A stretch of 64,000 nt of DNA from contig NZ_JAJGMW010000026.1 in assembly GCF_020782115.1 (NCBI RefSeq), positions 1 through 64,000 on the forward strand, read 5' to 3'. The notes beneath the pieces are model-generated. The model saw only the letters and a program-made list of their open reading frames with translations. It was not told the origin of the DNA and searched no databases. This document shows positions 1 to 64,000 of this stretch, piece after piece. Every line of letters starts with the position of its first letter. The stretch's first letter is position 1. This stretch comes from Leeuwenhoekiella parthenopeia (GTDB taxonomy: Bacteria > Bacteroidota > Bacteroidia > Flavobacteriales > Flavobacteriaceae). The position numbers were made by a program, and so were the translations under genes.

Positions 1-67
1 TCTTACCGTTGTCGAACTCCTTTAAAATTTTTGCAATCTGTGTAGGTGTGAATTTACTGCGTCTCAT
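1..67 (-). CDS. IS3-family transposase OrfA, N-terminal fragment
   Basis: Reading leftward from the ATG at 67, the first 22 codons give MRRSKFTPTQIAKILKEF followed by DNGK, the classic opening of the helix-turn-helix OrfA of IS3-family elements (HTH_Tnp_1). In the family, OrfA supplies DNA binding and a programmed frameshift joins it to the DDE catalytic OrfB. Only the first recognition helices are visible; the gene is cut by the window edge, so whether the element is intact cannot be said. The rightward frame over this stretch (9-233) is judged to be a shadow. Confidence 0.8.
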   Translation of the reverse strand, partial: MRRSKFTPTQIAKILKEFDNGK

Positions 68-127
68 ACTGTTTAAAATTAAGAATTATTATACTTCTAA
101 ACAGTTCGGTTTTAGGGGAAGCTTACA
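1..127 (-). mobile_element. End of an IS3-family insertion sequence (partial)
   Basis: The minus strand carries the start of an IS3-type orfA (1-67) preceded by a short leader. On the minus strand the element would begin TGTAAGCTTCCCC near base 127, which fits the TG...CCCC style of IS3/IS407-group terminal repeats. The other end lies outside the window, so neither the inverted repeat nor the target duplication could be checked; the outer boundary is tentative. Confidence 0.55.
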
Positions 128-503
128 CAAGAACCTGTTTAAACGGGAATTGTTGGAAGATATAGGGATTTACAATTATCATAAGTTCAAAATAAAAAAT
201 ACTAAAAATCAATGGTCAAACCGGACCGATTAGCATTACTCTTTTGATAGAAAAAACTTGAAAAAATGATAATTTTTATAGAAAGAAATTAAATTATCTT
301 TTGCTGAGATTACCCGATCTTGGTAAGATCGATATAACCTTATCAAAATAGAAAAACACTTCAATAGCACTCGGAGATTACTTTGAAGAATTTATAAAGT
401 AAATCGTCTTTCAGGCAAGAACAGCATAGGAAACCGCCCCGATTTTACTCAGGACGTGAACGCACAACCCGTATTACCTGGCTAATAGGGTGCACTTCAA
501 AAA
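128..503. other. Non-coding, AT-rich spacer
   Basis: No convincing gene. It contains a small hairpin at about 313-331 (CGATCTT, short loop, AAGATCG) and otherwise AT-rich sequence between the insertion sequence and the end of the DUF481-type gene. The hairpin has no T-run and is not called as a terminator. Confidence 0.5.
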
Positions 504-1271
504 TCATAAACTGATGCCTATTCCAATGTTTAGGTTGGAGGTATATTCCCGGGTATTCAACGGGGTTTTACTGTCAAAATAGTAATTGTACGCCGTAAAA
601 ACTTTAAACCACTCCGCCAGGGGAATGTCCAGCCGAAACTGCTCCAGAATCCGGTAGTCGCCCAGTTCCCGATACAGGGGTTGATAATAGACCGTGTTTG
701 CTACAGAAAATTTAGATGATTTGGTAGCATACGACACCGTGAGGTAGGTGCTGTTCCGGTGATTGTAATTGGTCGTGCCTGCGCGTTCGCTAAACTCAAC
801 CTCGTACAGATAACTGTTGCCCGCATAGCCGGTAAAACGATCCCTGTCCATCCATTTAACCCGAAGACCTGCCCCAATCAGGTTGCGCTGTTCGACCACC
901 AGCAGCTGGTTATATTGCCCCTGTATAAAGCTTTCCAATCGTAACCATTGCATTCCCTCAAACTTATAATTAAATCTTCCGTGAAGAAACCAGGCGTTCT
1001 GCAGATTTTCCGCTCCAGAATCGATTAGCCGGTAATTTCCGATCAGGAAATAGAGCTTCCGGAGATCTTTAGACTTTAACTGGGTAGTCAGGGCGATATC
1101 TATTTGGGTGACCTGTTTGCCATCGTTATTGGTATGGTTTAACGAGAAATCCCCATTAAGTGCAAACCGCAACGAGTCGGTCTGCATACGTTTGGATTCG
1201 ATATTCACCAATTGGGCAAAGCCTACACCTGAAACCAGGCAAAGGCAGCATAAGAATAGAATTCTAATCAT
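504..1271 (-). CDS. DUF481-type outer-membrane beta-barrel protein
   Basis: 255 residues. A signal peptide (MIRILFLCCLCLVSGVGFAQ) is followed by alternating hydrophobic/polar beta strands rich in Y, N and R, with paired strand patterns such as LRLESFIQGQYNQ and GLRVKWMDRDRFTGYAG. The protein ends in a strand with a nearly terminal aromatic/leucine (GIGISL), as outer-membrane barrels do. This matches the DUF481 family (salt-induced YdiY-like) of small barrels with no established function. It stands alone, transcribed leftward, with no partner gene nearby. The assignment rests on overall pattern rather than a diagnostic motif; another small barrel family is possible. Confidence 0.65.
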   Translation of the reverse strand: MIRILFLCCLCLVSGVGFAQLVNIESKRMQTDSLRFALNGDFSLNHTNNDGKQVTQIDIALTTQLKSKDLRKLYFLIGNYRLIDSGAENLQNAWFLHGRFNYKFEGMQWLRLESFIQGQYNQLLVVEQRNLIGAGLRVKWMDRDRFTGYAGNSYLYEVEFSERAGTTNYNHRNSTYLTVSYATKSSKFSVANTVYYQPLYRELGDYRILEQFRLDIPLAEWFKVFTAYNYYFDSKTPLNTREYTSNLNIGIGISL

Positions 1272-1667
1272 AAATTTTGCTGAACCCCAAAAATAAAAAT
1301 ATCTTTTCCAATACGCCCGAAGGCCTTCCTTATTTTCCTGCCGGGCATCCGGCTTTATAAAGCAATCAGGTTCAGTTTATTGACGCGTCCGTTTTACAAC
1401 AAAGGACTCCCGTAAACTACCCTAATACAGGCCTCAGCGCATTTAAATCTCGATTACCGAGTAAAAAATAAAACTGCCTTTACATTTTCATTACATTCAT
1501 TGGCATTGTAATTGATACCTTTGAAAAAGGCTCAACAGGTTGTATTTTTTTGATCCTATTGAGTCCAAAACCGGTAAGCGTAGCTTTACTGTTCTTAACG
1601 ATTCTGGTCACAAACCAACCTACACTAAACGCTTTTCTATATTTTCTAAAACGCACCTCCTTAGCTT
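1272..1667. other. Intergenic region between divergent genes
   Basis: A 396-base gap between the leftward DUF481-type gene and the rightward lipoprotein gene. It must hold both promoters. A possible minus-7 element, TACCTTTG, lies at 1516-1523 facing right, but no well-spaced minus-33 TTG was found, so it is weak. No gene or repeat was recognised. Confidence 0.4.
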
Positions 1668-2969
1668 ATGAATAATTTCATTTTTCGATCAGTACTTCTT
1701 GCAATTACAGTTTTGTTGTTTTCCTGCCAGGAAGATGATAATCTTTCTCAAACCGACTATTCTATTGAGTCTGATGCGTATTTCCAAATAAGCAGCAAGT
1801 ATCCCAATGGCTGGATCAAAGAGGCCAAGCGTGTAGACAATCTGGAAAATCCCTATGAGCAATTTGAATATTATGAGAACGGGTATCTCAAAGCTGCTAA
1901 AATCTATTCGAGCTTTCCACAGCAGCATTTGTATATGGAAGTGAGCCGCAGTGAAGACAATAAGCCCCTTTGGTCTAAATATTACACCCCTGAAGGTGAT
2001 CTATGGTTTGAGACAACCTATAAGGATGGACTGGCATCAGAGAAAAAGGTGTACACCGGGAAGGGTGTATCAGTTTATCAGTACGAAGATGGCGACCTTA
2101 CATCTGTAGAATTTACAAGAGCCGATGCTAACGCAACAAGTTCAACGGTATACGATAAAGCCGAAGGAACCCGAACCGTTATTATTAAAAAAGACGGAGC
2201 AACCCTTTTAGAAGAAGTGTATCCGTACACCGAAAATATTGGTGCCTCGATACTAACCAACAATCAGGTCCCACTGGCTAACCCCTTTACTAATCCTGAA
2301 GGCAATTATAGTAAGCTTATTGAATCGTTCGCTCAAGATGCTATTTGGCAAATCAATGCAGATCCTATAGAAGGCGTACCAGCCTATCGTAACTTTTACG
2401 AATTTTATGCTCCTAACACCACTTTTGCCACAAAATTTGCGGTCAACTCAGAACTTTACCAATCGATAATAGAACAGTATCCCGTTACCGAAGATCAGGT
2501 TCTTACTTTAAGTTACCAATATATAGAGGGTCGCAACAGCTTCCTCCCGCCCTATCAGGAGCGCTTGTCCCTAACTGAAGAAATGGAACAGGACCCTTCC
2601 CTTTTTGAACTGAAATACGGGAATGAATATGTTGAAAAAGTGTCTTACGGTAAAATACTTTATATGGTAGGGGCCTTACGTAATATGCCCACCGATTATA
2701 ACGCAGCTAGCGAAATTAAAAATGCAGCTCGTAAGCAAATGAACTTTATCCTTTATGGAACGAATGAGTTAACGGCCAAAGAACAGGAGGTTCTCGATAA
2801 GGTGTGGTTTGAAGTGAAGTTTTTCTCCACGCTCAAGGCGCATCGCAATGGGATTGTTTTAACTAACAACGACGACTATAATGCGTTTGCTCAGGAGTTT
2901 CAAGATTCTGAATCTTCAATCATTCAACTGGAGTATGCGGCGTTTGAACAGCTGATTACCGGCAGTTAA
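1668..2969 (+). CDS. Lipoprotein with YwqK/MORN-like repeats, unknown function
   Basis: 433 residues. The start MNNFIFRSVLLAITVLLFSC is a lipoprotein signal with the acylated cysteine at residue 20, so the mature protein is expected to be membrane anchored outside the cytoplasm. Residues about 40-170 carry imperfect repeats of the type YPNGWIKEAK, YENGYLKAAK, YTPEGDLWFE and TYKDGLASEKK, typical of the MORN-variant repeats of the YwqK family. The C-terminal half (about 215-433) is more helical and was not recognised. No enzyme motif is visible, and there are no neighbours in an operon. The function is unknown; the repeats suggest a surface or peptidoglycan-facing binding protein, but that is inference. 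Confidence 0.6.
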   Translation: MNNFIFRSVLLAITVLLFSCQEDDNLSQTDYSIESDAYFQISSKYPNGWIKEAKRVDNLENPYEQFEYYENGYLKAAKIYSSFPQQHLYMEVSRSEDNKPLWSKYYTPEGDLWFETTYKDGLASEKKVYTGKGVSVYQYEDGDLTSVEFTRADANATSSTVYDKAEGTRTVIIKKDGATLLEEVYPYTENIGASILTNNQVPLANPFTNPEGNYSKLIESFAQDAIWQINADPIEGVPAYRNFYEFYAPNTTFATKFAVNSELYQSIIEQYPVTEDQVLTLSYQYIEGRNSFLPPYQERLSLTEEMEQDPSLFELKYGNEYVEKVSYGKILYMVGALRNMPTDYNAASEIKNAARKQMNFILYGTNELTAKEQEVLDKVWFEVKFFSTLKAHRNGIVLTNNDDYNAFAQEFQDSESSIIQLEYAAFEQLITGS

Positions 2970-3010
2970 ACGAACTCGGGCTCTTAAAGCCTGCAACCTT
3001 ACATGCACAT

Positions 3011-3320
3011 CAAATTTAACGATACCCTCTTGCAGGTCATTTCTAAGATTAGAACTAAGAATACAATTCTTTAGTCCTCCCTCGGTTCAGAATAGCTGTA
3101 GGTAGCTCCGAAGGACAGCAGCGATAGCGACGCGGAGCTGACAAAGTGGTTTTCGCCCGGATGGCGAAAAATTCCTGAGCGAGGTTGTCTTTTCTTTTGG
3201 CGAGCCTGCACTGAGCGATAGCCGAAGGGTTTCTTTGGACAAGCAAACCGACGATAGGAGGTTCACGAGCTCCAAAACCTATAAGCGACAGCGAGCTAAA
3301 GAAAATGAACAGAACATTTT
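3011..3320. repeat. Dispersed structured repeat A, copy 1
   Basis: First of three related copies (others at 40528-40765 and 49543-49692). The core 3079-3184 has an outer pair CCTCG/CGAGG enclosing two hairpins: AGCTCCG (3104-3110) with CGGAGCT (3133-3139), and TTTTCGCC (3150-3157) with GGCGAAAA (3163-3170), loop CGGAT. The third hairpin seen in the other copies (TTTTCTTTG/CAAAGAAAA) is degenerate here. Short open frames across it in several phases are products of the repeat and not genes. Confidence 0.8.
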
Positions 3321-3748
3321 ATAGAGACTATACTTATCAAACCTGAAAGATTAAGGAAATGGTATTTGTTTCCAGAATGATAAAATCGGCATATAGAAAA
3401 GATCTCGTAAAATTTGAAATGAGTGCTTCGTAAAATTTTCTGCTGTTTGACCCGCAGGGGAGTTCAGAAAATTTAGAAGCCGAATGATAAATTTAGAGAT
3501 CGTTTCTTAAGCCTAGACTTTTTTGGTTCTTTTACCTGCCCTGAGCGCAGTCGAAGGGTGGGCGATGCAAAAAAGAACAAAACATAATATAAAAAATACT
3601 TATTTCAACCTAAGAGGTCACTTTATAAAACTGAGCATTCATCATTAGAATTCCATCAATTGACCATTTTTGATTGCTAAGACTTTGCTTACTATTCCAG
3701 CAAAAATCAGAACACTACATTTAATTTAAAGAAAACTAGTTCTTTCAT
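3321..3748. other. Non-coding spacer upstream of the pectin locus
   Basis: No gene. It includes a small palindromic repeat near 3535-3560 (CCTGAGCGCAGTCGAAGGG), a motif that also recurs near 11070 and, in changed form, inside fcl. The rest is AT-rich without recognisable signals. Confidence 0.5.
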
Positions 3749-3784
3749 CTTACCCATCAGGTAAGAACAGGATGCCTTATCCTG
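3749..3784 (+). promoter_or_regulatory. Two tandem hairpins in the leader of the GH28-PL11-GH2 operon
   Basis: CTTACC (3749-3754) pairs with GGTAAG (3760-3765), and CAGGAT (3768-3773) pairs with ATCCTG (3779-3784). They sit 43-78 bases before the GH28 start. The second palindrome shares the ACAGGAT/ATCCTGT core with the inverted repeat between GH106 and SusC at 16155-16232, so these may be operators for one regulator rather than RNA structures. No promoter box was identified with confidence. Confidence 0.4.
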
Positions 3785-3826
3785 CTAAAATCAGGAACTT
3801 GATTCGCATACCAGTAGATCCTTGCA

Positions 3827-5317
3827 ATGAAATCAATCGTATCTGTTTTATCCTTTGTTTTTTTAAGTCTAACCGCCTGTAAAAACACCAACTCAGACGG
3901 CGATCAGGCCATCGCAGAACCGGCCGCCTTTCAACCCGAATGGATTGACAAAGTAGGTGCCGATACCATCACCTTTAAACCGGATGTATTTTACGTTAAC
4001 GACTACGATGCCATCGCAGACGGTAGTGCGTTAGCCACCACCGCCATTCAAAAAGCCATTGACGCGGCTGCCGAAAATGGCGGCGGGACGGTAACGTTTA
4101 AACCGGGTAAATACCTCAGCGGTTCAATCTTTGTCAAAGAAAACGTACGCCTTAACATTCCCGAAGGGGTGACCCTCCTGGGCAGCGAAGACATCGCAGA
4201 TTATCCCGAAATCGACACCCGCATAGCCGGGATCGAGATGCAATGGCCCGCAGCACTCATCAATGTACTCGATCAAAAAAATGTAACCATAAACGGCGAC
4301 GGACTCGTTGACGGTCAGGGAAAGGTTTATTGGGATTACTACTGGAACCTTAGAAAAGAGTACGAACCCAAAGGCCTGCGTTGGATTGTAGATTATGATG
4401 CCAAACGCCCGCGTACCCTGCTCATTCAAAATTCGGAAAACACCCTGCTTAAAGACCTCAACATTCAGCGTGCCGGTTTCTGGACGGTGCAGGTGCTGTA
4501 CTCCAGCCATGTCACCGTTGACGGACTCACCATACAAAATAACATTGGCGGCCACGGCCCCAGTACAGACGGTATTGATATCGATTCGTCAACCTACATT
4601 TTGGTTCAAAATTGCGATATCGACTGCAACGACGACAACTTTTGCCTTAAAGCCGGCCGGGACTGGGACGGCCTGCGTGTAAACCGCCCCACCGAGTATG
4701 TGGTTATACGCGATTGCATCGCCCGCGCAGGATCTGGTCTGTGTACGCTGGGCAGCGAGACCAGCGGCGGCATCAGGCACGTCTTTGTTTCCAACATCAA
4801 AGGTCTGGGTACCAAAAACGGACTCAACATCAAATCGGCTACCAACCGCGGCGGCACCGTTGAAGACATACGTATGCAAAACATCAAAATGGACAGCGTA
4901 CGTACCTTTATGGAGGTTTCGATGAACTGGAATCCCTCCTACAGCTATTCCAAACTGCCCGAAGGCTACGATTACGACAGCATCCCGCAACGCTGGAAAA
5001 CCTTATTGATGGAGGTAGATCCTCCTGAAAAAGGCATTCCTACCTTTAAAAACATTTCGCTTTATGATATTGATGTGAAAGGAGCTCAACGCGCCATTAA
5101 TGTGAGTGGGATGGAACAGTCCCTGGTGGAAAACATCACCCTAAAAGACGTACACATTCAGGCAGCGGAAGCCGGGCAAATCACACACAGCACAAACTGG
5201 ACTGTTGAAAACGTGAGTCTGGATATCGTTGACGGTTCTACGCTGAAGATCGAAAATTCACCGGGAATTCGCTTTTCAGATTCGCTGTACACCTCCCTAA
5301 AACCAAAGAAACTTTGA
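3827..5317 (+). CDS. GH28 family pectin hydrolase (polygalacturonase or rhamnogalacturonan hydrolase)
   Basis: 496 residues with a lipoprotein signal (lipobox LSLTAC, cysteine 18). Residues about 45-110 form the start of a right-handed beta-helix with the pectate-lyase-3 pattern NDYDAIADG and AIDAAAENGGGTVTF. Catalytic GH28 signatures follow: STDGIDID (about 246-253) for the usual NTDG, CNDDNFCLKAG (about 267-277) with the paired aspartates, and NIKSATNRGG (about 333-342) for RIK. The usual GHG histidine motif is replaced by GSGLCTLGSE, which is closer to what I recall for rhamnogalacturonases than for polygalacturonases. It hydrolyses galacturonate linkages, probably at the cell surface or in the periplasm. 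It overlaps the next gene by four bases, so the two are likely translated together. Confidence 0.85.
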   Translation: MKSIVSVLSFVFLSLTACKNTNSDGDQAIAEPAAFQPEWIDKVGADTITFKPDVFYVNDYDAIADGSALATTAIQKAIDAAAENGGGTVTFKPGKYLSGSIFVKENVRLNIPEGVTLLGSEDIADYPEIDTRIAGIEMQWPAALINVLDQKNVTINGDGLVDGQGKVYWDYYWNLRKEYEPKGLRWIVDYDAKRPRTLLIQNSENTLLKDLNIQRAGFWTVQVLYSSHVTVDGLTIQNNIGGHGPSTDGIDIDSSTYILVQNCDIDCNDDNFCLKAGRDWDGLRVNRPTEYVVIRDCIARAGSGLCTLGSETSGGIRHVFVSNIKGLGTKNGLNIKSATNRGGTVEDIRMQNIKMDSVRTFMEVSMNWNPSYSYSKLPEGYDYDSIPQRWKTLLMEVDPPEKGIPTFKNISLYDIDVKGAQRAINVSGMEQSLVENITLKDVHIQAAEAGQITHSTNWTVENVSLDIVDGSTLKIENSPGIRFSDSLYTSLKPKKL

Positions 5318-7188
5318 AACACAGCTACCTGCTTATCCTTCTGATTTCGGTATTAGGCCTGCAAAGCTGCACAGCCCAGCGCCTGATGGAAAACCTGGAC
5401 CGCGGCTTAGTGGCGATCCCGCTAAAGGAAGGTTCGGTTGCGGTGAGCTGGCGTATTCTGGGTACCGATCCGGAAAACATAGTCTTCAACCTCTACCGGA
5501 AAACCGGAGATGCCGCTCCCCTGCTTGTAAAAGAAGGTTCGGCTACAGATCCTTCCTTCTTTACCGATACCACAGCAGATTTGTCTAAAGAAAACACCTG
5601 GTATGTCACTTCGGTTAGCGACGGAAACGAACAGCCAGAGCCCGGCTCCTATACCCTAAAAGCAGCAGCAACCGATAAAAACTATATTTCACTTAAACTG
5701 CAACCTATTGAAGGCTATACGGCTAACGATGCCTCGGTAGGCGATCTGGATGGCGACGGGGAATATGAGCTTGTTTTGCATATGACCGGCGTGGGGCACG
5801 ACAATTCGCACCGCGGCCTCACCGATCCTCCCATTTTTCAGGCTTACAAGCTGGATGGCACCTTACTCTGGCAACTGAGTCTGGGTAAAAACATTCGCGA
5901 AGGCGCGCATTACACGCAGTTTTTGGTATATGATTTTGACAGTGACGGCAAAGCCGAATTCGTCTGCAAAACCGCAGACGGCACTACCGATGCACAGGGA
6001 AACGTTATTGGTGATCGGGATGCCGACTGGCGCGACACCGATGAGCGTTCGCGCACCTACGGTAAGATTTTAGAAGGCCCCGAATACCTCACCGTGTTTG
6101 ACGGAGAAACCGGGAAAGCCCTCGCCACAACAGACTATATTCCTCCCCGTGGAGATATCGGTGCCTGGGGCGGTGCGGGCGGGAACGGACATAATGATCG
6201 TACCGGTAACCGGGCAGATCGTTTTACGGCCTGCGTGGCCTATCTCGACGGTGTAAATCCCAGCATTGTGATGGGTCGCGGCTATTACGGGCGTATCGTT
6301 TTGGCTGCTTTCGATTTTAAAAACACGGAATTAAAATCCCGCTGGGTTTTTGATTCGGAGAACGGGAAAAATCCGTATTCGGGAATGGGAAATCACAACC
6401 TTTCGGTTGCCGATGTAGATGAGGATGGCAAAGACGAAATTATTTTTGGCGCGATGACCGTAGACGATGATGGCAGCGGCCTCTATACCACCGGTTTCCG
6501 GCACGGGGATGCCATTCACGTAAGCGATCTGGATCCTGAGGTTCCGGGTTTAGAGCGTTTTGGCGTACACGAGATCGAAGAAGGCACCAAAGGCCCCGGC
6601 GTGGTGCTCTTTTCGGCAGAAGACGGCAAGGTTTTGTTTGAGGCCGAACCCAATCAGGATATCGGGCGCGGGGTGGCAGCACCCATAGATTCTACCCGCT
6701 ACGGTGCCCAGATGTGGTGGTCGGGCTCCCGGGATTTATACGAAATTAAAGGAACTAAAATAGGTCCGGCTCCGCGTGCAGCCAACTTTTTAATCTGGTG
6801 GGACGGCGACAGCACCCGCGAACTGCTAAACCGCAATTACATCGAGAAATACGGCAAAGGCCGAATTTTCAGAGCAGAAGGCGCTCATTCCGTCAACGGT
6901 ACCAAAGCAACTCCGTCTCTGTCTGCTGATATTCTGGGAGACTGGCGCGAGGAGCTCATTTTACCCAGCGATGACGGTACCGAACTGCGTATCTACAGCA
7001 CCACGATCCCAACCGATTTAAGGATGTACACGCTGATGCACGATCCGCACTACCGCCTGAGTATTGCCTGGCAAAATGTAGGCTACAACCAGCCGCCACA
7101 TTTGGGATTCTATTTCGGTTACGGAATGAAAACCATTCCCAGACCGAATATCAAACTGATTCCTGTGCAGTTAGAAACCAACGAATAA
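5314..7188 (+). CDS. PL11 rhamnogalacturonan lyase
   Basis: 624 residues, typical length for PL11 (YesW/YesX-like). The start is a TTG at 5314, inside the stop region of GH28, giving a lipoprotein signal with lipobox LGLQSC. An N-terminal fibronectin-like part (MENLDRGLVAIPLKEG, then SWRILGTDPE) precedes an eight-bladed propeller with repeated calcium-binding loops such as DLDGDGEYEL, DFDSDGKAEF and DVDEDGKDEI. PL11 enzymes cut rhamnose-galacturonate bonds in the RG-I backbone by beta-elimination, leaving an unsaturated galacturonate that GH105 can remove. The product therefore links directly to the GH105 gene at 12201. Endo or exo mode cannot be told from sequence by eye. Confidence 0.92.
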   Translation: MKHSYLLILLISVLGLQSCTAQRLMENLDRGLVAIPLKEGSVAVSWRILGTDPENIVFNLYRKTGDAAPLLVKEGSATDPSFFTDTTADLSKENTWYVTSVSDGNEQPEPGSYTLKAAATDKNYISLKLQPIEGYTANDASVGDLDGDGEYELVLHMTGVGHDNSHRGLTDPPIFQAYKLDGTLLWQLSLGKNIREGAHYTQFLVYDFDSDGKAEFVCKTADGTTDAQGNVIGDRDADWRDTDERSRTYGKILEGPEYLTVFDGETGKALATTDYIPPRGDIGAWGGAGGNGHNDRTGNRADRFTACVAYLDGVNPSIVMGRGYYGRIVLAAFDFKNTELKSRWVFDSENGKNPYSGMGNHNLSVADVDEDGKDEIIFGAMTVDDDGSGLYTTGFRHGDAIHVSDLDPEVPGLERFGVHEIEEGTKGPGVVLFSAEDGKVLFEAEPNQDIGRGVAAPIDSTRYGAQMWWSGSRDLYEIKGTKIGPAPRAANFLIWWDGDSTRELLNRNYIEKYGKGRIFRAEGAHSVNGTKATPSLSADILGDWREELILPSDDGTELRIYSTTIPTDLRMYTLMHDPHYRLSIAWQNVGYNQPPHLGFYFGYGMKTIPRPNIKLIPVQLETNE

Positions 7189-7198
7189 AAACAGTCTT

Positions 7199-10077
7199 AT
7201 GAAAATGCGCATCCTCAGTCTACTCTTGCTCGCTGTATCGGTTTCAGCTTTCGCCCAAACCCGCGATACGCTTGATCTGGAAGGTACCTGGGATTTTCAG
7301 ATAGACCGCGAAGATCAGGGAGAAATTGAAGCCTGGTTTTCAAAAAAACTAAAGGATAACATCATCCTGCCCGGCTCGATGCTGACCAACAATAAAGGCA
7401 ACGACATCACGATCAAAACGCAATGGACGGGCAGTATCTACGACAGTTCGTTTTACTTCAACCCCCGGTTTAAAAAATATCAGCAACCCGGAGATGTAAA
7501 ATTTCCGTTTTGGCTTACGCCGAAAAAAGAATACGTGGGTGCCGCCTGGTATCAAAAAGAAATCAACATTCCCAAAAACTGGAAAGACCGGCACGTTTTT
7601 CTGTTTTTAGAACGCGCGCATACCGAAACCGTCGTCTGGCTTGATGATCAAAAACTGGGGATGCAAAACTCGATGGTGGCTCCGCATCAATACGAACTGC
7701 CTCCCGAACTTAAACCCGGCAAACACACGTTAACCATTCGCGTAGACAACCGCATCAAGGCGATCAATGTAGGCCCCGATTCCCACAGCCTTACCGATCA
7801 TACTCAGGGAAACTGGAATGGTATTATCGGAAAGCTCAAACTCATCGCAACTCCTTCCATTTATATGGGCAACATTCAGGCGTATCCAAATCGCGAGCGG
7901 GCTGAAGTCACCTTCAAGATTCCTGTAAACCAACTGGAAGTCCGTAATTCTAAGGTATCGCTAAGCCTTCAGCTTTCAACCTTCAACACGGCTGAAAAAC
8001 AAAAATTAGCACCGCTAACCCAATCCTTCCGTCTAAACAAGCAAACCGATACCCTGCAAATTACCGCAAACCTAGGTAATAGCGTTCAGCTTTGGGATGA
8101 ATTCGACCCGGCTTTATACCTGGCTGATTTCCGCCTAAAGTCCAAAAAAGGAACAGATCAACAGCAGGTTGAATTTGGTGTTCGGGACTTCAAAACGGAA
8201 GGAAGATTCTTTACGATCAATGACCGACCTGTTTTTCTTAGGGGGACTCTCGATAATGCGATTTTTCCGCTTACCGGCTATCCACCTATGGATGTACCCG
8301 CCTGGGAACGTATCTTCAGCATCATTAAAAACCACGGACTCAACCACGTGCGCTACCATTCCTGGTGTCCGCCTGAAGCGGCTTTTAAAGCCGCAGATCT
8401 TGTGGGCTTGTACCTGCAGCCCGAAGGTCCCAGCTGGGCCAATCACGGTACTGCGCTGGGTGTGGGCCGCAACATCGATCGCTATATTTATGAGGAGACC
8501 AACCGTATGATGCAGCAGTATGGCAATTATGCCTCGTATATGATGATGGCTTACGGCAACGAGCCCCGAGGCAAACAGGTGGAATACCTCACGGCCTTTA
8601 ACGATTACTGGAAACAAAAGACACGCGCCGCCTGTATACCGGGGCTTCTGTGGGTGGCAGTTGGCCCGTGATTCCCAACAACGAATTTATGGTACGTGGC
8701 GGTGCCCGCGATCTAGACTGGAAAAACCGCGCGCCACAGTCGGCGGCTGATTTTAGCGACAACATCAAAAACTTTAGTGTGCCTTTCGTTTCCCACGAGA
8801 CCGGGCAGTATTGTGTTTTTCCCAATTTTGACGAAATCAAGAAATACACCGGCGCCTACAAGGCCAAAAACTTTGAACTTTTTCAGGAAGATCTGGCCGA
8901 TCATCATATGCTTGATCAGGCGGATGCCTTTTTTAAGGCTTCGGGAAAATTGCAGGTGCTGGCCTACAAATACAGTATCGAAAAAGCGATGCGTACGCCC
9001 GGCTATTCGGGCTATCAATTGCTTTCGCTGAATGATTATTCCGGTCAGGGAACCGCGCTGGTAGGGATTTTAGATGCTTTTTGGGACCCAAAACCGTATG
9101 TAAGCGCGGAGCAATGGCGTGAATTCAGCAGCGAGACCGTACCGCTAGCCGAGTTTCCGAAGTTTGTATTTACCAATGCCGAAACACTTACCGCAGATAT
9201 CCTAATTGCACACTACGGTGTCGAACAATTAAAAAATTCCATCAGCTGGCAGATTACTGACTTTGATGGCGCAGTCCTCGCAACAGAAACTTTCGATGCG
9301 GGTGCGATAGATTATGGACTTTCCGCTTTGGGTTCTGTAAAGTTTCCGCTTCGCGAAATAACCGAGGCTCAAAAATTGACCTTGAGGGTTGCTGTTCAGG
9401 ATAGCCTTTTTAAAAATCATTGGGATTTTTGGGTATTTCCGGAGTCACTCCCGGAGGTAAAAGGCAGCGTATATGAGTGCACGGTTTTAGACGAAAAAGC
9501 GTTACAAGTACTCGATGAGGGCGGCAGCGTTTTATTGAATGCAGCCGGTAAAATCGTCAAAGGCGCCGAAGTGGCACAGACCTTCCTCCCGGTTTTTTGG
9601 AACACTTCCTGGTTTCAGATGCGGCCGCCGCATACGCTGGGTTTCGTGGTAGATCCCGAGCATCCGCTTTTTAAGGACTTCCCTACCGATTCGCACAGCG
9701 ACCTGCAGTGGTGGAGCATCGTTAACAAGGAACAGGTGATGCATCTGGAGGACTTTCCACCCGATTTCAAACCGCTGATTCAGCCTATAGACACCTGGTT
9801 TATGAACCGCAGACTGGCGATGGCTTTTGAAGCCAAAGTAGGCAACGGCAAGCTGATCATGCTCAGCGTTGATCTCAACAATGCGGATAAGGACGCCGCC
9901 GCGCACCAACTGTATTACAGCCTGAAAACCTATATGAATTCGCCGGAGTTCGATCCACAAACCCAACTGGACGCAGCTTTAATACAGGATTTGATAACAA
10001 CCCCTTCGCGTCAACAGTTTGACAAATACACCAAAGACAGCCCAGATGAATTAAAACCGGAGCATAATGGGAATTAG
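7199..10077 (+). pseudogene. GH2-like glycoside hydrolase, split by a one-base frameshift
   Basis: Two frames together encode one protein of about 959 residues: 7199 to about 8620 and about 8621 to 10077. Signal peptide ends AFAQ. A jelly-roll sugar-binding domain (GTWDF, WYQKEINIP, FLFLERAHTETVVWLDDQKLG) and an immunoglobulin-like domain precede a TIM barrel with acid/base motif AYGNEPRG and likely nucleophile VSHETGQY, which falls in the second frame. Adding one G after the AAAAG ending at 8620 restores QKDTRRLYTGASVGGSWPV across the junction. Both halves otherwise read cleanly, so this is a recent mutation, a phase-variable site or a sequence error. Substrate is uncertain: galactosidase or uronidase activity on RG-I side chains is plausible from context. 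Confidence 0.8.
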
Positions 10078-10080
10078 ATT

Positions 10081-11022
10081 TTAATTACTAAATACCTCCT
10101 GAATCTGCTTCAACTCTGCAGGAGAAACTCGTATCGCAGTACCATGTCTAATCCCATCAGGAAAAGAAACCTGATCCGAAATATCGGTCCAGTTCTTAAG
10201 GTCTGCAGATTGAACCGCACCGTATTGATGGTCGGTATATTTATCAAAGTAAACGATCCAATTCTCATCCTTTTGAATGATGGTAGGACCTTCAGCCCAA
10301 TACTTTCCGGTGATGGGTGCGCTGGCTTGAGAATAGGGTCCGGTAAGGTTTTGCGCGGTGGCAACTTTTAAATTTTTACGGGCAGGCTCACGGGTTTCAT
10401 CCTTAAGAATCATCACATACTGCTCCCCATCCCATTGTATGGTCGCGTCAATCGAATTAAAACCGGGATCGTACAATACCCGGGCTTTAGTAAACGCTTT
10501 AAAATCCTTGGTAAGCGTATAATATATGCGATGATTGTACCCGGCATCGAGCTCCGATTGGGTTTCGGGATACAACCCGGGAATGGTTGTCGCCCAGTAG
10601 ATCATGTATTCGTCCTTTTGCGCATCATAGGTAATCTCGGGTGCCCAGCAGTTGCGGGCGGTTTCTTCATGTTCCATCACCGGAATCAATTGCTGTTCAG
10701 ACCAGTTAATCAAATCAGCCGAAGAGGCATAGCCAATACCGCGCTCGGTCCATCCGGTCGTCCACACCATATGATACCTGCCATCTCCGCCTTTAATCAC
10801 AGCGGGATCACGCATCAGCTTTTGCTCGCCTACTTCGGGAGTCAAAACCGGTTCGTCATTGTTCAGCGCCTTCCAGTTTAACGCATCGGTGCTGTAAGCC
10901 AGGTGCAGGCCGTCTTCGCCATTGCCTTTAAAATAAGTGAAAATATAGGCGGGCTCCTGGGCTTTACAGGACGTGAATGCAGTTGCAATTAATACGATAA
11001 GTACGGGCAGTTTTTTGAGCAT
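10081..11022 (-). CDS. GH43-like five-bladed propeller glycosidase (lipoprotein)
   Basis: About 313 residues from the ATG at 11022, chosen because it begins MLKKLPVLIVLIATAFTSC, a good lipoprotein signal; an upstream ATG at 11055 would add eleven residues before it. Propeller motifs include FTYFKGNGEDGLHLAYS, MRDPAVIKGGDGRYHMVWT, CWAPEITYD, DATIQWDGEQYVMILKD and YWAEGPTI, matching the GH43/GH32/GH117 fold, with acidic residues in RDP, APE and AEGP as candidate catalytic positions. In RG-I loci such enzymes usually remove arabinose or galactose side chains. It converges with the GH2-like gene (three-base gap) and heads the leftward half of the locus. The exact family or subfamily is not certain. 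Confidence 0.75.
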   Translation of the reverse strand: MLKKLPVLIVLIATAFTSCKAQEPAYIFTYFKGNGEDGLHLAYSTDALNWKALNNDEPVLTPEVGEQKLMRDPAVIKGGDGRYHMVWTTGWTERGIGYASSADLINWSEQQLIPVMEHEETARNCWAPEITYDAQKDEYMIYWATTIPGLYPETQSELDAGYNHRIYYTLTKDFKAFTKARVLYDPGFNSIDATIQWDGEQYVMILKDETREPARKNLKVATAQNLTGPYSQASAPITGKYWAEGPTIIQKDENWIVYFDKYTDHQYGAVQSADLKNWTDISDQVSFPDGIRHGTAIRVSPAELKQIQEVFSN

Positions 11023-11185
11023 AATAAAAATTTTGGCTATGTATTGTATAATCATTCGAAAGGACTGTCCCCTCGAGCGCAGTCGAGAGGTTATTAGTTC
11101 GTGTTATTAGGTTGGCGACTCGTCCCGACAACATTCGGGGGCGCTCGAACTGACTATTAAATGCACGAAATGAATACTATGCTTT

Positions 11186-12106
11186 TTATTCAGCAATCAA
11201 TCCATGCTTCTTCATCCACAGACTTAAAGCTTCCGGCCAGGCATTGGCAGTAGCCGAAGTGCCCATCCCAAAACCATGACCGCCATCTTCATACAGGTGC
11301 AATTCTACCGGCACACCCGCATCTTTTAAAGCCGAATAATACCGAATGCTGTTTTCAACCGGTACTGCACCGTCATCGGTAGCGTGTACTAAAAACGTCA
11401 TGGGTGTTTCCGGCGTAACCTGATACTCTCCGCTAAACTTATAAACCGCTTCCTGTGTTGGTTTTTTGCCCAACAAATTATCTCGCGAACCCTGGTGCGT
11501 GATGCCCTCCTGCATACTGATGACCGGATAAATTAAAATGGAAAAATTTGGCTTTGCCGAAACCCCTTCTGTGTTTTCATAAACCACATCCTCATAATGG
11601 GTAGATGCCGTTGCGGCTAAATGCCCTCCGGCTGAAAAACCCATAATGCCCACTTTAGCCGTATCAATACCCAACTGTACAGCGTTTTCCCGAACGTATC
11701 GAATGGCCCGCTGCGCATCCTGAAGCGGACCAATACTTTTGTCTTTCATAACACGATCGTGAGGTAAGCGGTATTTCAATACTATTCCGGTTACGCCCTG
11801 CCCGGCAAACCAGGCTGCCAGTTTATAGCCTTCCTTGTTGATGGCTAAGTGTCCATAGCCGCCACCCGGACAAATGACTACGGCCGTGCCATTGGCCTTA
11901 CCGGCTTCCGGCTTAAAAATGCTCAAAGTGGGTACGCTTACTTTATTATAACCGCGTATCGCTTCTCCTTCCAATTGCTGCTCTTCCCGGTAATCTGCAT
12001 CTGCAATTCGACCGGGTATTTCATCCCAAAGCGCAACTTCCTGCTGTTGTGCGATAAGGGCATTGCTTACAAATAAGCTCATTAAGATTAGGTGTTTTAA
12101 TTTCAT
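11186..12106 (-). CDS. Secreted alpha/beta-hydrolase, probable carbohydrate (acetyl) esterase
   Basis: 306 residues with a cleavable signal peptide ending IAQ. The oxyanion region VICPGGGYGHLA, nucleophile elbow GFSAGGH (Ser about 160), acidic residue in HATDDGAVP and histidine in EDGGHGFG give a complete Ser-Asp-His triad. This is the BD-FAE/acetyl-xylan-esterase-like hydrolase family that is common in carbohydrate loci. RG-I galacturonate is O-acetylated, so removal of acetyl groups ahead of PL11, GH28 or GH105 is the likely task. It lies between the GH43-like and GH105 genes in the same direction, with a small palindromic repeat (12168-12183) in the gap before GH105. Confidence 0.75.
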   Translation of the reverse strand: MKLKHLILMSLFVSNALIAQQQEVALWDEIPGRIADADYREEQQLEGEAIRGYNKVSVPTLSIFKPEAGKANGTAVVICPGGGYGHLAINKEGYKLAAWFAGQGVTGIVLKYRLPHDRVMKDKSIGPLQDAQRAIRYVRENAVQLGIDTAKVGIMGFSAGGHLAATASTHYEDVVYENTEGVSAKPNFSILIYPVISMQEGITHQGSRDNLLGKKPTQEAVYKFSGEYQVTPETPMTFLVHATDDGAVPVENSIRYYSALKDAGVPVELHLYEDGGHGFGMGTSATANAWPEALSLWMKKHGLIAE

Positions 12107-12200
12107 TCTGTAATTTAAATAAAGGCTGGAAAATACGCGGCTTTTAAAAGGCTTATTCGTTGTTCTCGCGCGATTCTATCGCGTGCTTATCAAAAAGCTA

Positions 12201-13322
12201 CTAATCAATACGATACATTTCAGCACCAGCTAAAAGAAAACAACCCAGACCATAATCTTCAAAATCGGGAATCTTCTCGTAAGAAAGCGGCTGACCGTCC
12301 TTAGGCTCTTTTCCGGTAGATTGCAACCAGCCCAGGAATCCGTTTTCATGCAGGCTGTCTGAAATCATCGCATTCCAGGCCCTGGTCACGACGGGCAGAT
12401 ATTCCTCACGGTCTAAAAGTCCGTTATTGATGCCGTAGGCGATCCCATAAACAAATAAGGCTGTACCTGAAGTTTCCTTGCCTCCAAAATGGGTAGGATC
12501 GTGCAAACTCACATTCCAAAACCCGTCTTTGCGCTGCACTTTGGCAAGGGCTTCGGCCATAGCCTGTAAATCTTCAACATACTGCTCCCGATGCGGTGCA
12601 TCTTCAGGAATGATGGAAAGCGTTTTGGCCAAAGCGGCAATCACCCAACCGTTCCCACGGCTCCAATACGAATCTTCCCCGTTTGGCTCGGTGTACGGCG
12701 GATCAAAATCTGCATCCCGCCACCAGAGTCCGTCTTCCGGATTAAAAAGTCCGTTACCTCCTATTCGGTTTCGGCTTTCCATATACATCTGGTACATTTT
12801 TTCGAAATAGCGTTCGTCATCTTCCAGCACACCCATTTTGGCAAAAACCGGCATCCCCATTTGTATGGCGTCAATCCAGTCCCAATCGTCGTTTTGGGGC
12901 GTAACCAAAAACTTCTGCATACAGGCACGCGTGTTTTTTAATTTTTCAGGATCGGGCTGCAGCATGTACAAATCGATATAGGTTTGCGCGGCATCGTAGT
13001 CATCGGCATTGCGGGTCTCGTTCCCACTGCGGAAGCCCCATTGGTGAAAATTGGCCCAGTCTAAAGCATACCGGTAATATTCGGCTTTGGGATAGATCTC
13101 GTGCAGCGCCATCAGCCCTTCGTAGTAAACACCCCGCGTCCAGATGTTGCTGGGGCGTTCTTTATTGGTAATAATGGTCTTGCCCACATCAGGCCATTTC
13201 TGCATAAAATAGGCATTGGCCAGTTCCATTTTTTCAAGAATCGCATCGCGTTCTACCGGTTTCTGCGCAGCACAATTAATGCTGAAAAGAGCACCGAAAA
13301 CGAGGAGTATGTATTTTTTCAT
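12201..13322 (-). CDS. GH105 unsaturated rhamnogalacturonyl hydrolase
   Basis: 373 residues, the normal GH105 size (YteR/YesR). After a signal sequence (FSINCAAQ; possibly a lipoprotein) come the alpha6/alpha6-barrel landmarks: WTRGVYYEGLMALHE, the conserved aspartate in NADDYDAAQTYIDLY, DDWDWIDAIQMGMPVFAKMG, EDSYWSRGNGWVIAAL and LQRKDGFW-like VQRKDGFWNVSL. The enzyme hydrates the 4,5-unsaturated galacturonate left by PL11, freeing it from rhamnose. It is separated from the GH106 gene by only 18 bases, so the pair is presumably cotranscribed and acts in sequence on the lyase product. Confidence 0.93.
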   Translation of the reverse strand: MKKYILLVFGALFSINCAAQKPVERDAILEKMELANAYFMQKWPDVGKTIITNKERPSNIWTRGVYYEGLMALHEIYPKAEYYRYALDWANFHQWGFRSGNETRNADDYDAAQTYIDLYMLQPDPEKLKNTRACMQKFLVTPQNDDWDWIDAIQMGMPVFAKMGVLEDDERYFEKMYQMYMESRNRIGGNGLFNPEDGLWWRDADFDPPYTEPNGEDSYWSRGNGWVIAALAKTLSIIPEDAPHREQYVEDLQAMAEALAKVQRKDGFWNVSLHDPTHFGGKETSGTALFVYGIAYGINNGLLDREEYLPVVTRAWNAMISDSLHENGFLGWLQSTGKEPKDGQPLSYEKIPDFEDYGLGCFLLAGAEMYRID

Positions 13323-13340
13323 CAGTTTGATTTTGAACGT

Positions 13341-16079
13341 TTATTTGGTTTCCAGGTTAAGCGGAATTAGGGTTACGGGGCCTAAAAGTCCGGAAGGGGT
13401 GGGCTCCCAGACCGAAGCATCAAAGGCTTTGTAATCTTTATTCACCATATTGATTTCATAGAAATTCTTCCACTCCTCACCGCGGCGTTCCTTGGCCCGG
13501 ATGCGGTTTGCCCCCAGATTGGTAACAGCTATTTTAAGAGTGTTGCCTTTAGGTTTTAAATCAGGAAGCCTCAACCGAAACGGTACAGACCAGGCCGTGC
13601 CTATATATTCATCATTCAGCCAGACTGCCGCACTTTCGCGCACATCGCCCAGATTGAGCATCCAGGCATCTGCAGGAGTTTCGGGTGTGTCAAAGTTCAA
13701 GGTATAGGTAGCAGTACCCGAAAAATTTTCAGCATCTGTTCCGAGTTGAGTCCAGGAAACAAGTGCATCAAGCTGTGCGGCTTCGGGAAGCACGGGGCCA
13801 CCTGCATCAAAGTTTAGCTTCCATCCTGTATCAAGAACAACTCCGTTACCTGCCGGGATTGCATACTCCCAATCAGCTTCAACGCGCTTCCGGGTTTTGA
13901 GGATCAGGGCATCCCCTGAAGCGATCTGCAGACGCACCCGGGTTTTTCCATTTTCAAGACGGGTCTCGGCGTTACCCTGCTTTCGCGTAAGCGGATCGAG
14001 GATCACCACATCGGTTGTGGTTTCATTAAGCGGAATAAAATCGTCTATCGCAGCGGCCGTATGATTAACCAGATAGTAGGTTTTAGAATTTCCGTTTGAA
14101 CGGCGAATGAATTTCAGTCCGCTTTCCACCAAAGTCTCGGGATATACCTCAGCGGCCTGAAGCGCCGGTTCCAGATCGGTCACAACAAGTTTGCTTTGGG
14201 TAATCAGTTTGTGGAGCGCTTCGGTTTGCTGCTCGTATTCAAAAAATCCCGGAACGCTTTCCGGCAGACCGGTAAAAATAATAGCGGCACCCTCTTTTTT
14301 TAATTCGATCAGCTTTTGCAGGGTTTTTAAAGGCATAAACTGCATTTCGGGAATGACCAAAGCCTTATAGCTTCCACCGGGTAATTCGATTTTACCGTTT
14401 ACCACTTTGGCTTTTGCCAAAAACGCATCCGACAGAAAATCGACTCCGTAGCCCTTTTTCATTAAGGTAGTTGTGGTTTCGTAAAACGGCGTGTCGAGCA
14501 ACCACTCGTTAAGCGAATGTATTTTAAACTGAAAAAACAACTGCCCGTCTTTAAAACTGTTATACTGATCGTAAACAGGCCAGTAAAGCAAAGTCTCGTT
14601 AGCTGCTTTCCCTTCCTGCAAAACGCTTTGCACATTGGTGAGATAAGAAAACAGGGCCGGAGCGTGATTCCAGATCGTATTTTTAGGGCTAAAGTTAACC
14701 GAAGCGTAAAACTTCCAGCCCGGCCAGCCGGCGCTTTCCGGCGAATAGGTAGAGCCGTGTAAAAAGATGTGGTTAACGCCGTTAAGCAGCAATTCTTCGG
14801 CTTCGGGCTTGGTTTGGGATAAAGCCGTTTTAAAATGCTCCCGGAGCCAGGTAAAGGTTTCGGAAGAAATCAAAGGTTTACCTGCGATATGTCCTGCCGA
14901 AGACGAAAATTTAAGCATCACGGGATCTGCATCTCCGGTACGAATATTTTCAGCCTCGCGTCTAAATCCGGTGATATCATAAGGCATAGAGCCAAAAGTC
15001 TCACACTCGGGTATAGCTGCCGAAGCATACAAATCAATCAGATTACCCGGCGAACCATGGGCCTGTAGTTTGGTTTTAAAACCGTGACGGTTTGCCCAAT
15101 CTGTCCAGGGCTCGTCGAAACGATTCAACAAAAGGTCAGACAAGGTCTCGCGGTAATCGCTTTTAACCCGGTTTCCTAAATCGTTATCGGTATCACTCAA
15201 TAATAGATTTATATGGGGTTTGAGATCATAGCCGCGATACTTCTGAAAATACTCGAAGAATTTCGGAGTGAAATCGGTGCCATAAACTTCATAACTGTCA
15301 TTAAAAATCGCCCGGAGATGGCCTTTTAGTTTAGCGAATGCTGTCTCATACGGCTGCACGTAATCTTCAAAAGCTTCCTGTGAATAATGATCAAGGGTAA
15401 AACCTGCTCCACCCGGCGCCGAGCGTTTTACCTGCTGCCCGGTTTTTCCGGTAAAGAGGGCATAGAGTGTATAATCCCTATCCTGCGGCGTCCAGTTCAG
15501 TTTTCCATCACGTACCTCAGCCGTTAAATCTTTAAAGTTTTCGTCGGAATCATAGGCCAACAAGGCGGTTAGTGTGGCGGGCTGCTTTTCGTTCGCATCA
15601 GGCTGTAGTTCAGCATTAAAAGCCTCTCCTTTTTTGAGTTCGTAACGCTGCACAATCAGTTTGGTAGCCGCATACTCCTGTTCTACCTGCGGGCCGCCAT
15701 AGGGCCAGCCGGTTCCCAGAACCATGTCAACCCCCAGTCCCAGACTGTCTGCAGTAATCAACGTATAATCAAGCATCTCCAGCCACTGGGGCGAAAGATG
15801 CGCTAAGAACCGATCTTCTGCTCCTTTAGCCCCATAAATAGGGGTGATTTCCACACCTCCCAGTCCGGCTTTTTGAAAAGCGATGAGGTGTTCTTTGATA
15901 TTGGGTTTGTCAACAGCACTGCCCATCCACCACCAGCGCGTCCAGGGCTTTGTAGTTTGTTCAACATTGGGCCAAAGATCCGGGGAGCTGGTCACCGGCT
16001 CTACCTGTTCCTGAGGTTTGCATGAAAACACACTGCAACAAAAGACTAAAAAAAACAGGTATTTGAACGGAAAAGGCAT
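13341..16079 (-). CDS. GH106 alpha-L-rhamnosidase
   Basis: 912 residues. Lipoprotein signal with lipobox SVFSC. The N-terminal catalytic region has the family pattern PWTRWWWMGSAV, AGLGGVEITPIYG and VDMVLGTGWPYGGP, followed by a long TIM-barrel and beta domains; a C-terminal jelly roll ends NLGANRIRAKERRGEEW. GH106 removes terminal alpha-L-rhamnose with inversion, the step needed after GH105 exposes rhamnose on RG-I oligosaccharides. The gene is divergent from SusC, sharing the 16080-16307 promoter region, and its frame is intact throughout. Confidence 0.92.
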   Translation of the reverse strand: MPFPFKYLFFLVFCCSVFSCKPQEQVEPVTSSPDLWPNVEQTTKPWTRWWWMGSAVDKPNIKEHLIAFQKAGLGGVEITPIYGAKGAEDRFLAHLSPQWLEMLDYTLITADSLGLGVDMVLGTGWPYGGPQVEQEYAATKLIVQRYELKKGEAFNAELQPDANEKQPATLTALLAYDSDENFKDLTAEVRDGKLNWTPQDRDYTLYALFTGKTGQQVKRSAPGGAGFTLDHYSQEAFEDYVQPYETAFAKLKGHLRAIFNDSYEVYGTDFTPKFFEYFQKYRGYDLKPHINLLLSDTDNDLGNRVKSDYRETLSDLLLNRFDEPWTDWANRHGFKTKLQAHGSPGNLIDLYASAAIPECETFGSMPYDITGFRREAENIRTGDADPVMLKFSSSAGHIAGKPLISSETFTWLREHFKTALSQTKPEAEELLLNGVNHIFLHGSTYSPESAGWPGWKFYASVNFSPKNTIWNHAPALFSYLTNVQSVLQEGKAANETLLYWPVYDQYNSFKDGQLFFQFKIHSLNEWLLDTPFYETTTTLMKKGYGVDFLSDAFLAKAKVVNGKIELPGGSYKALVIPEMQFMPLKTLQKLIELKKEGAAIIFTGLPESVPGFFEYEQQTEALHKLITQSKLVVTDLEPALQAAEVYPETLVESGLKFIRRSNGNSKTYYLVNHTAAAIDDFIPLNETTTDVVILDPLTRKQGNAETRLENGKTRVRLQIASGDALILKTRKRVEADWEYAIPAGNGVVLDTGWKLNFDAGGPVLPEAAQLDALVSWTQLGTDAENFSGTATYTLNFDTPETPADAWMLNLGDVRESAAVWLNDEYIGTAWSVPFRLRLPDLKPKGNTLKIAVTNLGANRIRAKERRGEEWKNFYEINMVNKDYKAFDASVWEPTPSGLLGPVTLIPLNLETK

Positions 16080-16154
16080 GGAGTTAATTACGTATAGTTA
16101 TACCAAAGACGGTTACGAAGTTCGGTTAAAAATAGGCTGAACCTGCAAAAAAGC

Positions 16155-16232
16155 TATCCTGTGCCGTCCTGTGAAGAGCTCAGTAAACCAAAAAAAAGAA
16201 GCAGGACAGTACAGCACGGTAAGTACAGGATA
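16155..16232. promoter_or_regulatory. Inverted repeat in the GH106/SusC divergent promoter region
   Basis: TATCCTGT at 16155-16162 faces ACAGGATA at 16225-16232, and a second related pair (CCGTCCTGTG on the left, TACAGCACGG on the right) lies inside with a small offset. A CAGGAC also occurs at 16202-16207. The ACAGGAT core recurs in the GH28 leader at 3767-3784. This placement between divergent PUL operons suits an operator for a shared regulator, but no protein can be assigned to it from this window. Confidence 0.4.
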
Positions 16233-16307
16233 CCCTCACAATAGATTTTGTATAATTTTCAAAAATAAATGGCGTTTCCCTACGCGCTCTCAATCCAAAA
16301 ACCAATT

Positions 16308-19300
16308 ATGATACAACTAAACAAAAAATGGCTTATCATTCTGGGCTGCTTTCTCGTGAGCACCGGGATTTGGGCACAACAAAAGACCATTACCGGTACG
16401 GTTACAGACCCTCAGGGTATGCCACTTCCGGGAGTAAATGTATTGGTTCAGGGTACTCAACGCGGTACTCAAACCGATTTTGACGGACAGTACACTATAG
16501 CAGCCGACGAGGGTGATGTACTTCTTTTTTCATTTCTGGGAATGAAATCGATTTCGCAAACTATTGGAGAAGCTTCAAGCTACCCGATCACTATGCAGGA
16601 GGACAGTGCCGAACTGGATGCGGTTGTAGTGGTGGGTTATGGTACCCAGAAAAAATCGGATCTTACCGGTGCCGTAGCTACTGTAAGCTCAGATGAGTTA
16701 CTCACTCAGCCTGTGAGTAATGTATTTCAGGCATTACAGGGTAAAGCAGCAGGGGTTGACATAACCAGTAGTGAAAGACCGGGTACAGTAGGCTCCGTAC
16801 GCATTCGCGGTAATAGATCGCTTACAGCAAGTAATGCTCCGCTTTATGTGGTTGATGGAGTTCCACTTCTTTCCGCCTCGTCTATAGAAACCATAAACCC
16901 AAGGGATATTGAATCTATTAACGTGCTTAAAGACGCCTCAGCAACAGCTGTTTACGGTTCTCGAGGTGCTAACGGGGTTATAATTGTTACTACCAAAAAG
17001 GGTAAAGTAGGAAGATTCTCATTGAATTATTCTGGTACAGTTACCACATCAAACATAGTAGATAGGGCTCCGGCTATGAGCGCTGCAGACTTTATTGAAT
17101 TTAGAAGATGGGCGGCTTTTAATTTGGATCCAGATACTTACGCCAATCCCAATTCCCCTACCTTAGAAAATGACACCAATATTTTTGACAGCCCTCTGGA
17201 TGGTCAGACTTCAAGAGATAATGTGTTACAGGGATGGGAGAATGGATCTTTCGATGCATCACGAGTTCGTAATACAGACTGGACAGATTTTGTTACCCAA
17301 ACCGGGATTTTAACAGAGCACACATTGAGTGCTAGTGGAGGTACAGAAAAAGTAAGCGCCTACGGTTCTATAGGATACCTAAACAATGAAGGAACCCAAA
17401 AGGGCCAGTTTTATGAGCGCTATACTGCAAATTTAAGTGCTACCCTAAAGCCCACAGACTGGTTTAGATTGGATGCAAATTTCAATCTTTCCTGGAGCGA
17501 ACAGGATTTTGGCTTTTCTACATTGGGCGCGCGCAGCGGCTCATCTCCAAACGCGATTTATGGGGCAGCTAAAAGTATTTACAATATTGCGGTACCCTAT
17601 GATGAAAACGGAGATATTATTATAAATCCGGGAGGTGAAAACACGATTTTCACCATTATCGATGAATGGAACAGAAGCACCCAACTATCTCAAACGGCAC
17701 GTGGACTGGGAAGTCTTAGCGCCACATTCGATATTGGTGAGATTTATGAACCGCTAAAAGGGCTCGAGTACTTAATACGCTTTGGACCCGACTTCAGACA
17801 TTTCCGGGAAGGAGTGTATATTGACGGGAGTTCTTCTCTAAGAATCAATTCAGATGGTTCTCTGGGAACTAATTTTGCCCGCTTAAATAACCGTCGTGAC
17901 TTATCGTGGACGCTTGATAACCAAATCAATTATGCCACGTCTATTGGTGAAAAGCACAATATTGATCTAACCCTGTTACAAACTGCTTCTTCCTGGAACA
18001 TCGAAAGTTCGGGAATATCTGCAAACAATATCCCCAAACCTTCTATGCTGTGGAATAATTTTGGAGCTATTGATATAAACAATCCCGAAAATAATGTAAG
18101 TATTGGTTCTAATCTTAATGAGCGACAGCTGAGCTCCTATATGGTACGATTAAACTATGGTTTCAACAGTAAATACCTGCTTACTGTTTCAGGACGATGG
18201 GATGGTGCCTCTCAATTAGGAGAAGGAAATAAATGGGATTTCTTTTCTTCTGCCGCACTGGCCTGGAGACTTGATCAGGAAGATTTCCTGGCTAATGTAA
18301 GCTGGGTAAACAGTCTGAAATTAAGATTGGGTTACGGTACAACTGGTAACTCAGCAGTAGATCCTTACGCTACAAAAGGGGATATCATATCCATATTCCT
18401 GCCCTTTAACGGTTTAGCCAATCAAATAGGATATACCACAAACGAACCCTACTATTCACGGTCTCAATTATCACTGGCAAACCCCAATCTGGGCTGGGAG
18501 AAAACCACACAATACAATCTGGGTATTGACTTTGGTATTTTAAAAAACAGAATTTCCGGAAGTTTCAACGTTTATAAATCCTACACCTCAGATTTACTAA
18601 TGTCTGTGAATATTCCAACGCTAACGGGCTTCCCTTCTACTATTGCCAACATAGGGAGAACAAACAACCGGGGTTTTGAAGCTTCTCTTAATTTAATACC
18701 CGTAGAAACAGAGCAAGGATTTCAATGGTCTTCAGATCTAAATGCTGCCTGGCAGCGTGATGAAATTGACGAACTGGCTTACGGCGAAAATGACATGGTA
18801 GACAACAATTGGTTCATAGGAGAATCTATCGGAGTAATTTACGGCTACGGTAATCGCGGTATTTGGCAGAACACTCCTGAAGATCTTGCCGAAATAGCGC
18901 TTTGGAATGAGAACGGCTATGATTTTTCTCCCGGTAATGTGCGCCCCGAAGATCAAAATGGAGATTATGTGATGAATGCAGATGATCGGGTGATTTTAGG
19001 CAATACGGTACCGAGATGGACATTAGGTTGGAACAACTCATTCTCCTGGAAAGGATTTGAGTTAAGTACCCTCATTATTTCACGCCTCAATTATAAGGCA
19101 AATATTGGTGGGGAAGCGATGACAGCAAGATCCAATCAACGGGAAATAGATTACTGGACACCTGATAATACAGACGCAGAGTTTCAAAAACCCATACTGG
19201 GGCAGGCGACATCAGGTTCTCAGGATGAATTTTCGGGTTTGCTGGGAATACGGGACGCAGGTTTCATAAAAATCCGAAACATTTCTCTCGGTTACAATTT

Positions 19301-19463
19301 TTCGCAGGAACAAAGTGAACAACTCGGATTTAAAAATCTCAGAGTATATGTGCAGGCAGTCAATCCGGGAAGTATTTATCAGGGAGCCGCCTGGTATGAT
19401 TTTGACACCAACGCTACAATCTTTGACAGAAGTTTTGCAGTAGGATTAGACATTGGGCTTTAA
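16308..19463 (+). CDS. SusC/RagA-family TonB-dependent outer-membrane transporter
   Basis: 1051 residues from the ATG at 16308, preferred over the ATG at 16269 because it opens a proper signal peptide (MIQLNKKWLIILGCFL to IWAQ). A carboxypeptidase-regulatory-like domain (ITGTVTDPQGMPLPGVNV) is followed by the plug (PLYVVDGVPL, NVLKDASATAVYGSRGANGVI) and the 22-stranded barrel with long tyrosine/asparagine-rich strands. With SusD it forms the outer-membrane uptake machine; here the cargo is presumably RG-I oligosaccharides, judged only from neighbours. SusD follows after 26 bases. Confidence 0.95.
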   Translation: MIQLNKKWLIILGCFLVSTGIWAQQKTITGTVTDPQGMPLPGVNVLVQGTQRGTQTDFDGQYTIAADEGDVLLFSFLGMKSISQTIGEASSYPITMQEDSAELDAVVVVGYGTQKKSDLTGAVATVSSDELLTQPVSNVFQALQGKAAGVDITSSERPGTVGSVRIRGNRSLTASNAPLYVVDGVPLLSASSIETINPRDIESINVLKDASATAVYGSRGANGVIIVTTKKGKVGRFSLNYSGTVTTSNIVDRAPAMSAADFIEFRRWAAFNLDPDTYANPNSPTLENDTNIFDSPLDGQTSRDNVLQGWENGSFDASRVRNTDWTDFVTQTGILTEHTLSASGGTEKVSAYGSIGYLNNEGTQKGQFYERYTANLSATLKPTDWFRLDANFNLSWSEQDFGFSTLGARSGSSPNAIYGAAKSIYNIAVPYDENGDIIINPGGENTIFTIIDEWNRSTQLSQTARGLGSLSATFDIGEIYEPLKGLEYLIRFGPDFRHFREGVYIDGSSSLRINSDGSLGTNFARLNNRRDLSWTLDNQINYATSIGEKHNIDLTLLQTASSWNIESSGISANNIPKPSMLWNNFGAIDINNPENNVSIGSNLNERQLSSYMVRLNYGFNSKYLLTVSGRWDGASQLGEGNKWDFFSSAALAWRLDQEDFLANVSWVNSLKLRLGYGTTGNSAVDPYATKGDIISIFLPFNGLANQIGYTTNEPYYSRSQLSLANPNLGWEKTTQYNLGIDFGILKNRISGSFNVYKSYTSDLLMSVNIPTLTGFPSTIANIGRTNNRGFEASLNLIPVETEQGFQWSSDLNAAWQRDEIDELAYGENDMVDNNWFIGESIGVIYGYGNRGIWQNTPEDLAEIALWNENGYDFSPGNVRPEDQNGDYVMNADDRVILGNTVPRWTLGWNNSFSWKGFELSTLIISRLNYKANIGGEAMTARSNQREIDYWTPDNTDAEFQKPILGQATSGSQDEFSGLLGIRDAGFIKIRNISLGYNFSQEQSEQLGFKNLRVYVQAVNPGSIYQGAAWYDFDTNATIFDRSFAVGLDIGL

Positions 19464-19489
19464 TCGAAATTAAAATTTAAAAAATAGAA

Positions 19490-21595
19490 ATGATGAAAAT
19501 AAATAGCTATTTAATAAAATCTAAGATTCTCGTTTGCACGATTTTAGCACTGGGCCTGGTTTCCTGCAAAGATGATTTTCTTGACGAGGAATTAACAAAT
19601 CAATACTCCACAGAATATTTTGAAACAGCTCAGGGCCTCGAGGACCTAACAGTTTCTTTATATGGAAATATCCGCTGGCATTTTGGATTTGAATGGGCTT
19701 ATGCTATGACGCTTTACGGTACCGATGAGTTTACCAATGCAAATGATTTAACCAATGAAATGTGGAATACCTATGACAACCGTTTGGGTCCCGTAGGTGC
19801 TACGCGTGAAACGGGTGCGGCAAACGGAAATGCTACTTCTCCTGCAGCCCTGTGGGACCAAATGTATTACGGTATTGCTTCGGCAAACACCATCATTGCA
19901 AATGCCGATGTTATTACTGATGAGACCACACGGAACAGATGTTTAGCACACGCCCATTTCTTAAGAGGATATAACTATTACAGACTGGCAGCTCAATACG
20001 GAGGAGTGGTATTACAACTCGAACCGGTATCGGGTGTCGTTCGTAATTTTGAGCGTGCAACAGATGAAGAAACCTGGGAACAGGTTATTACAGATTTTAG
20101 AGAAGCCTACAATTACTTTGAAGGTGAAATTTACACCTACGGAAAGGGAGCTACCTGGACCAAAGCTACAGCAGCCCATTTCCTGGCTAAGGCGCTGCTC
20201 TTCAGAGCATCAGAACGCAATGAGGCTTGGAATGCTTCCTATATCCAGGAAGACCTGCAGGAGGCTATCGATGTTGCCTCATACGCTATTCAGGCACGAG
20301 GTGCTTTGACAGATAACTACAGGGATCTTTACGCAAACTGGACAGGTATTGACAGTGAGGCAGAGCAGTTAGATGAAATTTTAATGGCTGCACCACACAA
20401 CGGAGATGCTTCTACAGTAGGCCGTTTTGGTAACCGCACCTACTCCTATTTCACACCTCAATTTTCAAATTTTTCCGGAGGTTGGGTAAGACGCGGAGTA
20501 TGGATTGGCAGTATGGACTTCCAACGCCTGCGTCCTACAGAATATACCTACGCCGTTTTTGATCACGTAAATGACTCCCGCATGTGGAAAACCTTTAAAA
20601 CGGTTTATGGTGTAAACAATGTGATTAATACTAATGTTGATGTAGAAGTGGGAGACCCCGGTATTGTAATGATCTTGAATACCAAAGACGATGATACTTA
20701 TAATGGATTTACTTTCGGTGCAAATATTCAAAATCCAGACTGGAGGGATGTTAATGGCAGGTTACCCGAATGGCAACTGGGAATGCGTCAGACCGCAACA
20801 TCAGGTTCTTTAACATCAAACCCCGGTCAATTTGTACCAAACTCACTAGTGCTTTATCAGAACGGCGAATATGTTTCCCCCAACTTTAAGAGCACACCGG
20901 TTTCAAACTTTTTTGCCGGTATTAATAAAACCGACGATGGTTCCCGTTTCGCAGAAAGAGGAGATGCGCACCGTGATGTAACCATGGCCCGACTTGCGGA
21001 AACCTATCTGGTACGTGCCGAATGCTACGTGCGTTTACAACAATATGGCAATGCCATGAATGACCTAAACACGGTAAGGGCTCGGGCAGCCTGGAAAAAT
21101 GGGGAAAACCGTTCGTATTATGTAGACGGGTCAGTTGCTTTTGAAAATAACAGTCTCAATACGGGAACTGCAGCAACAAACTATATCAATTCTAACTTAA
21201 ACATGAATACCTACTATTTGTCTAATCCAGACCTTGAGGTTACCACTGCTGCATCTGATCTGAGTCTAAGCTCCTTTCCCGAAAATCTTCCGGATGAAGA
21301 CGAGGCTGTACTCACTGCTCTTGGAGTTTCGGGAACGTATGAGCGTGCCTTACATTTTATCTTGAATGAACGCACACGCGAATTATTGGGAGAATGGCAG
21401 CGGTGGGAGACGCTTTCACGCACAGGAACACTTATTCAAAGAGCTCGTGCCTTTAACCCGCAGGCAACCAATATAACGGCTAACAAGCACGAATTGCGAC
21501 CTATACCACAATCCTTTATAGATGGTTTATTAAATGAAGACGGTTCTAATCTCTCTGCTGAAGCAAGAGCCGAATGGCAAAACCCCGGTTACTAA
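19490..21595 (+). CDS. SusD/RagB-family surface glycan-binding lipoprotein
   Basis: 701 residues, long for SusD. Lipoprotein signal with lipobox LGLVSC (about residue 26), then KDDFLDEELTNQYSTEYF, a standard SusD opening. Helical TPR-like parts include HAHFLRGYNYYRLAAQYGGVV and VRAECYVRLQQYGNAMNDLNTVRARA, and the C-terminal ERTRELLGEWQRWETLSRTG is the usual RagB/SusD ending. It forms the lid over SusC and binds incoming glycan. Two ATG codons in a row are possible starts. An inverted repeat plus T-rich tract just downstream suggests the transcript mostly ends before GH31. Confidence 0.95.
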   Translation: MMKINSYLIKSKILVCTILALGLVSCKDDFLDEELTNQYSTEYFETAQGLEDLTVSLYGNIRWHFGFEWAYAMTLYGTDEFTNANDLTNEMWNTYDNRLGPVGATRETGAANGNATSPAALWDQMYYGIASANTIIANADVITDETTRNRCLAHAHFLRGYNYYRLAAQYGGVVLQLEPVSGVVRNFERATDEETWEQVITDFREAYNYFEGEIYTYGKGATWTKATAAHFLAKALLFRASERNEAWNASYIQEDLQEAIDVASYAIQARGALTDNYRDLYANWTGIDSEAEQLDEILMAAPHNGDASTVGRFGNRTYSYFTPQFSNFSGGWVRRGVWIGSMDFQRLRPTEYTYAVFDHVNDSRMWKTFKTVYGVNNVINTNVDVEVGDPGIVMILNTKDDDTYNGFTFGANIQNPDWRDVNGRLPEWQLGMRQTATSGSLTSNPGQFVPNSLVLYQNGEYVSPNFKSTPVSNFFAGINKTDDGSRFAERGDAHRDVTMARLAETYLVRAECYVRLQQYGNAMNDLNTVRARAAWKNGENRSYYVDGSVAFENNSLNTGTAATNYINSNLNMNTYYLSNPDLEVTTAASDLSLSSFPENLPDEDEAVLTALGVSGTYERALHFILNERTRELLGEWQRWETLSRTGTLIQRARAFNPQATNITANKHELRPIPQSFIDGLLNEDGSNLSAEARAEWQNPGY

Positions 21596-21634
21596 ATTCA
21601 AATGATTTAGAAATCCATATCTTTTAATAAGAAT

Positions 21635-21673
21635 CCGGTCAGATCTTTTACAGGGTCTGATCGGTTCTGTTTT
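21635..21673 (+). terminator. Probable intrinsic terminator after susD
   Basis: CCGGTCAGA (21635-21643) pairs with TCTGATCGG (21656-21664) with one G-U, and TTCTGTTTT follows. It lies 40 bases past the SusD stop and just before the GH31 start, so it may attenuate rather than fully end transcription. Confidence 0.6.
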
Positions 21674-21690
21674 AATCAAAACCCATAACA

Positions 21691-24117
21691 ATGCGCATTT
21701 TACTCGGCTTATTTATCGTCTTTACCGCTTTTAAAACAAACGCCCAAACCGGTCTCGGCAATTTTCAGGAAATTGAAAATCAAAACGAAAGCTACATTCA
21801 GATCAAAACAGATAATGCCCATTTGCGTATCGAAATCTGTTCAGATGCCCTGCTCCGCATCAGAAACTCCTGGGATGGAATCTTTGAGGCAGACGAACCC
21901 TATATGGTGGTCAACTACGATTGGCCGGCAACCTCCTATACCCTGACTGACTCAGAGGAGCAGCTCATCTTGCAGACCGAAAAACTGAAAGTAGCAATTA
22001 CAAAACAACCGGTTCAGATCAGTATTTTTGATTCGGAAGGCAGGCTGTTGAATGCCGATGCTTCCGCCGGAAATTATAGAGACAATCAACACGTAGGGGT
22101 GCAGAAACAACTTTTCCCCGATGAGCATTTCTTCGGCCTGGGAGAGCGTATGGACTTTTTAGACCGAAGGGGAAAGAAAACCACATTAACGGTTGGCCGC
22201 GGTGAAGGTTTACCGCACATCATTGGTGCCTATAATGTTTTGGAAGCCAACTACAGTCCCGTTCCATTTATAATGAGTACACGGGGTTACGGGATATTTT
22301 TTCACACCTCTTTTACCTCAACCTGGAATTTAGGACATAGCAGCAACGAAACCTATAGCTTTGAAGCCGAAGGTGGCGAACTCGATTACTACTTCATATA
22401 TGGGCCTGATTTTGAAGCAATCTTAGACCGCTATACCAGTATAACTGGAAAGGCTCCGCTTCTTCCCAGAGCGGCTTTGGGCCTGCACGTAGGTACTTAC
22501 AGCGGCGGCACCTGGGGACACGAAGAAAAAACCTCAGACCACTACCCGGTTGATTTGGTTCGTAAATTCAGGGAACTGCATATTCCTATAGACATCCTCC
22601 ACCTGGATTCTACCTGGCGTATCTTTGGTAAAAATGGCGGCAGCGGTGCCACAACCTTTGAATGGCGGGAAACTTTTGAGAATCCGGAAGCGATGTTCGA
22701 CAGCCTGTATGCCGAAGGCCTGAGTATGGTGGGGGTGCACGTACGGCCCCGCTTTGATAACGGCAATACGTTAAACCTGCTCGATCAGGCCCGGAAAGCC
22801 GGCTTTGTCTATCCGGAGCCCAATAATACGGGAGAATTTGTAAACTTCTTTGATACGAAAGCCGTAGACTGGTGGTGGCAAAACGGGGCAAAACGCCTGG
22901 CCGATACCGGAGCCATGTTTTTTAAAACCGATGAAGGCAGTGCCTTTGGCCGAAAGGCTAATGAAAGCAATAAAACCGGTCCGCAAGGGCCCGAAATCAA
23001 GCGCCTGCACAACCTCTTTCCTTTGGCCTATGCCAAAGCACCCTATGAAAAGTTTCAGGAATATAATGGTATGCGGGGTATGAATCATACCCGTGAGGGT
23101 TATGCCGGTATACAGCGCTATCCCTTTATTTTTGCAGGCGACTGGCCCAGCGAATGGCAGTATTTTGAACCCGTGATTAAGGCAGGCTTAAACATCGGCC
23201 TTTCGGGGGTAAGCAATTGGGCGCATTGTATGGGTGGTTTTGAGCACGTGGCAGATCCCGAGTTGTACATCCGCTGGACGCAGTTTGGCCTCCTCAGTCC
23301 CATCGCCCACCTCTTTGGGATGGAACACCCCAATTATAAAGAGCCCTGGGCCTATGGTGAGGAAGCTTTGGCCAACTTTAGAAAATACGATGAGCTGCGG
23401 TATGAACTTGCCCCCTACCTCTACAGCACCATGTATGAAAACCACCTGACCGGCAAACCCATGATGCGCGCGCTGGTTTTAGACTACCAAAACGATCCTA
23501 ATGTGTACGACATTACAGATCAATACCTGCTAGGGAATGCTATGATGATTTGCCCTGTGGTGACCAAAGGAGCACAAACCCGAACCCTTTACCTGCCGCA
23601 GGGCAACTGGATTAATTACTGGACCGGGGCAAAACATACCGGCAGGCAGTACCTCAATGTGCTTTGTCCGCTTGATCAAATCCCTATTTTCCTAAAAGAA
23701 GGCGCTATGATACCCACCCAAAAGCTGGTACAGACCTTAGATGCCAAAACTCCGCAGGAAATCCTATTGAACATCTATCCGGGAACTGAAAGTACGCTCT
23801 TGCTTTATGACGACGACGGTAAAAGCCTGGACTATCAGAAAGGCAGACTGAGTACCACTGCGTTCAGCCTTACCGCAGACGAGGAGCACATCCGGTTGAC
23901 CAAAAAAGAATTAAAACAGGCTTATAAGCTGGAGAACCGAACCTATCGCTACCTCCTTCACCTCGATCATAAACCCCAAAAACTTTGGTTAAACGACAAA
24001 GAAGTCAATCTGGAGGGCACTACGTCTGAAGATTTTTCTGTGACTTATAGAGATGGAATTTTAAATATAGGAAGTGGTATTCAAAAAGAACTATTCAGTA
24101 TTCGTATTAAACCTTAA
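21691..24117 (+). CDS. GH31 family alpha-glycosidase
   Basis: 808 residues with a signal peptide ending TNAQ. An N-terminal galactose-mutarotase-like domain (residues about 30-240, with FFGLGERMDFLDRRG) leads to the (beta/alpha)8 barrel: GLHVGTYSGGTW, IPIDILHLDSTWR, and the nucleophile region FFKTDEGSAFG, then GVSNWAHCMGGF and RWTQFGLLSPIAHLFG. GH31 members include alpha-glucosidases, alpha-xylosidases and alpha-galactosidases; the changed motifs make the substrate uncertain. It is the last gene of the RG-I locus and may act on a side-chain or on a different plant or algal glycan. Confidence 0.85.
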   Translation: MRILLGLFIVFTAFKTNAQTGLGNFQEIENQNESYIQIKTDNAHLRIEICSDALLRIRNSWDGIFEADEPYMVVNYDWPATSYTLTDSEEQLILQTEKLKVAITKQPVQISIFDSEGRLLNADASAGNYRDNQHVGVQKQLFPDEHFFGLGERMDFLDRRGKKTTLTVGRGEGLPHIIGAYNVLEANYSPVPFIMSTRGYGIFFHTSFTSTWNLGHSSNETYSFEAEGGELDYYFIYGPDFEAILDRYTSITGKAPLLPRAALGLHVGTYSGGTWGHEEKTSDHYPVDLVRKFRELHIPIDILHLDSTWRIFGKNGGSGATTFEWRETFENPEAMFDSLYAEGLSMVGVHVRPRFDNGNTLNLLDQARKAGFVYPEPNNTGEFVNFFDTKAVDWWWQNGAKRLADTGAMFFKTDEGSAFGRKANESNKTGPQGPEIKRLHNLFPLAYAKAPYEKFQEYNGMRGMNHTREGYAGIQRYPFIFAGDWPSEWQYFEPVIKAGLNIGLSGVSNWAHCMGGFEHVADPELYIRWTQFGLLSPIAHLFGMEHPNYKEPWAYGEEALANFRKYDELRYELAPYLYSTMYENHLTGKPMMRALVLDYQNDPNVYDITDQYLLGNAMMICPVVTKGAQTRTLYLPQGNWINYWTGAKHTGRQYLNVLCPLDQIPIFLKEGAMIPTQKLVQTLDAKTPQEILLNIYPGTESTLLLYDDDGKSLDYQKGRLSTTAFSLTADEEHIRLTKKELKQAYKLENRTYRYLLHLDHKPQKLWLNDKEVNLEGTTSEDFSVTYRDGILNIGSGIQKELFSIRIKP

Positions 24118-24191
24118 AAATTTAAGAGAATACGCATTTCCGGCTCCTTATTTTAGGGGATTCTTAAGAGCAACTTCACCTTAGCCTTTTG

Positions 24192-24199
24192 TAACTTTG
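24192..24199 (+). promoter_or_regulatory. Minus-7 promoter element TAACTTTG
   Basis: An exact match to the Bacteroidota minus-7 consensus TAnnTTTG, ending 19 bases before the TTG start of the histidine kinase gene. No clear minus-33 TTG is seen at the right distance. It suggests the kinase has its own promoter rather than being the tail of the pectin operon. Confidence 0.5.
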
Positions 24200-24218
24200 A
24201 ATCCCCAAATAAAATGCT

Positions 24219-25391
24219 TTGAACCCCAAAGATTTCCGTCGCGTAAAAAAACTGGCCGAATTGGATTTGGACTATCAGGAACTAAAGGAAGAATTGACTC
24301 CCCTTAGTAAACTGGCTGCTCAAATTGCCGGCACCGAATTGTCTGAAGTAAATTTCATAGACAACTTCACCCAGTGGACCGTTGCCAGCACTCTGGGTGG
24401 TTTTTGCCAGAAACCCCGCGAGGAAGCAATCTGCAACTATACCATCGAAGAAGAAAAGGCTTTGATGATTCAGTTGCCCCGGGATCCCAGATTCGAGAAC
24501 AGCACCTATGTGGTTGATGAGGGCTATAAACTCTACTACGGTATCCCGCTTAAATTTGATGATAACATCGCGATAGGGGCTCTGTGTGTGGCCGGTAAAT
24601 CTATAGAAGATCTGGATGACCTTCAGATTAAACATTTGCACCTTATAGCCAGACAAATCGTAAAACAGCTCGAACTCCGCTTTGAATTGAAGCAAGCACA
24701 GGATGCGGTATTAAAAGAGCGTAAACTCAAAAGACAGCTCGCACACGATGTACGCAGTCCGCTAAGCGGTATATCTCAGTTAGTGCAGCTTACAGATCTT
24801 GAAGATTCTCCCCGTAGAGAATTGGTACAGGTTATCAATCTTATTGCCTCCAGTGCCGAATCGGTTCTTTCCTTAACAGATGAAATTCTGAATGAATTGC
24901 TGATTGAGGACGAGTTCAATAAGAGCAAATCGGTATTTACCTTTGAAAGTTTAGGCACCAAATTACGCAATCTGTATAAACCTCAGGCTGAAGCCAAACA
25001 GATTGATTTTGAAGTAACGTATGACAGCCTGAAACGTGAATTTACCGGCAAAAACCTTCTGCCTTTAATCGGTAACCTGGTTTCTAACGCTATTAAATTT
25101 ACCCATAACGGAGGCCGGGTAAGCGTGCATTTAAGTTTGACCGGACTCAAACCTATCGATGAAAAAATCAACATACGCGTGGAAGATACCGGTGTAGGAA
25201 TGACATCCGCGCAAATAGAAGCAATAAGCATGACCGATTTCCGGGATCGCCTGCAAAGCTCAGATACAAATGGTTTTGGAATGGGCTTACTGTTCGTACG
25301 CGAATTGATTGAAGATCTGGGAGGAGATCTTGAAATCAGTTCCCAGCCGAATAAAGGAACTCAAATCACCATCGCTTTACCCTTAATTTAA
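24219..25391 (+). CDS. Cytoplasmic GAF-domain sensor histidine kinase (orphan)
   Basis: 390 residues from a TTG start, supported by the promoter element just upstream. There is no membrane segment. Residues about 25-150 form a GAF domain of the kind with FIDNFTQWTVAS and GALCVAGKSI. The kinase core follows: phosphoacceptor His176 in LAHDVRSPLSG, N box LVSNAIKFTHNGG, G1 DTGVGM and G2 GFGMGL. It would autophosphorylate in response to a small cytoplasmic signal and pass the phosphate to a response regulator, but none is encoded nearby. Association with the pectin locus is by position only. Confidence 0.88.
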   Translation: MNPKDFRRVKKLAELDLDYQELKEELTPLSKLAAQIAGTELSEVNFIDNFTQWTVASTLGGFCQKPREEAICNYTIEEEKALMIQLPRDPRFENSTYVVDEGYKLYYGIPLKFDDNIAIGALCVAGKSIEDLDDLQIKHLHLIARQIVKQLELRFELKQAQDAVLKERKLKRQLAHDVRSPLSGISQLVQLTDLEDSPRRELVQVINLIASSAESVLSLTDEILNELLIEDEFNKSKSVFTFESLGTKLRNLYKPQAEAKQIDFEVTYDSLKREFTGKNLLPLIGNLVSNAIKFTHNGGRVSVHLSLTGLKPIDEKINIRVEDTGVGMTSAQIEAISMTDFRDRLQSSDTNGFGMGLLFVRELIEDLGGDLEISSQPNKGTQITIALPLI

Positions 25392-26119
25392 GGGCACTTC
25401 TCCGCTAGAGCTTTCCTGTTCTTTAGCTGTTCTGCTTGCTTGCAATCAACACATTTGCTGTGGCTTCGATAATTTTGAATGCGAATGCAGAATGCTGAAT
25501 GAAGAGTTATTTTAAATTTTGAATTTTCAACTTTAAACCTTGAACCCGACTCCACACGCTGAACTTTAAACCGATTTCTTACCTCTTAATTCCTACTTCT
25601 CACCTCCTACCTGCAACTTGCCTCCTGCCACTGTTCCTGCGCGATTGCATCGCGTACCCTGATTTTACATTTCAAATAGGCCTCTAATTAATCTAAACAC
25701 CTCCCGCCCATCTGAAGCAAACCTTTTATTGAGGCCTTAAGCCGTAAGCAAATGTATCGAGAACTGTCAGTTCGAGTATTTGATGGAGGCCAAACGCCGA
25801 AAGCAAATGTATCGAGAACTGTCAGTTCGAGTGCCGGACGAGGCCTAAGGCCAAGATCGCTTTATCGAGAACTGTCAGTTCGAGTGCCGGACGAGGCCTG
25901 AGGCCAAGATCGGTTTATCGAGAACCCTTTTCAGTAACACATATTCTAACCCGGAAGCGCAATAAAACATCCCTCCAAACCTCCCTTCGAAGGGAGGCTT
26001 ATCCTCATCCCCCCGCCCTTCTCCCGCAGAGAAGGGAGCATAATTTTTAACTAGAATTGTACGTTAATTTGATGATCAGGCTTTTTGAATGCCTATGCCT
26101 TTTTTAAACATAAGAATAA
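25392..26119. other. Repeat-rich non-coding region
   Basis: A 728-base gap with no gene. It holds a stretch at 25490-25620 of GAAC/TTTGAA-rich low-complexity sequence (also found at 42.4-43.8 kb), a small palindrome around 25639-25654 (GCGCGAT, then ATCGCG), the tandem array at 25755-25925, and a purine/pyrimidine-rich palindromic tract near 25975-26040. Confidence 0.6.
25755..25925. repeat. Tandem repeat, period 53-55 bp, three and a part units
   Basis: TATCGAGAAC starts at 25755, 25810, 25863 and 25916, giving spacings of 55, 53 and 53. Each full unit carries the perfect palindrome GAACTGTCAGTTC and, in the later units, GTGCCGGACGAGG. The same words build the larger inverted-repeat elements at 42.1-43.5 kb, so this is a member of the same family in tandem form. 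Confidence 0.75.
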
Positions 26120-27001
26120 TCACCCTTCCTCCTGTCGCATCTTATACTCCAGTTTTAAGATAAGTTCTTCCAGGAACTTTGTTCTGCTCCCCTTCCGGGC
26201 TTTGATCTTGCCATAGGTCTTATAGACCCCATCCAGTTTGATGTTGAAGAAATCTTCAAAGGAAGCGACCAGCGTACTCAGGTCAGACAAACCATGGTTT
26301 AGGTTTTGAGAAGCATACAGGGCATAAATGAGTTCGACCAGCGCAGTCTTAGAACCAGACCACAGCATCACCGGGTGTTTTTGAGGGAGAAAGGCCGCTT
26401 CACTCCCCGGGTTGAGCGCACTTAGGGCATCGCGTACATAGTGAATCAGACGGTACATCGCCTGTACCTTGGCCCAAAGCATATCGTGCGAACTGCTAAA
26501 CTCGGGATAATCGTAATAGTGAATCACCGGGGTAAACGGAAAGTTTTGCTGGGCATTTCGGGTAAAAAACTGATGATCCAGATAGGTATGCCCCTGCTCC
26601 ATATACTGTACAAAATCCATATTCCGATGAAAGAATTTATTGATCTTACGCAGTTCCTTCTTGTAAAAGCGGGTCTGGAAAGAAGCCCCCGCTTTGGGTT
26701 TGCGCACCTCACAGGAGCGCATTTCAGAAAAGTAAATCAGGTAACTCATAGGGCAGGGCTTGAGGTGTTTGAAGAAGTTGATCTCCTGAGGCACATCTTC
26801 AAAATCTTCCTGCTCCACCAGCTCCTTTAATCGGGCAAGTGTTTTTGCAGCAACTTCGATCCCCAGTTCTGCTTTTTTAAGGGCTTCGGGCACTACCATA
26901 ACCCGTGCATTTAAATCATCGTGAAAGTGTTGTATCGCTGCAGTAAACATGGACGCATCTGTAAAACAAGTGAGAACATCGTGAGGCAAATGTAAAGGCA
27001 A
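26120..27001 (-). CDS. RteC-family protein
   Basis: 293 residues, the normal RteC size. Recognisable features are INFFKHLKPCPMSYLIYFSEMRSCE, FYKKELRKINKFFHRNMDFVQYM, DHQFFTRN and, near the C-terminus, MLWSGSKTALVELIYALYASQ followed by a winged-helix-like DFFNIKLDGVYKTYGKIKARKGSRTKFLEEL. In Bacteroides, RteC activates excision genes of tetracycline conjugative transposons. Here no transposon genes are adjacent, and chromosomal RteC homologues of unknown target are common in Flavobacteria. The start may instead be the Met at residue 18 (26950), as RteC proteins usually lack the preceding 17 residues. It lies 42 bases past the aminotransferase stop and could be cotranscribed with it. Confidence 0.8.
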   Translation of the reverse strand: MPLHLPHDVLTCFTDASMFTAAIQHFHDDLNARVMVVPEALKKAELGIEVAAKTLARLKELVEQEDFEDVPQEINFFKHLKPCPMSYLIYFSEMRSCEVRKPKAGASFQTRFYKKELRKINKFFHRNMDFVQYMEQGHTYLDHQFFTRNAQQNFPFTPVIHYYDYPEFSSSHDMLWAKVQAMYRLIHYVRDALSALNPGSEAAFLPQKHPVMLWSGSKTALVELIYALYASQNLNHGLSDLSTLVASFEDFFNIKLDGVYKTYGKIKARKGSRTKFLEELILKLEYKMRQEEG

Positions 27002-27043
27002 GGGCGCAGGATATATAGGGATAATCTGGATGCTAAGATAAAC

Positions 27044-29449
27044 TTATCGAGTGGTGCGCATCATTTCGAGTTGCTCCAAAAGAAAATTATCATCGGTTTG
27101 CACAAATGCTTGTTTAGGGATTAGGCTTGCTCCCAGTTTTCGCTTTTCAAAATTGGCACTCATACCAAAATCAATACGTTTCATATAGAGTTTCCGTGCC
27201 CTTAAAATACTTTGATAGAGGAGCTGCCTGTAGGTTTGAAACCCATTCAGATACCGGTAATCCATTCCGATGAGGCTGGGTATATAGGTGCCGGAATAAT
27301 TAATATAGCAAAACATTATGCCTAGTAACCGGCCGTCATCAACAGCTTTGAGCACTATAAACTCCCAGTTGGGATGGGTACGCATTGCCTCAAATACCTC
27401 AGGCGGATAGGTAAAGGTATTTAGACCGTAATTCTTTGCTTTAACCTGTAAATACAGGTCGTAATAGCGCTTAATGTTCTTACTGCTCACCCTTTTAAGC
27501 ACTCGGCACGTAACGAGATTCAGATAAGGTTCTATATCTTTTTTAAAATGCTTTTGGGAACGTTTGGAAAGATAATGGAAATAGTCTTCTCCCATTTTGT
27601 CGTGCAAGTCCTGTAATACACAGGATTCGGGCATGTCAATCGGTATATAGCCCTGATCTTGAATAATTTTAGACCATTTGTAATTCAGGTCAAAATCACG
27701 CAATACGGTCATGGAAACCTTCCAGTCATGAGCAAGGTTTTCGATGTACTCCAGTAATTGCGTTAAAGCCAATTCTACCTGAGGATGTTCTTCATTGAGA
27801 TAGAGATGGTTTCCTTCGGTAAATAAACTGCCCAGAGAAAGCACCCGGGAGGTCTGTAGATAGGGTTCGGCTTCGCGTTGTTTCTCCAGCTCCCGGGATA
27901 CCGAAGCCGGAGCCAGCATATCGTTTTTCCATAGGCTTTCGGTTAAAAAGGTCATCAGGACCGGGCAGTTGGCATCATCCACGATTTGTACATATTTAAA
28001 GCGCCAGTTATGCTCCCGTTCTTTAACCTGTTTAAAGCTTTCTTCCAGAAAACGGAGCCCCTCCTGATCCAGCATATTTGTTCTTCCTATGTTAGAATTC
28101 CAATGATAGTAATCGGTGTCAGCGATGGTTTCAAATTCCTGCAGTTGTAATTCATAATTACTATTGGCAAAAGGCTTTGGATCTTTAAAATCCATTCGGA
28201 AGGCTTTACCTACCCTGGATCGGGAATTGTGCGTGGCCATCAGGGCAAAATCATAATGGGTCAATAATTGCACCACCAGATGATCTATATCGTCAAAGGC
28301 ATTGTGATTTGAGAGGGTAATCCGAAGCCCGGTATTTTTGGCAGGGACTGCGGGAAACAGGCCCAGATTTACATAGATACCCTCCTCCATCAGGCGTTTA
28401 ACGAGAAAATAGCCGCTGGCCGGCAGGCCGGTACCTATGTAAAATACTGGTGAACTGTTGCGGGCAATGAGCGGTAAATGGGCTTCAGCAAGCTGCTGAT
28501 TGAAATAATCAATTCGGGATTTAAGCGCATCCTGAAGGCAATAGATCTCGTCTGATAAATGAATTTTTGCCGAAGCGATGGCTGCTCCCACAGCACTGGG
28601 CTCTAACTGGGCAGAAAAGGTTAGGGGCCCTCCAAAGTTTTTAATTTGATGATAAAACTTTTTATTGGAACAGACCAGTACAGAGCCCGATGCCCCGAAA
28701 GTTTTGCTCAGGGTTCCAAAAACCAAAACGTTTTCGGGCAGGGTCTCCAGCTGGCTCATCACATACCCCATGCCATGCCGGCCTCTCCAGCTCATCCCAT
28801 GCACATCATCAAAATAGAGGTGCAATTGCGGGTATTTTCTGGAGAGTTCCAGCAGTTCTTTAACCGGGGCATAGTCACCAAACATAGAATAGACCCCATC
28901 TGCCATATACCAGATTTTAGATACTTTAGATGAAAGTTTTTGAATTAAGCTTTCCAGGAAATCCAGATTATTGTGACGTATCAGTTGTACCGGGATGCCT
29001 CTTACCTTTAGAAGTTGGGCTGCATTTTGCACGCTCCAGTGCACCTGATGATCCAGGATCACCGCATCCTCATCGCGAACCACGGTGGGGATCACTGCCA
29101 AATGCCCAAGCGTACTGTTTTTGGTGATGATCACCGGGTTTTCAAAGAGCAGCTCCAGCTTTTCTTCGAGTTCCTCATACAGCGGATGAGAGATGTAGGT
29201 TTTCGATAACGGAAATTGGGTCCCATAGCGCAGAATAGCCTGCATAGCTCCTGTTTTGAGCCGGCTGTCCTGCTCAAGACCCAGGTAACCGGTATTACCA
29301 AAATGATAACAGGCTTTCCCTTTGACAGTAAGAACCCGGCCTGTAAATCGCTTATCCTCGGCACGTAGATGTACAATACCTTCAGCCTTAGCTTCGGTGA
29401 TTACTTTGTCAACCGTATCCAGAAAATGGTTGTGTTTTATTTGAGCCAT
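27044..29449 (-). CDS. Alpha-oxoamine-synthase-like PLP enzyme fused to a GNAT/BioF2-like acyltransferase
   Basis: 801 residues in two parts. Residues 1-400 are a class I/II PLP enzyme of the oxoamine synthase type (BioF, KBL, CqsA, serine palmitoyltransferase): HPLYEELEEKLE, YFDDVHGMSWRGRHG with Asp/His at 214-217, and Lys249 in GTLSKTFGASGS as the Schiff-base lysine. Residues about 410-801 are a GNAT-like domain of the BioF2/FemX sort (SKRSQKHFKKDIEPYL, YDLYLQVKAKNYGLN, IDFGMSANFEKRKLGA). Such synthases join an acyl-CoA to an amino acid; the second domain could N-acylate the product, giving a sphingoid- or sulfonolipid-like molecule, or a signal. That activity is inferred. It is divergent from the STAS-like/AraC genes across a region with four operator-like repeats. 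Confidence 0.8.
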   Translation of the reverse strand: MAQIKHNHFLDTVDKVITEAKAEGIVHLRAEDKRFTGRVLTVKGKACYHFGNTGYLGLEQDSRLKTGAMQAILRYGTQFPLSKTYISHPLYEELEEKLELLFENPVIITKNSTLGHLAVIPTVVRDEDAVILDHQVHWSVQNAAQLLKVRGIPVQLIRHNNLDFLESLIQKLSSKVSKIWYMADGVYSMFGDYAPVKELLELSRKYPQLHLYFDDVHGMSWRGRHGMGYVMSQLETLPENVLVFGTLSKTFGASGSVLVCSNKKFYHQIKNFGGPLTFSAQLEPSAVGAAIASAKIHLSDEIYCLQDALKSRIDYFNQQLAEAHLPLIARNSSPVFYIGTGLPASGYFLVKRLMEEGIYVNLGLFPAVPAKNTGLRITLSNHNAFDDIDHLVVQLLTHYDFALMATHNSRSRVGKAFRMDFKDPKPFANSNYELQLQEFETIADTDYYHWNSNIGRTNMLDQEGLRFLEESFKQVKEREHNWRFKYVQIVDDANCPVLMTFLTESLWKNDMLAPASVSRELEKQREAEPYLQTSRVLSLGSLFTEGNHLYLNEEHPQVELALTQLLEYIENLAHDWKVSMTVLRDFDLNYKWSKIIQDQGYIPIDMPESCVLQDLHDKMGEDYFHYLSKRSQKHFKKDIEPYLNLVTCRVLKRVSSKNIKRYYDLYLQVKAKNYGLNTFTYPPEVFEAMRTHPNWEFIVLKAVDDGRLLGIMFCYINYSGTYIPSLIGMDYRYLNGFQTYRQLLYQSILRARKLYMKRIDFGMSANFEKRKLGASLIPKQAFVQTDDNFLLEQLEMMRTTR

Positions 29450-29533
29450 AGCAATAAAGTTTGGTTAATTCATATCGAAACTAATCAATTAATAAAAAGC
29501 TCATTACCAGCCCCTAAGCTTCACCCCCAAAAT

Positions 29534-29575
29534 AATCCCTTATACTATACTTTAAATCCCTTATACTATAGTCCT
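29534..29575. promoter_or_regulatory. Operator-like direct repeat pair I (21-bp spacing)
   Basis: Two half-sites AATCCCT-N4-CTAT begin at 29534 and 29555, exactly 21 bases apart. They lie 85 bases upstream of the aminotransferase-fusion start (29449) and upstream of pair II. The 21-base repeat distance puts both on one face of the helix, as for AraC-type dimers or LytTR proteins. The AraC-type gene at 30113 is the obvious candidate binder. Confidence 0.7.
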
Positions 29576-29594
29576 TCAGCTGGCGTGCCCGAAT

Positions 29595-29636
29595 AATCCC
29601 TAACACTATACTTTAAATCCCTCAAACCATACTTTA
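29595..29636 (+). promoter_or_regulatory. Operator-like direct repeat pair II (21-bp spacing)
   Basis: Half-sites begin at 29595 (AATCCCTAACACTAT) and 29616 (AATCCCTCAAACCAT), again 21 bases apart. The pair ends about 38 bases before a possible minus-7 element TACTTTTA (29674-29681) and 66 bases before the STAS-like gene, a usual position for an activator next to the promoter. Confidence 0.7.
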
Positions 29637-29702
29637 CCCCGCATAGAGGTAACCAAACAATCGGTCTTTTTAATACTTTTAGTTCGTCTAAAACTATTCA
29701 TC

Positions 29703-30101
29703 ATGCCACGGTATCATAAAAACCCGTATGCTGAATATCGGATTGAAGCGGGAATCCTCTTTTTATACTACAAACCCCAAAGCTGCCTATCCCTACAAAT
29801 AGCTAAAAAGGTTGTACAAGATCGTCTGCGATTTCAAATGAATACCTCGTATCCGGTATACTGCGACGTTAGAGAACTAATAGATTCTACCAAAGAAGCG
29901 AGGGACTATCTTATACGGGAGGGTTCTGCTTCAACCCTTGCCATAGCTTTTCACGTCAACAGAGGGCTCACCGAAAGTATGGTCAGATTTTATCTCAAAC
30001 GCAGGGAAACCCATATTGAAACCCGCCTCTTTTATGAAATGGAACCCGCACTGGAGTTTCTTAAAACCTATCGGAACCCTAAACACCCAAGGAAGAATTA
30101 A
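29703..30101 (+). CDS. Small STAS/SpoIIAA-like protein (DUF7793 type)
   Basis: 132 residues without signal peptide. The pattern of short strand, FLYYKPQSCLSLQIAKKVVQDRLR helix, YPVYCDVRELIDSTKEARDYLIREGS and then ALAFHV-like IAFHVNRGLTESMVRFYLK is that of the STAS-like DUF7793 proteins found next to Bacteroidota regulators; the phosphorylatable serine of true anti-anti-sigma factors is not obvious. It is followed after 11 bases by the AraC-type regulator, so the two form an operon under operator pair II. A role as partner or modulator of that regulator is inferred. Confidence 0.6.
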   Translation: MPRYHKNPYAEYRIEAGILFLYYKPQSCLSLQIAKKVVQDRLRFQMNTSYPVYCDVRELIDSTKEARDYLIREGSASTLAIAFHVNRGLTESMVRFYLKRRETHIETRLFYEMEPALEFLKTYRNPKHPRKN

Positions 30102-30112
30102 CACGATCAGCT

Positions 30113-31015
30113 ATGGAACATATTGATGCACGAGCCGAAGAAATCAAGAAGATGATACTTAAAATGGGAGCTGGAAATTTCAGCTACCGCATACCGCGCA
30201 GCGCTGAAAATACGCAGACTGAATCCATTATTGCCCTGCTCAACATGCTGGCACAGGAGTTTGAGGTAGCCTACAACCCGTTTTTCGGAACTTCTCCGTT
30301 TACGACCATAACCCGGGTAAAGCATTATATATTTATGCTCGACCAGCAGTACCGTATTTTACAAACCAACTTTGATGCAGATAATGACCGGGTGCTTGAG
30401 AAGCAAAACTTTTTAAACCTCCTCTCTCCTGCTTCTCAGGAGGTATTTCAAAAGCTATTGAAGACTCCTAAAAAAAAGGGTAAAACACTTAACGGTCAAT
30501 TGGAATTAAAAGCAGGTAAAAAATTACTAATGCCACTTAATTGTAGCGTGTTTCCTTTGCGAGCATTTCATCCTGATTCAGGCCTTTTGGTAGTACTAAG
30601 CCGTATTCAAACCTTAAATCCCTTACTTCACGGTAAACAGCAGGAGAAGCAGGAATATCCTGTCCAGCAATTAAAAATACTAAAAAGCTCCGAGGATATC
30701 CATAAGTTTAGAGAAATAGCGGTCTATCTTCATAAGCATCTCGACAGACCTCTGGGCTCCTTAAAAGAAATTGCGTCTGCGTTTAACATCAACGAATTTA
30801 AACTTAAAAAAGGCTTTAAGGAATTACATCAGACCACGGTATTTAAATACCATCTTCAACTGCGCCTAAGCCTGGCTATGCAACTGGTTTTAGACACCTC
30901 AGACCAACTTGCCAGTATCGCCTGGAAAACTGGATTTAAAAACTACGACCATTTTGCTCAGGCTTTTAAACGAGAATTTGGAGTCGCCCCAAGCCATTAT
31001 CGAAAACAGAAATAA
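30113..31015 (+). CDS. AraC-family transcription regulator with HAMP/PAS-like N-terminus
   Basis: 300 residues. The N-terminus (GAGNFSYRIPRSAENTQTESIIALLNMLAQEFE) resembles a HAMP-type linker, and residues about 60-170 look like a PAS domain (YIFMLDQQYRILQTN). The C-terminal 100 residues are an AraC/XylS double helix-turn-helix: LKEIASAFNINEFKLKKGFKELHQTTVFKYHLQLRL and LASIAWKTGFKNYDHFAQAFKREFGVAPSHYRKQ. No membrane segment is seen, so the signal is probably sensed in the cytoplasm or through the STAS-like partner. The stop codon overlaps the start of operator pair III, and pairs I and II flank its operon, which points to local regulation including autoregulation. Confidence 0.87.
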   Translation: MEHIDARAEEIKKMILKMGAGNFSYRIPRSAENTQTESIIALLNMLAQEFEVAYNPFFGTSPFTTITRVKHYIFMLDQQYRILQTNFDADNDRVLEKQNFLNLLSPASQEVFQKLLKTPKKKGKTLNGQLELKAGKKLLMPLNCSVFPLRAFHPDSGLLVVLSRIQTLNPLLHGKQQEKQEYPVQQLKILKSSEDIHKFREIAVYLHKHLDRPLGSLKEIASAFNINEFKLKKGFKELHQTTVFKYHLQLRLSLAMQLVLDTSDQLASIAWKTGFKNYDHFAQAFKREFGVAPSHYRKQK

Positions 31016-31055
31016 TCCCTCAGGCTATTCTTTTAATCCTCAGGACTAGAATAAG
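31014..31055 (+). promoter_or_regulatory. Operator-like direct repeat pair III (21-bp spacing)
   Basis: Half-sites begin at 31014 (AATCCCTCAGGCTAT) and 31035 (AATCCTCAGGACTAG, one C shorter), 21 bases apart as in pairs I and II. It overlaps the regulator stop codon and lies about 32 bases before the MauE-like gene start (31087), suggesting that gene belongs to the same regulon. Confidence 0.6.
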
Positions 31056-31086
31056 ATAGATGAACTTTACCCTATAAAGTTTCATC

Positions 31087-32583
31087 ATGATAAAAGTAGG
31101 TTTCATAAAACAGGGGTTAAGTAAAGTAGCAGTGAGCTTCTTTATCCTGCTCTGGGTATATGCGGCTACCGCCAAGTTGCTCGAGTTTGAGCAGTTCAGG
31201 GTACAGCTGGGCCAGTCTCCTATACTCGCTACCTATGCCGGAATGTTAGTTTGGCTGGTACCATTCTGTGAATATATTTTGACCCTACTTTTGGCTATCC
31301 CTAAATATCGTACAGTAGGACTGTTCGGGAGCTTTACGCTTATGAGCGCCTTTACCGCATATATCATCATCATTCTCAATTACGCCGACTATATACCCTG
31401 CTCCTGTGGGGGTATTTTAGAATACCTGGGCTGGACGGAGCATTTGATTTTTAACGGGGTTTGTATGCTCTTGGCTGCGACTACTTTCTTTATAGGTTCA
31501 TATCAGGGCAAGGGTGATAGAACAAATAAATTCTATAGCATTGTAAAAATCGGTTCAGCCCTTTTTGGGAGTACGATTCTGGTCACCCTGTTATTTGTAA
31601 CCTCAGAACAACAAATACATCGTAATAACGCTTTTGTCCGCCGCTATCCGCAACATGTTGCCAGGCAGCAAACCAAATTTGATCTGGGATTTAACTCTTA
31701 CTATATTGCCGGCATTACAAAAGACTCTATCTATTTAGGGAATGTTACTGCACCGTTACACCTGCTCGCGATGGATGCCACGCTTCAGGACACGGTGCTC
31801 CATCGGTTGGATATTCCTGATATGGAGAAGTATTCCTTCCGCTCCTTAAGAGTACAGGTATTAGATAAACGCTATTACCTGAGTGATGGAAGTGTACCGG
31901 TGATATTTACAGATACCCTGGGAGCGTGGAGCCCAGCGATAGTGTTAAAAGACCAATTCACCTTTTACAAAATGGTGCCTATGGGAGTTTCAACTTTTGG
32001 AGTACTTACTGCAAACGCAGATACAGGAGAACATGAGTTGGGTCTTCTTCAGTTTAAAGATTCCGCATCATTTAAGATAGCTCCACAATTATTAGAGAAA
32101 CAGATAGATGGCATTTTTGATGTAGATGGCTTCTTGCAGTATAACCCAGGTCTAAAAAAACTTTTGTATGTCTATCGGTATCGCAATGAGTTTTTGGTAA
32201 TGGGTGATGAGCTTGAGCTGCTTTATCGAGGTAAAACCATTGATACCTTAACTAAAGCCCAGCTGGATATTGCTACGAGCAGTAATACATTAAAAATCGG
32301 TCCTAAATCCATTGCAGTGAATCTTAATGCGGCTACCGCAGGAAAATATCTGTTCATTAGTTCAGACCGCTTAGGACGATATGAACCTGCAGAAATGCTT
32401 GATGAAGCAAGTATTATAGATGTTTATGATCTACAGGATAAGAGCTATGTACTTAGTTTTTACCTATATGATCATAATGGACATTCCATAAGGAACTTTA
32501 TAGTAAAAGATGATAAACTCTACGCCATATACGATAAGTATTTAATAAAATACACCTTAAAAGCCGATGCTTTTAATATTTAA
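31087..32583 (+). CDS. MauE/DoxX-like membrane protein with large extracytoplasmic C-terminal domain
   Basis: 498 residues. Residues about 12-180 contain five hydrophobic segments with AATAKLLEFEQF after the first, a pattern of the MauE/DoxX redox-associated family, and the loop IPCSCGGIL with Cys105 and Cys107. MauE itself is needed for disulfide formation in methylamine dehydrogenase. Residues about 200-498 form a beta-rich region with repeated strands, probably a propeller, predicted to lie outside the cytoplasm. The DUF6520 peptide gene follows after 88 bases; MauE-type proteins and DUF6520 peptides recur together in Bacteroidota. A role in thiol oxidation of the peptide or of an associated protein is inference. 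Confidence 0.7.
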   Translation: MIKVGFIKQGLSKVAVSFFILLWVYAATAKLLEFEQFRVQLGQSPILATYAGMLVWLVPFCEYILTLLLAIPKYRTVGLFGSFTLMSAFTAYIIIILNYADYIPCSCGGILEYLGWTEHLIFNGVCMLLAATTFFIGSYQGKGDRTNKFYSIVKIGSALFGSTILVTLLFVTSEQQIHRNNAFVRRYPQHVARQQTKFDLGFNSYYIAGITKDSIYLGNVTAPLHLLAMDATLQDTVLHRLDIPDMEKYSFRSLRVQVLDKRYYLSDGSVPVIFTDTLGAWSPAIVLKDQFTFYKMVPMGVSTFGVLTANADTGEHELGLLQFKDSASFKIAPQLLEKQIDGIFDVDGFLQYNPGLKKLLYVYRYRNEFLVMGDELELLYRGKTIDTLTKAQLDIATSSNTLKIGPKSIAVNLNAATAGKYLFISSDRLGRYEPAEMLDEASIIDVYDLQDKSYVLSFYLYDHNGHSIRNFIVKDDKLYAIYDKYLIKYTLKADAFNI

Positions 32584-32671
32584 AATATTCCGGCCGGGAT
32601 CAGGAAACTTTAATGTGCTGAAAACCTGTAAATGAGTAGGCCAATTAATATTAACCTTTAATTTTTGAATT

Positions 32672-32947
32672 ATGAAAAATGTACAAAGAAAACTGATTTT
32701 ACCAGCTCTGGTAATGGGGTTGGGTGTTTTTGGAGCTTTCGTGAGTACTGCGCATACTGCAGCTACCTTTGCTCCGGAAATTGGTTATGTAGAGAACGAT
32801 CAACCTTGTGACACGCCAGTAAGTTGTGATACATCAGGGGAGGAATTGTGTACTCTTGTGATCAATGACCAGGAGCAAATTGCAAGAGGGAAATTAACGC
32901 CCGTAAGTGATTGTACTGTACCACTTTTTAGACCGGTGCAAAATTAA
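32672..32947 (+). CDS. DUF6520-family exported cysteine-containing small protein
   Basis: 91 residues. N-terminal KKLILPALVMGLGVFGAF-like signal (RKLILPALVMGLGVFGAF) ending near AHTAA, so the mature part is about 60 residues. It has four cysteines at 46, 52, 60 and 81 in the usual DUF6520 arrangement (QPCDTPVSC, GEELCTL, SDCTVPLFRP). No function is established for the family. It sits downstream of the MauE-like gene and ends in a strong terminator, so the pair forms one transcription unit. Even cysteine number and export suggest two disulfides; that is inferred. Confidence 0.75.
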   Translation: MKNVQRKLILPALVMGLGVFGAFVSTAHTAATFAPEIGYVENDQPCDTPVSCDTSGEELCTLVINDQEQIARGKLTPVSDCTVPLFRPVQN

Positions 32948-32956
32948 TCATTAAGG

Positions 32957-32983
32957 AGGGGCCATTCGGCCCCTTTCTTTTTC
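32957..32983 (+). terminator. Intrinsic terminator after the DUF6520 gene
   Basis: GGGGCC, loop ATTC, GGCCCC (32957-32972) followed by TTTCTTTTTCT. It lies ten bases past the stop, in the gap to the convergent peptidase gene. Confidence 0.88.
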
Positions 32984-33004
32984 TCTTAATTAATATTCAG
33001 ATTC

Positions 33005-35584
33005 TTAATCCATCCAATCCTGTTTTGGTGTTCCTTTTAAATAATGGTCAAACCATCCCAGATGCCTGTTATACAAGTCCTTTCGAGCAATCGTATTATT
33101 AATACCATGTCCTTCATCAGGATATACTAAGAGCACGTGTTCCTTTTCCAATCGTCTTAAAGCCTGATACAATTCCCGGCTTTGCGTCCATTCAATATTG
33201 GGGTCTTTAATACCTGTCCACGTCAACAAGGGGGTATTGAGATAAGCTGCCTGATGCACGGTTGAATTAGCCAGATATGCCTCCGGGAACTCATAAAAGC
33301 CTTTATCAAACCGCCACTGATGATTTTCGAACCGAGAGTAGGCAGACTCAAGAATGAAATTCAGATAACCCAGATAATGGCTTACTAAATCGGTGACCGG
33401 GTTTCCGATTATTGCAGTAGCATATCTATCGGTTTGGGTAAGTATAAAACCGGCTTCAGAGGCTCCATATGATACACCCATCAAACCTACAGCTTCGGGG
33501 TTGATTGAAGCCTTTTCCTCGGCTTTATCTACAGCAGCCCCTACACAGTTAACTGCCGAAATCCCGAATGCGTTCAATTCATAGCGAATATCAGGCCGCA
33601 GAACAAAATATCCGTTGAGATTTAAATCTACTGGTTCTATTCTGCCGCGTTGAAAGGTTAATGAGGGCAGATGATAATCGTGTAGTTTTTTTGAATTGAG
33701 CTCATAAATATCTACGATCATAGGGTAGCTTTTTGAAGGATCATAATTTACTGGATAATGCAATGCCCCTAGAAGTTTGTGCCCTCCCTGCCAATAGGTA
33801 ATCAGTTCAGACCGGGCCTTATAGTAATCCTGCTCGTGACGATTGCTTTGCTCAACAGTTTTAACTGCTTTCTGATTCAGGTTGCAATACATTAAACGGG
33901 TAGGATGGTCTGCAGATTCCTGTTTAAATATACACTGCCTTCCTGACTGGTCCTCTTGTAGATCATAGAGCTTTAAAGAATAATAACTTAAAAAGGTTTC
34001 GTCCTGGGCCTCCCTTAAACTGGTAATACCCATTTCATAAGTATCCAGGTTTTTAACCAGCAGTAATGGGTTTGAGTCAAGCTCTGCCAGCTGGGTTTGA
34101 AAGTTTAGTTTTTCATATACACTTACCCGTCGTACAGGACTCCTGGGCAAACGAAACTGTAGGTTTCTACGCTGTCCATCTGTAAGTTTAGTGCGTACCC
34201 CAGTTTTAATATTCACCTTCCAGATATCCCAGTTGTCGTATAGTAAAATAGCTTCATCGCCTTCTGTGAAATAGGGTACTTCATAAGGAGGCGGTATGCC
34301 GCTTCGGTCATAGGTAGTATCATAAGCGGGGATTTCCCATCCTTGGGTAAGGTTAAGATGCTTTTCCGTTTTGATATCATAAATCCACCAGTGTTTATTT
34401 TTAAAATAACAGATGTACTTTCCTTCAGGCGAACCACAAAAACTATTTTCTATAAAAGGCAGGCTGTCAACAATTCGCCTGCTTTGACCTGTTTCTAAAT
34501 CAAGAAGATTGAGGTCCATAATAACTTCCCGGGTCTTGAACTTAGGCAGATATTGAGTACTATTGTAAGTTATGGCATAGCGCTGTTTGGGAATAAGGAG
34601 TGAAAAAGGCTGCTCTTTAGATTCCACAGGCAATACTTGCTTTTTTTGAGGCTTCCATACCATTAACCGAACTCCATTTTCGATCCAGTCATAATTGGGG
34701 CTTTCAATTTCGGTCCATGGGGCTTTGGCCTTCCATACTTGTACGTTAGCCATTTGAATGGTATCTCTTGCAGCTCCAGTTTCCGTAAGGGGTAATGCTT
34801 TAAAGAATACGCGGCGGTTATCTGCTGATATCCCAAAATCAGAACTGCTACCCTTGTAAAAACTAAACCCATCCAGTTGAGCCTCGTTTAAGGTAAACAC
34901 CTCGGTATCTAAATTTACATAAAGCAGACTGTTTCCGTTTTCCTCTTCCCGTAACACGGTAAAGGATTTTCCGTTTGGGTTCCAATGTATTGCCTTAAAT
35001 GTTCCCGTAGTCGTAAGCTTCTGTATTATCTGAAAATCCTGTTCCAGATTGAGAACTTGTAATTCGGTACCTTGATCATTCTGTAATACCACAACGGCAT
35101 GCTCCGTGAGTTCGTTAAAATAGACCTCTTTTAAATGCGTTAGCAGAAGCGGAGTTCCTTTTTCTAAATGAAGGAATTGGCCTTTAAGCTCCTTCTTATT
35201 TCTTAAAAGCAAATGGGAGCCACTAGTACTAAAGGATGCTTCACTATAGCCTTCAAAGGTCTTAATCGTATTGTTTTTCAGATTAACCAGGTTCACTTCT
35301 TCAGTGGTTTTAAAGCTTGCCCAGTTACTGTTATTGGAGAACTGAAGGCCCTGCCCATTGGGGATTTCGTGCCTGCGTTCGGTTTCGACGTTTACCAGTA
35401 CCAGCGTGTCGTTACCTTTTTCATAATGCCGCTTATACGTAACCCAACGACCATCCGGTGACAGACCCTCATTTGAGAGCTTATACCACTTGGTTAGATC
35501 ATCCGCATTCAGATAAGGAGTTTCCTGAGCTATGCCCCGGGATAGACCCAGGAGGATGATTATATATACTCTACAATACTTCAT
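33005..35584 (-). CDS. S9 (prolyl oligopeptidase) family secreted peptidase
   Basis: 859 residues with a signal peptide ending GIAQ. Residues about 30-600 form a beta-propeller (repeats such as DGRWVTYKRHYE, SPEGKYICYFKNKHWWIYDIKT). The catalytic alpha/beta-hydrolase domain has the nucleophile in GLMGVSYGASEAG (Ser about 704), aspartate in TGIKDPNIEW and histidine in YPDEGHGI, a full triad. It is coupled to the SusD gene: its ATG shares a base with the SusD TGA (TGATG). Peptidases of this type cut short peptides, so together with SusC/SusD it suggests peptide rather than glycan uptake. The ATG at 35584 fits both the signal peptide and the coupling. Confidence 0.88.
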   Translation of the reverse strand: MKYCRVYIIILLGLSRGIAQETPYLNADDLTKWYKLSNEGLSPDGRWVTYKRHYEKGNDTLVLVNVETERRHEIPNGQGLQFSNNSNWASFKTTEEVNLVNLKNNTIKTFEGYSEASFSTSGSHLLLRNKKELKGQFLHLEKGTPLLLTHLKEVYFNELTEHAVVVLQNDQGTELQVLNLEQDFQIIQKLTTTGTFKAIHWNPNGKSFTVLREEENGNSLLYVNLDTEVFTLNEAQLDGFSFYKGSSSDFGISADNRRVFFKALPLTETGAARDTIQMANVQVWKAKAPWTEIESPNYDWIENGVRLMVWKPQKKQVLPVESKEQPFSLLIPKQRYAITYNSTQYLPKFKTREVIMDLNLLDLETGQSRRIVDSLPFIENSFCGSPEGKYICYFKNKHWWIYDIKTEKHLNLTQGWEIPAYDTTYDRSGIPPPYEVPYFTEGDEAILLYDNWDIWKVNIKTGVRTKLTDGQRRNLQFRLPRSPVRRVSVYEKLNFQTQLAELDSNPLLLVKNLDTYEMGITSLREAQDETFLSYYSLKLYDLQEDQSGRQCIFKQESADHPTRLMYCNLNQKAVKTVEQSNRHEQDYYKARSELITYWQGGHKLLGALHYPVNYDPSKSYPMIVDIYELNSKKLHDYHLPSLTFQRGRIEPVDLNLNGYFVLRPDIRYELNAFGISAVNCVGAAVDKAEEKASINPEAVGLMGVSYGASEAGFILTQTDRYATAIIGNPVTDLVSHYLGYLNFILESAYSRFENHQWRFDKGFYEFPEAYLANSTVHQAAYLNTPLLTWTGIKDPNIEWTQSRELYQALRRLEKEHVLLVYPDEGHGINNTIARKDLYNRHLGWFDHYLKGTPKQDWMD

Positions 35585-36984
35585 CAGTAACCGGGATTTT
35601 GAGGTAGTAAATTCGGGTTGAGTACAAGCTCAGCATCTGGAAGAGGTAATTTGATCTTATAAGGCTCCCATCCGCTTTTATAGGATAAAGTAGCATCAGC
35701 CGCATCAAAGCGTTTGAGGTCAAAAAACCGATGGCCGTATTCGGTAAACAATTCATGGCGTCGTTCCTGTAAAATGGCAGCGAGCAATTGCTCCTGAGTA
35801 GTGGGCTCCAGATCGGGCAGATCTGCACGCGTGCGTATAGCATTTAAATCGATGGCTGCAGCTTCCAGTTGCCCCAGCCGTGCCTGTGCTTCGGAGCGTA
35901 TTAAATACTGTTCACCTATACGTAAAAGAATGCTGTACTCAAGGGTACGGGCCGTGTTGCGGTTTTCCTGGTACTTATGGGGAAAGTATCGTGCTGCTTC
36001 GCCTTCCCCAACCTTTCCGATCCATTGCTGCAGGCGCTGATCCTGAACTTCAAAACTGCTTATTAGTTTGGAGGTTAGGGCTGTTCTGGGAGGAGGAAGG
36101 GATTCAAATACATAGTTTGCAGCTTCGTAGGTGTTGGCACCTTCAGCACCTGGACTGAATTGCAAAAGGACGGCCTGACTATTTTTTAGAAAAACCTCAC
36201 TCAAAGGGAGATCTACCTTATACAAGGGGTTTTCAATCACCTGGCTTGCCTGGGCGATGGCCTGATCCCAATCTCCTGAATACAGGTATACCCTGGCTAA
36301 TAATGCAGTAGCAACAGCCTGATTAGGGCGTACCCGTTCTGAGGAAGGGTATGCTTCAGGTAAAAGGTTTTTAGCCATTTTCAAATCTTGTATGAGCTTT
36401 TCAAAAACTGCTTCTTCAGAGCTTTTGGCTATGTTGGTATTTTCAACATAGTTAGTGCCGGTCACATATGGGATTTCACCAAAAAGTTGTTGCAGGTACA
36501 GATGCAGTAAAGCTCGTAGAAAATAGGCTTCACCCTGGATTTGAATGGCAAACGCCTCAGATAACTTATCGTTATCTGTAGTGTAAGCTATAATATCATT
36601 TAAAGCATAAATCTGGCTGTAGCTATGTTCCCAGAGCTGCTCTATAAAAGGGGTTTCGGGTAAGACATTGTTCTCATAAAAAACCAAAACATTAGCACGA
36701 CTGGTCAAATATAAATCCAGTTCATCGGTATAGTGGGCCATTAAATTTCCTACGCCAGCATCTTTCCCGGTTAGCATACCACCCTCTCTTAAATTTGCGT
36801 AAACGTTGAGCAGGGCAGCGTTGGTGGTACCTTCATCTGCAAATACGGTTTCTGCTGTAATCTGCGTGTTGGGCAGATCGGTTTCCATAAAGGCTTCGCA
36901 GGCATAAACACTGCATACCAGTAAACAGAGAATGCTTTTATATAATAATGAATGCACTTGTGTAGATTTTAGTATTCGTTTCAT
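35584..36984 (-). CDS. SusD/RagB-family lipoprotein (second locus)
   Basis: 466 residues. Signal peptide with lipobox CSVYAC (cysteine about 29), then the SusD opening FMETDLPNTQITAETVFADEGTTNAAL, TPR-like helices IQGEAYFLRALLHLYLQQLFGEIP and AQARLGQLEAAAIDLNAIRTRADL, and the RagB ending LQERRHELFTEYGHRFFDLKRF. It is shorter than the first SusD and closer to the RagB type that serves peptides. It follows SusC after 11 bases and overlaps the peptidase start. Confidence 0.93.
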   Translation of the reverse strand: MKRILKSTQVHSLLYKSILCLLVCSVYACEAFMETDLPNTQITAETVFADEGTTNAALLNVYANLREGGMLTGKDAGVGNLMAHYTDELDLYLTSRANVLVFYENNVLPETPFIEQLWEHSYSQIYALNDIIAYTTDNDKLSEAFAIQIQGEAYFLRALLHLYLQQLFGEIPYVTGTNYVENTNIAKSSEEAVFEKLIQDLKMAKNLLPEAYPSSERVRPNQAVATALLARVYLYSGDWDQAIAQASQVIENPLYKVDLPLSEVFLKNSQAVLLQFSPGAEGANTYEAANYVFESLPPPRTALTSKLISSFEVQDQRLQQWIGKVGEGEAARYFPHKYQENRNTARTLEYSILLRIGEQYLIRSEAQARLGQLEAAAIDLNAIRTRADLPDLEPTTQEQLLAAILQERRHELFTEYGHRFFDLKRFDAADATLSYKSGWEPYKIKLPLPDAELVLNPNLLPQNPGY

Positions 36985-36995
36985 AAGAGTGTCAA

Positions 36996-39900
36996 TTAAA
37001 AGTTAGCCTGTAACCCAAGGGTTAAAAAACGTAATGGCGGCAGGTTGTCTATACGCTGGGTTTCAGGGTCTGAACCTGCATATCGGGTTAAAGTCACGAG
37101 GTTTTGTCCCTGAACATAAATGCGAGCATCCACACCTTGAAGGAGGCTTTCCGGAAGTTTATAGGAAAAAGAAGCATTTTTAAGCCGTATATAGGAAGCA
37201 TCGGTAACCGAGGCGCTGCTGTTCCGGTAATTGGAAAAAGCACGAACGGCATCGCTATCCCCACCCGCAGTGAGCTTTTGAAAGGGAGCTTCGTCCTGCG
37301 GCTGTTGCCAGCGGTTGAGAAGCGCAATGGGTTGATTTGAAAGGATACCGGGTCTTGATCCGGTGGCATAATAATTAGAACCCTGCTGCCTGGCAAACTG
37401 CAGCAGGAAGTTTAGTTCGAACGCCCCCCATTGCACCTGATTGCTAAGCCCTCCAAAGAAATCCGGATTCAAATCCACCACCAGTTGGCGGTCATTGGGA
37501 AAGCTGATGTTGCCATCCCCATCATAATCCTGAAATTCATAGATTCCGGTTTCTGGGTTAATGCCCGTATAGTGATATACTTTGCGAATGCTCAGGGGTT
37601 CACCCACCACATATTGATTGGCATAGGTAGAGCCTTCCAGATCGGGAAACGAAACCAGCTTATTTCTAAGAAACGAAATATTCAAAGAGGTATTCCAATT
37701 AAAGCGATTTTTTTGAAAATTCACAGTACTCAGTTCAAACTCCCATCCGGTGTTTTCTACGGTTGCATCTAGATTGGCTAGAATAGAACTAAAGCCCGTG
37801 GTTCCTGGCAGCGGTATTCCCACCAGTTGATTCCCGGATCGATTTTTAAAGTATGCCGTGTTTAGTAAAATGCGATTCTTTAAAAAACCAAGTTCAAGAG
37901 CTAATTCTAACTTTTTGTTCTCCTCCCAAGCAAAATCTGCATTAAACAGACGCGTAGGGGTGATGCCGGTTAGTCCCTGATACCGGTTTGTAGTAATGCT
38001 ATAAGTATCAAGAAATTGATAATCGCCTATCGCGTCACTCCCGGTAATCCCATAACTCCCACGTAGTTTACCAAAACTCCACCACGGCAACGCTTTTGAG
38101 AACGCCTCTTCCGTAAGAATCCAGGCAGCACCTATGGCACCAAAATTGGCAAACTGTTTACCCGGACCAAAACGACTGCTACCGTCTCTGCGTCCGGTAA
38201 GATTTAAAATATAGCGGTCTTTATATTTTAAATTTAATCTTCCAAACCCCGCAGTATACTTATAAGCAGTACTCCCGTTCTCCAATACAAAAATAAATGA
38301 GGCTGCACTTAAATTGGAAATCAGGCTGTTGTTGGAATAACCCTGACCGTATAATACGTTGCTACTCGTAGTTTGATTTTGAAAGGTGGCCCCCACTAAC
38401 GCATCCAGTTTCCAGTTTTGGGTATTCAGGGTATAATTAAGCTGAGGTTCTAATATCCAGGATTGATTACGGGTATCATTCGTAAAACGATACGAACGAT
38501 CACTTCCATATCCATATGCCGGATTGTAAAAGGTAGAAGGTACTTCTTTAGCCTCTGTCAAAAAACGATCATTAAAACCCAGGCTAGAGCTTACTTTTAA
38601 ATGGGTTGTTACTTGATATCCTATAACTGCATTTGCGATAAGGGTATGGTTTTTAGCCCGATAATCCTGTTCCAGCTGAGCCAGGGGATTGTCCCAAGTA
38701 CTATCTGCCCAGTTCAGCGAGCCATCTTCCGTATAAACATCGGGTGCATTGGGAGGCAGCATGCGTGCGTCACGGGTAAAATCATTTCCCGGTTGGTTAT
38801 TGTCATCAAAAGAGTAGGAAGTCGTCAGGTTGATACTGAATTTCTGATCTTCAGATTTGTGATTGAGATTGCTGTTTACTGTGAGTTTGTGATAGTTAAA
38901 ATCTCCGGGGAAAACCGAGGTTTCCCTTTGGTAACCGGCTCCCATTATAAAGCGGGTAGTTTCTGATCCTCCCGAAACCGATCCCTGAAGTGCAGAGGTA
39001 GTTGCTGTACCACCAATAAGGGTTTTCTGCCAATCGGTATATTTATTCGCATCCCATGTTCCATTAATGTCGTAGGCATTGGCAGGATAATCGGTTACCC
39101 CATCATTGGCGTAGGCTTCCCGCCGCATTTCCAGATACTGCTCCGTATTCATCAATTCCAAAGAACGGGTAACCTTGCCGCTACCGGTATAGGCCTGAAG
39201 GCTAAAGCGGGTCTTACCGGTTTTGGCCTGTTTGGTGGTGATCAGCACCACCCCGTTAGCCCCGCGCGAACCATAAATTGCTGTAGCATCAGCATCTTTT
39301 AAAATTTCAATACTTGAAATGCTGTACGGATTTAAGGTATTCAGGGGAGACATATTTGCTCCCGGCAGGAGAGTGGCAGAAACGTTGGTGTTGCTCAGGC
39401 TTTGTGAATTGTAAGGTACTCCATCAATAATATAAAGTGGTTCGTTACCACCAGCCCGTAAACTGTTTTGTCCCCGTATCTGAATATCAAAACCCCCTCC
39501 CGGTACTCCGGTGGTTTGGGTAATGTTTACCCCCGCCATCCTACCCTGCAATGCGGCTAGCGGATTGGTCACCGGTTGCCGCTCGATCTCCTCGGCGGTC
39601 ACCCGGGCGATACTACCCGTTTGTTCCCTGCGCGTGGTATTGTAATACCCGGCATTAATGGTCACCTCGCCCAGATCGGTAATATCCTGCTGCAATTGAA
39701 TAGTAAAGCTGGTTTGATTTCGTACCGGCAGTAATAGGGTTTTAAACCCGATATAGCTGATACGCAGGGTATCCTGAGGCGAGGCCTCCAGTTCAAAGGC
39801 TCCGTCCAGATCGGTCTGGGTACCGGTATTTGTGTTTGTAAGGGAAATACTTACCCCGGGAATGGGGTTGTCATTGGTATCGGTAACCCTTCCGGTTACC

Positions 39901-40007
39901 TGATTTTGAAGGGGTGAGGCACTGGCCCAAAAGGCACTCAGGCTCATTAAAAGGCATAAAAGCCCCGGCAACGCAGCCCCCGTAAGGCGCGTAGTCTTAT
40001 TTTTCAT
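36996..40007 (-). CDS. SusC/RagA-family TonB-dependent transporter (second locus)
   Basis: About 1003 residues from the ATG at 40007 (MKNKTTRLTGAALPGLLCLL, signal to ASAS); an ATG at 40031 would add eight residues ahead of the signal. Features are the carboxypeptidase-regulatory domain (VTGRVTDTNDNPIPGVSISL), plug motifs (NEPLYIIDGVPYN, EILKDADATAIYGSRGANGVVL), and a long barrel. It heads a leftward operon with SusD and the S9 peptidase. A strong hairpin sits 44-84 bases upstream of the start. Cargo is unknown; the peptidase context favours peptides. Confidence 0.94.
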   Translation of the reverse strand: MKNKTTRLTGAALPGLLCLLMSLSAFWASASPLQNQVTGRVTDTNDNPIPGVSISLTNTNTGTQTDLDGAFELEASPQDTLRISYIGFKTLLLPVRNQTSFTIQLQQDITDLGEVTINAGYYNTTRREQTGSIARVTAEEIERQPVTNPLAALQGRMAGVNITQTTGVPGGGFDIQIRGQNSLRAGGNEPLYIIDGVPYNSQSLSNTNVSATLLPGANMSPLNTLNPYSISSIEILKDADATAIYGSRGANGVVLITTKQAKTGKTRFSLQAYTGSGKVTRSLELMNTEQYLEMRREAYANDGVTDYPANAYDINGTWDANKYTDWQKTLIGGTATTSALQGSVSGGSETTRFIMGAGYQRETSVFPGDFNYHKLTVNSNLNHKSEDQKFSINLTTSYSFDDNNQPGNDFTRDARMLPPNAPDVYTEDGSLNWADSTWDNPLAQLEQDYRAKNHTLIANAVIGYQVTTHLKVSSSLGFNDRFLTEAKEVPSTFYNPAYGYGSDRSYRFTNDTRNQSWILEPQLNYTLNTQNWKLDALVGATFQNQTTSSNVLYGQGYSNNSLISNLSAASFIFVLENGSTAYKYTAGFGRLNLKYKDRYILNLTGRRDGSSRFGPGKQFANFGAIGAAWILTEEAFSKALPWWSFGKLRGSYGITGSDAIGDYQFLDTYSITTNRYQGLTGITPTRLFNADFAWEENKKLELALELGFLKNRILLNTAYFKNRSGNQLVGIPLPGTTGFSSILANLDATVENTGWEFELSTVNFQKNRFNWNTSLNISFLRNKLVSFPDLEGSTYANQYVVGEPLSIRKVYHYTGINPETGIYEFQDYDGDGNISFPNDRQLVVDLNPDFFGGLSNQVQWGAFELNFLLQFARQQGSNYYATGSRPGILSNQPIALLNRWQQPQDEAPFQKLTAGGDSDAVRAFSNYRNSSASVTDASYIRLKNASFSYKLPESLLQGVDARIYVQGQNLVTLTRYAGSDPETQRIDNLPPLRFLTLGLQANF

Positions 40008-40050
40008 AACTTCGTCGTGTATATTAAACAATCAGTTTGTTTAAGCTCAC

Positions 40051-40091
40051 GCCTTCCCCGCCAGACGCCAATCTTTGGGGAAGGCTTTTTT
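40051..40091 (+). terminator. Terminator-like hairpin in the second susC leader (right-facing)
   Basis: GCCTTCCCC (40051-40059) pairs perfectly with GGGGAAGGC (40077-40085), followed on the plus strand by TTTTTT. No rightward gene ends here, so it may terminate an antisense RNA from the susC start region, or simply be a stem in the susC 5-prime leader (where it has no T-run). Confidence 0.55.
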
Positions 40092-41063
40092 GCTTATGAG
40101 ACTTACTAAAAAGTTGTTCAGCAATGACTTGTCAGTCTGAGCTTGTCGAATGTCAGTCTGAGCCTGTCGAAGACCATTTTGTTATCAATAGTTTAATCTT
40201 ACCCAGCTTGACAGCTTAAATTTACTTTTTAGCGCGTCTCTTTTCTCTCTTTCACAGACCGCAGGGTCTGCCAGCTCTTTTTTTTATGGCTAATTGAAAC
40301 GTTCTATAGCAATGTTCTAAAATTTACTTCTTAAACTTTCTTTTCTCAGTATAGCAGGAAGTTTCCGTTGTACTCGCTTGATTCCTTTCTTTTGTCTTGA
40401 TACAAAAGAAACAAAAGATCAAGGCTCACAAGACGGTGTCTAAATTTATCGTTCGCTGCACTGCATGCGCTTAACTCACCCGCTCTGGCGGCCTCAAACA
40501 GAACCGCCTGCTACGTTACGCTCACTTCAAATTTTACGATACCTTCTTGTAGGCCGTTTCCAAAATTGGAACTAAGAATATCATTCTTTAGTTCGCCCTC
40601 GGTTCAGAATAGCCGCAGGAAGCTCCGAGATTCAGGAGCGATAGCGACGCGGAGCTGACAAGGCGGTTTTCGCCCTTAAGGCGAAAAATTCCTAAGCGAG
40701 GGGCTCTTTTCTTTTGGTTCGTTTTCTTTGGAGAAGCAAAGAAAATGAACAGAACATCCTTAGAATCTGTAATTACACATATCCGAAGGATTTCCTTAAA
40801 CAGGCAATTGCAATCAAGGAGAATCGCGAGCTAAAGAAAATGAACAAAACATGCTATAGAACCTAAAAATCTCCTCAGATCAAGCTAATGCTATCGTGAA
40901 AAACAAATACAACACCTCGTATATACCATAGGCAAAATCACTTTTAAAAATTAAACACCTCACCCCGTGCGGGATGTTGACCACTTTGGCCTGAATGATG
41001 TAGGGGAATTAAAGAGGAACTGACGCAGACAGGTAAAAAAAGTACCTGTTTTTCATAATACTA
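40092..41063. other. Long non-coding region between the second susC and the XRE gene
   Basis: About 1 kb without a credible gene. It contains two short GTCAGTCTGAGCTTGTCGAA-type repeats near 40130-40175, dispersed repeat A copy 2 (40528-40765), and a GC-rich palindromic CCCCGTGCGGG around 40963-40973. The rest is low-complexity. Confidence 0.55.
40528..40765. repeat. Dispersed structured repeat A, copy 2
   Basis: Core 40596-40755: outer stem CCCTCG (40596-40601)/CGAGGG (40697-40702); hairpin AGCTCCG (40621-40627)/CGGAGCT (40650-40656); hairpin TTTTCGCC (40667-40674)/GGCGAAAA (40680-40687) with loop CTTAA; hairpin TTTTCTTTG (40732-40740)/CAAAGAAAA (40747-40755). The similarity with copy 1 begins earlier, at about 40528. 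Confidence 0.85.
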
Positions 41064-41130
41064 AAACTTCTACCCGGATAGAAGTTTCGTGCACTGCTTG
41101 CTTTTTGTACATCAGGCAGGTATGCAGTGC
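41064..41130. promoter_or_regulatory. Two tandem inverted repeats upstream of the XRE gene
   Basis: AAACTTCTA (41064-41072) pairs with TAGAAGTTT (41079-41087), loop CCCGGA; then GCACTGC (41091-41097) pairs with GCAGTGC (41124-41130). They lie 96-162 bases before the XRE start and may be operator sites or a structured leader. Confidence 0.45.
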
Positions 41131-41225
41131 CTTTATTATGAGGTAAATATAAAATAATTATGAATAACAACAAATACTTATTGAAATATATTTTTTGTTG
41201 CCAAACAGATTACTCTATTTGAGCT

Positions 41226-41708
41226 ATGTCAAGATATAAAGACAAGCCAAATCTGGTACAACTGGGAGCTAACCTGACAAAACAACGCGAAGCATTGCAG
41301 TTGTCTGTGGAAGATGTTTCAGAAATGACCGGTTTTTCTGCACAAACCATTCGAAATATCGAAGCTGGTGAGGAGAGCTCCTTGTCATATGTCATTGCGA
41401 TCTGTCAGGCACTCGATTTACACCCTACTAAAGCTTTTGACTTTCCGATTAAATTGGAACCTCGATATAAGTTATCTGCTACACGTGCTGAAAAAACAAG
41501 ACTTACGCAACGCATTGACGGATTTGTTGCTAGTGATTATTTCAATCAGGGACGAACGGCTAAAGATGTGGTTTCAGAACTGAACGAAGTTTATCAGATA
41601 CAAACGACTACCTCGGCTGTGTCTGTGATTTTAAAGCGCAAGGTAGACGAACAGGTTTTAAAAATTGCTCAGGACGGACAACAGCGTATCTACAAAAAGA
41701 GTTTATAG
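41226..41708 (+). CDS. XRE-family helix-turn-helix regulator
   Basis: 160 residues, no signal. Residues about 10-65 are a HTH_3/XRE domain: LGANLTKQREALQLSVEDVSEMTGFSAQTIRNIEAGEESS. Residues 85-155 form a second small helical domain (DYFNQGRTAKDVVSELNEVYQ, TTSAVSVILKRKVDEQ) that resembles a second DNA-binding module. The target is unknown; autoregulation through the palindromes at 41064-41130 is possible. It converges with a small conserved gene and borders the repeat-rich region, with no toxin partner in the same direction. Confidence 0.8.
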   Translation: MSRYKDKPNLVQLGANLTKQREALQLSVEDVSEMTGFSAQTIRNIEAGEESSLSYVIAICQALDLHPTKAFDFPIKLEPRYKLSATRAEKTRLTQRIDGFVASDYFNQGRTAKDVVSELNEVYQIQTTTSAVSVILKRKVDEQVLKIAQDGQQRIYKKSL

Positions 41709-41738
41709 TTTTACCCTTATTCCGCGCTCAACAAGTTC

Positions 41739-41759
41739 GCGCGCGATTGTATCGCGCGC
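41739..41759. repeat. GCGCGAT palindrome (one of three)
   Basis: GCGCGCGAT, loop TGT, ATCGCGCGC (41739-41759). Weaker relatives lie in other gaps at about 12168-12183 and 25639-25654. Without a T-run it is not a typical terminator. Here it lies between two convergent genes. Confidence 0.6.
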
Positions 41760-41796
41760 ACTTGATAGTTTTCTATTCCCTTTCCCTGGCGATGCC

Positions 41797-41991
41797 TTAA
41801 TCCAGATAGTCAAACAAATCTTCAGCATTCAGGCCACAATAACTCGCAAACTCATAAACCGTCACAAACTGATGGGGTTCTTTGCGTAAAAACACCTTGA
41901 TATCCGCCAACAATTGTCGCCCGTAGCGCTCACTCTTACCGGTGATACACTGTACATCTTTAGGAAAAACACACAGGCGTTTGGTTTTCAT
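41797..41991 (-). CDS. Small conserved Bacteroidota protein, unknown function
   Basis: 64 residues from the ATG at 41991 (MKTKRLCVFPKDVQCITGKS), preferred over an ATG nine bases earlier because relatives that I recall start this way. The sequence is highly patterned: KSERYGRQLLADIKVFLRKEPHQFVTVYEFASYCGL, with a C-terminal LNAEDLFDYLD. It has the look of a small DNA-binding or recombination-directionality-like helical protein, but no family function is known to me. It converges with the XRE gene. Confidence 0.65.
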   Translation of the reverse strand: MKTKRLCVFPKDVQCITGKSERYGRQLLADIKVFLRKEPHQFVTVYEFASYCGLNAEDLFDYLD

Positions 41992-42111
41992 ACTTGACAA
42001 GTATCTCTAATGACCTTACAAACCTCCACAGAAAAAACCACAATCCTTCCCTACCTCTTTCGTACTACCGATAAAATTTAACATTAGCAAAAGATAAAAT
42101 GTGTTGCAAAG

Positions 42112-42354
42112 TGTCACTTCGAGTGCCGGACGAGGTCTGTGACCGAGTCCGGTATATCGAGAAGTGTTACTGCCAGCTGTCACCCTGAGCCTGTCGAAGG
42201 GACAGTCGAGAAGTGTCACTTCGAGTGCCGGACGAGGTCTGCGACCGAGACCGGTGTATCGAGAAGCCTGGAAAACGACGAATATACTAACTACTAATAC
42301 TTCTCGATACCACGAAGCTGCGCTCCCGCTCTGCTTCATCTACTCGAAGTGACA
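42112..42354. repeat. Nested inverted-repeat element B, copy 1 (with an extra half unit)
   Basis: TGTCACTTCGAGTG at 42214-42227 pairs with ACTCGAAGTGACA at 42342-42354; inside, TATCGAGAAG pairs with CTTCTCGATA. A further half unit with CACTTCGAGTGCCGGACGAGG precedes it from 42112. Confidence 0.75.
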
Positions 42355-42883
42355 ACCAACTGCTTTCTAAATCTGAATACAGAATGAAGAACGCAGAATT
42401 TGCTTTTAAACTTTGAATTAAACTGCAACCTCAATCAGATGTGATTTCTCGTCGCTTTAGGCTCCTTCGAAATGACTGAAACTGCCCACTGAGACTGCCC
42501 ACTAATTCTCAACGCAGAATGAAGAGTTCGATGGTATTATTCAATTCTGTCTACTCTTTTCTCTCTGTTCTTTACTCTTTGTTCTCTTTTCAAAAACAAA
42601 ACGCACTCGTGACTCCGAACTCAGAACTTTGAACTGATTTCGTATTTCTAATTTTTCGGAACCCTGAGTGATGAGACCCTGGGAGCATCTAATCGAAGCA
42701 AAGGGCTGGGGATGGATGTAATCCAGTCCGGAATGCAGAATGAAGAGTTTTTTTGAATTTTAAACTTGGAACCTTGAACTGAACTCTGAAAACTGCTGAC
42801 TGAGACTCCTACTAATTCAGAACTCTGCACGGCCAACCTGAGCCTGTCGAAGGTACAGTCGACAAGCGAGCGTAGTCGAGAAG

Positions 42884-43025
42884 TGTCACTTCGAGTGCCG
42901 AACGAGGTCTGCGACCGAGACCGGTTTATCGAGAAGCCTGGAAAACGACGAATATACTAACTACTAAGACTTCTCGATACGCCTGTAGCTCCGCTATCGC
43001 TATGCTTCAGCCACTCGAAGTGACA
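42884..43025. repeat. Nested inverted-repeat element B, copy 2
   Basis: Outer arms TGTCACTTCGAGTG (42884-42897) and CACTCGAAGTGACA (43012-43025) are perfect reverse complements; inner arms TATCGAGAAG (42927-42936) and CTTCTCGATA (42970-42979) also are. Confidence 0.82.
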
Positions 43026-43358
43026 GCCAACTGCTTTCTAAATCTGAATACAGAATGAAGAACGCAGAATTTGTTTTTGAATTTTTAAACTTTGAACATT
43101 GAACTAACCTGAACCCTCAATCAGATGTGATTTCTCGTCGCTTTAGGCTCCTTCGAAATGACTGAAACTGCTCACTGAGACTGTTCACTAATTCCTGAAT
43201 TAGGAATGCAGAATACAGAGTTAGTTTTTGAATTTCAAACTTGGAACCTTGAACTGAACTCTGAAAACTACCTGCTGAGACTCCTACTAATTCAGAGCTC
43301 TGTACTGTCACCCTGAGCCTGTCGAAAGTACAGTTGAGAAGCGAGCGTAGTCGAGAAG

Positions 43359-43500
43359 TGTCACTTCGAGTGCCGGACAAGGGCTGCAACCGAGGCCGGT
43401 GTATCGAGAAGCCCGGAAAACGACGAATATACTAACTACTAAGACTTCTCGATACGCCTGTAGCTCCGCTATCGCTATGCTTCAGCCACTCGAAGTGACA
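43359..43500. repeat. Nested inverted-repeat element B, copy 3
   Basis: Same plan as copy 2: outer arms at 43359-43372 and 43487-43500, length 142 as in copy 2. The 3-prime flank is shared with the other two copies. Confidence 0.82.
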
Positions 43501-43889
43501 GCCAACTGCTTTCTAAATCTGAATACAGAATGAAGAACGCAGAATGTATTTTTGAATTTTAAACTTTGAACATTGAACTAACCTGAACCCTCAATCAGAT
43601 GTGATTTCTCGTCGCTTTGGGCTCCTTCGAAATGACTGAAAACTGCTCACTGAGACTGCTCACTAATTCTGAATGCACAATGAAGAGTTCGATGGTATTA
43701 TTCAATTCTCTTTGTTCTCTGTTCTCTGCTCTTTGCTCTCTGTTCTCTTTTCAAAAACAAAACGCACTCTTGACTTCGAACTCAGAACTTTAAACTGATT
43801 TCGTATTTCTAATTTTCCTTTGGTACTAGAAAACTTAGGTTTAACCTCAAACATCAATACTAATAACAATAGAAATAATAATAAGGAAT

Positions 43890-43913
43890 AAAAAAAGACG
43901 CCTTAGCGTCTCC
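43890..43913 (-). terminator. Intrinsic terminator of the polysaccharide operon
   Basis: On the minus strand AGACGC, loop TAAG, GCGTCT is followed by TTTTTT (43896-43911 stem, T-run at 43891-43896). It lies about 40 bases past the wzc stop and ends the leftward cluster. Confidence 0.88.
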
Positions 43914-43951
43914 TTTTATCTAAAATCTGATATCTTAAAGCTAATCGCTAT

Positions 43952-46369
43952 TTAAAAACTTTTCTTAAACCGCTCCCAAAGGGAAGGCTGTTCTGCTCCA
44001 TAAGCATAGCCGTATTTATTGCCGTATCCAAAATTGGCGGTCTTCACATCGTTAATTACAAAACTGACGTCGTGCAGCTTCCCGTCTTTAACGGCATCGA
44101 CCGCAAAGTTGAGTAGTTTTTTCTCGGTATAGCCGGCACGGGTAACGTAAAGGATCAGATCGGCATATCTGCTGATTAGGAAGGTATCGGCCACCAGCAT
44201 GCAAGGTGCTGTATCTACAATCACATAATCATACTGCTCCCGCAATTCGGCAATCATCTGCCCAAATTTCTTCTGTCGTAAAAGTTCCGACGGATTGGGC
44301 GGAATACTCCCGGACAGGAATAATTTCAGCTTGGGATGAAACTTGGAATCGTGTACCAGTTTCTCCAGCGTATGATCGTTACTCACCAGGTAATCGCTTA
44401 CCCCGAGTAAACTCTTCGACTGGTTATCGTAACGCTGCAACTGCGGATTGCGCAGGTCGGCCCCGATAATCACCACTTTTTTCCCGGTATTCGCCAGGGT
44501 CATCGCCAGGTTGATCGAGGTAAAGGTTTTCCCCTCCCCTTTAACGGTAGAGGTGGTATAAATACAATAGCCTTTCCCATCGGTCTCGGCATTTACCAGC
44601 AGGTATTGCAAATTCGTCACCAAAATCCGAAAGGACTCAGCTAAAACCGAACGGTCATTTTCCACAATCAGATCAGATTCGCCCCGGGCAATACGCGGCA
44701 ATTCGCCTACGACAGGTATTTGTCGGGTAATTTTTTCGATATCATCCCGGCGTTCGATTTTATTGTTGAGCAGCCGACGGATGTAAATTACCAAAAAGGG
44801 AATAGCTAAACCCAATAGCAGTGCCGCAGCCAAAACAATGTTCCGCTTGGGGGAAACCGGATTCCCTAAACTGTAAGCCGGATCTACAATCTTAGCCTTG
44901 GGGGCTGTGGCTGCGAGCGAAAGGGAGTTTTCTTCCCGCTTTTGCAGTAAAAAGATATACAGGGCCTCCTTGATGTTTTGCTGCCGCGAAATGTCCCGAA
45001 ACTGCAATTCCTTAGCCGGTACCTGTGCAATTTCCGAACCGATCAAATTGCTTTGTCTTTTCAAATCGTTTAAAGCTATTCGCAAGTTGCTTTGGGTACG
45101 TTGCAGGCCGCTTAAAATGGTTGATCGTAATTGCTCGATCTGACTGTTTAACCGGATTACCGCCGGGTTGCGTTCGGTAGCTCCGCTCAGGATTCGGTTG
45201 CGTTCCAATACCAGTTGATTATAATTTTCTATTTGGCCATTTACAGCCTCGCCTTCCAATCCCATATTAGCCGGTAATAAATCGGAATTTTCGGGATTAT
45301 CCTGTAAATAGGAAATCATCGAATTGGCCAGCTCCAATTGGGTTCCGATCTCCTGCTCCCGCCTTCGGTAATCACTGGCATTTTCAATAATGAGGGAAGA
45401 CTCTGCTTCTATATTGGTCAACCGGTTATCCTCCTTAAAATCTTTAAGCCCTACTTCGACCGTATCCAGATCCTGACTGATGATTTGCAGGCGCTCGTCG
45501 ATAAAGCGCGCGGTATTGTTGGCCACTTCATTTTTATCTTCGATGGCTTCCTTGTTGTATTCAAAAATCAACTGATCTAAAACGTCCTGAGCCTTTTCCT
45601 TTACGGTGCTTTCCAGATTGAATTCGAGCAGGGTGGCATTATCATCGATTAAGTTGACCTGCACCTTTGATCGCAATCTATCTGCGATTTGCTCTACGGT
45701 TTTTAACTTTACAATTTGACTTTTTTTGGAGGTAAGCAAACGACCTGTTGCCTCGTGAAACTTCCGGTTATCTTTTACAACCAGGGTTGCAAAAGGCAGA
45801 TTTACAATTTCGTCTAATTTAACACGCAATACTTTATCGTTCTCTAAAAAGTGCAATTCCACAACCCCTTCCTCTTGGGCTGGTTTAATTAAAAAATCAG
45901 ATTCGCCCTCACGGGTTGCATGTTGGAGCAACGCATCATCGACGCTTAAAAGCGTGACCAGATAAGGGGCATCTAAATAGATTTCATCCTCTTTTACTCC
46001 TGCTGCATCGTAATATTCAATATTGAGATTTAAGGCCTTAACCGTACTAATCATCAGGCGTCGGGAGTTTAACAGGCCAATTTCATTTTCTATAGAGTTA
46101 GTCCCCATTCCTCCCAGCAGGCCCAGTTCACTAAAATTAGCCATTTCGGCGGATCCTCCACCTCCTTGGCTTTCTTCATCTTTGATAATCACACTGGCAA
46201 CGGTATTGTAGACCGGTACTGTAAGTCGCAGGTAAACAAATGCCCCGATGATAGCGACGAGTACCGTTATTACAAACCAGGGCCAGTATCGCAAATATTT
46301 CTCAAGCTCCTCTCGGATGTTTATTTCTTCTTCGGTATGCGATTGTTTAAAATTATTGGAATGAGTCAT
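43952..46369 (-). CDS. wzc: Wzc-like polysaccharide co-polymerase with tyrosine-kinase domain
   Basis: 805 residues from the ATG at 46369, chosen because it follows the wza stop by one base and avoids overlap; an ATG at 46390 is possible. A Wzz-type N-terminus with membrane segment (WPWFVITVLVAIIGAFVYL) precedes a long periplasmic coiled-coil part (about 250-480), a second membrane segment (IVLAAALLLGLAIPFLVIYI) and the BY-kinase: Walker A STVKGEGKT, Walker A-prime VVIIGADLRNPQ, Walker B YDYVIVDTAP. The C-terminal tail FGYGNKYGYAYG is the tyrosine cluster that is autophosphorylated in the family. It controls chain length and export with Wza. Last gene of the operon. Confidence 0.93.
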   Translation of the reverse strand: MTHSNNFKQSHTEEEINIREELEKYLRYWPWFVITVLVAIIGAFVYLRLTVPVYNTVASVIIKDEESQGGGGSAEMANFSELGLLGGMGTNSIENEIGLLNSRRLMISTVKALNLNIEYYDAAGVKEDEIYLDAPYLVTLLSVDDALLQHATREGESDFLIKPAQEEGVVELHFLENDKVLRVKLDEIVNLPFATLVVKDNRKFHEATGRLLTSKKSQIVKLKTVEQIADRLRSKVQVNLIDDNATLLEFNLESTVKEKAQDVLDQLIFEYNKEAIEDKNEVANNTARFIDERLQIISQDLDTVEVGLKDFKEDNRLTNIEAESSLIIENASDYRRREQEIGTQLELANSMISYLQDNPENSDLLPANMGLEGEAVNGQIENYNQLVLERNRILSGATERNPAVIRLNSQIEQLRSTILSGLQRTQSNLRIALNDLKRQSNLIGSEIAQVPAKELQFRDISRQQNIKEALYIFLLQKREENSLSLAATAPKAKIVDPAYSLGNPVSPKRNIVLAAALLLGLAIPFLVIYIRRLLNNKIERRDDIEKITRQIPVVGELPRIARGESDLIVENDRSVLAESFRILVTNLQYLLVNAETDGKGYCIYTTSTVKGEGKTFTSINLAMTLANTGKKVVIIGADLRNPQLQRYDNQSKSLLGVSDYLVSNDHTLEKLVHDSKFHPKLKLFLSGSIPPNPSELLRQKKFGQMIAELREQYDYVIVDTAPCMLVADTFLISRYADLILYVTRAGYTEKKLLNFAVDAVKDGKLHDVSFVINDVKTANFGYGNKYGYAYGAEQPSLWERFKKSF

Positions 46370-46370
46370 A

Positions 46371-47168
46371 CTATCGGGAAATAACAACAATTAAAGAAAT
46401 AAGTACTGAGGCTACAGAAACGTAGAGCGATGCATTCCGGTTATAATTGGCGGCCTGTAAGGCAGGTCTGTTGGGTTCTACCACTACAACATCATTTTGT
46501 TTTAAATAAAAATATGGGGAGTTAATCACCTCATTATCGGTAAGATCCAAATAAGCCTTAATCAACCTTCCATCTTCCTCCCGCATTACCAGAACATTTT
46601 CCCGACGACCGTATATAGTCATATCCCCGGCCAAGCCTAAGGCCTTTGGTAAACTGATATATTCATCGCTGATTGAAAATGTACCGGGTTTGGCAACCTC
46701 TCCCAATACCGAAATTTGAAAATTGACTACCCTTACGTTTACAATGGGTTTTTTAACATATACTCCTATTGCCTCTTCCAGTTTTTGAGCCAATTCCCTT
46801 CGCGTAAGCCCGGCTACATCTATTTCTCCAAGTACCGGAAATGAAATAGCACCTTCATTACTTACTAAGTAGGTCTGCAATTGAGGGGTACCCGTAGGGC
46901 GAAGACCGCCCTCCAACACATTTCCAACACCCACTACAGGGAGGTTAAAGGGAATTGCAGCTTCTTGTTCTGCTGCTGAAACGCTTATGGTAAGCTGATC
47001 ATTTGCTTTGATTCGCAATTGGGAGCGCTCAGGCTGCATCAATTCATATACATAGGGTTTTGCCGCGGATGCTTCATTTTCGTAGAAATATACCATGTCT
47101 TTTCTCGAAACACAGGAAGTAATCCCCGCAAAAATGAGCAACAGCAATAAAACATTTTTAATATTCAT
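46371..47168 (-). CDS. wza: Wza-like outer-membrane polysaccharide export lipoprotein
   Basis: 265 residues from the ATG at 47168, which opens MNIKNVLLLLLIFAGITSC with a lipobox; the upstream ATG at 47186 would add six residues. The Poly_export domain (LRIKANDQLTISVSAAEQEA, YLVSNEGAISFPVLGEIDVAGLTRRELAQKLEEAI) is followed by an SLBB domain (VVNFQISVLGEVAKPGTFSI, then LGLAGDMTIYGRRENVLVMRE) and a C-terminal hydrophobic segment. It forms the outer-membrane channel paired with Wzc. Shorter than the enterobacterial protein, as usual in Bacteroidota. Confidence 0.92.
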   Translation of the reverse strand: MNIKNVLLLLLIFAGITSCVSRKDMVYFYENEASAAKPYVYELMQPERSQLRIKANDQLTISVSAAEQEAAIPFNLPVVGVGNVLEGGLRPTGTPQLQTYLVSNEGAISFPVLGEIDVAGLTRRELAQKLEEAIGVYVKKPIVNVRVVNFQISVLGEVAKPGTFSISDEYISLPKALGLAGDMTIYGRRENVLVMREEDGRLIKAYLDLTDNEVINSPYFYLKQNDVVVVEPNRPALQAANYNRNASLYVSVASVLISLIVVISR

Positions 47169-47231
47169 CGATAAAATTTTGTGCAAAAATAGAATTAATT
47201 TACAAGTTTTAGAAAGTATTGATAGACTAAA

Positions 47232-48578
47232 TCAATATGCCTTTTCTTCTCCGCGAACAGCGTTAAGTACGGTTTTAAGAATGATTTTTACATCCAGCCA
47301 TAGCGTCCATTTTTCAACATAAAAGATATCCAAACGGGTACGGTTAACGATATCACTTTGTTCTGCGATTTCCCCCCGGTAACCCCGTATTTGGGCCAGA
47401 CCGGTAATCCCGGGCTTTACAAAGTGGCGTACCAGGTATTTATCTACCGAAGATTGATACTGCTCGGTATGCAATTCCATATGCGGGCGCGGCCCCACCA
47501 CACTCATATCCCCTAAAAATACATTAAAAAACTGGGGCAGTTCATCGATACTGGTTCTTCTCAATATCCGCCCCAATTTGGTTACCCGGGTATCGTTTTT
47601 CGTCATCATCCGCCTATCGGCATCTGCGGTGGTAATCATCGATCGAAATTTATAACACCAGAATACCCGCTTATTTACCCCATGCCGCTTTTGTTTAAAA
47701 AATACCGGTCCGGGTGCACTGCGTTGCATCAGAATGGCGATGATTGGAGTGAGCCAGCTGAGGACAAACAGAATCACCAGTCCCGAAAACACCACATCAA
47801 AACCCCGCTTTAAAGCCTGGGCATAGGGCCGGTCTAGAGGTAATTCTCTTAAATTGAGCACCGGGATATTCTCATACAATTCGATGGTCATCGCCCGGGT
47901 AAAAATCTCTTTATTGTCGGGTATGATCTTCAGTTTGGTCAAATTGTTATCGGCATAGGCGATCAGGTTAAACAACTGGGGTTGATTGAGCCGCGAAGCC
48001 ATACAAAAAATTTCGTGCACATCATGCTTCCGCATATAGGCAAAACACTCCTCTACCTTCCCCAGATAGGTAGGGCTGGGCGAATGCGCGTTATCAAAAT
48101 AGCCCAAATAGCGATAGCCCAAATCAGGCTCATCAAAAACCTTACGTATTTTCTTGAGATTGCGATCCCGTCCGATTACCACCACATTCACCGCGTTACC
48201 CCCCTCTTCCCGGTATGTGGAGCGTGCCGTATAAAATACAACCCGATACACCAGGAGCAGCCCAAAAAGCAGGCCAAGAATACCCAGTTGCCGCCCGGTA
48301 TCCCCTTTGGGAATGTCGGCCAGGCTAAACCATGCAAAATAAGCCAGCCCAAACAGCACATACAATTGCAGGGGCTTGTGAATATTGGTAAAAAACCGCT
48401 CCTTTCGGGCGGTGGGATAATAGTTCAGCGCATAGGCCGCCAGAAGCCAGCTGGTATTATAAACGAGCACAGACCCGGGCATCAGATAGGTCTCCGGGGT
48501 AAACCAAAACAACACCCCGTTAATCAGGCTAAGGTGTACAAGGATCGATATGGGTACAATAAACAGCGAGCGCTTCAT
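47232..48578 (-). CDS. wcaJ: Initiating sugar-phosphate transferase (WcaJ/WbaP-type PHPT)
   Basis: 448 residues. Four N-terminal membrane segments (residues 1-115), a CoA-binding-like Rossmann part (NVVVIGRDRNLKKI), a further helix (FDVVFSGLVILFVLSWLTPIIA) and the bacterial sugar transferase domain: PVFFKQKRHGVNKRVFWCYKFRSM, RTSIDELPQFFNVFLGDMSVVGPRPH and KPGITGLAQIRGYRG. It moves a sugar-1-phosphate, usually glucose, onto undecaprenyl phosphate and so starts each repeat unit. The exact sugar cannot be read from the sequence. Confidence 0.92.
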   Translation of the reverse strand: MKRSLFIVPISILVHLSLINGVLFWFTPETYLMPGSVLVYNTSWLLAAYALNYYPTARKERFFTNIHKPLQLYVLFGLAYFAWFSLADIPKGDTGRQLGILGLLFGLLLVYRVVFYTARSTYREEGGNAVNVVVIGRDRNLKKIRKVFDEPDLGYRYLGYFDNAHSPSPTYLGKVEECFAYMRKHDVHEIFCMASRLNQPQLFNLIAYADNNLTKLKIIPDNKEIFTRAMTIELYENIPVLNLRELPLDRPYAQALKRGFDVVFSGLVILFVLSWLTPIIAILMQRSAPGPVFFKQKRHGVNKRVFWCYKFRSMITTADADRRMMTKNDTRVTKLGRILRRTSIDELPQFFNVFLGDMSVVGPRPHMELHTEQYQSSVDKYLVRHFVKPGITGLAQIRGYRGEIAEQSDIVNRTRLDIFYVEKWTLWLDVKIILKTVLNAVRGEEKAY

Positions 48579-48613
48579 AACGGGTATTCGACTGCAGGCA
48601 AAGCTAAAGGCTT

Positions 48614-49375
48614 TTAACTAAACTTCTTAAATTTTGGAATCAGATATTGCGGGATTTTCCGGCCTATCTTGGAAAATAGCGTAAGATAGCCCGGCAACTC
48701 AAACTTTCGAATGATCTGTAAATCTTCAGCCGACTTCCGCTTTTGCAGGCTGGCCGTGGTGCTTTTGCCTCCCAGACGCATCTTAACCAGCCAGGCCTTT
48801 AAAAAATAGGTTTTTAAAGCAGGAGCCTTAAACCAGCGCAGCGAAATCTCATAATCACTCGCGATTCGGTAGCCTTCATCATACAGGCCATAGGTCTCAA
48901 AAACTTCCCGTTTAACGTAGATCGTGGTATGTAAGGGAATCCATCCCCAGTTTAAATACCGCTTTTTAAAAGGCTTACTGCGATAGACCCGCTTAACCCT
49001 ATTAATGTCATCCCGGTCAACGTACATCCCATTGCCGTAAACCAGATCAGCCCCGCTCTGCTCAAAGCCCGCTAACACCTGTGCCAGCGTATCGGAAGCA
49101 TAAAACAAATCATCCGAATGCAAAATGCCGATCACAGCTCCGGTGGCTTTTTGAATCCCTTTATTCAGCGCATTATAAAGTCCCTTGTCCGGTTCAGAGA
49201 TATAGTATCCCAATCGGTCTGTATAGCGTTCAATCACCTCCTGCGTCCCGTCTGTAGAACCCCCGTCAATAACAAGATGTTCCACATTAGCATAAGTCTG
49301 CCCCAATACACTCTCTATACACGAAGCGATATGCTCCCGGTTGTTATAGACTATGGTAATAACGGATATTTTCAC
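48614..49375 (-). CDS. GT2 family glycosyltransferase
   Basis: 253 residues. GT-A fold with SVITIVYNNREHIASCIESV, VIDGGSTDGTQEVIERY, SEPDKGLYNALNKGIQKATG and metal-binding ILHSDDLFY. The SEPDKGLYNALNKG motif is typical of colanic-acid-type family 2 enzymes. It adds one sugar to the lipid-linked repeat unit in the cytoplasm. It precedes wcaJ by 35 bases, and repeat A copy 3 lies on its upstream side. Confidence 0.9.
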   Translation of the reverse strand: MKISVITIVYNNREHIASCIESVLGQTYANVEHLVIDGGSTDGTQEVIERYTDRLGYYISEPDKGLYNALNKGIQKATGAVIGILHSDDLFYASDTLAQVLAGFEQSGADLVYGNGMYVDRDDINRVKRVYRSKPFKKRYLNWGWIPLHTTIYVKREVFETYGLYDEGYRIASDYEISLRWFKAPALKTYFLKAWLVKMRLGGKSTTASLQKRKSAEDLQIIRKFELPGYLTLFSKIGRKIPQYLIPKFKKFS

Positions 49376-49542
49376 GAATTGGGTTATTTGTTATTTATTA
49401 ATTGTTATCAGGAATGTAGAATGCAGAGTGATGAGTTTTTTTATCCTCATCCCCAACCCTTCTCCCAAGGAAAAGGGAGCCAAACTCTAATACATTTAAA
49501 AATCCTACTATATACAAACCCGAAGGGTATAACGAATTCCTT
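49376..49542. other. Start of a 338-base intergenic gap within the polysaccharide operon
   Basis: A gap between uxs and the GT2 gene, unusual in an otherwise tightly packed operon. It holds a pyrimidine-rich palindromic tract at about 49441-49480 similar to one near 26000 and then repeat A copy 3. No promoter was identified. Confidence 0.5.
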
Positions 49543-49692
49543 CCCTCGGTTCAGAATAGCCGCAGGAAGCTCCGAAAGTCAGGAGCGATAGCGACGCGGA
49601 GCTGACAAGGTGGTTTTCGCCTGCAAGGCGAAAAATTCCTAAGCGAGGGGCTCTTTTCTTTTGGTTCGTTTTCTTTGGAGAAGCAAAGAAAA
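49543..49692. repeat. Dispersed structured repeat A, copy 3
   Basis: Stems: CCCTCG (49543-49548)/CGAGGG (49644-49649); AGCTCCG (49568-49574)/CGGAGCT (49597-49603); TTTTCGCC (49614-49621)/GGCGAAAA (49627-49634) with loop TGCAA; TTTTCTTTG (49669-49677)/CAAAGAAAA (49684-49692). It sits inside the polysaccharide operon between the GT2 gene and uxs. Confidence 0.87.
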
Positions 49693-49713
49693 TGAACAAA
49701 GACACTGCTTAAA

Positions 49714-50673
49714 CTAATGAAAAATTTGACCTGAGTTCTTAAGAACCTTATCAAAATAAGAAATCGTTTTCTCCAGCCCATCCCTCAGCTTTACGTTCGA
49801 CTCCCAACCGTTAAGCTTTTCATACGCCAGGGAAGTATCCGGCTTGCGTTGCTTGGGATCATCCTGAGGCAAAGGCATAAACTTCAGCTGGGATTTAGAC
49901 CCTACCAAATCCAATACATTTTCGGCAAGCTCCAGCATGGTAAACTCTCCCGAATTCCCGAGGTTTACGGGGCCGGTAAAACCGGGCTCTGAGGCCATCA
50001 TACGGCAAAAGCCTTCAATCAGGTCGTCTACGTACTGAAACGAACGGGTTTGGTTACCATCCCCAAAAATGGTGATATCCTCCCCTTTTAAGGCCTGTAC
50101 GATAAAGTTTGAAACTACCCGCCCGTCTTCCGGGTTCATTTTGGGCCCGTAGGTATTAAAGATGCGTACGATTTTGATATCTACCCCATTTTGATTGTGA
50201 TAGTCCATAAACAGGGTTTCCGCACAGCGCTTTCCTTCGTCATAACAGGAGCGCAAACCGATTGGGTTTACATTTCCCCAATAACTTTCGGGCTGCGGGT
50301 GTACGGCAGGATCTCCATAAACCTCAGAAGTACTGGCCTGTAAGATTCGGGCTTTTACCCGCTTGGCCAGACCCAGCATATTAATAGCCCCCATAACCGA
50401 GGTCTTGATGGTCTTGATGGGATTGTACTGATAATGTACCGGGCTGGCAGGGCAGGCCAGGTTGTAGATCTCATCGACTTCGGCATAATAGGGCTCGGTC
50501 ACATCATGGCGCACCAGTTCAAAATACGGGTTATCCAAAAACTCCACGATATTCTTCTTGCTTCCGGTAAAGTAATTGTCCAGGCAAATTACTTCATTGC
50601 CTTCTTTTAATAAGCGTTCACACAAATGCGAACCCAAAAACCCGGCGCCGCCGGTGACTAATATTTTTTTCAT
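49714..50673 (-). CDS. uxs: UDP-glucuronate decarboxylase (UDP-xylose synthase)
   Basis: 319 residues, typical bacterial Uxs length. NAD-binding [23 protein letters not shown] (a signature of the Uxs group), [10 protein letters not shown], and the catalytic YDEGKR (YxxxK), then [11 protein letters not shown]. It oxidises, decarboxylates and re-reduces UDP-glucuronate to UDP-xylose, the donor for a xylose residue. Its substrate comes from Ugd, whose gene is at the right edge of the window. It overlaps the preceding GT2 gene by four bases. Confidence 0.93.
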
Positions 50674-51485
50674 GATTGTAATTCTTTAATTTTCGTTTGT
50701 ATCTGAAAGAAGTATTGGGCTTTATACTTTGAAAAATAATACCCCGCACGCCCGTCTAAAAAACCGAGTTTCAGAAAATAATTACCAATAAAATAGGCCG
50801 AAGGCATAATTCCCCAGCTGATCAGGCGGTACTTCAGACGCTGCCGCGAGTTTAAACCCGCAAAACCCGTCTCCTGAAGCTTGATAAAGCGCCGGGCTTC
50901 CCAGCTGCTGTAACTGTTATGCTTGGCGATATAATGCTCCAGACCCTTATAATCATTATGGTCTATATGGGCTTTAAACGTCCCTACATGCCCTTCAAGT
51001 ATGGGATGCTCGTGCACCTCCATATCCAGATGGCTCCAGCTGTCTTCGGCTATACGTTCGTATTCTCCGGCAGATTTTTTAAACAACGGCAACTTTTTAA
51101 AAAGATCGCCGTGTTTCAATTGCTGGCCCATAAAGTGATTGCGGAAGGGAATCCAATACCCTACATATCCCGGCCGGGGGATGGCCTCCCGCAGCTCGTT
51201 CAGGAATTCGGGAGTCACATACTCATCAGCATCCAAAAACAAAACCCACTCATGACGCAATTCGAGATTGCGCAGGGCCCAGTTTCGTTTTTTGGGGAAT
51301 TGCCCATTCCAGTAAAATTGTTCTACCCTGGCCCCATACTGCTCTGCCAGCTTCAGGGAAGCATCGGTGCTTTGCGAATCGAGGAGGATCACCTCATCAA
51401 AATCGCTAAGTAAAGGCAGCGATAGCTGCAGATTGCGCTCCTCATTTTTGATGGGGACTAAAACACTAACAGGTATGTTACTCAT
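50670..51485 (-). CDS. GT2 family glycosyltransferase (WaaE/KdtX-like)
   Basis: 271 residues. [44 protein letters not shown] and metal-binding [12 protein letters not shown] are the markers of the WaaE-like group of family 2, together with [14 protein letters not shown] and the late [18 protein letters not shown]. These enzymes add a hexose or heptose to a lipid-linked or core acceptor. It overlaps both neighbours by a few bases and so is part of the same unit as uxs and the acetyltransferase. Confidence 0.88.
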
Positions 51486-52035
51486 AGTCTTTGATTACGC
51501 GTTTTTTGATTACCTGTGCAGGATTCCCCCCTGCAACGTTCCAGGCAGCTATGCTTTTAAACACCGCTGCTCGGGCTCCTACTACCACCCCATCCCCCAG
51601 TTCCACTCCGGGACCTACAAAGGCATCGGCGGCAACCCAGACCGAATCCCCAATTTGGATCGGCTTACAGATTAAAGGAAAATCGGCCTGCTCAAAATCA
51701 TGAGTCGAGGCACAGAGATAGGATTTTTGAGAGATGATGCTGTGGTCTCCAATGCTTATTCGTCCCTGATTGTAACAATCGACTTTAGGTCCCAGAGTCG
51801 AGAAAGCTCCCAGTTTCAGATTACGGGGAGACCAGATTTTAACCGAGGCGTAGATATGTGCACTTGGATGCAATTCAGCCCCAAAAAGACGTAAAACCAG
51901 ATTGCGCCATGTTTTAAATAGCCTTCCCAGAAAAGGCCGGAACAGCAATAAATAGCTAACATTCCAGACCAGGCGGTAGAGCTTATTCTGCAAACCAAAA
52001 TCGGAAGTATACTGAGATAAATCGCTTTTATTCAT
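51478..52035 (-). CDS. WcaF-like acetyltransferase (left-handed beta-helix)
   Basis: 185 residues. A hydrophobic helical lead-in precedes hexapeptide repeats (LKLGAFSTLGPKVDCYN, RISIGDHSIISQKSYLCAS, IQIGDSVWVAADAFVGPGVELGDGVVVGARA) with the conserved histidine in STHDF and closing WNVAGGNPAQVIKKR. This is the putative colanic-acid acetyltransferase type that decorates a repeat-unit sugar with acetyl from acetyl-CoA. It overlaps neighbours at both ends by eight bases. Confidence 0.87.
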   Translation of the reverse strand: MNKSDLSQYTSDFGLQNKLYRLVWNVSYLLLFRPFLGRLFKTWRNLVLRLFGAELHPSAHIYASVKIWSPRNLKLGAFSTLGPKVDCYNQGRISIGDHSIISQKSYLCASTHDFEQADFPLICKPIQIGDSVWVAADAFVGPGVELGDGVVVGARAAVFKSIAAWNVAGGNPAQVIKKRVIKDYE

Positions 52036-53203
52036 GCTGCTGTAATATCTGTTTTAAATAAGCTGCGGCTTCTGCAACCCGGTATCGGGTTTGATACAAT
52101 TCCCGTGCGCTATGCGCATACTCCTGTTTCAGGCGTTCTTCCAGAACTAACAGGTGTTCCAGTCCCGAAGTAACCCCCTCCAAATCGTCAGTAAATACCA
52201 ATCCGGCCCTGGCATCACTAATTTCCCGCCATATATTTACCGGCTTACTGATGGCAACCGGAGTACTACAGGCCAGAGCTTCCACCACGGCAATCCCAAA
52301 ATTCTCCTGATGGCTGGGTAAGATAAACCAGTCTGCCCCATACAGGGCGCCCCATTTGGCATCGCCCTGCAGCATGCCCATAAAATAAATCGGCAAACCT
52401 TCGGCAAGATTTTTTAAATGCGCTCCATAAGGCGTTTCCAGCCCCGGTCCGGCAATGACCAAAATAGGGATGTGCGGGTTCTGCCTATAATGGCTACGAT
52501 AGGCCTGTATCAAAAGATCTACCCCTTTTTTTTGATGTATCCGGCTTAAAAAAAGCCAGTAGGGCTGCGTCGCAGCTTGAGGACACTGTTCTAAAAAAGC
52601 CTGTTGCTGGATTCTGGTTTTTTGGGGCGGCTCCTGAATCCCATACCCCACATTCAATTCGGCTTTGGGATGGTATCCGGGAAAGGTGGTACGCGCCAAC
52701 AGCAATTCCTGCTCGCAGGTAAATAAAACCCCGTCAACCCCATTGATTACCTGTTTTTCTAACAGCTGCCAAAACAACCGGTTACGCATGGCTTTAAAGC
52801 GTCGCTCGGGTGCCTTTTGAAAATAGGGATCCAGCATCCCATGCGGCATAACAAAGAGTTTAGGCACTTGCTTCCCGGCATCTTTCAGCTGCTTCCAGGT
52901 GTGATAGGTACCAAAGCTGGTATACAGCCACAACCCATGTATGATTGCACAATCGTAATCCCCCAAATGCTGCTCCAGCCATGGCTTTAATGCAGCAGTG
53001 TAGCCATAAGGAGTTTTGCCGGGACCAAGGGCGGTAATTTTAAATTCGTCTTTCCCCAAAAAGGAGGCATCGGTTGCGTCTAAACAAACCACTTCGGTGG
53101 TTATCCCCAACTCCTGCAGGGCAGGGATACTGTTACGGATGCCCTGGCAGGGGCCTCCCGAGGCCGGGTCCATCGATGCAATGACTCGAAGATGCTTCTT
53201 CAT
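52028..53203 (-). CDS. GT4 family glycosyltransferase
   Basis: 391 residues, GT-B fold. N-terminal ASMDPASGGPCQGIRNS, mid region LFLSRIHQKKGVDLLIQAYR and donor-binding FILPSHQENFGIAVVEALACSTPVAI with the E-x7-E motif. Retaining enzymes of this type add mannose, fucose or glucose in capsule assembly. It overlaps the GT2 gene upstream by four bases. Confidence 0.9.
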   Translation of the reverse strand: MKKHLRVIASMDPASGGPCQGIRNSIPALQELGITTEVVCLDATDASFLGKDEFKITALGPGKTPYGYTAALKPWLEQHLGDYDCAIIHGLWLYTSFGTYHTWKQLKDAGKQVPKLFVMPHGMLDPYFQKAPERRFKAMRNRLFWQLLEKQVINGVDGVLFTCEQELLLARTTFPGYHPKAELNVGYGIQEPPQKTRIQQQAFLEQCPQAATQPYWLFLSRIHQKKGVDLLIQAYRSHYRQNPHIPILVIAGPGLETPYGAHLKNLAEGLPIYFMGMLQGDAKWGALYGADWFILPSHQENFGIAVVEALACSTPVAISKPVNIWREISDARAGLVFTDDLEGVTSGLEHLLVLEERLKQEYAHSARELYQTRYRVAEAAAYLKQILQQHE

Positions 53204-54036
53204 TGGTATTTGGTTCCAAACAAAAACTTGTTTACTGAATCAGGAATAAAATTTAGAAAATGTAAAAAAATAAAATAAACCACCGCATTCAAAATTCCTT
53301 TATATCTTTTACGGTAATAAAAATTTATTCTGGGATTTGCACCTAGGGGAGAATATAAATATTTATATCTCTTCACAAAACTTGCATTATTCAACCTCAT
53401 TCGACTTATGTCGTTTGAAAATCCCTGTCCAATGCCTCGGGTAGTTGTTAACACAGCAAAACCACTCTTTTGAGCCCGTAAACCATAATCAACATCTCCC
53501 AAATCGTGATGATAATAAGGATCTAAAATTCCAATCTCTTGATAGACACCTCTTGGCACCAAAACAACATTACCATTGAGATTGGTTATTTTTTGCATTT
53601 CTCCATTAGGCTGAATAGGCATTTTATTGGCATCCATACCCCCGTAAATTACGCGATCGCCAGTTTCATTAACAATTAGACCAGAAATAACAGCCTTACA
53701 AGATGACCTATTAGCACAATTTAAAAGTTCTTCAATCGAAAAATCAAAAAGATTGACGTCATCATTCAACCACAAAAAATAATCATATTTTACTTTATTA
53801 ATCAGAGCCATTTTCCAAGCTAAATGCATACCTCTATTCCAATAAAGATTTCCATTACCACGAATGACACTGACTTTAGGGAATGCTTGATTAACTTTTT
53901 CAGAGGTTCCATCAGTCGAACCATCATCAACCAAATAAACATCAATTTTACTATCAATACTTTGAAGACGACCAATGCAGTCAATAGTTTTCTCGACGCG
54001 ATTAAAACATGTGATTAGAGCTGCAATTCTTTTCAA
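53200..54036 (-). CDS. GT2 family glycosyltransferase (rhamnosyltransferase-like)
   Basis: 278 residues. GT-A signs: ALITCFNRVEKTIDCI, YLVDDGSTDGTSEKV, GNLYWNRGMHLAW and metal-binding LWLNDDVNLF. The WNRGM motif is common in family 2 enzymes annotated as rhamnosyltransferases, though donor identity is not certain. From this gene upstream, the DNA becomes clearly more AT-rich than in the genes at either end of the cluster. Confidence 0.87.
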   Translation of the reverse strand: MKRIAALITCFNRVEKTIDCIGRLQSIDSKIDVYLVDDGSTDGTSEKVNQAFPKVSVIRGNGNLYWNRGMHLAWKMALINKVKYDYFLWLNDDVNLFDFSIEELLNCANRSSCKAVISGLIVNETGDRVIYGGMDANKMPIQPNGEMQKITNLNGNVVLVPRGVYQEIGILDPYYHHDLGDVDYGLRAQKSGFAVLTTTRGIGQGFSNDISRMRLNNASFVKRYKYLYSPLGANPRINFYYRKRYKGILNAVVYFIFLHFLNFIPDSVNKFLFGTKYQ

Positions 54037-54037
54037 T

Positions 54038-54637
54038 TCAAATTATATTTTTAAGTACTCTCGCCGGATTTCCTGCACATATAGACATTGGTGGAATACT
54101 ACTACTTACGACAGACCCAGCTCCTATAACCGAACCACTCCCAATGGTAACTCCTTTTAAAATGATAGAACGAGCTCCAATGAAAACATCATCTTCAATG
54201 TGGACTGGAGCATTTTTAATTAATTCAGCATTATTTCGATCCTTGGGATGTATAGGGTGTGCATCCGAATCAGTTATTAATACTCCGCTGCCAATAAGCA
54301 CATTATCCCCTATAGTTATATCTCTTCCTGATATTGTGGCACCAGATATCCCAACATTGTTACCAATTTTAATATTTGAACTTGGATTTAATGCCTTTAT
54401 TATAACCTTTTGAAAAACCCCTATTGAATTCTTTGCTGGATCACTACATAGAATAAGCTTTTCTCCGATTAAAATTTTTGCCTTCCTATGTTTTTGAATT
54501 AATGGAAACCCCCTCAATCTCCAAGTAGGTTTCCAAAAACCTAAATAATAATAACAAAATATAGCGTCAATAACTAAGTGGGGGAAATATAAAAAATCTC
54601 TAATTAGACGTTTATTTATCATTTTTTCCAAATTCAT
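54038..54637 (-). CDS. Hexapeptide-repeat acetyltransferase
   Basis: 199 residues. Left-handed beta-helix repeats (IKIGNNVGISGATISG, ITIGDNVLIGSGVLI, VHIEDDVFIGARSIILKGVTIGSGSVIGAGSVV) with catalytic-type histidines in DSDAHPIHP and closing ICAGNPARVLKN. A WbbJ/maltose-type O-acetyltransferase acting on a repeat-unit sugar is most likely. It overlaps the next acetyltransferase gene by 26 bases. Confidence 0.85.
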   Translation of the reverse strand: MNLEKMINKRLIRDFLYFPHLVIDAIFCYYYLGFWKPTWRLRGFPLIQKHRKAKILIGEKLILCSDPAKNSIGVFQKVIIKALNPSSNIKIGNNVGISGATISGRDITIGDNVLIGSGVLITDSDAHPIHPKDRNNAELIKNAPVHIEDDVFIGARSIILKGVTIGSGSVIGAGSVVSSSIPPMSICAGNPARVLKNII

Positions 54638-55283
54638 TTTTAAAATGCATTAAGTCCAGAAAAAGTGCTCTTTTTGCATAAATAGTATCTTTTGGCCAAT
54701 CCCACCATTTTAAATTAGATAAAAAAGTTATGTCAGTTTCTGAAAATCTACTTTTAATATGTTTGGCGGGTACCCCACCAACAATACTGTAAGGCATTAC
54801 ATCTTTAGTTACGTATGCTCCTGCAAGAATAATTGCCCCATCGCCGATTTTTATACCTTCAACAATTTTAACTCCAAAACCAACCCAGACATCGTTTCCA
54901 ATAATACAACTCCATTTATCACGTAATTTAAATTCCTCAAATTTATTTTGATTTACAAAAGAGCTTCCGGTTTGCTTTCTTGTTGAGTAAAAAACAGGAC
55001 TGGTACTTACAAAATCTATAGGATGAGTACCATAAATAACTTCAACTTTTGGACCGATGGAACTAAAGTTACCAATTTTGACATTAATTAATTTGCAATC
55101 CTCCCCTGTATAACTATAAATACCAATTTTGGAATTTGAAACATTACTTCGTGGAAGTATTCTATTATGACCGGCAAAACTAGTATTATAACATTTTACG
55201 CTAGCATCCAATCTTACATTTTGCTTTTTGAAATGCCGATACTTAATTATAAAAAAAAAGTACCTCTTAATTAATTTTAGCAT
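54612..55283 (-). CDS. CatB-related O-acetyltransferase
   Basis: 223 residues. Beta-helix repeats VKIGNFSSIGPKVEVIYG and IIGNDVWVGFGVKIVEGIKIGDGAIILAGAYVTKDV, with the conserved histidine in YGTHPIDF, and the xenobiotic/CatB-type ending YSIVGGVPAKHIKSRF plus WWDWP. It probably acetylates a second position of the polysaccharide. It overlaps wzy by 17 bases, indicating cotranscription. Confidence 0.87.
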   Translation of the reverse strand: MLKLIKRYFFFIIKYRHFKKQNVRLDASVKCYNTSFAGHNRILPRSNVSNSKIGIYSYTGEDCKLINVKIGNFSSIGPKVEVIYGTHPIDFVSTSPVFYSTRKQTGSSFVNQNKFEEFKLRDKWSCIIGNDVWVGFGVKIVEGIKIGDGAIILAGAYVTKDVMPYSIVGGVPAKHIKSRFSETDITFLSNLKWWDWPKDTIYAKRALFLDLMHFKNEFGKNDK

Positions 55284-56541
55284 AGCCCATATTTTTTAAA
55301 AAAAAGATAATGCCTAAAAAATAAATTAAATTGTAAAAGGAAATTGCAGGAACACCATAAATAAATGCATCAATAGTTTTAACAGTAACGATAACACCGA
55401 AAAATACATTCAGTTCCATGGCATTTAAATTTGCTCTTTTAAAGAAATTGCGTGCACTTAAAACAGAAATTATCAATACAGAAAACACCCATAATAGACC
55501 CCATCTAAATGCATCTTGAGCCCAGCCAATTTCAATGGTACTCCTTCTAACAAATGAATCGTAAGTGGCAAAAACACCCTTCCCAAAAGCCCAGTCTAAA
55601 AAGCTGAAATTTTGAAATGCATCAATAAGTATTTGTGATCTTGAATTCCCTTCCCAAAAAAAAAGACTTGCAAAGCTTCCTGTATTCAAAAAATCTGAAA
55701 AAGCCTCAATTAATGAATCTAATTGAAACTTATCAAAGACAGAGCTATTTTCTCTGACCAGAGATTCTTGGGTGAATATGGAGCTAAGGCCAAAAAAATA
55801 TATTGAAACAAATACGCAAAAACTTATTATGATGTTGCTTAAGCTAATAAGCTTATTGTGTTTTGCAGCAAAGAATAACAAAATCAACCCTACTAAACTA
55901 TAGGAGCGTGACCAGATTTTTGCTGAAATTATAAAAATAAGTAGAATACAACTCCAACCAAGATAATATTGAATTTTTGTTTTTCTATCCTTGGGTAAAA
56001 ATAAAAAGAGAGTTCCTGGGATCAATAAGTTATTCATAATTGCTTGCCCGAGTAGGATAGCATCAGAAGCATTAGAAACCCTGAAAAGGAAAAAATAAAA
56101 TACACTCAGGTATAGGGGTATTAAAAATTTGAGGGTGTTTGCAAATACTATTATCAAGTCTATCTTTCCTCTAAGTGCCACTATTGCCAAAGCAATAAAA
56201 GGTAATGAATAATAGGAACCGTAAACAAATAAACTATCTGTTATACGTTTGAATGTTAAGGAATCAAGTAAGTCAAAAAAAATTGATAGATATGGAAATA
56301 AAAATATTAGCCAAAAAAGCAAAGGGATTCTACCGTACCATCCCTTCATATTGCTGTTTAAAGTGTGAAAGATTAGGCCGAAAACGCCTACCAATGCAAT
56401 AACCAGTATTATTTTTAGTATTTCAAGTTTAAAGAAAGTTGAATACAATAAGAAAATCGAATAAATGGGAGTAAAAGACATTAAAATAAATGCCGTAAAC
56501 ATTGATTTCGTTTTCCAGAAATTCAACTTGAAAACACCCAT
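55267..56541 (-). CDS. wzy: Wzy-like polysaccharide polymerase
   Basis: 424 residues with about eleven hydrophobic segments and little else, the usual look of O-antigen polymerases. A soluble loop of about 90 residues (SSIFTQESLVRENSS to RSTIEIGWAQDAFRWG) lies toward the C-terminus, where Wzy proteins carry their periplasmic loop. It would join lipid-linked repeat units in the periplasm. The call rests on topology and context, as the family is too variable for motifs. It shares one base with the next gene. Confidence 0.72.
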   Translation of the reverse strand: MGVFKLNFWKTKSMFTAFILMSFTPIYSIFLLYSTFFKLEILKIILVIALVGVFGLIFHTLNSNMKGWYGRIPLLFWLIFLFPYLSIFFDLLDSLTFKRITDSLFVYGSYYSLPFIALAIVALRGKIDLIIVFANTLKFLIPLYLSVFYFFLFRVSNASDAILLGQAIMNNLLIPGTLFLFLPKDRKTKIQYYLGWSCILLIFIISAKIWSRSYSLVGLILLFFAAKHNKLISLSNIIISFCVFVSIYFFGLSSIFTQESLVRENSSVFDKFQLDSLIEAFSDFLNTGSFASLFFWEGNSRSQILIDAFQNFSFLDWAFGKGVFATYDSFVRRSTIEIGWAQDAFRWGLLWVFSVLIISVLSARNFFKRANLNAMELNVFFGVIVTVKTIDAFIYGVPAISFYNLIYFLGIIFFLKNMGYAKIN

Positions 56542-57428
56542 TAAAGAATAGGAAGTTTAAAAATCCCTCCGTGTTGCCTTTGCCTAGGATCCTCTAAACA
56601 ATTCATATAACCCCCTATATCTAGGGCTACTGTTTCTAAAGGCCGTAGTTGTCGAAGTATATTCGCAGACCCAATCCCTGCGGCAACCAGACAAATGTCA
56701 TATTTAGTATTGTAATTTTTCAGATTTAATTTTTCTGTCAGCGAACTCGTCTTTGATATATTATAGAAATCAACTTTTAGGGCTCCTAATTTTTCTAAAG
56801 TTTTCGAAATATTTAATTCCTTTTTAGCGTCAGTACCTGTTACAACAAGTATCTTTCTGCCAACTATAAAATCCTGCCATCCATTTCTGACTAAAATACC
56901 TACGACAAAGTGAAAAGGTATGTAATTTTCACAGTGAAACTCTATTTGATTCTTCTCAAAAAATTCAATTAATGAAGAGTTATGTTCTGTAAACGCATTA
57001 AGTCCGTTTTCATTAAGATAGCAAGCTAACATTCCTTTATGAGAAATATATTTAATGTGCTCAACAAGCTCAATTCTTAATAATTTCACTTCTTCCTTAG
57101 AGTATTGTTCTCCCCAAGATGTTTTCCATTTATTTGGGTTAGTTAATCTGAGCTTTTCTGCGGTCACTGCAAGAATATCACGTACTAGTCTATTTTTCTT
57201 TTTTAGATTATACTTCCTCCCGAGCAAAAAACGGTATTCTCCATCCGCCATTCTATAAATAGGTAAATACTCCTTACCCATGGCATTTAGGACTCTTGTT
57301 CTGAATTGTTCAATCCACTCCTCTAAAGTGATATCTTGAAAGGAATAAGCATTTAAATAACCACCGTAAGCTTCATCTGCACTGCCATAGGCGATATTAT
57401 CCATATTTACCAGAAAGGGTAATTTCAT
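56541..57428 (-). CDS. Probable GT-D fold glycosyltransferase
   Basis: 295 residues, soluble. The motif YRMADGEYRFLLG at about residue 59 matches the DGE (DxE) signature of GT-D enzymes such as the streptococcal DUF1792 glucosyltransferase, and the later LVAAGIGSANILRQL and LDIGGYMNCL fit the family's glycine-rich end. It would transfer a sugar with a retained DxE metal site in place of the GT-A DxD. It overlaps the GT4 gene upstream by four bases. The fold assignment is made by eye from motifs only. Confidence 0.6.
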   Translation of the reverse strand: MKLPFLVNMDNIAYGSADEAYGGYLNAYSFQDITLEEWIEQFRTRVLNAMGKEYLPIYRMADGEYRFLLGRKYNLKKKNRLVRDILAVTAEKLRLTNPNKWKTSWGEQYSKEEVKLLRIELVEHIKYISHKGMLACYLNENGLNAFTEHNSSLIEFFEKNQIEFHCENYIPFHFVVGILVRNGWQDFIVGRKILVVTGTDAKKELNISKTLEKLGALKVDFYNISKTSSLTEKLNLKNYNTKYDICLVAAGIGSANILRQLRPLETVALDIGGYMNCLEDPRQRQHGGIFKLPIL

Positions 57429-58555
57429 TTTTCAAGTAAGTTTATCAATTGGTCTACATATTTTTCCCATTCGAATGAGCTATCACTTTTTCGCAAAGCC
57501 GGATTAAAATCACTGCTTTCTTTTTTAAGCATTTTATCGATTTTTAAAGCTAATTCTGTAGCATTACCCTGTTCAAATAAAACATAATTTTCATCATCAA
57601 TGTCTACCAGGTTTTCAATTCCTGTATTTCTTGTTGCGATAATTGGTAAACCTAAATAATTAGCCTCAGTCAGAACTAATGCAAGTCCCTCTTCAAATGA
57701 GGGTAAACAAAAAATACTTGCAGTAAGGTATTTATCCAACAACTCTTGTCTCCTTAAAACTCCAAAGTACTTAATAAAAGGCTTATTTAGATCATAACTA
57801 AAACCATTTGTTTTAGCTCCTACAAGCCAAAGTTCTATTGAATCATTCTCCTCATATAATTTGGAAAATGCATCAATTAAGACTCCAACTCCTTTACGTG
57901 CGGATAATTGCCCAACAAACAAAACAACATTCCTTTTACGATTCTTATTACTGATAGTAAGCTCAAACTTAGCATGACTAAAGCCATAAGGAATAATCAG
58001 AAGTTTTTCTTTATCAATCCCATTATTAGTAAATGTCTGAGCCACAAAATCTGAAGGTATAAGTATGTAATCCGCCAATTCATATTCATCAAACTCTCTT
58101 TCGAGAAAACTTTTTGGATTTGCTTTAAATACCTCGTTGTGATATTTTGCTGCTTCACTTCTCAATTGATTATTTGCAACAGCGTGTGTTGAACCTCGGT
58201 CTAAAATTTTAAGAGTATGGTTATTTTTTTTAAAAATTTCTTTGCTAAAACCTGCAAAACCAATCAAAACATCAACGTTCTTTGGAACAAAGACATTTGC
58301 GCAAAAGTTAAATAATCGAGAGTAAATTGTAGGATTTAGTTCTTTTTTAAATACGACCCTCGAAAATCTTTTGAGTAATTCTAAAACCGGTAAACCAACA
58401 TAGTTTCTCCTTTTGATTCCGTATTTCCTTGCTACGGAAAAAGGCATTGTTGATATCAGCTTAAAAAGCAAACCTCTTTGTTGCAATTCATAAGCGTAAT
58501 CAAAAGCATGAAATTTACCATTAACAACAATACAAACCCTTTTCGTATTATTCAT
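57425..58555 (-). CDS. GT4 family glycosyltransferase
   Basis: 376 residues, GT-B fold. Donor-site features: VLFVGQLSARKGVGVLIDAFSKL, KYFGVLRRQELLDKYL and FCLPSFEEGLALVLTEANYLGLPIIA with E-x7-E-type spacing. The N-terminal half has RRNYVGLPVLELLKRFSR and DRGSTHAVAN. It adds one sugar to the growing unit; donor unknown. Confidence 0.9.
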   Translation of the reverse strand: MNNTKRVCIVVNGKFHAFDYAYELQQRGLLFKLISTMPFSVARKYGIKRRNYVGLPVLELLKRFSRVVFKKELNPTIYSRLFNFCANVFVPKNVDVLIGFAGFSKEIFKKNNHTLKILDRGSTHAVANNQLRSEAAKYHNEVFKANPKSFLEREFDEYELADYILIPSDFVAQTFTNNGIDKEKLLIIPYGFSHAKFELTISNKNRKRNVVLFVGQLSARKGVGVLIDAFSKLYEENDSIELWLVGAKTNGFSYDLNKPFIKYFGVLRRQELLDKYLTASIFCLPSFEEGLALVLTEANYLGLPIIATRNTGIENLVDIDDENYVLFEQGNATELALKIDKMLKKESSDFNPALRKSDSSFEWEKYVDQLINLLEK

Positions 58556-58560
58556 AGCAA

Positions 58561-59916
58561 CTATTCTAATTTAGACTTGAATTTATACTTCAAAGTGCGC
58601 CAAGAAACAACAAATTCGTCGCTCAAATCTTGAAAAGATATATTTAAATATTTACAAGCTAAGGGCAATACTATTAGGGCTAGTAAAAAATCTAAGGCAA
58701 TATTACCTATAGCAGCTCCCAAAAGACCTAAATATAATGACAAAAAATAAACCAATATGACAGAGATAATAGATGCTATAATACCAGCCATTGCAAATCG
58801 ATACGGTCGATTTACAGCTCTGAACACCATCGCAGATGTCCACCAAAAAGAATTAAACAAAATTCCGCTTATAAAAACTAGCCATACTGTATTTGAGACT
58901 TCAAGTTCATTTTGAGTCCAAATATTATAAAACCAAAGACCAAACACTGCTAAAAAAACAAAACCTACAAATGCCAAAATAAATACCGCTAATAAAGAAT
59001 ATGCAAATAATTTAAGTTGTTTTTTCTTATTCCCCAAACCTACTTCATATTGCAGTTCAGGAAATACGGCACCACTTACTAAGCTATACATTTGATTAAC
59101 AGACCTTGACAAGGTTCTTATTGTATTAAAAACAGCAACAGCCTGAGGACCCAAGATAATTCTTACCGCAAATGTGGTACCTTGGAAATATATGGATTGC
59201 CAAACAGGTGATAAAAGATAGCCCATCCCTTTGTTCATAATCATTTTAACGTCACTCCTAAGAATTCTCGACTTATACGATTTGAGATTTTTAATTTGTC
59301 GATTTGCCAAGGTTACAAATAATAAGTTGAATAAAACTGCTACTCCAAGTTGAGAAGCAGCAAAAGCAATAATTCCTTTCCCAGATAAAAGAACCACTAA
59401 ACCTGCAAGCACATTTAAAGCAGCATTTAAAGCCAGAAGATTGATACCTACATTTGCTCTTCTAGCAGCTCTGTAATATCCTTCATAAAATTGTGAGTAA
59501 AAATTGAGTAATCTGGCGAGCATCAGTATTGAGACAGCATATATTGCATCTCGTCTATCGATTATTGTTTTACTGAAAACATCATAATTATCTAAAAGAA
59601 ACACTGTAAGCGCTGCAATTATTAAGGCACAAACAATCATAAACGAAATCAACCAAAATCCGGTTTTTGAAATATTTGAAGCTCCCTGATAGTTTTTTGC
59701 CGCATACTTCAAAACAAAAGTATTAGAGGCTGCCGTTCCAACGCCAAGATCACTGAATGCTATTATACTTGGTATAATGGTTAAAGTAAGCCACTCCCCA
59801 TAATAAGCTGCTCCCCAATAGCTTATAAAAAAAGGAACCAAGAGAAGTTGTTCACAAATCTTTACCCCTTTTTGAAGTCCTGTGGCTAAACCATTTTTTA
59901 GAATTCTTTTATTCAC
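58561..59916 (-). CDS. wzx: Wzx-like repeat-unit flippase
   Basis: 451 residues with about twelve to fourteen membrane segments in the MATE/PST arrangement. Opening KNGLATGLQKGVKICEQLLLVPFFISYWG and the later LGVGTAASNTFVLKYAA and SVNQMYSLVSGAVFPELQ are typical of the polysaccharide flippase family. It moves the undecaprenyl-linked unit to the periplasmic face for Wzy. Five bases from the GT4 gene. Confidence 0.88.
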   Translation of the reverse strand: MNKRILKNGLATGLQKGVKICEQLLLVPFFISYWGAAYYGEWLTLTIIPSIIAFSDLGVGTAASNTFVLKYAAKNYQGASNISKTGFWLISFMIVCALIIAALTVFLLDNYDVFSKTIIDRRDAIYAVSILMLARLLNFYSQFYEGYYRAARRANVGINLLALNAALNVLAGLVVLLSGKGIIAFAASQLGVAVLFNLLFVTLANRQIKNLKSYKSRILRSDVKMIMNKGMGYLLSPVWQSIYFQGTTFAVRIILGPQAVAVFNTIRTLSRSVNQMYSLVSGAVFPELQYEVGLGNKKKQLKLFAYSLLAVFILAFVGFVFLAVFGLWFYNIWTQNELEVSNTVWLVFISGILFNSFWWTSAMVFRAVNRPYRFAMAGIIASIISVILVYFLSLYLGLLGAAIGNIALDFLLALIVLPLACKYLNISFQDLSDEFVVSWRTLKYKFKSKLE

Positions 59917-59931
59917 AGGTTTTTTTAGTAT

Positions 59932-60963
59932 CTACAGAAGAGCTTCACAAGATTCTCTGATATATTTCGCTAGAAGGTCCATCTCAGTGTCAATTTTATT
60001 AAAAAATACAGTACTTGGTTTCATAATTCTATCATTAGAAGTATGATCCAAGTCAAATCTTTCAAAAATACCGCATCTGGGGCTATCGATTAAAATTCTC
60101 GCCGGTTTACCAAATGCCAAGGTTACAGCACAAGCATGCACTCTTTCTGATATAGTGAAATTTGCACCTTTAAAAGCAGAGAGGAAATTAATTGGATTTA
60201 ATGTAATGTAGCTATTAGGATATTTAAAGTTAAAATTATTTGACTTGTTTGAAACTTGTTGTACCGTTCGAACAATTTTTAAATCACCAAGATTTTCGGC
60301 AATGTCATCATAAATTTCTAAATGACGATTAATCTTCCAAGGAAGACCAGGTATGTAGCCCTTGCGCTCTTTTAATGTTACATCCTCGATTTGTGGCTTA
60401 GCTTTATCACTTATAAATTTAGGCTCCGGATTTCTATAGAAACTACTTACAAAATATTCCTTATCTAGCTTTAGAGTATCTACTTTTAATAATTTATTTA
60501 CAAGGAATGCTGTACAAATTCCATTATATGCATTTGGCACATAGTCCTTGAACTTTTCATAAGTTTCTGGATCTCTTGAAGCAAATGCTATTGGAGGATA
60601 TGCCTTTAAAAATTTTCTGATTTGATTTAGTGGTTCTCCATCCAAACCACTACAAGAACAACTTAATATGGCATAATTACTTCCTTTTCTTTTAATATTT
60701 TCGATGGCTGCTTTATATTCCGTTTTCAATAGTGCCATAACCATTGGACCTGAAAGGATATGTAAATCAGCATTTTGCCATTCAATACTTTTTAAGGCAT
60801 TTTTTAGCTGTTTCTGGTTGGGATGAAATGCTCTTTCTACAGGCCCGTCACCAAAATAAACGTCAGCCTCTGGAAATACATTTTTTATTAACTCATATAG
60901 AGAAAATTGATAAAAACCATCTCCAAGATTATTCCAAGTCGAATTTTCTACAATTATTTTCAT
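59932..60963 (-). CDS. Polysaccharide pyruvyl transferase family protein
   Basis: 343 residues. Start MKIIVENSTWNNLGDGFYQFSLYELI, central ILSGPMVMALL and YAILSCSCSGLDGE, late RVHACAVTLAFGKPARILID; the RxHA motif in a GT-B-like fold marks the CsaB/polysaccharide pyruvyl transferase family. Members add a pyruvate ketal, giving a negative charge, though some act as glycosyltransferases. It lies between wzx and fcl; a 96-base AT-rich gap separates it from fcl. Confidence 0.75.
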   Translation of the reverse strand: MKIIVENSTWNNLGDGFYQFSLYELIKNVFPEADVYFGDGPVERAFHPNQKQLKNALKSIEWQNADLHILSGPMVMALLKTEYKAAIENIKRKGSNYAILSCSCSGLDGEPLNQIRKFLKAYPPIAFASRDPETYEKFKDYVPNAYNGICTAFLVNKLLKVDTLKLDKEYFVSSFYRNPEPKFISDKAKPQIEDVTLKERKGYIPGLPWKINRHLEIYDDIAENLGDLKIVRTVQQVSNKSNNFNFKYPNSYITLNPINFLSAFKGANFTISERVHACAVTLAFGKPARILIDSPRCGIFERFDLDHTSNDRIMKPSTVFFNKIDTEMDLLAKYIRESCEALL

Positions 60964-61059
60964 TTATTATTATTAAAATTTTGCTCAAAGTTCATTTTTT
61001 TTATTCGTTTAAACCAAAGCATTTTATGTATATTAAAATGTCAGGCAAGCCTTAATCTA

Positions 61060-62211
61060 TTATAAGTACCACGCATATAGATCGCTTATTCCCTTTCTTA
61101 AGTTTATTATATAGCTCCAACCCAAAGACTTTAATTTAGAAACATCCGTTAATTTCTTCATCGTTCCGTCCGGTTTTTCAGTATTAAAGTAAATTTTTCC
61201 TTTAAAATCTACGATTTTTTTAATCAACTCCGCAAGATCTTTAATGCTGATATCTTCCCCGGTGCCTATATTGATGTGGGTATTGCGGATTTCCCCGGTA
61301 TTTGCATGTGGCCCCTCGACTGCGCTTGGGGTGACGTCAGCAAAGTCTCGGTTTTCCATGATAAAAACACAGGCATCAGCCATATCTTCGCTCCACAGGA
61401 ATTCGCGCATAGGTTTGCCACTGCCCCAGATCTCCACTTGAACCGAAGCCCCCTCCTGACCTTCCCAACTGGGAGATGTGGAGTTGGCAGTCCCGGCAGG
61501 CAGTCTGCGGCTTATACCGTACTTTTTAAGAATGCCAAGAATGGCATCATCAGAGGCACTGCCATCAACCCCCTCAATAGGCAGTTTATTCAAATCAGCC
61601 CTTAGGCTGTCCCAGTCATTTTGTTCCAGGGCTTTACCCAAATGCATCTTACGAATCAATGCGGGCAATACATGAGACTTCTCCAGATCAAAATTATCGT
61701 TAGGTCCATAGAGGTTAGTAGGCATCACCGAAATAAAATTGGTTCCATATTGCAGATTATAACTCTCACACAACTTGATCCCGGCAATCTTGGCGATGGC
61801 ATAAGGTTCATTGGTATATTCCAGCACATCAGTAAGGAGATATTCTTCTTTCATAGGTTGCGGGCAATCCTTGGGGTAAATACAGGTACTACCCAAAAAA
61901 AGCAATTTCTTAACCCCGTACACATACGCCTGATGCACCACGTTGTTCTGTATCATCAGATTCTCGTAGATAAAATCAGCCCGGTAGGTGTTGTTGGCCA
62001 CGATACCCCCCACCTTTGCCGCGGCCAGAAACACATATTCCGGCTGTTCTTCCTTAAAAAAAGCAGCTACCTGCACGGCATCCCGTAAATCCAGTTCGCT
62101 ACTCGTACGCACGACCAGATTGGTATAGCCCTTCTCGTTCAGATTTTTAACCAGTGCAGAGCCAACCAGACCACGATGTCCTGCTACGTATATTTTAGAT
62201 TCCTTATTCAT
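61060..62211 (-). CDS. fcl: GDP-L-fucose synthase with repeat-derived insertions
   Basis: 383 residues. Rossmann GHRGLVGSA, LGSTCIYPKDCPQPMKE, catalytic YAIAKIAG (YxxxK), MPTNLYGPNDNFD and PMREFLWSEDMADAC identify the epimerase/reductase that turns GDP-4-keto-6-deoxymannose into GDP-L-fucose. The usual flavobacterial protein is shorter: two loops are extended, SRRLPAGTANSTSPSWEGQE near residues 231-252 and VTPSAVEGPHANTG near 291-305. The second reads from a sequence like the GCAGTCGAAGGG dispersed palindrome. Both insertions keep the frame and fall in surface loops, so the enzyme is probably active. Confidence 0.92.
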   Translation of the reverse strand: MNKESKIYVAGHRGLVGSALVKNLNEKGYTNLVVRTSSELDLRDAVQVAAFFKEEQPEYVFLAAAKVGGIVANNTYRADFIYENLMIQNNVVHQAYVYGVKKLLFLGSTCIYPKDCPQPMKEEYLLTDVLEYTNEPYAIAKIAGIKLCESYNLQYGTNFISVMPTNLYGPNDNFDLEKSHVLPALIRKMHLGKALEQNDWDSLRADLNKLPIEGVDGSASDDAILGILKKYGISRRLPAGTANSTSPSWEGQEGASVQVEIWGSGKPMREFLWSEDMADACVFIMENRDFADVTPSAVEGPHANTGEIRNTHINIGTGEDISIKDLAELIKKIVDFKGKIYFNTEKPDGTMKKLTDVSKLKSLGWSYIINLRKGISDLYAWYL

Positions 62212-62237
62212 AGTTTAATTTCGCAGTTCTACTCTAA

Positions 62238-62648
62238 TTACGCGGATTTATCTGGATTATCGCGGATTGTGGTTGTATTGATAAGGCGTTTCCAGGTTAA
62301 ACTCTTTTCACCGAAATTTATCAGGAGTCCAACAGGTTTGGAAGTAGCTTTCAGATAATTAACAACCTGATTTTCCATGGCTTTATGTATAAAAGTGGAA
62401 GCTTTTAACTCCAAAATCACACGATCAAAACATAAGAAATCAGCCTTAAAATACTTTTCCAGCTTTTGATTCTTATAATAAAGCGGAAGTAATTTCTGAC
62501 CCTCAAATGGTATACCTTCCTCTGTAAATTCCTTGCACAACACCTCCTGATAAACCGATTCTAAAAAGCCCGGTCCAAGATTCCGATGAACCCGCATACA
62601 TACCCCAATGATTTTGAAGGTCTCCTTCTGATAAAGTAAATGAGGCAT
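62238..62648 (-). CDS. GxxExxY-family protein
   Basis: 136 residues. The family motif appears as GPGFLESVYQEVL after IIGVCMRVHRNL, followed by LPLYYKNQKLEKYFKADFLCFDRVILELKA and the ending KPVGLLINFGEKSLTWKRLI. The acidic/lysine pattern (D-x-ELK) recalls the PD-(D/E)XK nuclease fold, to which the family has been compared. Its role is unknown. It is placed between gmd and fcl, as GxxExxY genes often are in Bacteroidota sugar clusters. Confidence 0.88.
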   Translation of the reverse strand: MPHLLYQKETFKIIGVCMRVHRNLGPGFLESVYQEVLCKEFTEEGIPFEGQKLLPLYYKNQKLEKYFKADFLCFDRVILELKASTFIHKAMENQVVNYLKATSKPVGLLINFGEKSLTWKRLINTTTIRDNPDKSA

Positions 62649-62700
62649 CTGATATCAAAATTTAATCCGTGGAATCCTTAATAATCAGCGTAATCCGTGT

Positions 62701-63813
62701 TTATTCGAAATAGTTGAGAATACGATACCCCCCATCCTTCAGATACTGATCTTTCTTCATCAGCTTGAGATCGCTCTGCATCATATCGTTTACCAGGTCC
62801 ACAAGTTCATACTCAGGAACCCAGCCCAGTTTTTCTTTAGCTTTGGTAGCATCACCTATCAACAAATCAACCTCAGTAGGTCTAAAATATTTAGGATCTA
62901 CAGCCAGCACTTCTTTGCCTGTTTCCAGTTGATACTCAGGATTGTTGCAGGCTTTAACATAAGCCTTCTCATCAACACCCTCACCCTTAAACTCAAGTTC
63001 AATACCCGCATAACCAAAAGCCATACGTACAAATTCGCGTACCGGAGTCGTTTTATTAGTTGCAATAACCCAGTCTTCCGCTTCATCGGCCTGTAAAATC
63101 ATCCACATCATGCGTACATAATCCTTAGCATGCCCCCAGTCGCGCTTGGCATCCAGATTTCCGAGGTAAATTTTATCCTGCAGTCCTAAAGCGATTCGGG
63201 CTGCTGCACGGGTAATTTTACGGGTAACAAAAGTCTCCCCACGTATGGGAGATTCGTGATTAAATAAGATTCCATTGCAGGCATATATTCCGTAAGCTTC
63301 CCGGTAATTTACAGTGATCCAATACGCATACATCTTGGCCACAGCATAAGGCGATCGCGGATAAAAGGGAGTTGTTTCCGTCTGAGGAACTTCCTGTACT
63401 TTTCCGTACAATTCTGAAGTAGAAGCCTGATAGATACGGGTCTTTTCAGCTAATCCCAGCAAACGCACGGCATCAAGAATACGCAAAGTCCCCAAACCGT
63501 CGGCATTCCCCGTGTATTCGGGTGTTTCAAAAGAAACCTGCACATGGCTCATGGCAGCAAGGTTGTAAATCTCATCCGGTTGAATCTCCTGTATAAGGCG
63601 TATAAGGTTAGTACTATCGGTCATATCCCCATAATGCAGAAAGAAATTGCGGTTCTCTACATGAGGGTCCTGATACAGGTGATCAATACGATCGGTATTA
63701 AACAGGCTTGAGCGGCGCTTTAGACCGTGCACTTCATAACCTTTTTTTAATAGAAACTCACTCAGGTAAGCCCCATCCTGCCCGGTAACTCCGGTGATTA
63801 ATGCTACTTTCAT
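62701..63813 (-). CDS. gmd: GDP-mannose 4,6-dehydratase
   Basis: 370 residues, the standard Gmd length. [66 protein letters not shown], catalytic [10 protein letters not shown] and [16 protein letters not shown] are all present. It makes GDP-4-keto-6-deoxymannose, the substrate of Fcl. Upstream of it lies ugd after 28 bases. Confidence 0.96.
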
Positions 63814-63841
63814 AATTTGGTTTTGATTAAGTTTTAAAGAA

Positions 63842-64000
63842 TTAAGAGCCTATGGCATAAAATTCAAAGCCTTTTGATTTAAGCTGCTCCTTATCAAGCA
63901 AGCGCCGTCCGTCAAATAAAAAGGCCGGCTTGAGCATAGCCTCATAAATTCGATCCCAATCCAGACTTATAAACTCGTCCCATTCGGTCATGATCGCCAC
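63842..64000 (-). CDS. ugd: UDP-glucose 6-dehydrogenase, C-terminal fragment
   Basis: The last 53 codons are visible, in phase with the window edge: [20 protein letters not shown], then [20 protein letters not shown] and FEFYAIGS before TAA. The TEWDEF and FDGR-LL motifs are those of the C-terminal UDP-binding domain of Ugd/TuaD. The enzyme oxidises UDP-glucose to UDP-glucuronate, feeding Uxs. The rest of the gene and the cluster promoter lie outside the window. Confidence 0.88.

Follow-up and report, generated by a model that had tools for sequence, protein, structure and literature searches.

Activators of the AraC/XylS type carry a double helix–turn–helix (HTH) at the C-terminus, and some of them recognize direct half-sites spaced by 21 bp, as at I1–I2 of AraC and in the case of XylS. 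AraC acts both as a repressor and as an activator, and its N-terminal part is an arabinose-binding cupin. For MarA, the accessible portion of PMC6900184 describes binding to the marbox as a monomer, class II sites that lie forward over the −35 region and class I sites that are usually reversed and located about 50–70 bp upstream, with one forward class I site as an exception. The core promoter of Bacteroidota is of the type TTTG/TAnnTTTG, and in F. johnsoniae G is almost absent at the variable −7 positions, as in TAGYTTC, according to the part of PMC6847099 available to us. The literature searched contained no paper with DUF6520 or DUF7793 and none on the gene block described here.

The window, i.e. 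the whole stretch of 64,000 nucleotides of Leeuwenhoekiella parthenopeia DNA that was analysed, contains this block together with three predicted operator pairs around a gene for an AraC-type regulator. The features are as follows.

26120–27001, minus strand: RteC-family protein (PF09357, E = 7.2e-61), adjoining the synthase fusion
27044–29449, minus strand: fusion of an alpha-oxoamine-synthase-like (BioF/SPT) protein with GNAT, divergent from DUF7793
29476–29483, minus strand: putative −7-like element TAGTTTCG of the synthase promoter, at offset 50 from the edge of pair 1
29534–29575, plus strand: predicted operator pair 1, half-sites 29534 and 29555 (both AATCCCTTATACTAT), spacing 21 bp
29595–29636, plus strand: predicted operator pair 2, exact half-site 29595 and one-mismatch half-site 29616, spacing 21 bp
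29703–30101, plus strand: DUF7793 protein (PF25056, E = 1.6e-35) with a SpoIIAA/STAS-like fold, upstream neighbour of the regulator
30113–31015, plus strand: AraC-type regulator with two N-terminal helices, a PAS-like domain and a C-terminal double HTH (HTH_18, HTH_AraC, AlphaFold model, Foldseek)
31014–31055, plus strand: predicted operator pair 3, exact half-site 31014 and degenerate half-site 31035
31062–31075, plus strand: GAACTTTACC.TAT-like block that probably forms the core promoter of MauE, 27 nt from the first base of the second half-site (column conservation in 26 MauE promoters)
31087–32583, plus strand: membrane protein with a MauE domain and a long extension at its C-terminus (PF07291, E = 2.9e-27)
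32672–32947, plus strand: DUF6520 protein of 91 residues (PF20130, E = 3.7e-6)

The locus resembles AraC/XylS-type systems in the double-HTH C-terminus of its regulator and in same-orientation half-sites at 21 bp with two boxes each. It differs from AraC in that the N-terminus is modelled as helices and a PAS-like domain rather than as a cupin, and from AraC/XylS-type systems in the STAS-like gene just upstream of the regulator and in the box sequences. With MarA promoters it shares forward sites over the −33 region (before MauE) and backward sites about 50–62 bp from the putative start (at the synthase). Unlike MarA, described as one monomer per marbox in the accessible portion of PMC6900184, it has tandem pairs at 21 bp, and the core promoter expected here is the Bacteroidota TTTG/TAnnTTTG type, as given in the available part of PMC6847099.

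Half-sites and pairs in the window

A pattern search of the window locates the half-site AATCCCT-N4-CTAT exactly on the plus strand at 29534, 29555, 29595 and 31014. The half-site at 29616 is AATCCCT-N4-CCAT, with one mismatch, and that at 31035 reads AATCCTCAGGACTAG; it retains AATCC and is absent from the half-site matches with up to two mismatches. The first-pass annotation had counted six half-sites: four are exact and a fifth departs by one base, but the sixth (31035) is degenerate. The distance of 21 bases that it gave for each pair is correct for all three, 31035 being in true 21-bp register with 31014 despite its degeneracy. Pairs 1 and 2 share one 253-bp divergent gap between the starts of the synthase (29449, minus strand) and DUF7793 (29703). 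Pair 3 is found where the regulator gene ends, upstream of MauE (31087), its first half-site overlapping the TAA stop codon (31013–31015). All pairs read towards DUF7793 and MauE and therefore face the synthase backward, which qualifies the earlier placement of a pair before the synthase.

The genome of the strain (4,418,806 bases in 58 contigs, searched on both strands for the half-site) contains seven exact half-sites, four of them in the window, against two for the backwards control. The longer pattern AATCCCTN4CTATN6AATCC occurs three times with no mismatch (all in the window), never with one and four times with two. Abundance at random sites, which the first-pass annotation had named as evidence against itself, was not seen: the half-site is not scattered genome-wide and perfect pairs are found in the window only. 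Single half-sites with up to two mismatches show no enrichment in the window (25, shuffle mean 22), so that the signal consists of exact, paired sites. A window-type matrix, built from the half-sites of the window and of L. polynyae, scores pairs 1–3 at 52.5, 52.3 and 37.3, values that are high because the matrix was built from these pairs. The best non-overlapping place reaches 6.8 (largest value in 20 mononucleotide shuffles, 10.6). With the family matrix described below, the three pairs score 25.2, 21.3 and 11.4, the last of these lying within the shuffle range (largest 12.8). Besides the window and a paralogous block, six more zero-mismatch ATCCYT-N15-ATCCYT places in this genome were considered and rejected, the surrounding 4-kb stretches (L188–L193) containing no matrix pair of at least 20 bits.

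Genes of the block

The regulator scores 72.5 bits with HTH_18 (cut-off 33.6) and 28.5 bits with HTH_AraC (cut-off 26.6), as expected of an AraC/XylS-type double HTH of about 100 residues, and Foldseek matches it to an AraC-type DNA-binding domain with E = 2.8e-7; it falls outside the AraC equivalog (NF007860, 38 against a cut-off of 208). Its model has a mean pLDDT of 82.2 and a pTM of 0.50, and the PAS-like domain matches ARNT PAS-B (E = 4.9e-5); Pfam reports neither HAMP nor PAS on the regulator. The N-terminal helices appear HAMP-like, by eye only.

DUF7793 scores 122 bits against a curated cut-off of 26 and belongs to this family. Its model (pLDDT 91.5) has SpoIIAA-like and STAS proteins as best Foldseek matches (2q3l, E = 4.2e-5; 4xs5, TM 0.65/0.71), which indicates a STAS fold at the level of a predicted model. 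It differs from SpoIIAA, RsbS and STAS proteins in that no conserved serine was found in alignment columns 61–65, none of them having serine in more than 12 of 38 sequences (the value for column 65), and in that its gene adjoins that of an AraC-type regulator rather than of an anti-sigma kinase. We take these columns, at the start of the second helix, to be the position of the phosphorylatable serine of SpoIIAA.

The N-terminal 400 residues of the synthase fusion resemble the family of 8-amino-7-oxononanoate synthase (AONS) and serine palmitoyltransferase (SPT) (best PDB matches AONS, E = 2.3e-34, and SPT, E = 7.1e-31). The fusion differs from that family in its C-terminal GNAT domain (Acetyltransf_6) and in scoring below the cut-offs of all 11 NCBIfam families listed (e.g. 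PRK07505, 267.8 against 342; bioF, 158.9 against 426), so that it is not assigned to the known alpha-oxoamine synthases (AONS, SPT, KBL and CqsA). The DUF6520 protein, as read from its translation, has a hydrophobic N-terminus followed by four cysteines. The earlier terms 'lipid-like synthase' and 'exported cysteine peptide' are guesses made from sequence. Genes for an S9 peptidase, SusD and a SusC-type TonB receptor converge on the block in the window.

Conservation of the pairs and the block

Among the 299 genomes of the family that were collected, only that of L. polynyae (G144) is of the same genus. Its regulator is 69% identical to that of the window. At the orthologous locus, tandem sites in 21-bp pairs are again present, four upstream of DUF7793 and two upstream of MauE; the halves of the pair orthologous to pair 3 match each other at 15 of 16 positions. 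The synthase is missing between RteC and the sites at this locus, while the sites remain, and a second block in L. polynyae contains a synthase. The presence of the motif before orthologous genes, on which the first-pass annotation had staked its reading, is seen in L. polynyae at DUF7793 and MauE, but the exact CTAT box is not kept outside the genus; there, most homologous blocks have related 21-bp pairs in the divergent gap and upstream of MauE, as in the window. Predicted versions of the regulator, the sites and the gene block are recurrent in many flavobacteria.

The block was surveyed at 40 loci, comprising the window and 39 further regulator homologues and chosen for the regulator; L092, a MauE locus without the block, was left out of the gene-cluster counts, of the counts of pairs of at least 24 bits and of the 67 pairs of at least 22 bits given below. 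The arrangement RteC–synthase/DUF7793–regulator–MauE–DUF6520 recurs complete or in part, with the synthase at 32 loci, RteC at 32 and MauE at 35, and with 38 DUF7793 proteins across the 40 clustered loci. Not every genome has the block: strong DUF7793 matches (E below 1e-29) come from 35 of the 299 sampled family genomes. Weaker matches extend to further families of the order, with 22 of 296 exceeding the cut-off when the own family is counted.

The 21-bp spacing is apparent without any matrix, as self-similarity of at least 14/17 at this distance in 13 of 30 loci, the window's included, against 0–2 of 30 loci at other distances from 14 to 33. A family matrix derived from 69 gaps (consensus AATCCYTT-N2-AGNYAA) yields 61 pairs of at least 24 bits at 21 bp, compared with 0–2 at each other spacing from 10 to 35, in the promoters from which it was learned. 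After cross-validation there are 58 pairs of at least 22 bits at 21 bp and 0–3 at other spacings (12–32), in a set that consists of homologues. At 70 loci outside the training set (ten of 80 having been dropped for overlap with the first set), 113 pairs are spaced at 21 bp and 0–3 at other spacings (14–29), these loci likewise being homologues, near-identical members included. DUF7793 was called in 68 of them and MauE in 63; 20 bits is reached in 54 of the 68 DUF7793 gaps and 32 of the 63 MauE gaps, and the score stays below this value in 14 and 31, respectively. Many low-scoring gaps show diverged boxes, for instance in Flavobacterium and Lutibacter. The 40 loci of the first survey hold 67 pairs of at least 22 bits, 53 before DUF7793 or MauE and 14 elsewhere; 11 of these 14 come from two genomes of one genus with a larger regulon (L073, L082).

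As a pattern, the 21-bp family pair matched 50 of 299 genomes, with 19 zero-mismatch places in 13 genomes; the control with 20-bp spacing matched 27 of 299, with one zero-mismatch place. Each of the 13 genomes in which the 21-bp pattern occurs perfectly also contains a strong DUF7793 match (E below 1e-29), a co-occurrence that is partly circular because the pattern was derived from block-bearing genomes. Tandem direct half-sites at 21 bp, a feature of some members of the AraC/XylS type, are present here.

Recognition of the sites

Covariation between boxes and regulators was analysed for 34 regulators, leaving out multi-regulator loci, loci without a pair of at least 10 bits and L089/L090, and then for 92 (eight near-identical ones of 100 having been dropped). 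In both sets, with N-terminal divergence removed, box A distance tracks HTH1 best and box B distance tracks HTH2 best. With the other HTH also removed (n = 92), r is 0.23 for box A–HTH1 and 0.18 for box B–HTH2 (both p = 0.001); the cross-terms are also positive, at 0.15 (p = 0.004) and 0.12 (p = 0.02), and the relatedness of the compared regulators is removed only in part by the partial Mantel test, which uses their N-terminal portion. The 20 strongest couplings include some between half-site positions 11–15 and residues 277, 279, 280 and 284, which lie within or immediately before the second recognition helix (modelled as 278–289). Residues 237, 240 and 247 of HTH1 also couple strongly with position 11, and 220 and 241 with position 15. 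The pair is still present at regulator loci in which DUF7793 was not detected (L093, L206 and L207). Taken as sequence evidence, the rarity of the pairs, the orthologous sites and the covariation of boxes with HTHs support the earlier proposal that an adjacent AraC-type protein binds there, and the 21-bp pairs are very probably the operator of this regulator.

Promoter geometry and mode of action

Before MauE, 26 of 32 gaps have a pair of at least 10 bits, and their consensus contains the element GAACTTTACC.TAT, which some promoters lack. Because this element begins 27 nt past the first base of the second half-site, that half-site would lie over the −33 region. At the synthase, where the pair is reversed, the offset of the best −7-like match is 38/39 in 12 of 31 loci and 49/50 in 8 of 31, one helical turn apart; on the DUF7793 side it is 76–79 in 11 of 35 loci and 65–67 in 5 of 35, all of these being raw counts of weak elements, with related loci counted separately and no shuffle control. 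The window is outside the main group on the DUF7793 side, with an offset of 119 from pair 1. A conserved CCAGTTTTC element is seen shortly before the start of DUF7793 at L062, L063, L065, L066, L068, L069, L074, L075, L083, L085 and L091.

We consider it highly probable that the pairs serve as operators of the regulator, class II at MauE and class I at the synthase, with two regulator molecules per 21-bp pair. This explanation draws on sequence, conservation, spacing, covariation and geometry, with binding, activation in preference to repression, the start sites, the role of DUF7793 and the signal as its inferred parts. HTH1 would read box A (AATCCCT) and HTH2 would read box B (CTAT in the window, mostly AGNYAA-like in relatives), with two molecules bound next to each other at a distance of two helical turns. 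At MauE, the forward pair over the −33 region would recruit RNA polymerase in the class II manner, and at the synthase the backward pair, about 50–62 bp upstream of the putative start, would act in the class I manner. The pairs in the divergent gap would probably also feed back on the DUF7793–regulator operon, and the DUF7793 partner, the N-terminal helices of the regulator and its PAS-like domain would presumably set the activity of the regulator.

The pairs might instead be a product of chance or a selfish or structural DNA repeat, given that short AT-rich intergenic repeats are common and that near-matches exist elsewhere (the four pairs at two mismatches), but the sharp 21-bp peak in two data sets, the recurrent positions and orientation and the covariation of the boxes make such an origin exceedingly improbable. 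Nor do we think it at all likely that another protein of the block (RteC family or DUF7793) or an unlinked regulator binds the pairs, with the AraC-type protein as a mere neighbour. RteC (32 of 40 loci) and DUF7793 (38 proteins at the same 40) do travel with the block, at loci that were chosen for the regulator. Against their binding stand the box-specific covariation with HTH1 and HTH2, the persistence of pairs at regulator loci without detected DUF7793, the SpoIIAA/STAS-like fold modelled for DUF7793 and the suitability of 21-bp direct repeats for AraC-type binding.

A different question is whether the regulator, once bound to the pairs, represses or switches both ways, with the pairs of the divergent gap being mainly autoregulatory. 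This is a variant of the mode of action within the operator explanation, and the likelihoods given to the two overlap. AraC itself does both. Two pairs occupy the divergent gap of the window and likewise that of the orthologous locus of L. polynyae, where they are retained in the absence of the synthase. We nevertheless find this variant rather unlikely, since a forward site by a poor MauE −7 element and a backward site 50–62 bp from the synthase correspond to activator positions of MarA as set out in the accessible portion of PMC6900184. The reading as class II and class I activator sites is the one that we prefer.

Regulon, paralogous block and mobility

In the genome of the strain, window-type sites mark only the window block, in line with the 'compact regulon' of the first-pass annotation; other genomes have a larger regulon. 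A paralogous block on contig 1 (G000, L056:7051–11937) contains a synthase, DUF7793, regulator, MauE and DUF6520. Its regulator is 37% identical to that of the window and its box B differs; its sites score 41.1 and 30.0 with the family matrix, against 8.3 and 4.8 with the window-type matrix. Judging from these sequences, the two systems look insulated from each other by box B.

A gene for a protein of 82 residues has homologues in 7 of 299 genomes. In three of them it is located 16–29 kb from the block and is preceded by a reverse pair 79–89 bp before its start (G240:C2:827277, G125:C1:1055006 and G083:C3:45376; L298–L300); an in-frame stop interrupts the G083 match. In G017 the pair is found downstream of the gene, and the more distant copy in G162 has no pair. 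Pairs in G248 precede genes for two TonB receptors, a β-barrel protein, M14 and trypsin-like peptidases with a secretion-sorting tail, DUF6520 and MauE. Genus g20 (L073, L082, L200–L203 and L215–L217) has a much enlarged set of pairs, standing upstream of genes for TonB receptors, secreted peptidases, DUF6520 and MauE, and several of its operator pairs have no clear open frame nearby.

The 40 clustered loci include a SusC-type receptor in 37, SusD in 32, an HTH_17 protein in 23 (Pfam assignment from one member of the cluster) and, also in 23, a P-loop ATPase-like protein (assigned by eye, with no Pfam match). The last two clusters hint at mobile elements in some genomes. In G240, a gene for a VirD4-like coupling protein (by eye) adjoins the 82-residue gene about 25 kb from the block. 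Carriage on a conjugative element was not adopted as a general rule, the single VirD4-like protein tested having no match in the window, and a plasmid search returned no record covering 80% of the regulator.

Implications

As far as our searches show, the mechanism is of a known kind, and the architecture of the regulator and the regulon are new. The pairs provide a readable regulatory code for a recurrent and almost undescribed gene block, from which members of the regulon can be predicted in flavobacteria with known genome sequences. Because box B covaries with HTH2, straightforward swaps in laboratory strains could test whether paralogous AraC-type regulators switch their specificity.

We further conjecture, as a doubtful proposal when all of its steps are taken together, that the block acts in Flavobacteriaceae as a self-contained signalling circuit which moves laterally. 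The BioF–GNAT fusion would make a small alpha-oxoamine signal, which the PAS-like domain of the regulator, gated by the STAS partner, would sense. The regulator would then switch on its own synthase and the MauE redox protein, by which the DUF6520 peptide with its cysteines would be matured. It would also switch on the processing or re-uptake of this peptide by way of the linked peptidase and SusC/SusD genes. Paralogous circuits in one cell would be kept apart by changes in box B that co-evolve with HTH2. If the synthase does make the inducer, this would be new signalling chemistry in Bacteroidota.

Other repeats were also observed. Low-complexity tandem repeats of the CTCTTTGTTCTCTG type occur in the window at 42550 and 43708. 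A tandem array of about 21-bp units of the ACCGCAAACAGGGTTGTATGG type (L064:4487–4860, G297) is unlike the operators, as is a TGTCAGTCTGAGCTTGTCGAA-like unit with a 21-bp repeat, which is dispersed (window 40130, L057:18394 and L058:19676).
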